DNA of 64,000 nucleotides from contig NC_091107.1 of NCBI RefSeq assembly GCF_024713975.1, forward strand, positions 14,497,501 through 14,561,500. Reading direction: 5' to 3'. Source of the DNA: Paralichthys olivaceus (taxonomy: Eukaryota; Chordata; Actinopteri; Pleuronectiformes; Paralichthyidae). Below, piece by piece: positions 1 to 64,000 of the stretch. A model generated the notes under the pieces. It was not told where the DNA came from. It searched no databases and saw nothing but the letters and a program-made list of their open reading frames with translations. Every line of letters starts with the position of its first letter. Position 1 is the stretch's first letter. Position numbers and translations under genes: made by a program.

Positions 1-15
1 CCAAACTAAATGCCT

Positions 16-95
16 AACCCTAACCCTCAACCTAATCCTAACCCTAACCCTTAACCTAACCTAAACATAATTCTAACCCTAAACCTAAAACCTAA
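16..95. repeat. Degenerate interstitial telomere-like (CCCTAA)n tract
   Basis: The stretch is a run of imperfect CCTAAC/CCCTAA units with insertions and substitutions (CCTAATCC, CCTTAACC, CCTAAACC). The C-rich strand of the vertebrate telomere repeat is CCCTAA, so this reads as an eroded interstitial telomeric block or a telomere-like minisatellite. It lies downstream of the last visible cnksr2 exon, hence inside the following intron of that gene. Confidence 0.6.
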
Positions 96-204
96 TCTAT
101 ACAGGGGGGTCACAAAGTGAGGAACAGCCAAAATGTCCTCACTCTGTAGGTTAAAGGCTCACAAAGATAGCTGTACAAACACACACACACCTTTTTTTCT
201 TTGG

Positions 205-445
205 GAGGACTGTGCCCTATCGCCCTCTATTGGCCAGTCACCCCTGATTACAAGTCACATTCACTAACTCACACACACATTCATGCAGCACTAGAAAGTG
301 CTTTTGTACCACACACTATTCATACACTGTCAGCACAGCCGTCAGGGGCCATGTGGGGTTCAGCATCCTGCCTAAGGACACTTCTGAATGCAGACTGGAG
401 GTGCCGGGGATCGGACCACCGACCCTCCGCTTTATCTTCTGCCCC
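205..445. repeat. Dispersed teleost repeat fragment (non-coding)
   Basis: The segment contains the block TGGGGTTCAGCATCCTGCC, then AAGGACACTTCTGAATG, then GGGGATCGGACCACCGACC. From memory this block occurs in very many fish intergenic and intronic regions. The open frame over it is not a gene. The repeat class is not assigned here; a repeat library search would name it. Confidence 0.5.
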
Positions 446-967
446 CAATAAAATGTTAACAGCTATTTTCCAACAGGTTTACGGTTAAGAATATACTGAA
501 CTAGCTATGTGGGATTTTAAAGAGCTTTCTTTGGGGTTACACTTATGGAAATTTATTGTTAGACATATTTTTCCTTAAAAAACGTAGAGTTATTTATCGT
601 TCTACTCGCATCGAATTATCCTAACTTTCTACAGACTTTATATTAGGTGGCCAGGCAGAGAAAGACAGCAGATAATCTGAAATCTCTCACCCTGACATGC
701 ACTTCCCCATGGAGAAAATACAGAGGATCTGAGGAGTTCATATGTATGTCTGAAACGACTTTTCATATTTGATCGCATATAATATCTGCCTCAATTTGCA
801 CAAGATTACCTCAGCACTGATTCTACATTAGTAAGATTGTATCTTCATGTCCATCATGAAGTCTCAGCCTTTGGCTTTGTGAATCATTATCAAGACTTCT
901 GCATCTAGTTCTGTTTAATTTTGAGGCTTAATGGAAAACATCTAAATGTAGGTTTAAAAAATACTCA

Positions 968-21227
<20,260 letters not shown>

Positions 21228-21720
21228 GGGTAGAAGTTTGGATTGACAAAAGAAAGAAGAACACACCCAACAATCCCCGCACCCCCTCCTCCGATCTCAG
21301 GAAAAAATCTAAAAATATCAGAATTCAGCACATGGATTCTGCTCAGCTGGTGGGTGTTTACAAACAAAAAGGGGGTAGGTCCATCAGGTCCGAAATAAAA
21401 TGTCGCTTTAAGGAGCAGGAGCGCAGCCCGGCGGACTCGTGCACATTCCTGTGCGCTTGCTTTGCTCACAGAGACCTCCTGCACTTGTCATTCACGTCAG
21501 GCTCAGTGGCGGTGATGATGGTGGGTCGCTGCTGCCTGAGCCCCCTTCCAAAACACATCCCTGTACCATCCAGAGGAGAGGAGAGAAGAGGAGAGGAGAG
21601 GAGCAGCGCACAGGCTGACGGTCATCCTGCTGTCTGGAGAGGCTGGCTGCGCTCTGAGCATCCTCCCTCCCTCCATCACACACACACACAGAGTCATAGC
21701 CCTCAGCATGCGAAGTGTGT
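21228..21720 (-). promoter_or_regulatory. cnksr2 5' UTR / promoter region
   Basis: This is the sequence immediately upstream of the cnksr2 start codon. It is richer in G+C than its surroundings and holds a GGAGAGGAGAGAAGAGG purine tract at about 21570-21605. No TATA box is seen at a sensible distance, so a dispersed TSS is likely. Exact transcript start is not determinable. Confidence 0.4.
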
Positions 21721-21974
21721 GTGAGTATGAGGCGCGATTAGTGCCACACATGTGGTGGGGGGGAGTCTGAGGAGGGGTTACACCGGATTTTGGTGACAAG
21801 ATGTGGTGAATGAAAGAGAAAAGCCAGTTGAAGTAGACTGACACTCGTAAATACCAGTCCCCTAAACATGCCAGATTTGTTTTCAGCAAGATCCAAGATT
21901 AAATCTCTGAAAAATCGAAGAGAAATCACCCAAAAAATGCCTTATGTTGCAATGTTTAAGAAAGTAAACAAAAA

Positions 21975-22335
21975 TGGAAGGATCCACACCACAATTGAAT
22001 GGGTTCTTCCCTGACTCATACCACATCCTTCCACCAAATTCTGTGGTGATCCATCCAGCATTTTCTTTGTTATCTTGCTAACAAACAAACGTACAGGGGT
22101 GAAAACATAACTTCCTTGGTGGACCTATGACAACACTCTGCATTACAGTGCAGGCTTGAAGAAGTAGAATGTTATGTCCAATGGTTGTCATGACTGACCA
22201 ATCACAATAGAGTGGGCCAGCTGACCATTCAGAGCAGACTGGGCTTTATCAGACAATGGGGTTAAAGAGGGAGGAGCTAAAACCAGTGATTCAGACAGAG
22301 GCTGAAAAGAAGGTTTTCTGAAAATTAGAGCAAAT
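21975..22335. repeat. Two adjoining dispersed teleost repeat fragments
   Basis: The first part (21975-22135) carries CCACCAAATTCTGTGGTGATCC and GCTAACAAACAAACG with a TTCCTTGGTGG end. The second (22150-22335) carries TGACCAATCACAATAGAGTGGGCC, CAGAGCAGACTGGGCT and GATTCAGACAGAGGCTGAAAAG. Both have the look of high-copy non-coding elements of fish genomes. They are assigned from memory of such sequences, not by alignment. Confidence 0.45.
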
Positions 22336-22339
22336 AGAT

Positions 22340-24240
22340 CCCTTCGAGTATAATTTCAATTATGACCCCAAATGTGAGTATAATATCTCTATAAAATGTT
22401 GGTGGTTTTGACTGAAAAACATACATCTTGCTCCATGGTTCGGCTTGTGAAAGAAGCATCATGCAATAGAAAGCTTCCCTATCTAACTGCTCAAAGCAAT
22501 ATCCACTGGCCAAACTGGCCTTGTGTAACTTTTTTCCTTGTGCAAAAAAAATTCAAGTTGTCTGTAATAGTGGACATGCTTCAATGAACATCTTGAAGTA
22601 CCATGGGCCCACAAAACATCCTGCAGTGGCAGCCATCATTCCTAGCCTATATCTCCACCGCCCCCTCCACGAGGAGCCCCAAGCAAACAAAAGGAACCCT
22701 TGAGCCACAATGAGGACATGATCCATCACTAGATTGGACGCTGTGAGAGCACGGAGATGGAGGCACTGCAGCCATGGAGTGGGCCCCACATCTAGGCAGT
22801 CACTGGTGGAATATTCTGATTTTTAAAGGCACAAGGTTCAACTTTCCAAATGCACAGTGGGCAGCACTAATGATGAAACAACAGTTTCCCTCTACAGCAA
22901 TGTAAAAACAACATGCACAATTAATAAATGCATTCATCCCAACTTCTCCTCCTCCTCTGCCTCTCCTCCCGATCCCTCGGGCACTAATCACCCCTCATAC
23001 ACCCACTGTTTCCTGCTGCCGCCTTTGTCACTGCTCAGCCTCCATCACACAAAGCGCAGTGTGGTGGAAACTCGTTGGTGTCTCGGTCGCAAAGAGACGA
23101 GGATGCAGCTGAGTCTGTTACAGCTTCATAATGTAAACATCAGCTGCCTGATCACTTATTACATGCCCGCCATTAAACTGGATGTCAAATCATATAGATC
23201 GGTAGTTACATAGTTTTTTCAGTTCCAACAACTCATCCATTCTTTCAGTGGAATAACTTAACAATTCAGTTCAGCTCATATCAAGTCCATAGGCTTCACT
23301 GACGAATAAAGAGCAGGACAAGCAGGATTTTACTGGTATGAAGGGTTGCCCAGTAAACCAGCAGCTGTATGGGGCCAATGCAGCAGAAAGCTCATCAGTG
23401 ATAGTTCTGACATCAGGATAATCAATAATCATGAATTAATACTGATTCATACAATGTGAAGCTGGATAATATGGTTTCTCTTAAAAATGGAGTTAATACA
23501 AGAATGATATATGAGCAAATGCACTGCTCTTGTAGCAGCTGGAGACTTTTTTTAACTGGTATGAATCATATTTTGCAGTAGAAGGATATTGCAGTGCAGC
23601 TCTGGCCCTGCACACAAACACTCACAGTAGTTGTAGTTACATTTGACATAAATCTCGTCTGACTGCAGCGCCACAATATAGATGAAGGTGGATAGATTTC
23701 CCTGGCTAATGGATGCAATAATTCATTTATTTTAAAAATGAAACACTGAACTGTTCTAATGATAGTCAGAACTCATTATTAATGGTAAACAGTTCAAATT
23801 AAATCTTTATTTATTGCCATAACCTCCAGCAAAATACTTTTATAGTGAAAAGAATCATTAGCTACTGTGCTTCTCCTCTATATTTTTCAGAAGACAGTGT
23901 TGTATGTTTACTCTGCCACATTCAGACTCACAGACTATATAATATTTTATGAAGAAAATATATTTGATCAGCTCATGAAATATGATTGCATGTTATAGAT
24001 TTAACTACCCAACAGTATTTCAACACTACATTTAAATTCTGCACATGATAGACAAAAAGTATAAAAATATAAATAGATCAATAAATAAATGCAGAAATGA
24101 ATAATTACTTGCCATAGAGCACAGGCTGCATGTATGGTACTTAAAGTTTCATTTATGTAAAAGATAGATATTCTGAAAAGTACACAATAAAATATTATTG
24201 TATATAAAATAAAGAGTATTCATTCCCCCACTGATCAGTC
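22340..24240. other. Intergenic, nothing recognised
   Basis: This lies between the divergent cnksr2 and NLR genes. It is AT-rich. Short open frames occur but have no homology I recognise and no exon structure. Confidence 0.5.
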
Positions 24241-24293
24241 CCCCTCCTCTGGAGGAGCTCTCATGTTTGAGTGCATGTTATTCATTTTGCGAA

Positions 24294-24307
24294 CCACTAG
24301 GGGGCAG
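24294..24307 (+). promoter_or_regulatory. CTCF-type binding motif
   Basis: CCACTAGGGGGCAG fits the vertebrate CTCF core (CCASYAGRKGGCRS-like) at essentially every position. It sits about 100 bp before the first exon donor of the NLR gene and between two divergent genes, a usual place for an insulator. Confidence 0.6.
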
Positions 24308-24334
24308 AGCCTGTTTTGGGCCGTTTTACTATAA

Positions 24335-24408
24335 GAAGAAGCAGAAGAAGAAGACGAGGCAGAAGAAGATCAACAAGATCAGCAACAACCAGAAACAGAT
24401 CATTTAAG
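24335..24408 (+). other. Probable non-coding first exon of the NLR gene
   Basis: A purine-rich AGAAGAAG stretch ends in TTTAAG|GTCAGT, a good donor at 24409. The next acceptor (TTCTTCTACAG) at 25284 opens the exon holding the start codon. The 5' limit is a guess; a weak TATA-like TTACTATAAG lies at its 5' edge. Confidence 0.45.
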
Positions 24409-25353
24409 GTCAGTCGCTTTCTGCTGAATTTAATTAACAAGTATTAACAAGTAATAATAACATGTCGAGACGTGTCACTGACATGTGTGACCGCTGACAG
24501 TGTTCGGTCCCAGACGGCGAGGCGGAAGTTTAAAGTTCAAATAAGGAAACTGTCAGATACGGTCGTGTTATAAGATGGTTTCCGTCAGTCAGGGAGCTTC
24601 AGCCTGTGACATGAAGTTTAACACAAGAGACGTGTTGATGGTGGGCAGGCTGCTCACTGGTTTTCTTACATCAGGTCAATCATTTTGGAGCTATACGACC
24701 TGTTTATAAGAGGCCTGTGAGTAAGGTTATAACACTGGCTTAATAAGGGACTACATTTTTTTATCAGAGAAGAAAAACAGTATGATAGAACAAAATGAGT
24801 TTTACTGTTCCTCTTCCCAAACATGTGGATAACATGTTTAACATGAGTAAAACTTTACTGTAACTCTGTATGAAGCAAAACATTAGTTTATCTTCCTGTT
24901 CTTTATCAGCCATTTCCGTGTGAGACGCTAAACTCTTGTTATTCCTCTCGGTTGTAAGTTCAAGAGATCACTCTGTACGATCAGAAGCTGAGCAAAGTGA
25001 GCTGCACCATGCACCAGCAGAAACAAACTGTATAGAACAATCACTTAGGGAAATGTTGTTTGCAATCACAGGATTTTGTGTCGGAAGTTGAGCAATCATA
25101 ACACGCATACATACATAATGTTATCCATTTCCAAGTTTAAAGTAAATGGATTTTAAAGTAAATAGACTGAATACACTGAATCCCGTAAATCTGGTTTGGT
25201 ATAAATTTGTTCACACCGATGTGTCCTGATATAGAATTTCAGAAGAGATATACTGATGGGTCCTTCATGTTGGTTCTTCTACAGGTACAGACAGGTTACA
25301 GTCCAGAGACTGTCCCTGGAAAACAAAAAGTGATCCCCGCTCACTTGGTCGTA

Positions 25354-25371
25354 ATGTTAGCCTTTGGCTGA
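25354..25371 (+). promoter_or_regulatory. Upstream ORF of five codons
   Basis: ATG TTA GCC TTT GGC TGA lies inside the exon that carries the NLR start and ends 16 nt before the presumed initiation codon at 25388. Such a short uORF could damp translation of the NLR. Confidence 0.45.
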
Positions 25372-25387
25372 CCTGCTCAGTGACATA

Positions 25388-28208
25388 ATGGATGACAACG
25401 AACTGGGTGCTGTGGCCATGGAATCAGATAGCTCTTCCCTTGGGGATGCAGTGTCTGGTAGAGGACAACAGATTGTGTCAAATGAAGAGGAAGATCTCTA
25501 CTACATCCCAGAGAGAAGACCATCTCTGGACCTGGGACAATGGTCAACAAGTGCAATGGATACCAGCCGCTGGTAATGAAGTACAAATAGAAAAATAACA
25601 ACTAGGCTCTGTGTATGTGTGTCTTGCACACCTTTTGCTGCAGGCCAACAAGCAATAAAACAATTGCCATACATTTTTTCAGGCATTATGTGGACCGGGC
25701 CCGATCTCCAGTTCTAAGCTATACGTCACAGGCAACTGAGGAAAGCTCAATAGAAATGGATGATGAATCATCCACAAGGTACAAACAGAACAAAGTATTC
25801 AGTCCATACATTCATCACATTAAGCAGCTGTGCCTAACAATATACTGTAGCTTATACTGTATCCATGGAGAATTTCTTATGACATCATTTAATTTTAACA
25901 AAAGCCCTCTTGTCTGTCTGATTTTAGGATTCAGCTGGAAAGATCAGATTCGTTCTCTAGCTGCTACTCCTTCAACAGTGACGATATTGAACAGATAATC
26001 AAGTACGAAATACAACCATGGCAAGACACTCAAATGTCTGTGTGTGTGTGATTACAGTCAATTTGTTGACTGACACTAAAAACATGTTTAAATCTCTCCC
26101 CTGACACCAGAGCTGAAATCAAAGATGATATTGTCTCAGAACCTTTTGTCACACCTGAGGCAATCCAAACCCAGAGTGAGATCAGGCACCCTTCTCTGAC
26201 GGTGGAATTCACTTTCAAGGTCAGTTTGTCCCCCCTATTGTTTGTAATCGATTGCGTACAAAACACCCTTCAGTTGATGACAACGCTGAATTTCATCTTT
26301 CTTTTGGAATCAGGCCATCTGTGGTACCCTTAGGAAGTTGTCAGAGGTAGCTGTCAAGACATTCAAGACGATGCTGTGGAAGCATTACCCACAGTCGTTC
26401 AACACTCCTCCCCAAGACATGGACATACTGGACCTTGTGGACTGGCTGCTCGAGAGTTACAGCCTGGAAGTGTCTTTGCAGATAACCAAAATCATTCTTG
26501 GGGAGATGGGGCAAAAAAAGATGGTTGATGATCTCCAGACTTTGTGTCTCCGAAGTAAGTTCACTCCTACAATGTCTTCATTTCTTATTACTGTTCAATT
26601 AATCGTTATATAATACACATTTTCCTTTTTTCAGATGAAGTACGACATGATTTATGTGAGACTCTGAAGAGGATATATGGTGAAGTATGTGAAGATATGG
26701 CCTTGCCGGAAGAGAAGATTCCCTTTGACGACGTCTTTACTGACCTCTACATAACCTCCACATGTGATAACGGCCCAAATATTGAACATGAGGTCATGAC
26801 CATAAAAAAACTGGACAGCAACCGGGAAGCAGGGATGCGTCTTTCTACCAAGGATATTTTAACCTCTGAAAGGCTGAAGGACTCCAACACAAAGTTGCAG
26901 TTGATGACTGGAGTGGCAGGGTCGGGGAAATCAATGGCGGTCAGAAGGTTAGTCCTGGATTGGATTGAAGGGCGTTCCCACCAAGACGTGTCTTTTTTGT
27001 TTCCTCTGCTGTTCAGAGAACTCAAACAGTTTGAGGATTCCACAGCCTCCTTTTTGGAAATAATACAAAAACTCTACCCAGAATCTAAAAAGCTGAGAGA
27101 TGAGGATTATAGATGCGAGGACTGCAAAATAATGTTTGTCTTTGACGGCCTTGACGAGTACAATGGGACGCTCGACTTTGAAAACACTATGCTTCTCAGC
27201 GACCACACAGAACCCACCACCCTGAACGTCATTGTGGTCAACCTCCTCAGAGGGAGGCTGCTCTACCGCGGCCTCTTCCTGGTCACCTCTCGGCCACAGG
27301 TGAAACCCTGCATCCCCTGGGACACGCACTATGATGAGATCGAAGTTCGTGGATTCTGTGACCATGAAAAGGAGGATTACTTTAAGAAGAGATTTAAAGA
27401 CCCGGATCAAGCAGCCCGAGTTATTGCATATGTCAACTCTTTCAGAACCCTCTGTATCATGTGCCACCTGCCCTTGTTCTGCTCACTGGTTGCTGATGAG
27501 TGCTCTCGCATTTTTAGAGAACAGGGGACGGGGGCAGAGCTGCCCAGGAGCATCACGTCCCTGTACACAAAGCTAGTGCGAGTGCTCACACGCCAGCATC
27601 GCATATTAAGAGCTCCAGATTTGAGCCTGGATGAAGAGAGAGACTTCCTTATGAAACTTGGAGAGTTGGCCTTCAACATGTTAGAAGAAGGCCAGTTCAA
27701 AATCACCAGTTCCGACTGGAAAAAAACTGGAATCGACAACAAGGAGGCGGTGATTAACAGTGGCCTGTGCACACAATATGTCACAAAGCCATACATCTTG
27801 TTTCATGAGAATGTCTTGAGCTTTATCCACCCCACCGTGCAGGAGTACCTGGCGGCCCTGTATGTGTTTCTCTCCTTTAGAAACCAGGGAAGGAACGTTT
27901 TTGAGCAACAACCGAGAGGCATGCTCAAGATGTTCAAGGGACAGAAAGTCATGGAGCTGTACAAGAGCGCTGTGGACAGAAGCGTGCTCTGCGAAGACGG
28001 CAAACTGGACATTTTCCTACGTTTCCTTTTCGGGATGGTGCACGAAACCAACGTGGAGCTCCTACAGCCACTCTACACGTCCTCTGTAAAGTGGCCAACA
28101 GTGATTGAAGATGCTGCCACCCTCATCAGGAAGAGGATCAGAGGAAATCATCATCCTGGCAGAAATGACAATTTGCAGCACTGCTTGGAGGAGCTGGGTG
28201 TATGTTAG
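25388..28208 (+). CDS. LRR-less NLR: pyrin-like domain - FISNA - NACHT protein
   Basis: Exons 25388-25572, 25683-25778, 25928-26002, 26111-26219, 26314-26554, 26635-28208 join in phase to 759 aa. Residues 1-155, from four short exons, are serine/acidic and of unknown fold, with a RARSPVLSY segment like the short N-terminal repeats of fish NLRs. Residues about 156-235 resemble a pyrin domain (LRKLSEVAVKTFK, ILDLVDWLLESYS, LQITKIILGEMGQKK). FISNA follows (FTDLYITSTCDNGPNIEHEV), then NACHT with Walker A GVAGSGKS at 328-335 and Walker B FVFDGLDEY at 403-411, and a winged-helix region with FIHPTVQEYLAALYVF. The frame stops at 28206 and no leucine-rich repeat is found downstream. NLRs sense danger signals and nucleate inflammasomes. 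Layout recalls mammalian NLRP10, which also lacks LRRs, but orthology is not claimed. The start is the first ATG in frame; a TTG-begun extension is ignored. Confidence 0.88.
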
Positions 28209-29925
28209 CATCAGAGGCAGTATCCTAATAATCACTGCACAAAATCAGCACACAAAATATGTTGCAACTTACTCAACAGATTCCCGTTGGAAAAAAACTG
28301 AGGAGGAAGAATGTTTCTCTTCAACCAACATATGCACTAATGGAGTTAAAAGATTTAAGAGCCAAATGTACAACAACTATTCATCAGTGTTGTAAATACA
28401 AGTAGACGTTCGAGCCTTTCCATGGACACATGCATCTGTTTACAAGCTGATGGATAAGGAACCAGCAACCTCAGAACCATGACAACTGACAAAGTAGAGT
28501 AATGTAACTTGAAAGTATAGGAGCAGAGAAGCATACTCTGCATGAGTGTTGTATAAAGGCTACTATATACATTATATTTGTCCTGCCTGAGTTTCATCAT
28601 CATACATTTTTACATTTAAACAACATGAAGTTATCTAACTTGGTGTTTCATTGTAGAGCTGTGTGCAGCGCTCTTTGTTCCACTGTTACTCACTCTCTTT
28701 TTCTCTCACACTATCATTGACCATCACCTGCATCGGAACAAATCCAGCAAGAGACGCAGTTCTTCATATTATGTTTGTGTGCCATGGAAATTATATTAAA
28801 ACGTTTTTTGAAAGTGAAAAAAAACTTTGTGGTGCTTTAAGTTCCATAGTTACACTGATATACTGAAGATGTGGAAACAGAATATTTTAAGGGAATGGTA
28901 TTTAATGTGTTTAAATATAGGAAGGATTCACAGAAAGTTGTGAAGGAGCCTTACTTTTTGTAAGTTTATAATATACATCATTAATTATTACCAGACTGTT
29001 TTACAAGATATGACTCTATAATTTCTTGTTTTTAGGCGGACATGACATCTTTCATTTACATTGTGTTCCATCTTCATTTAATCCAACCTAGTAACATCTG
29101 TACTTAAGCTTACACCTCAGCAGGAAGTTACCTTTATATAGATACCAAGATCATTCATTAGACACTGTTTATGTTTAGTATATAATTTACAAGCAGGGGG
29201 TGTCTGGGAATACACCAGATTTTAAATTACTGCACTATTAGGGTATTATAGGAATATAGAATATATAACTATTAGCTGTGTGGCGAATGTGTGAAAACGG
29301 AATCTGCTTATCAGTTACTGCAGTCGACACATTAAAGAGCTGCAGTTCTGTCATTGCATACATTACACAACTAAAACTTACTTTACTCTAAACCGTGTAT
29401 CTCACATCCCTACCACACTGTTCAGTCTACTTGCACAGAGACTGGTAGAGTTGTGGTAGAGAGAGTGACACCTGTTCAGACAGACACAACATGTCTGTCA
29501 CAAATAAATGGTACAGGTAATAATAAATCTATAGGAAAACAACCTCAGGGTGGATTTAGCACTGAACAATAGTTTGTGAGTGAAAGGACAGCATGTATTT
29601 TCAAATGCTTCAATGGTATACATATTAAAGAGGGCTAAATGCAAGCAGACACAGGAATGATTCACAACCATAGCAAATAAAAGTGATAGAATATTCTCTA
29701 TATATTCTGCAGATACATTATAGCACTGCTTTACTACAGCTGTAAAAAAAGTTCATCCAGTTCCACATTTAAATGTTCTGTGTAAAATAAAAATGGTTAT
29801 AAAATACTTCAGTTGCTGTTTGGTCTGTACTGGCTCTCACCAAACTGTGTAACATCTAATATTAAATTCACAGATTAAGTTGTTAATAAATGAAGACAAA
29901 TCCATTAGTGTCACATTACTAACAT
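28209..29925. other. NLR 3' UTR and convergent intergenic space
   Basis: The region between the NLR stop and the il18bp stop on the other strand is AT-rich. I searched it for LRR-type exons and found none. A possible NLR poly(A) signal is listed at 28795. No other gene is seen. Confidence 0.5.
28795..28800 (+). terminator. Candidate poly(A) signal ATTAAA for the NLR gene
   Basis: ATTAAA about 590 nt after the NLR stop, followed by T-rich/GT-rich sequence. Variant hexamer, so only a candidate. Confidence 0.35.
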
Positions 29926-30988
29926 TCAGTGTTTTCCTTTCTTTCGTATCCTTCTTAGCTTTATTTGCTTCTGGGCCATTCCACCAGCACTCATCACCAC
30001 ACAGGTGAAGGTGAATTTGAGGTCCTCTGGTGTGACGTTCTTCAACAGCAATCTCCTCTGGAGGATTGTACCGTCCTCCAACGTTGATCTAAAAACATAC
30101 AATCAGTCATTACAGCTTTACCTGCAGGATTCTTAGAACAATCACTGTGTACACTGCTTTCTTTGAAGCAAGGATACTGTGGCTTGCAGTTTGATATAAA
30201 AGTCATAATACTTACTGTTCTAATTCTACTATTCTGTCACTGCTGGATCTCTCTTCAGGAAAAGAGCCATTGATGAGCCAGTAGATGAGCGTCACTCCAT
30301 CTTTATTATTTGTAAATGCATCACAGTGAAGAATCAGTGGCTCACCTGTGAAGCAGAACACACCCAAATAGTTTCAGTACATACATGTGTTAAATCAATT
30401 TTTAACGATTGAGAAAATAGCTCTTATGGTCAGGATGGAAAGGATGCTTTAAAGTTTTTTACTGCAATTCTGTTTGGAAGAATACCTGTTATTTGATTAA
30501 TTGTTTTTAAATGTATCCATGTTTTCCTGTTCTTTTGGCCAGGTCATGTAAAAGAGATTTTAATCTCAATGAGACTTTTACCTTTTTAAATTAAGATTAT
30601 ATCAATATATATATATATACAGAAACCCTGATATTAAACAAATCCTTAATGACAAAGCAAATGACAAAAAATACAATCAAAAGTACAACTACAAAGTGCA
30701 CTACCTGGATTAGCTTTGATTTGGACTCGCTCTGCCCCAATAATGTGTGGAGATCCATCCTCAGACACTGAAGAACAAACTGATGTTAGCAAAAACACTG
30801 AATACAGTTATACAACTGTGTCACCCACGAAACAAACTGTACCTTGAAATCCATCTGCAAGCAGCACACACAGGGATCCCAAGGCTGCAACAGGGAAACA
30901 ATGCATTAACAGTGTCGCTATAAAGATAGTGAAAATGAAAGGGTTGGTGTTATTTAATCTTACCTTTTACTACAGAGGACAGTTTCAT
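29926..30988 (-). CDS. il18bp: Interleukin-18-binding protein
   Basis: Exons 30964-30988, 30843-30884, 30705-30767, 30216-30345, 29926-30088 join in phase to a 140-aa secreted protein. A hydrophobic signal peptide (MKLSSVVKALGSLCVLLADG) is followed by one Ig domain. The B-strand Cys is in LILHCDAF, the C-strand motif is LIYWLINGSFPEE, and the F-strand Cys is in LKFTFTCVVMSAGG. Human IL18BP has the very similar ILYWLGNGSF and a FSCVL F-strand; this motif and the neighbour rnf121 (IL18BP and RNF121 adjoin on human 11q13) identify the gene. It acts as a soluble decoy that neutralises IL-18. Possible N-glycosylation at NGS and NVT. Shorter than the human protein (194 aa), with a basic tail (RRIRKKGKH) instead of the proline-rich human one. 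An IL-1R2-like decoy fragment is the main alternative. Confidence 0.82.
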
Positions 30989-31036
30989 ATTGATGATACT
31001 GGTGAGGTGTTTGCTCACTGCCGTTAAGAACTACTC

Positions 31037-31045
31037 TATATATAT
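31037..31045 (-). promoter_or_regulatory. TATA box of il18bp
   Basis: TATATATAG on the minus strand, about 50 bp upstream of the il18bp ATG. A start site near 31010 would give a 5' UTR of about 20-25 nt. Confidence 0.6.
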
Positions 31046-31111
31046 CCACACAGTGATATAATTAACTTCCTCTCCGCCCACTCAGTGTATGTACATTTAC
31101 ACTCAGTGTGT

Positions 31112-31121
31112 GGGGATTTCC
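31112..31121. promoter_or_regulatory. NF-kappa-B-type site in il18bp promoter
   Basis: GGGGATTTCC fits the GGGRNNYYCC kappa-B consensus and lies about 70 bp upstream of the il18bp TATA box. Confidence 0.5.
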
Positions 31122-31169
31122 TACGAGTGACCCACTATTGTTCCTGGATGGATGACACACACTTCAAGG

Positions 31170-31185
31170 TTCGAGGAAATCGAAA
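31170..31185. promoter_or_regulatory. Overlapping GAS and ISRE motifs in il18bp promoter
   Basis: TTCGAGGAA (GAS, TTCNNNGAA) overlaps GAAATCGAAA (IRF/ISRE core, GAAANNGAAA). The pair sits about 185 bp upstream of the ATG. Human IL18BP is known to be induced by interferon-gamma through IRF1/ISRE elements, so the arrangement makes sense for this gene. Confidence 0.55.
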
Positions 31186-31189
31186 AAGT

Positions 31190-32655
31190 ATTTTGACTGA
31201 ATCCTACTTCTCAGGTCATCAGTAGAAAAGTAATCGGGTTTAAAATGGTGGAACTACCAACGTCAATGATGTGCAGATAATACATACACACAAATCTCAA
31301 CCATTTGACATTTATTAACCCATCTTGATCAAAACATGAACAATAAAACAACATGATCAGGTTGGCCGTGTTGTACACAAACCTCGAATCAATCAGATCA
31401 CATAAAAATAAGACTGGCACCATCGGCAGTCACTGAGATAAAGGATCATTCCAGGATGTTTTCTCTCCTCATCATCCTCAACAGATGTTGTTTAAACAAT
31501 TAATGGTTAATGTTCAGTTACTAGCTGGTATTTTAGCTTTGGTTTGTGCTAATTTCTGATTTGAAAATACATAAAAATATCTTCTCACCTTTCGCAGTAG
31601 CTACCCATGCAAATTAATTCTGTTTTTATCCAGACGGGCTTTCTGCTGCAAAACCCAAAATAATGGAGGTGGATTAAATGTACTCATTAAAACCAACATT
31701 ATAAGATTTTAATTAAATGTAAAAGAAATATGTCTTACCTGAAACTTAAAATAATCCACAGAATTTATCTGACAGAGATGCATGAATTAGAAGTATCAGC
31801 AGGAATAGATACACAGCTGAGTAAGGAAATGTTTTTTGTACATTTCTAAATTTATTTTTATAATGCAAGTTAACCAATACTTAAATAGTCAATTTTACTT
31901 TGTTTGGATATTCCTCTGATTCAAATACTAAATTAATGAAACATGGAGATATTTCACAAAGAGTCAAAGCAGAGACAATTGTGTCAATAATGAGTGTCCA
32001 TGAAGACAATCAGGACATTTTAAAATCCTGTCATGAAAAACTCTGGATGAGAAACCTTATGATTCACGCTTTTTGCTCATGATGACAAGGCTAAAAGTCA
32101 CATGGTCCATTACCGTCAGCAATTAGAAAACTCAACTGCCAGGTCAAAGTGTAGAATCAGTCCAGGACAAACAGTTTTATCTGAGCAATTAACTTTAACC
32201 ACAGGTTTCACAGCTAAAGAGGAAGTCTGAGTACTGAAGAGGCAAAGGGAGCAATGATTTAAACTATTTCGGTAAAGTATTTATTTCTCATGTGATCAAC
32301 ATGAGGAAGAAAAAAACCAGCATGATCCTTTAACTATTAACACACACTTAAGACAGATTAAAAACCTCTCTAATGATTTCGAAAAACCGCTTTACTAGAC
32401 TGTAATATGCACAAACCAATTATTAAGGTGTAACGCTGGTGTAAAGCAAATCTTGGGAGACACAGACATCAAATTTCAAATTGCTAATAAAATTCAAATA
32501 ATCCGTAAACGCAGACAATGTGCCTATAAATACATACAAAAAAAGTATAGACACTTTTTATTGTTGTTTTTAGTTCAATGTTAGGCCCACAGTCTTTTCG
32601 AGCCAGTGCACATCTTCTATGTGTTGCGTGTATGTCCTTTTCTGACAGTCACAGG
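31190..32655. other. il18bp upstream and rnf121 3' UTR region
   Basis: AT-rich sequence between two tandem minus-strand genes. Part of it must be the rnf121 3' UTR. No further gene or recognisable repeat is seen. Confidence 0.45.
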
Positions 32656-39226
<6,571 letters not shown>

Positions 39227-39899
39227 CGTCGGAGTGCTGCTTCACCCTTCTGCGGCCATTAGCATTAGCGTCAAACCGGTACTGTTTGGCTCGCTTCCCT
39301 GCCCTTTCAAAATAAAGTTCGGAGGTAATGTAGGTCAAATATTGAGCCTGTGACAGAATGAGTTCATCGCAGGATGTTTGAAGTCATTTGTTTATGACAA
39401 CAAAAAAACAGTCCGAGAAAGTGTGTTGGGACATTTCCACACAACATGCTTGTGAGGATGTAAAACAGGAAAATGATGAATGACACTGATGGAAGAAGTA
39501 CTCCGATCTTTTACTAAACACAACAATACAACAGTGTGAAAATACGCACATAAAAGTACAGTACGATTTATTGATCAATGGTCTTTATTTTATCATATAT
39601 TTTAAAGGTATGAATATAATGTTACAGCTGGTAAACAAAAGAAAACGTAGGATACTGCCAGGTAGTTTAATCTATAGTAATAAATCATAAATATATGTAA
39701 ACATATGAATAAATGTAGTAAATACACTATGTACAATAATGGTACGTGAAATGAAATGCAGAGCATGAAATAGAAGCAAAAAACATTTTATCCGCTCGCA
39801 TTATTCAGTGTTCTGAATCACTTGGGATACCGATTTTTAAAATCACTCAATAATTCAAAAACTAAAATCTTCCTATTGCCTGTAATGGAAAATCATTAT

Positions 39900-40005
39900 G
39901 TACAAATCATCATACATTCTGCTGCCATTGTGAAGCATCTTCTTGTGTGATTTTGAAAAGTTATCTTTAAATAAAGTTTAAAATTATTATTATTATTATT
40001 GTTTT
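39900..40005 (+). repeat. Retroposon tail with (ATT)n
   Basis: GTGAAGCATCTTCTTGTGTG, then GAAAAGTTATCTTTAAATAAAG, and ATTATTATTATT resemble the 3' end type also seen at 10640-10735. It lies between rnf121 and rrm1. Confidence 0.4.
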
Positions 40006-40394
40006 TCTCCTACTTTTCTCCTAACATATTTCCATTTATGATTTACTTTTCTCAAATGTGCAACTCTATCTTTCTGAAGTGGCACTAAAACCGATGATTT
40101 ATTATGATTGTATTACTTTAACATCCACAGATATTTATATTCTACACTTTGTGTATTTCATTGATTTCAAATGCATTACTGTAACTATCTGCCACAGCTT
40201 CTCTTGTGATGACAATAACACATGTGGATGTAAGTTATAAACTGCACCACAAACAGTATAAGAAGCTCAGTCCTGTTGCGGAACCGAAACACAATGATTA
40301 TATTTGACAACAGAAGCAGCTGTTAGGAAGCAGCCCGCCAGATTTGGACCGGAAAAGAGACCGGAGGTTGGACATGTCTCAAGCGCTGGCTCGT

Positions 40395-40482
40395 GATTGG
40401 CTCACAGGTCTGCGGGGCTGTCCTGTGATTGGCTGAGCCGCTGACACAAAGCAGTGTAACTGGCTGGAGGCTCGTTGGCGCC
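40395..40482. promoter_or_regulatory. rrm1 proximal promoter: two inverted CCAAT boxes and an E2F-like site
   Basis: GATTGG occurs at 40395-40400 and 40428-40433, 33 bp apart (three helical turns), as in NF-Y-driven cell-cycle promoters. TTGGCGCC at 40475-40482 fits an E2F half-consensus. All lie 125-215 bp upstream of the rrm1 ATG and there is no TATA box. Confidence 0.5.
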
Positions 40483-40607
40483 TCAGTTTGAGATCCAGCT
40501 CCGTTCCTCGACGGTTCTTACGGTGTCATAACCCGCGGAAAACCAGCTCATTCACCTGTTTCCAGAGAAAAACACACCGTGTGACCACAAGCCGCTCTGC
40601 TGCCACC

Positions 40608-43600
40608 ATGCACGTCATTAAACGAGGTATTGTCACTCATTTTACTGCTTTTCTGGTGAAATCATACACGATTGTGCGGGAGGTGTGCAGACAAATTACT
40701 AAAACGCATCTGGGCTCTGATCAAAGTGAAGGGTGTGAAGAAGTGTAAGACTTCATGTGGACTTCAGCTCAGTTTCACTCATTTAAAATGTGTGTTCTGT
40801 TGTTTGTTTGCGCGGCGCGTTTACGACGAGACAAACAAAGAAGTAGGACACATACTTGCTGTACATACTTGTTTTATCTCTTTTTGAAATACTATAATAA
40901 CCTGCAGCACAGCAGAGACTTTCACATCTCGTCTTCCCTGTGCATTTGTATCAAATTCAACTTTTTCACACGCTTCGCTGCAGCAGTGATGTGACAGAGG
41001 AGGCTTGTCATCAGCAGTGACAGGTCTTGTTATGGCGCGAAGCAGCGGAGGGGTTTCCTTTTGTTGCCATGATAACTGTCAGACAGGTGTTCAGTGGGGC
41101 TGTGGGATGTGTTCACAGCTGCCACCGTAACCAGCAATGTTCACCAGGCTTCACCATGTCTCATAAGAGGAACACAATGCTGTTGTTTGGGTTTCAGATG
41201 GTCGCCAGGAGGGAGTCACCTTTGATAAAATCACCTCTCGTATTCAGAAGCTTTGCTATGGACTCAACTCTGACTTTGTGGACCCTGTAAGTTCCAAACA
41301 CTTTAAAATGCTATATGCTGTACATATATGTGTGTGTGTGTGTATACATACATACATATATGAATGTATAGAAATGGGTATAAATGTAAATAAACAGTAA
41401 CATACTAAATAACAGTATATGCTGTTTAGTATAACTATATAAAGATGTATATATATTCATAAATAGATCTGCGTATATTCATGAATATATATATATGGCT
41501 GCTATATATTCACAATAGAACAATGTGATATAAATATAAAATCGTATGCAAGTAGCCTATATATTTACACACACACATATATATGCAAGTAAAATTAAAT
41601 TATTCAAGTTGAATTTTCACAATAGGAGGTACACATGAGGAAACCCTTTGTCTCTGCTCCTGCAGACCCAGATTACCATGAGGGTGATCCAGGGTCTTTA
41701 CAGCGGAGTCACCACCGTGGAGCTGGACACCCTGGCAGCAGAGACCGCCGCCACCCTCACCACTAAACACCCTGACTACGCAATCCTGGCCGCACGAATA
41801 GCTGTGTCAAACCTGCACAAGGAGACCAAGAAAGTGTTCAGTGGTGAGTAAAAGTGTTACGCTAGCATTGACAGAAGTACTGCTTGATGACAAACTGAGT
41901 GGTTTGTGTGATTACAATTGCATTTAAATAAATAACACCAGCGATGCCTTACAATGAGGCCCTGTGGTGCAACATTTCTGGCAAATGACACATTGTGGTG
42001 GAAGGTTGCACAGTGTTTTTTTTCCCCTCAGGAAAATGCCTATTCTGGGCAGTAAGCCACCCATATCATGACACATCTAATCTTGCCCATGACTTTACTT
42101 AGAAGATGACAGCCATTTATGCATGGTGTTTGCTGTGAGAATTCATTTTAATCTTTTCTTTAAAATTTAATTAAGTTTTGGTTTAATTTCAATACAATGT
42201 AAATGTTTTAATATGTTAGAAGGTGTGTTTTTTTGTCTTTTGCTATAAAACAGTGCAGGAAACCCTGTCTTGATTCATTGTACACTATAAAAGTGATGAA
42301 ATCATTACTATTTTTACACTTTCTTTCCCTTTTCTCTTTTGCAGATGTGATGGAAGACCTGTACAACTATGTCAACCCATTAAATAGACGCCATTCTCCC
42401 ATGATCTCCAAGGAGACACTCGACATTGTCCTTGACAACAAGAATGTACGTCACCGTTGACGATATATTTGATCATGTTTTGTTTTATTCTTGAATTAAG
42501 TTTTGCATTTCTTAACATAATTTCCACATTTTTTCTTTGCAGCGCCTCAACTCAGCCATCATTTTCGACAGAGACTTCACTTACAATTTCTTTGGATTTA
42601 AGGTAATTACAAATTTTCACTAGTCATACATTAAACATCTCACTCAGATGACTTTGGCATATGAATCTTACTTGTTCTTTTTCTCTTATAGACTCTTGAG
42701 AGGTCATATTTGTTGAAGATCAATGGCAAAGGTGTGAGTCGATTTTTTTTTTTTTTCTTGCTACAACTCCAGAAGCTTATCTTTTGTTGTTTAGATTTGT
42801 TAAGATGAGTCAGTTGTGTGTTTGATTGGTAATTAAGTTCTCTCCCTGCAGTTGCTGAGAGACCCCAGCACATGCTAATGAGAGTGGCCGTCGGGATTCA
42901 TAAAGGAGACATCGATGCAGCCATTGAGACATACAACTTGCTGTCAGAAAAGTGGTTCACCCACGCCTCACCTACACTGTTCAATGCTGGCACCAACAGA
43001 CCACAGCTGTCCAGGTAAATAAAGAAAAATGTTGCTCTGAACAAATTTAACCAAAATGTCTGAAAGTTGATTTTTGTTACTAATACTTGTTTCTTTTTTT
43101 GCAGTTGTTTCCTGCTAGCCATGAAGGATGACAGCATAGATGGTATTTACGACACACTGAAGCAGTGCGCTCTCATCTCCAAATCAGCTGGAGGCATTGG
43201 ATTGGCAGTCAGCTGTATCCGAGCAACAGGCAGCTACATTGCTGGGGTGAGAAAAATAAACATTGCAAAATATTGTATTAACAGAGGAGCTTAAATTTAA
43301 TATGATTTAAACTGGTGTGTGTTTTTCAGACAAATGGCAACTCCAACGGGCTTGTTCCCATGCTTCGAGTGTACAACAACACGGCACGTTACGTCGACCA
43401 GGGAGGCAACAAGGTAAGATCAGAGATTTACACACAAATGTTGTTGACGTTGTTACTGGAGAGAAGCATTTTTTTGGGTGTATTTTCAGTATATTTTTGG
43501 GGCTTTTATGGCCTCTAATTTTTGAAAGGAAGGAGAGCAAGCTGTGAGGGGGGGACAGAAAGAGAGTGGGGGACGACATGCAGCATAGGGCCACGGGTTG

Positions 43601-46489
43601 GAACCGAACCCGGGCCACTGCGGTTGAGGCACTCCCTCGTTGGGACAGCGGCATTTTTTAATCACCCTACTCTTTGTGTTTGCCCATTCAGAGACCCGGG
43701 GCCTTCGCCGTGTACCTGGAGCCCTGGCATTTCGACGTGTTTGAGTTCTTAGAGTTGAAGAAGAACACAGGTAAAGAGGAGCAGAGGGCCAGAGACCTGT
43801 TCTTTGCCATGTGGATCCCAGACCTCTTCATGAAACGAGTGGAAAGCAATCGGGTGAATATTGGAAGCATTTACTGCCCTAACTTAAATCCTGCATATGT
43901 ATCGATCGTAGTAGTCAACATTCTACTTCATGTTTCCTAAGTCTTATCGGTCTGCTGATATCCTTGTAGGACTGGTCTCTGATGTGCCCCAGTGAATGTC
44001 CTGGGTTGGAGGAGTGCTGGGGAGAGAAGTTCGAGGAGCTCTACACAAGGTGAATTGGAACCACCAAACCTCATTCTCAACAAAGGACTCATTTCCCAGC
44101 ATTAACTTGTCTCATGATTGTCCTCAGATACGAGAAGGAGGGCAGGGCTAAGCGTGTGGTGAAGGCTCAGCAGCTGTGGCATGCCATCATCGAGTCACAG
44201 ACAGAAACGGGAACACCATACATGCTCTACAAGGACGCCTGCAACAGGAAGAGCAACCAGCAGAATCTGGGCACCATCAAATCCAGCAATCTGTGCACAG
44301 AGATAGTGGAGTACACAAGCAAAGATGAGGTGAGGGGGTGAAGATATCATACTGGTACCAAGTCAAGAAGAACCAGTATGGTTTTTGGGGAGGGTCAATG
44401 TCGATATATTTGCCGTTGCTTATATTTGAAAAAAAAAAAGTAATTATTTTCTAAAGGCTTATTTATACTGACTTTATGTATGAAAGAAACAATGTAAGCA
44501 TCATTTCTCACCTTTACGTGAGCATGGTTGTTAAACAAAGCATCCACTGGAGGGCAGTGCAGTGTGGAGAGTCAACTGACACAACAACATATATGGCAAT
44601 AATGGAGATTTTGTCATAGTGTACCTCTTAAGAAAGAGATGTCTGTTTCCTACCAACTCACTAAGTCTCTTTAAAAAGTCCTGCCCTTGTTGAAACTTCC
44701 TCTTTTTGTTTCTCGTGAACTATAACATGTCAGTCCAGCTCCTTCTGTAAGCTTCATTTGAGCAGCAACATTATTTTGTCAGTTTTTCTTTAAAAAATCA
44801 ATTTGTTCTTTCTTCAGGTTGCCGTGTGTAACCTGGCATCCATTGCACTCAACATGTACGTCACCCCAGAGAGAACATTCGACTTCAAAAAACTTGCTTC
44901 CGTCACCAAAGTCATCGTTAAAAACCTGAACAAGATTATTGACATCAACTACTACCCAGTGCCTGAGGTAAGCTCCCTTGTCTCGTGTTGCATCTTGATC
45001 GACCGTGCAGCCCAGCCGTGTGTGCTCAGTCTTAACAAACGGACCCTCTGTCCTGCCTTACAGGCTGAAAGGTCCAACAGGCGTCACAGGCCAATTGGAA
45101 TCGGTGTGCAGGGTCTGGCTGATGCCTTCATCCTTATGCGTTATCCGTTTGAAAGCCAAGAGGCCCAGCTACTCAACATTCAGATCTTTGAGACCATCTA
45201 CTACGCTGCCCTGGAGGCCAGCTGTGAGCTCGCAGAGGAGTTTGGCACTTATGAAACCTACGCCGGCTCTCCTGTCAGCAAGGGAGTGAGTAGCTTTCAC
45301 GATGTCTCAAATCCAACATGTGGTAGAGCTTCTTCGTTTTGGCTCAGGTTGTAATTGTCTTCTTTCTTGTTCCTTTGTTTTCTAGATTCTTCAGTATGAC
45401 ATGTGGGATAGAGTCCCAACAGATTTATTGGACTGGAAGGCATTGAAGGAGAAAATCGCTAAGTAAGTTTTCCTGAGTGTCCTCATTGTTCTCGATGTCT
45501 CTCATGTCATATGTGCTGTATGTTGAGATCATAGCTCATCTCTGACTTGCAACCCCCCTTGTTCCTGTGTGTCCACAGGCACGGCATTAGGAACAGTCTG
45601 CTCTTGGCCCCCATGCCTACAGCTTCCACTGCCCAGATCCTGGGCAACAATGAGTCTATTGAGCCGTACACCAGCAACATCTACACCCGCAGGGTTCTTT
45701 CTGGAGAGTTTCAGGTCAGCACTGAATCCATCCGCTGCTTTCAGCCTCTAAAGTCATGTGTCATAGAGGGGGGAGTTGCTGAGTGTCATTTCTGCATCTC
45801 CTATAGATTGTGAATCCTCACCTGCTGAAGGACCTCACAGAAAGAGGACTGTGGAGTGACGTAATGAAGAACCAGCTGATTGCTCAGAACGGCTCCATCC
45901 AGGTAATAAAACCGTATCTAATTATATAATTCATATCACTCTTATACATGTTCTAATGTTTCAAGCCTAAGCAAGTTATTTTATGTCTGACTTGTCCACA
46001 GGACATTGAAGAGATCCCTGATGATCTGAAGCAGCTCTATAAAACTGTGTGGGAAGTCTCCCAAAAAACCATCCTCAAGATGGCAGCAGACCGTGGTGCC
46101 TACATTGACCAGAGCCAGTCGCTTAACATCCACATTGCTGAGCCAAACTATGGCAAACTGACCAGCATGCACTTTTACGGTTGGAAGTTGGTAAGTCAGG
46201 CCTGAGGGGATGCAGGCTTGATGAATGATGAGTCACAGGGCCAAGAACAAACATCTTTAACCTTATATTCCTGTCTCTGCAGGGCCTGAAAACCGGCATG
46301 TATTACCTGCGGACGAAGCCCGCTGCCAACCCCATTCAGTTCACCCTGAACAAGGAGAAATTAAAGGAGGCTCAACCAGCCAAGAGTACGGAAGAGGAGG
46401 AGGCGGCGAAGGAGGCCAAGGAGCGCAACACCGCTGCTATGGTGTGTTCGTTAGCAAACAGAGACGAATGTCTGATGTGCGGCTCCTAA
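40608..46489 (+). CDS. rrm1: Ribonucleoside-diphosphate reductase large subunit
   Basis: Nineteen exons join in phase to 798 aa (human 792): 40608-40626, 41198-41286, 41666-41843, 42345-42445, 42543-42602, 42692-42731, 42852-43014, 43105-43246, 43330-43413, 43692-43853, 43970-44049, 44128-44329, 44818-44967, 45064-45285, 45386-45462, 45579-45714, 45807-45902, 46002-46190, 46283-46489. The enzyme reduces NDPs to dNDPs with the small subunit. Numbering keeps the human catalytic residues: Cys218 (SSCFL), Asn427/Cys429/Glu431 (SNLCTEIVE), Cys444, and the radical-transfer pair Tyr737-Tyr738 (GMYYLRT). The N-terminal ATP-cone allosteric domain is intact. The C-terminal redox pair is CLMC near the end. 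The extra six residues fall in the flexible E/A/K-rich linker before it. A good Kozak (CCACCATGC) marks the start. Confidence 0.97.
41310..41600. repeat. AT/GT-rich simple repeat tract in rrm1 intron 2
   Basis: Interrupted TATATA, TGTGTG, TACATACATACATA and ATATATATATA segments. No gene is present. Confidence 0.6.
43530..43660 (-). repeat. tRNA-derived SINE copy in rrm1 intron 9
   Basis: Read on the minus strand it has a B-box-like GGTTCGGTTCC, followed by GCATGTCGTCCCCCACTCTC and a tail with AGGCCATAAAAGCCCC. Order and wording parallel the plus-strand copy at 8195-8375. Confidence 0.65.
44544..44557 (+). promoter_or_regulatory. CTCF-like motif in rrm1 intron 12
   Basis: CCACTGGAGGGCAG is close to the CTCF core (G in place of the usual A at position six). 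Single motif, binding unproven. Confidence 0.35.
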
Positions 46490-46767
46490 GAGAAGTGTTC
46501 ACTCATCCAGCCACACTCCCATTTAAAAATCCTTTTTTATTTGTATATGATGCCATAATAACATGTGTTTTACATATGCCACTGTCTTCATCACACATAT
46601 TTACAGTTTATATTTAATATGTGCTGGTTTTTCATCGTGAGGTGTATGTTGTATGTACAGAATCAACAGGTTGCATTGAGGTGATGAACTGGTCACCCTT
46701 GTTTTTTATATAGCTTTATAGTATATGGGTCACAATAATGAACTGCCTGGTGGTCTGTGTTTGGAAA

Positions 46768-46773
46768 AATAAA
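46768..46773 (+). terminator. rrm1 poly(A) signal AATAAA
   Basis: Canonical AATAAA 279 nt after the stop codon, followed by TTTTGTTTTGTT as a GU/U-rich downstream element. It implies a 3' UTR of about 300 nt. Confidence 0.7.
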
Positions 46774-46794
46774 TTTTGTTTTGTTATATTACGA

Positions 46795-48588
46795 TGTTAA
46801 TCTAAGTCTCATTATTAAATTGGCCAAAATATAATTTATCTGTCAGAATCAAAGTATTTATACATCCATCCATCATCTATACCGCTTATTCTGTATGTAT
46901 ATATTCTTAATGTTATTATGCATGTATAGACGTACATTTATTTTACCAATAACTATCGTTAAAAAAAAAAATCTACATAGATAATTTGCTAACTAAGGCT
47001 GGTGCTGATCTGTATTTCTTTTATTCGGAAATAAGAGGCAGGGAAGTGTCTTTCTCCAGGGACATTCTAACAACTGCTATAACAGGATAGTGAGTGATCT
47101 GATGGTGATACAACATGCCACTACAATATGGACAAAATTTGGTCGATGGTTTGCGTTGGTGTGTGTTTCAACTCAACTGGCATTTTGGGACGAAAGAACA
47201 GGCCAACAACCCTCAAAAAGAAGGTTGAAATGGTGATGACATCAGTCGTGCAATACCGCTGAGAGCCACAATGTTTTTCCAATGGAAGAGTCTGGATACA
47301 GTGTGCGCCCCGGGGGCACGAGAGACCGCAGGCCATTAAGTAAATTAACTGGTGTGTTCATGCGTGCAACCTCATGGGAGACGTGTGTGTGAAGCAAGCT
47401 GAGACCTGCACTGTCACACTATAGCACCAGGTGTTGATACACTGAGGCAATATTAATTCATAACCTCAGTCATCACAGATGCAACATTCTCCCAAAAACA
47501 GTCAGTGAGACACAGAGTCCATTTTAAAGTATTTATTTGTTTAACAAAGACACTTCACTGCTAAACCTCAATGGAACAATAGTTTATTTTCATGTGATAT
47601 CTGAACGTCATATAAAAACAAACCAGAGAGACTGACACAGAATCTTTGCTATTTAACAGTGAAGGTGTGGCAGTGAGGAGGAGAGAGGCCCAGTGTAACT
47701 GAGCAGTGCAACTACGACATGTGATGGACTGATCTGACTATTAAACTATGTTTTGCAGTTACTGTTGGTGGCTGCTTAAAATGTGAGTTTTTCCCAGTAA
47801 TAAGGCACCGAAACCCTACTTTACTTGGTACTAATGTTAATGGAGTTGAACTGGTGCATCTGCTATGAGCTAATCTCGTCAGGCTCCTGAACTTCAGGGG
47901 TGCACTGACTTTTTTTTAAGAGTTAAAACCATTGATCATTTAAAGAGGACTGGCGTCATCTCTTTCTTGGTATGTAATTACACGAGACAAGCACTATTGA
48001 CACCATAGTGGTATGAAATCTCTATTTTTATGACTAAATCTGATTGTCATATTTAGATGAGAAGGCCTGTGAAGTGAACTTTTAAGATGAAAGAAAAAGG
48101 TTTGAAGGTTTTCTGCATCAGTATCGTAACTAAGAATCCAGAAAACTACAGAGTTTAACTTTTCTTGTCACACAAGATGACAAATGTGCAGATTAGATTA
48201 TAAAATGCAAAAGATACTTCATTTGCAGATATTTAGTTTTCTAGAAACCTTTTCCAGGATCACAAGAGTTCAAGGGGAAATTTTGACGAATCTAAAACAG
48301 TCAATGAGAGGGGTTGAGGTGCAGTCAATATATTTGGTCTATAGCTGTTGAAAAACGTAGAAATAAAATCACCACCTTTAGGCCCGTCACTACGAGAGTT
48401 GAGATGAAAGAGCTTCAGGGGGAAAAAAACAAACTGCTGCTGTCTGTTGAAGTCACATATCTCCCTGCAGTCAGTGTTAATTTGTGCAGCCGAAGCACAA
48501 ACCTCTCCACAAATATTGGATAAGGTGACAAAAAAAGGCCCAACCCTGAAAAAGTCAGCCTGATCTTTGAACTGGGACGTCACTAAGG
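46795..48588. other. Convergent intergenic region / trpc2 3' UTR
   Basis: Space between the rrm1 poly(A) site and the trpc2 stop. CATCCATCCATCATCTATACCGC at 46861 is a scrap of a common fish retroposon end. TTTATT at 47583-47588 and 47532-47537 are AATAAA on the minus strand and would serve trpc2 with a 3' UTR of about 1 kb. No gene is seen. Confidence 0.45.
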
Positions 48589-54058
<5,470 letters not shown>

Positions 54059-54060
54059 CC

Positions 54061-57000
54061 CTGAAGACAAAACAACTCAATTTTGAAGCAGTGGTCCTAC
54101 AGTGAAAAAACTATCACATTCTCTGGAGACATGAAAAAACATGTACTGTATATATATTTATATTTTGAGCTTCAAAGATGAAGATGAGAGATATCGGTAT
54201 AGATCCCACAAGTAGCTCCAATCAGAGGACTGAGCACTGAAGTGTCCTGCGATCATGTGCAACCAGCTGACTGCATGAAACCAGCGCCGACAAACTCAAT
54301 AACACACTTCAGTCCCCTATGGGGCAAAGCCAATTAAAATTCAAAGTGTTTCATGCTTGGCCGGGTCCAAACCTTACTGTTACTGCATTCAAACAGGAAT
54401 TAACTCTGGTCTCCCCATTGGAAACAGTGCCACGGTACAATTAAGATAGCTGTTACTGAACAGGCAGCAGCTGTCATCATTTTCCCCCAGAGGAGCTGGA
54501 ACGACTTCTCAGCAGTGAGAAAAACAAGATGTTGCAAGTAAAAGATTTACTGATTATTTTCACCTCCTCTCTTTTCTTGTAGTTCACTTTGTGGTCCATT
54601 CTGTCCACTTATTAAAATTAGACATTTTTTATTTTGGTCTTGTTCTTTCATCTTGCTTTGAACTTTTCAATCTCTTCATGAAATTCTTTGAGAAGCTTTG
54701 CAGATATATATGGCTCTAGAGTCATGTGTCATTTCAGCCGGACTGTGTATATATATATATATATATAGAAAAATTGGATAGATGGATGATTATCTGCATT
54801 CACCAAAGAAAATCTTTGTTGTATTTGAAAGATGGAAAATATATTTTTCTTTAAAACACATGCCAGTTCTTATCTACAGCAGAGGTAATCATGGTTTCCA
54901 AGAATGAATCGATCCCTTGTCCGATTCAATCATCAGTCATGTTTACAAGAGAACCCTGCTGCTTCATGTGAACATAATGTTGCACAGCAGAGGGAGTGAC
55001 AACTTCATACTTTAAAATCAGATGTTTATAGCTGTTTGGTGTTGGCTGGCTCAGGAGGTAAAATGATCATATCTTTTATTGGTTTGTAATCACTAAAGTG
55101 GTTTTGTGGTTTTAACCTAAATGAGGAGATGATCAAAACTAAGGCTAGTCAATAAAAATATATATCTTTATATAATAATAATAATTGTAAAATAGCTTTT
55201 CATCTGTAGCAATATAACTTAAGTCCAATATATATTAAAATTGTGCGTAAGCACAGTGAGGAGGCAAAACATAATTGGTCTACCACAGATTTGCAACACT
55301 TGAAGCTGTTTATTATTCTCTGTTAATAATGAATTAAAAACCAGAACCATAACTCAATAAGCAAAATGAGTCTTTAAACTTAAAAAAATAAATTATATCG
55401 TTGGTTTTACTGGATATTTATCAATGTGACCGATATGAAAATGTTGTTTTCTGGTGTGATACATTAGAGTTCCTAAAATGGATCTTATGGTCATTTTAGC
55501 TTTGCTGTGATTTTGTGAAACTGATTACTGGACAACAGGTCATGACAAGACTGACATTTTCTGTGTACATATTTCTACATGCTTTTTTCCAGGTTCACAT
55601 AAAGGTCACTGTGACCTTTACCGTTGACAACTGAAACATAGTAACGTATCTTTGAGTCAAAGTGAAAACTAATCAAAGGTTTAAGAAATTCCAAACCAAA
55701 ATCCAACAACCAAAATCAAGTCAGTTAATCCTTGACTCCAAATGTGAAAGGATTCCTTAACGACGTTTCAAAGATATCACCTTCACAAGGCAAAAAATGT
55801 GCTTTGTGTGGTCACCATGACCGTTTACCATCAAAATCTAATCAGTCTATTCTTGTGTCCAAGTTAATATTTGTAACAGATTTGAGGAAATTCCCTCTAG
55901 GCATTCTTGAGATATCGCGTTCAGGAGAATGGGACAGACAGACGGACAAACCTGAAAACAAAATGCCTCCAGCCACTGGCTGTCGCTGTCAAATAAAAAA
56001 ATCAATCAAACCCAAGGATTTCAAACAAAGCTCTAATCGTGTCCTCTGTGAGGAGCTGGAGAGGAACATAAAATACTTCGACAGATAACAATTAGATGAA
56101 TCCAACAATACTGTCGCGTGATGAGAGAAAATACAAACCAAAATAAAAACCAGATAACAGCTAAATGTTTCTTACACGGTAAATATCTCTGAACTGGCTT
56201 TCTTTGGGTGCTAGTTTCTTCATCATTACAAAATTAAAAGTCATAGAAACTGACGCCTGTTCGTGAAGAAGTACAAAAACAAAATATTTTTATGCAAATA
56301 TTTATGTAAAGGAACTACTTCAATGAAGTACAATATAAACACATTCAATTTACAAAATCTCTGGGAGTTGACATTTAAGTCCTATTTGATCACAGAGTCC
56401 ACATTTATATGAAATATGTTGTGATAATTAATCACTGTACTTTTTCCCTCTTTTTCACAACTCTTCAATTTCCATTTCCAACATTTAAATTAACTAACAT
56501 ATGTGACTGCAAACAAACATTTCATTTGATGTATTGTGTAATTTTACTACCCATTATTAAAGCTAAATCTATAAAACTATATGCAACACAAGAGAAATAT
56601 GGCCTGCAACCTGCCTTAAAACTAATATAGAGCATAATAATGAATTTTGTTCGCAAATTATGTATGTGTGATTTTCTCTGAAGTGATAATTGTTTGATCA
56701 CATGCATATTTCCAGATTTTTAATTTTAAAAAATCACTAAAAAAAGTGTAACTGCTGAATTTAAAGACATATTAATTTTCCTCTGAGGCAGAAGTTTACT
56801 CCTTTTTGAGGAGAGTAATCATGATCATTCAAACACCTGAAATGTCGCGTTGTGATTAAAACTATTGAAATACTAACATTTTAAGTGAATCTCAAACGTC
56901 TTAAGGGTGGTAGGAAAAAGCCAGCAATGGGTGAGAACATGTCACTGTGAAAACAGTGATTTCTTGCAACATCAATTTTAAAACCAAACACACTCAAACA

Positions 57001-57253
57001 AGTCAAACTCAAATGAAATCCATCGACGTCAATCATTATTTAGTAAAAACACTCAGTTGAAGCATCAACAGCAACAAAGGAGAGCGAGCAGGAGGAGAAA
57101 GACTCTATATTCACATGTACCTCCTCAAACACAAAGTTAAATACTAAAACTAAAGTCCATTGCTAAATGTACTAATGTTTCACTTTGTGTGTGAACAAAG
57201 TGTCGTGTTCACGCTGTGACAAACAGTGCAGGTCAGTTCAGTAGGTTGTAGAG
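54061..57253. other. trpc2 upstream region and rb1 3' UTR
   Basis: The region holds the trpc2 promoter (not delimitable), a (TA)n tract at about 54747-54768 and a dispersed repeat at 55565-55995. The right end must include the rb1 3' UTR. No XRCC1-type exon that could extend trpc2 was recognised here. Confidence 0.45.
55565..55995 (+). repeat. Dispersed teleost repeat with internal near-repeats
   Basis: Repeating phrases of the type GGTCACTGTGACCTTTACC / TGGTCACCATGACCGTTTACC and CCAAAATCAAGTCAGTTAATCC / CAAAATCTAATCAGTCTATTC show two or three imperfect units. The end GAGATATCGCGTTCAGGAGA, then ATGGGACAGACAGACGG, is a familiar high-copy fish repeat end. The open frame across it is not a gene. 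Confidence 0.55.
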
Positions 57254-60199
57254 TTACTCCTTCCTTGTTTCTGCGTCCTCCTTCAGCTTCTGCTCCTGCA
57301 TACGACTTCGAGCGGAGCCTACATTTTAAAAAAGAAACAGAGGAACATACATCAACTAATGTTACAAACAGTAAAAATACATGTTGAGAATACAGTAGTT
57401 GTTACTTACTCATCTCTGCAAGCTTCTGTATCAGTGTAGAATCTCCACCAGATTTGCTGTAAATTGAAATATATGAAGTGAGCTCCATTCATCAATTTTA
57501 GTTGTTTGCTAAACAAAGTGTAATAATATGGATTTAGTCTCTATAGTAGCAGTGTGATCCATTCTCAATGAAACTGAGGCTCTTTCCTCGTACTCTTTGC
57601 TTTCCTCGTACTCTTTGCTTGGTTGTAATAAATATTATGTTCATGTGTTGAGTCACTTTGATAAATAATGATAATAAAATAGTGAAGTAAATAAATCAGG
57701 TCGCCAGTGTAACCAACCTGCCGTCAGCTTCATCTTGTCCGTCGACGTCGAACCGTAGCCTCTTCAGAGGCTTTGGAGCGGAGCTGAGATCCAGAGTCCT
57801 CTTAAAGGAGCGATCGCTGCTGTTGACCATCTGGTTGATCTTCTGGAACCGACTGGTTTGCTGCAGACGAACAAACGAAAACATAAAGAGAAGAGTCAGT
57901 GAATAAAAGATCAGACATGTTTCTTTAACATGTGAGAGAGCAAACAAAAGAGTTACCTACCCCAAAAGATTCGCCGATCGATACCAGCATTCTGTAAAAG
58001 TGAAATGAAAAGATTAGTAATGTAAGTGCAGGGGCTATTTTTTTAAATCTATTTAAAGGATCAAGCTGCTCGACAAGTGTCAAACTGCTGTGAATGTAAA
58101 GAGCTGACCTGGAGCGAGGAGTCATGATACCCGGGGACATGCGTGGGTTTTTCAGTGGGGAGATGTACACGTTGTTGCTGCCCGGCACACGCAGAGGGGA
58201 ATTAGGGAACTTGTAGGGACTGCGTGGTATTTGTGGGATAGGAGAGAGGGTAGGCGGCTAGAAAAAAATCAAAACAGCAACAATGAGAGGGTATCGTCGA
58301 TATATACATTCTCAGCATCTGATCTGTGCATGCTTCAAGATAAACTGTAGCTTCTGATGGGGTAGACGTCTCACCCTGGTGGACGCATACTGCAGGATGT
58401 TGGTTTTCAACCTCTGCATGAACACTTGATTGTAGAAGACTATGATGGAGTCATAGTGGCCCTCAGTGATCAACACATGCTTAAAGGTCTGCAACCCAGA
58501 GCAAGAGGAAGAGATGTGAAACAAACTATTTTATATTTTAATTCAACATGAGGCATGACAACAAAAACTGTGATGATTGAATGGTTAAGTCACCTCCTGG
58601 TTGGTGTTGGGCAAGTTCTTGTAAGCTGTGACAATGGTCTTGAAGCGCAGATCCACACTCTTCACTTTACATATGGCATACATGGCTGACATCATCAGCT
58701 GTAGGAACAACACGGAGCAGTTTGAGAAGAAACAAAAACACGTGGAGAGATGCTGAGAAAACAAGAGCGCAAAGAGAAACAGTAGGAGAAACAAAAGAGA
58801 TAGAACTGAGAGCAGCATCTCGTCAGGTTACCTGGTCGAGGTGACGGTCCCTCATCAGCTCGTACTCATGCTGCAGTGTGTGCTGGAAAAGTGTCCACAT
58901 GATGGGCTCCAGTTCAGGGTGGGAGGAGAGCAGGTAGGAGCAGAGTATCTTCAGCCTCGTGTAGGCAAGACGGTACACTGCAGAGAGGGGAGAACCTGTA
59001 GGATTACTGCACTGAATAAAACCAATACCACAAACATTTGATGTCATTGTGTAATACTTTCAAATACAAATTCTTATTATGTTTTTCATGTTCACACAGG
59101 GGGGTGATGGTGTTAAGACCAGAGGTGGAAAGCCTCCACAAAACAATTTTAAACATCTCATGTTTTTGTGAGGAAAATAACAATAGCAGATTAACATGTC
59201 CTATGTGGTGATCGCTTCTAGCTGTGTGACCGTCAGGTCATGGTCAGGGTGAATGAAAAACATTTGTAGCTGTGGCATGTGATCACTGACTGGAATCACG
59301 GTGACTGACAGTAGATGTGGAATGCTGCACTTTCCAAAAGAGGTGGAAAGACTTTTTGGTTGAAGTAAAGAAGGAGTCTACGTGGTCACTGTGATGAAAA
59401 TATCCAATATGCTACTAAGTACTACTGGCACTGGACAAAGTTAAACTGCATTTTCTTACTCTGCCAGAAAAAAGACAAAACGTGAATATGCCAGTAGGTT
59501 GAGCAATTCTCCTTTAGGCATTTTGAGACAGGTTTTCTAACATGAAAAGTAAACAAAAAGAATTTTAGATATCTGTTAAGCTGTTTTTTAATAAAGGCTT
59601 TGTACTTGACAGCCTACAACTTTCACATTCACAAACCAACTCCTGGTTTAGACTTTTTTGTCTGCACATTTTTATGATACAGAATTTATCCAAACATTAT
59701 CTTGAGAAAATGAATGTCTTGTTGGAAACACTGCACATCTTAACCAAGATTTATCTGCACTGATCAAAAATAAGAAGGTATGAACTTGATATCTTACATT
59801 TTTTATAGAAAAGGCTGAGAGAGTTGGACTTGGAGTGTCGTGGGATCTGAGTAGGTGGCTGGGTTGGCGCGTGAGAGGAAGCATGAGAGTTGACCGTGCC
59901 TGGAGACTCAGGAGGCAAAACACGATGGCCCGGACGCACAGGGGACAGATATCTGCGAGAAAAGTCATTGTCGTAAACTAGCAAAGTAAATGTGAAACGA
60001 GGGGTTTGAGAATAACATTGGGCTCATTATGAATATACGTCATGGACATTTTTCTTTTTATCAAGATGTCAATCTTGACTCACAGGTCAGCTGCGGTGTG
60101 GTTGTGCTGCAGTGGTTGGTTGAAACTGGCTGGGGTCTCCACCTGTTCTGCTGCTCCGCTGTCATGCTCCTGTTTCAGCAGGTCAAATAGCGGGGAGCC
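57254..60199 (-). CDS. rb1: Retinoblastoma protein, C-terminal part (human exons 18-27)
   Basis: Exons 60084-60199, 59798-59952, 58832-58977, 58594-58698, 58375-58488, 58109-58257, 57961-57991, 57718-57860, 57410-57456, 57254-57318 give the last 356 aa in one frame. Exon sizes track human RB1 (31-bp exon 24 and 143-bp exon 25 are identical). The part covers pocket box B ([54 protein letters not shown], which keeps the Tyr-Asn contacts of the LxCxE groove) and the C-terminal domain with Cdk sites RSPYKFP, ISPLKNP and MTPRSR, and the bipartite NLS ending in [11 protein letters not shown]1 represses E2F and restrains S phase. It is RB1 and not RBL1/RBL2 by these C-terminal motifs. Exons 1-17 lie beyond the right edge. 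Confidence 0.95.
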
Positions 60200-61399
60200 C
60201 TGAAGAGACACAAACACGATGATTACATTTAACTACACGTGAATAGAAACATATAAACTGCTTACTGGACAATGTAAGGAGTAAACCTTGGAATGAAGAG
60301 AAAAACCTACTGATGGCTGAAATGAAGGAAAGTTGAAAATAAACTTTTACAGATGGAAACACCTTCATCTTCACTTGAGGAGCCATCAAAACCTTGCAAA
60401 TACGAAAAATCGATTAAAATGTCTTATATATTTATCATTAAATTTTAGCTATTCTTAATCCCATTTTACATTTTATATGACTTATGATTTTTTCACAGTA
60501 ACAATTATTAGAAATAATTTTAAAAGTAATTTTCAGTTTCCCAAAGCCCATAAAATCTTTAAAGTCTGGTTTTGTCCCACTAACAATCCAACACCCCAAT
60601 CTGTTCAATTTACAATGATGCAAAAAAGAGACAAGAAGCAAATCCCCACGTTAGAAGAGTGAGTTTGGCATTTCTTTCCTTTAAATTTCACCCAAACAAT
60701 TTGTTAATTGCGTGGATTTCAATCCCCTAATTGTTTCAGCTCTTGCAGTCTTACTGACAAAGTGGTACCACAGGACACAGGGATGTTAATCTATTGAGAA
60801 AGAATTTAAATTAAAATATGAATTTAAATCGCTGTTTAAAAAATGATGAAAAATACTAATGGACTGTTGACCAGATGACATATCCTATCAGATCATATAT
60901 CACGGAGAGAAAAATCTGAAATGAGATCATACACGGAAGTGGGTGTAGCTAGTACTCAGCAATTTCAACAGTGAGTGCAGGTACAGACCTGCTCTTAGAA
61001 CATTCTTCATGTCACAGCTGCCACACCCGTCTGACGCAACTGACACACAAAAAGTATGCTTGCCATTGGTTTGAATCAACAGCATTCAGTGACGTGTTAA
61101 CTATAAACTCGCGTTTAATGTAGAGTATCTAGATTTAGCTGGATATTTGAAAAGCCCATGATTTAAGTTTGTAATTGAAAACAGGAACATTGAATATGGT
61201 GAGCAACACACATTTCTAATAAAGTCTCCTTATTCAAACAGTTCCATGCAGTAACAAAGCTGCGATGGGAGGACTTTGCTCCCAGTGGAGGCTCCTCCCT
61301 CTATGTTTCAACAGTCCAATGAGTTTGAGCCTTTCACTTGCAGCCTGCTCTGAAGTTTTAGATTTATAGTCCGACAGGAGCAGAGTAACAATTACCATG

Positions 61400-61411
61400 C
61401 CCCCCCCCCCC
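61400..61411. repeat. (C)12 homopolymer
   Basis: Twelve C residues in the rb1 intron upstream of lpar6; a likely indel and assembly-error hot spot. Confidence 0.85.
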
Positions 61412-61745
61412 ACAGAGGGCTGCTGCAGTAACAGACAGAAGAGCGAGAGAGGAGGAGATCCACTCGACTGTTCGCAGAGTTGAAAAGACACATGATACTT
61501 CTCTCAGAAAGGATAAAACATTCGGAATGTGGACGCAGCTGAAAGCTCAACTTAAATGAGGAATATTAGTTGTGGACAGCTTTGGATACAGACAGGTATT
61601 TTCCGGAGTTGCTGTCTCCTTTTCTTTTCTGTATTTCTTGACATAAAAACACATGGTAATGTCACAATTCGATTCTAGCTATTCCTGCCTGTTGCACACA
61701 GTTGGATAAACAAGTTCAGCTTCGATTTTTTGGACGCTCCGGCAC

Positions 61746-62852
61746 ATGACTGAGGAGGACGCCTTCACTCCGTACACGTTCCAGACTCACCAGTTAAAGA
61801 TGCAAAATAGCATGAACTGCAATAAGAGCGATGACTTTAAATACCCTCTGTACAGCTCGGTTTTCAGCCTGGTTTTTGTAATTGGACTAATTCTCAACAT
61901 GGTGGCTGTATATATTTTTGGCTGTACATTGAAGCTGCGAAATGAGACCACGACATACATGATAAACCTTGTGGTTTCAGACTCTCTCTTTGTTCTCAGC
62001 TTGCCTTTTCGGATCGTTTACTTCATTAAACGTGAATGGTTATTTGGAAGTGTGCTCTGCAAGATCTCGGTGGCTGTATTTTACACCAACATGTATGGCA
62101 GCATCCTCTTCCTCACCTGCATCAGTGTTGACCGCTTCCTGGCCATAGTGCACCCATTTCGGTCACAGGCTATCCGCACTAAGAGAAATGCCAAACTGGC
62201 CTGCTGTGTGGTGTGGGTGATGATTCTTTCTGGGAGTATACCCACAGGGTTTCTTTTGGACACCACTTCACCCAAAAATGCCAACTCCTCCTTCTGCTTT
62301 GAAAACTACTCCAAAAAACAGTGGAAGGCTGAGCTGTCCAAGGTGGTGGTGTTAATTGAGACTGTGGGCTTCATCATCCCGTTGATGGTCAATGTGTTCT
62401 GCTCGGTCATGGTGCTGCGGACACTAAGGAAACCGCAAACCATTAGCCGTGGGGGGAACCTCAACAAGACCAAAATCCTGAGGATGATCCTTGTGCATCT
62501 GCTCTTCTTCTGCTTCTGCTTCATCCCCTACAATATCAATCTCATCTTCTACGCCCTGGTGCGCTCCAATATCCTGAAGGGATGCTATGCAGAATATGTG
62601 GTCAGAGCTATCAACCCTATAGCTCTGTGCATAGCAGTGACCAACTGCTGCTTTGACCCAGTCATTTACTACTTCACTTCTGAGACCATTCAGAGCTCCA
62701 TCAGACGCAAGACCACAGTGTGGTACAACGGGACTCGGCTATTCGACCGACTGCAGATGGACAGCCCGCAAAGCAGCCCAATCTCCACACCAAAAAGCCT
62801 GACGCTGAGGAGTCTCAGGTCAAAAACGTTTGTCAGTGAGTCAACAGTCTAA
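61746..62852 (+). CDS. lpar6: Lysophosphatidic acid receptor 6 (GPCR), nested in rb1 intron
   Basis: A single-exon 368-aa class A GPCR. TM1 is about residues 37-60 ([19 protein letters not shown]); then [22 protein letters not shown] (TM2), the TM3 end DRFLAIV in place of DRY, and the TM7 DPVIYYF in place of NPxxY. The close match to human LPAR6/P2RY5 ([38 protein letters not shown]) and its position, antisense in the intron before rb1 exon 18, fix the identity. LPAR6 couples LPA to G12/13 and Rho; in humans it acts in hair growth. Three in-frame starts are possible (61746, 61800, 61812). The last two have A at -3 and give an N-terminus closer in length to the human protein; the longest is reported. 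Confidence 0.95.
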
Positions 62853-63321
62853 TGAAGACTCAATTATGTGACATGATAAATAATTCAGGTGAAACTCAAA
62901 GGACATGGGTGGAAACAGAGTGGCCTCAAAGATTGTAACAACACAAACAACTGTTTCTAAGGAGTCACTCTCTGACCCTGGACACCAAAGAGAGTTGGAC
63001 TTGGACTCATGACACTGAGACAAGTCAGACAGCAGAGTGTGTTGCGGCATAAATACTGTTTAACTCATTTACAATTCCCAACATATTTGTGAGAAAACGA
63101 GTTGTAAGAAGAATGTGTAAAGACACTGTACTTGTCCTGTAATTCCTTAGCTCAGATTTTAATGTTGGAAAATTCTTAAGCAATGCTGAACCAGTATTTC
63201 TTTTTTTCCTTTTATATGAGCTGTGCTGCGGAGTTTAAGTATTTGTGGCCTCAGCAGGGCTTTTAAGCACTTTAAATAGCAGTATGTTCAGAAAGAGCAT
63301 GTATCCATTATACTGAAAGAA

Positions 63322-63327
63322 AATAAA
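63322..63327 (+). terminator. lpar6 poly(A) signal AATAAA
   Basis: Canonical AATAAA 470 nt after the lpar6 stop, the first good signal downstream. Confidence 0.6.
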
Positions 63328-63339
63328 CAGTTATTAACT

Positions 63340-64000
63340 TATATATTTGGAGTTTTAAATTGACTACTTGTGAAATGTCTGCATTAGAAGGTTTCAGATG
63401 TGTGTATGTCTCATTGGGTGCTACCAGTCTATCACGAATCAATTAATCAGACAGGTATGAACAACACAGCAACACGTACTCTAGTTGGCCAATACCATGA
63501 CTGCACAATGACTCAATGATTTTAAATACAGATTACAGGTAGGGTTCAATGATTGACAGGCAATGCTGCACTAAAACAGCCCTATCTGGATAACTGGGAC
63601 TTTCTGTAGAGAATGTGGAAAGGATAAAAACGAGGAAAAGAAAAATTCAGAATAAGCAACGCTAACTAATAATGAAAACACAGCTCACAGTGGTGGAATG
63701 GTATATGGTTTGGCTTGAATGCAGCTTGTTTCTTCTTGTGAAAGTTGTGAGCTGCAAGACTCAGCACTACTGCATTCCTTTTGAGAGTGTTGCCCTGAGG
63801 GTCTGCACTGACATGGGTAGTCTCATCACTACGCACGAGTGACAAAGATTGAGAAACCAAGCGAGCAACAACATGTCTCCTGAAAGAGAAGAACCTTTAC
63901 AGAGAACAGTACAGAGGTAATGGATGAAATCATGAGTCAGGTCACTGGTGACTGCTGCAGATCACTTAGATAAATAAAGGATTTTGTAATTTCTAAAGGG
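63340..64000. other. rb1 intron (right edge)
   Basis: No match to human RB1 exon 17 is seen on the minus strand, so the intron continues past the window. No other feature is recognised. Confidence 0.5.

Follow-up and report, generated by a model that had tools for sequence, protein, structure and literature searches.

Gene content of the locus and structure of the NLR gene

The window, a stretch of 64,000 nucleotides of the Paralichthys olivaceus genome (contig NC_091107.1, positions 14,497,501 to 14,561,500), contains an NLR gene, hereafter the window NLR gene, within the gene order cnksr-like, window NLR gene, il18bp-like, rnf121-like, rrm1-like, trpc-like, rb1-like and rhodopsin-type receptor (Table 1). 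The names of the neighbors, including rnf121, go beyond their Pfam domains and are presumptive assignments of ours. The il18bp-like gene, whose PDB matches are members of the IL-1/IL-18 receptor family and IL-18BP, lies tail-to-tail with the window NLR gene with 1.7 kb between them, and this adjoining of an IL-18 decoy and an inflammasome-type gene may reflect either chance or shared regulation. In mammals, il18bp, rnf121, trpc2 and rrm1 are clustered on the chromosome on which NLRP10 also resides, which we regard as a lead only. A search of the open-licence literature by title and start of abstract found no paper on a fish NLR beside il18bp. Elsewhere in the window, the rhodopsin-type receptor near the C-terminal exons of the rb1-like gene, on the opposite strand, resembles the lpar6-in-RB1-intron arrangement, and a Glu/Lys-rich open frame of 314 codons (48589-49533, minus strand), for which Pfam gave no match at E<=0.01, is located between the rrm1-like and trpc-like genes.

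Table 1. Features of the window NLR gene, its protein and the neighboring genes (positions are those of the window)
Feature	Position	Strand	Residues	Evidence or remark
cnksr-like		-		CRIC, SAM, CNK2/3 domains; precedes the window NLR gene
Window NLR gene	25388-28208	+	759 aa	six coding exons, one frame
Coding exon 1	25388-25572	+		start codon; acidic Ser-rich N-terminus
Coding exon 2	25683-25778	+		GT..AG
Coding exon 3	25928-26002	+		GT..AG
Coding exon 4	26111-26219	+		GT..AG
Coding exon 5	26314-26554	+		pyrin domain
Coding exon 6 (large)	26635-28208	+		FISNA, NACHT, winged helix, HD2, stop codon
PYRIN (PF02758)	26320-26526	+	158-226	Pfam
FISNA (PF14484)	26658-26825	+	244-299	Pfam E 4.6e-9, 36.8 bits
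NACHT (PF05729)	26901-27401	+	325-491	Pfam E 3.7e-22
Walker A GVAGSGKS	26910-26933	+	328	motif
Walker B FVFDGLDEY	27135-27161	+	403	motif, with second acidic residue
Winged helix NOD2_WH (PF17779)	27642-27824	+	572-632	Pfam E 1.4e-8
HD2 NLRC4_HD2 (PF17776)	27828-28196	+	634-756	profile 1-113 of 121
TAG stop	28206-28208	+		three codons past HCLEEL
ATTAAA hexamer	28795-28800	+		motif match only
il18bp-like	29926-30988	-		five coding exons, single-Ig; Pfam 'YLDV-IL18BP-like' E 2.3e-9
Probable rnf121-like		-		weak RING match E 0.2; after il18bp-like
rrm1-like		+		ribonucleotide reductase barrel
trpc-like		-		TRP_2, ankyrin, ion channel
rb1-like		-		Rb_C
Rhodopsin-type receptor	61710-62852	+		single exon; 7tm_1 E 1.2e-62

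All five introns of the window NLR gene have GT..AG borders, and the large exon belongs to a stop-free run of 523 codons, which would be expected by chance with a probability of ~4e-15 in random sequence of the same composition. The coding sequence has a GC content of 0.48, as against 0.35 for 28209-29800, and the assembly letters of the window include no N. A motif scan of 28209-29900 found nine poly(A)-type hexamers, beginning with the ATTAAA at 28795. A possible pair of 5' non-coding exons (24340-24408 and 25285-25387, plus strand) was noticed by eye only; a purine-rich stretch with the end AAG/GTCAGT is followed by an acceptor CTACAG at 25284. The idea that exons 1-4 are copies of one repeat was rejected, as none of the six exon pairs was more similar than shuffled sequences.

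The initial annotation, made from the letters of the window and a list of open reading frames, had placed a gene with a pyrin-like domain, FISNA, NACHT with intact Walker A and B motifs and a stop closing the large exon at 25388-28208, and the six-exon model, the Pfam families and the motifs agree with it in these respects. Its statement that the protein ends after NACHT has to be corrected, since a winged helix and an HD2 domain follow, the latter covering 93% of its profile. The FISNA score exceeds the Pfam cut-off of 28.1 bits, and the PYRIN domain (PYD) scored 22.7 bits in the whole protein (cut-off 22.9) and 28.0 bits when scanned alone. No Pfam family matched residues 1-155, which comprise 32 acidic, 12 basic and 35 Ser/Thr residues. 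In a PDB sequence search, the closest solved structure was NLRP3 (E 1.6e-27, residues 258-715), with FIHPTVQEYLA at the boundary of winged helix and HD2 aligned to the FIHMTFQEFFA stretch of the NLRP3 chain; the next matches were NLRP9 and then 5irm, an entry titled 'Uncharacterized protein' that we take to be rabbit NOD2.

At E<=10, the PYD with short flanks matched 12 distinct sequences of the PDB (best E 0.0011). Ten of these are ASC sequences, and the other two are pyrin-domain-only protein 1 and a hydrogenase that is unrelated. These weak matches hint at an ASC-type PYD. This identity is a lead and not a result, because in its own genome the PYD matched only itself at E<=0.01 among three scored candidates, and the ASC of this genome was not recovered.

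The early stop and the absence of leucine-rich repeats

The large exon of the window NLR gene ends earlier than those of the relatives compared. In all 29 paralogue loci compared (L003-L031), it extends 70-71 residues beyond the point aligned with the stop here and ends in a motif of the kind tabulated for NLR-C exon ends (PMC6988351), and in nine further loci (L032-L040), inspected over the last 90 residues, the frame likewise continues well beyond that point. Each of the 29 paralogue loci has one or more strict LRR motifs within ~1.29 kb after the open frame. With these loci as positive control, none was found in 28209-31000 of the window, in line with the initial annotation, which had reported no LRR exon in the 1.7 kb after the large exon. 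Across six frames of the whole window, the strict motif occurs once, spanning a stop, compared with 3.2 occurrences in base shuffles; a looser pattern gave 70 matches on both strands of 28209-42000 and, being without a control, was not used. In the three forward frames, no Pfam family was matched at E<=1 between 28209 and ~30.0 kb.

The possibility that a decayed piece of the usual exon end persists beyond the stop was considered and rejected, since a profile built from the 29 paralogue exon ends had no match in three frames from the stop to 30.0 kb. A pattern scan covering five of the six NLR-C group patterns (group 4 was left out) found agreement at 8 of 10 positions for ISVVNTSRRS (28383, in frame); the top scores of 100 shuffles had a mean of 6.64 and a maximum of 10. 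An exon-end probe scored 26 downstream, a score equaled or beaten in 298 of 300 shuffles. With nothing left of the 71-residue extension after the stop, a fresh point mutation does not account for the truncation. In our preferred reading, the final 70 residues of the large exon, together with the LRR and B30.2 exons, were lost from the window NLR gene or were never part of it.

It might be argued that LRRs are nevertheless added, by splicing from a cryptic donor within exon 6 to unrecognised exons, or that the stop is an assembly error. When donors were scored with a donor-site matrix, CCT/GTATGT at 27860 reached -0.03, within the range of the gene's own five donors (-0.3 to 4.5), and GGT/GTATGT at 28200 fell below this range at -1.07; 6 of the 20 GT sites in 27851-28260 scored above -2.5. 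Set against the acceptable score at 27860 are the lack of strict LRR motifs where all 29 paralogues have them, the lack of a Pfam match downstream and the failure of the paralogue exon end to resume in any frame. In addition, the other strand is taken by the il18bp-like gene from 29926. We therefore consider added LRRs or a misassembled stop very improbable.

Relatives in the same genome and the kind of NLR

A DNA search with exon 6 against the same genome (588 Mb, 25 contigs) returned only exon 6 itself, on C15, and the corresponding protein search gave 82 scored matches, comprising itself and 81 others that are 28-37% identical; as 82 of 93 candidates were scored, these counts are lower bounds. 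The window NLR gene is a singleton in its own genome, as had been proposed initially. The relatives, at least 81 in number with at least two pairs that resemble pieces of one gene, are in many cases arranged in arrays on C1, C2 and C17, and none of the scored matches lies elsewhere on C15. A pattern scan against viral contigs gave four matches, with no relative among them.

The best paralogues reach E values down to 6e-91 across the FISNA-NACHT-WHD-HD2 exon (L003-L040). In a tree of 39 rows (the window NLR gene, the 29 loci and nine more from the same match list), the branch leading to the window NLR gene measures 2.17 changes per column and joins a polytomous fork, a placement for which the program flagged long branches meeting and the bootstrap had not settled. 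Its highest identity to any row is 35%, and the nearest loci by tree path are L005, L004 and L007 (2.8-2.89). Such a long branch could reflect age, fast evolution, relaxed constraint or decay. The Walker A sequence GVAGSGKS is found in the window NLR gene only among 41 loci (L002-L042, two of which duplicate another's gene) and is absent in the 40 others. As side observations, L040 (C6:10812000-10817500) is the sole locus of L002-L042 with GVAGIGKS, the group 2 motif, and also sits on its own branch in the tree, and the genome holds arrays of closely similar NLR-C-type genes with GVAGVGKT and scattered genes with GVAGIGKT, which resemble groups 6 and 5, respectively, of the round goby paper.

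In fish NLR-C genes, one large exon encodes FISNA, NACHT and two helical parts, with the other parts on single exons; death-fold domains are described for groups 1 and 2 and N-terminal repeats for groups 2-4, and mammalian FISNA is reported for NLRP3 and NLRP12 (Howe et al., PMC4852459). The window NLR gene has the general NLR features of NACHT with Walker A and B, winged helix and HD2 and lacks C-terminal LRRs; FISNA lies directly before NACHT in one exon with WHD and HD2, and the group-specific last residues of the large exon are absent because the stop comes earlier. By exon layout and FISNA, we assign the gene to the fish NLR-C kind, an assignment made from sequence features. Its Walker A motif matches none of the six tabulated group motifs exactly (PMC6988351), differing at one of eight positions from group 2, at two from groups 4-6 and at three from groups 1 and 3. 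A lean towards group 2, defined here by a death-fold domain plus N-terminal repeats of ~30 aa that each occupy one exon, loses weight in view of the tree; the PYD provides a death-fold domain, and exons 1-4 resemble one another no more than shuffled sequences do.

Putative role and comparison with known systems

We propose that the window NLR gene is an intact, probably functional, single-copy teleost gene of the NLR-C kind, encoding a PYD-FISNA-NACHT-WHD-HD2 protein without LRRs that acts mainly as a regulator, a reading to which we give an even chance. The NACHT-WHD-HD2 module would bind ATP and oligomerise, and the PYD would engage ASC through homotypic contact; for comparison, NLRP3 self-oligomerises via NACHT and recruits ASC via its PYD (PMC9978379). 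Having no LRR/B30.2 sensor, the protein would mainly determine how readily ASC specks form and IL-1beta is released, like zebrafish Nlrc3-like. The latter, reported to be without LRRs (PMC9174460) and termed PYD-NACHT (PMC10253273), is described as an anti-inflammatory Asc partner (PMC9978379) that restrains Asc-dependent inflammasomes (PMC9174460), and by analogy with this likewise LRR-less protein a regulator or adaptor role is plausible. The argument that LRRs act as a brake is weak here and disputed for NLRP3, because the LRRs of NLRP3 have been reported not to be auto-repressive (PMC7479093), and the title of another paper states that the LRR is required for NLRP3 activation in macrophages (PMC9763864).

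A protein of this layout might instead be an autonomous inflammasome of the NLRP10 type, sensing cell damage via NACHT or PYD and nucleating ASC specks, with release of IL-1beta and IL-18. NLRP10, after earlier reports of inhibition, is now described as inflammasome-forming, with ASC specks and IL-18 release upon mitochondrial damage (PMC11742652), so the absence of LRRs does not decide between regulator and inflammasome; moreover, NLRP3 1-717, which is without LRRs, responds to some agonists (PMC7479093), and the Walker motifs are intact here. However, zebrafish Nlrc3-like, as the closest precedent in fish, is inhibitory, and no NLRP10 chain appeared among the PDB matches of either the PYD or the full-length protein, which counts only as far as that library contains NLRP10. 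Sequence cannot tell whether the protein restrains ASC, as Nlrc3-like does, or nucleates it, as NLRP10 does; given the fish precedent and the ASC/POP-like matches of the PYD, we favor restraint and regard an autonomous inflammasome as possible but unlikely. The long branch in the tree would also suit a truncated NLR on its way to a pseudogene, with the LRR and B30.2 exons deleted and the frame open by chance or youth, and decay of this sort has been reported in fish, with many NLRs broken by stops in channel catfish and most FISNA-NACHT exons frameshifted or carrying insertions in round goby. Such decay is hard to reconcile with six exons and five splice pairs that are all open and an HD2 that is near complete, and the extension has vanished without trace, yet the 523 codons before the stop contain no stop; we consider it improbable.

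More speculatively, the restraining regulator that we favor might be a conserved single-copy teleost NLR beside il18bp, with an NLRP10 layout that evolved independently, co-regulated with the IL-18 decoy receptor as an inflammasome/IL-18 brake; this extended proposal is, in our estimate, improbable, though slightly less so given the single copy in this genome. The gene is of interest as an isolated, divergent, LRR-less gene, whereas at least 81 other places in the genome match it, often within tandem arrays. If layout and position prove conserved across fish, it would offer a tractable single gene for the study of NLR function without LRRs and could be set beside NLRP10 as its counterpart, the view of NLRP10 as an inhibitor or a sensor having changed.

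The initial annotation regarded the gene as a candidate for poorly described biology, which overstates the case as far as the architecture is concerned. Teleost NLRC3-like proteins have been divided in a review into at least eight categories, PYD-FISNA-NACHT and PYD-NACHT being two of them (PMC9978379), and several NLRC3 homologues of black rockfish are reported to be without LRRs (PMC10648357); the LRR-less layout is thus already known in teleosts and not new. With the PYD-FISNA-NACHT category, the window NLR gene shares PYD, FISNA and NACHT without LRRs and a FISNA-NACHT-WHD-HD2 large exon with N-terminal parts on small exons, a likeness to the description of the category rather than to member sequences. 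Its Walker A motif, as a difference, fits none of the six tabulated group motifs. With the NLRs of its own genome (L003-L040), it shares a homologous FISNA-NACHT-WHD-HD2 exon at no more than 35% identity in the tree alignment, and it lacks both the ~70 further residues and the following LRR motifs that all 29 examined loci possess. Zebrafish Nlrc3-like has in common the PYD-NACHT layout without LRRs and a putative ASC-directed role; Howe et al. count an NLRC3-like zebrafish protein, under our assumption the product of this gene, among the NLRs that lack FISNA (PMC4852459), in contrast to the FISNA match of 36.8 bits here, and Nlrc3-like is an analogue, not a demonstrated orthologue.

Among mammalian proteins, NLRP3 is the best PDB match over FISNA-NACHT-WHD-HD2, and the window NLR gene differs from it by the lack of LRRs and by extra N-terminal exons before the PYD. 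The comparison with NLRP10 (PYNOD) made at the outset holds for the layout of PYD and NACHT without LRRs, whereas FISNA and a long acidic N-terminus before the PYD, both of which NLRP10 to our knowledge lacks, set the window NLR gene apart. Because the gene has FISNA and the relatives examined within its genome are NLR-C-type genes followed by LRR motifs, the loss of LRRs within the fish family would be a simpler reading than membership of NLRP10.
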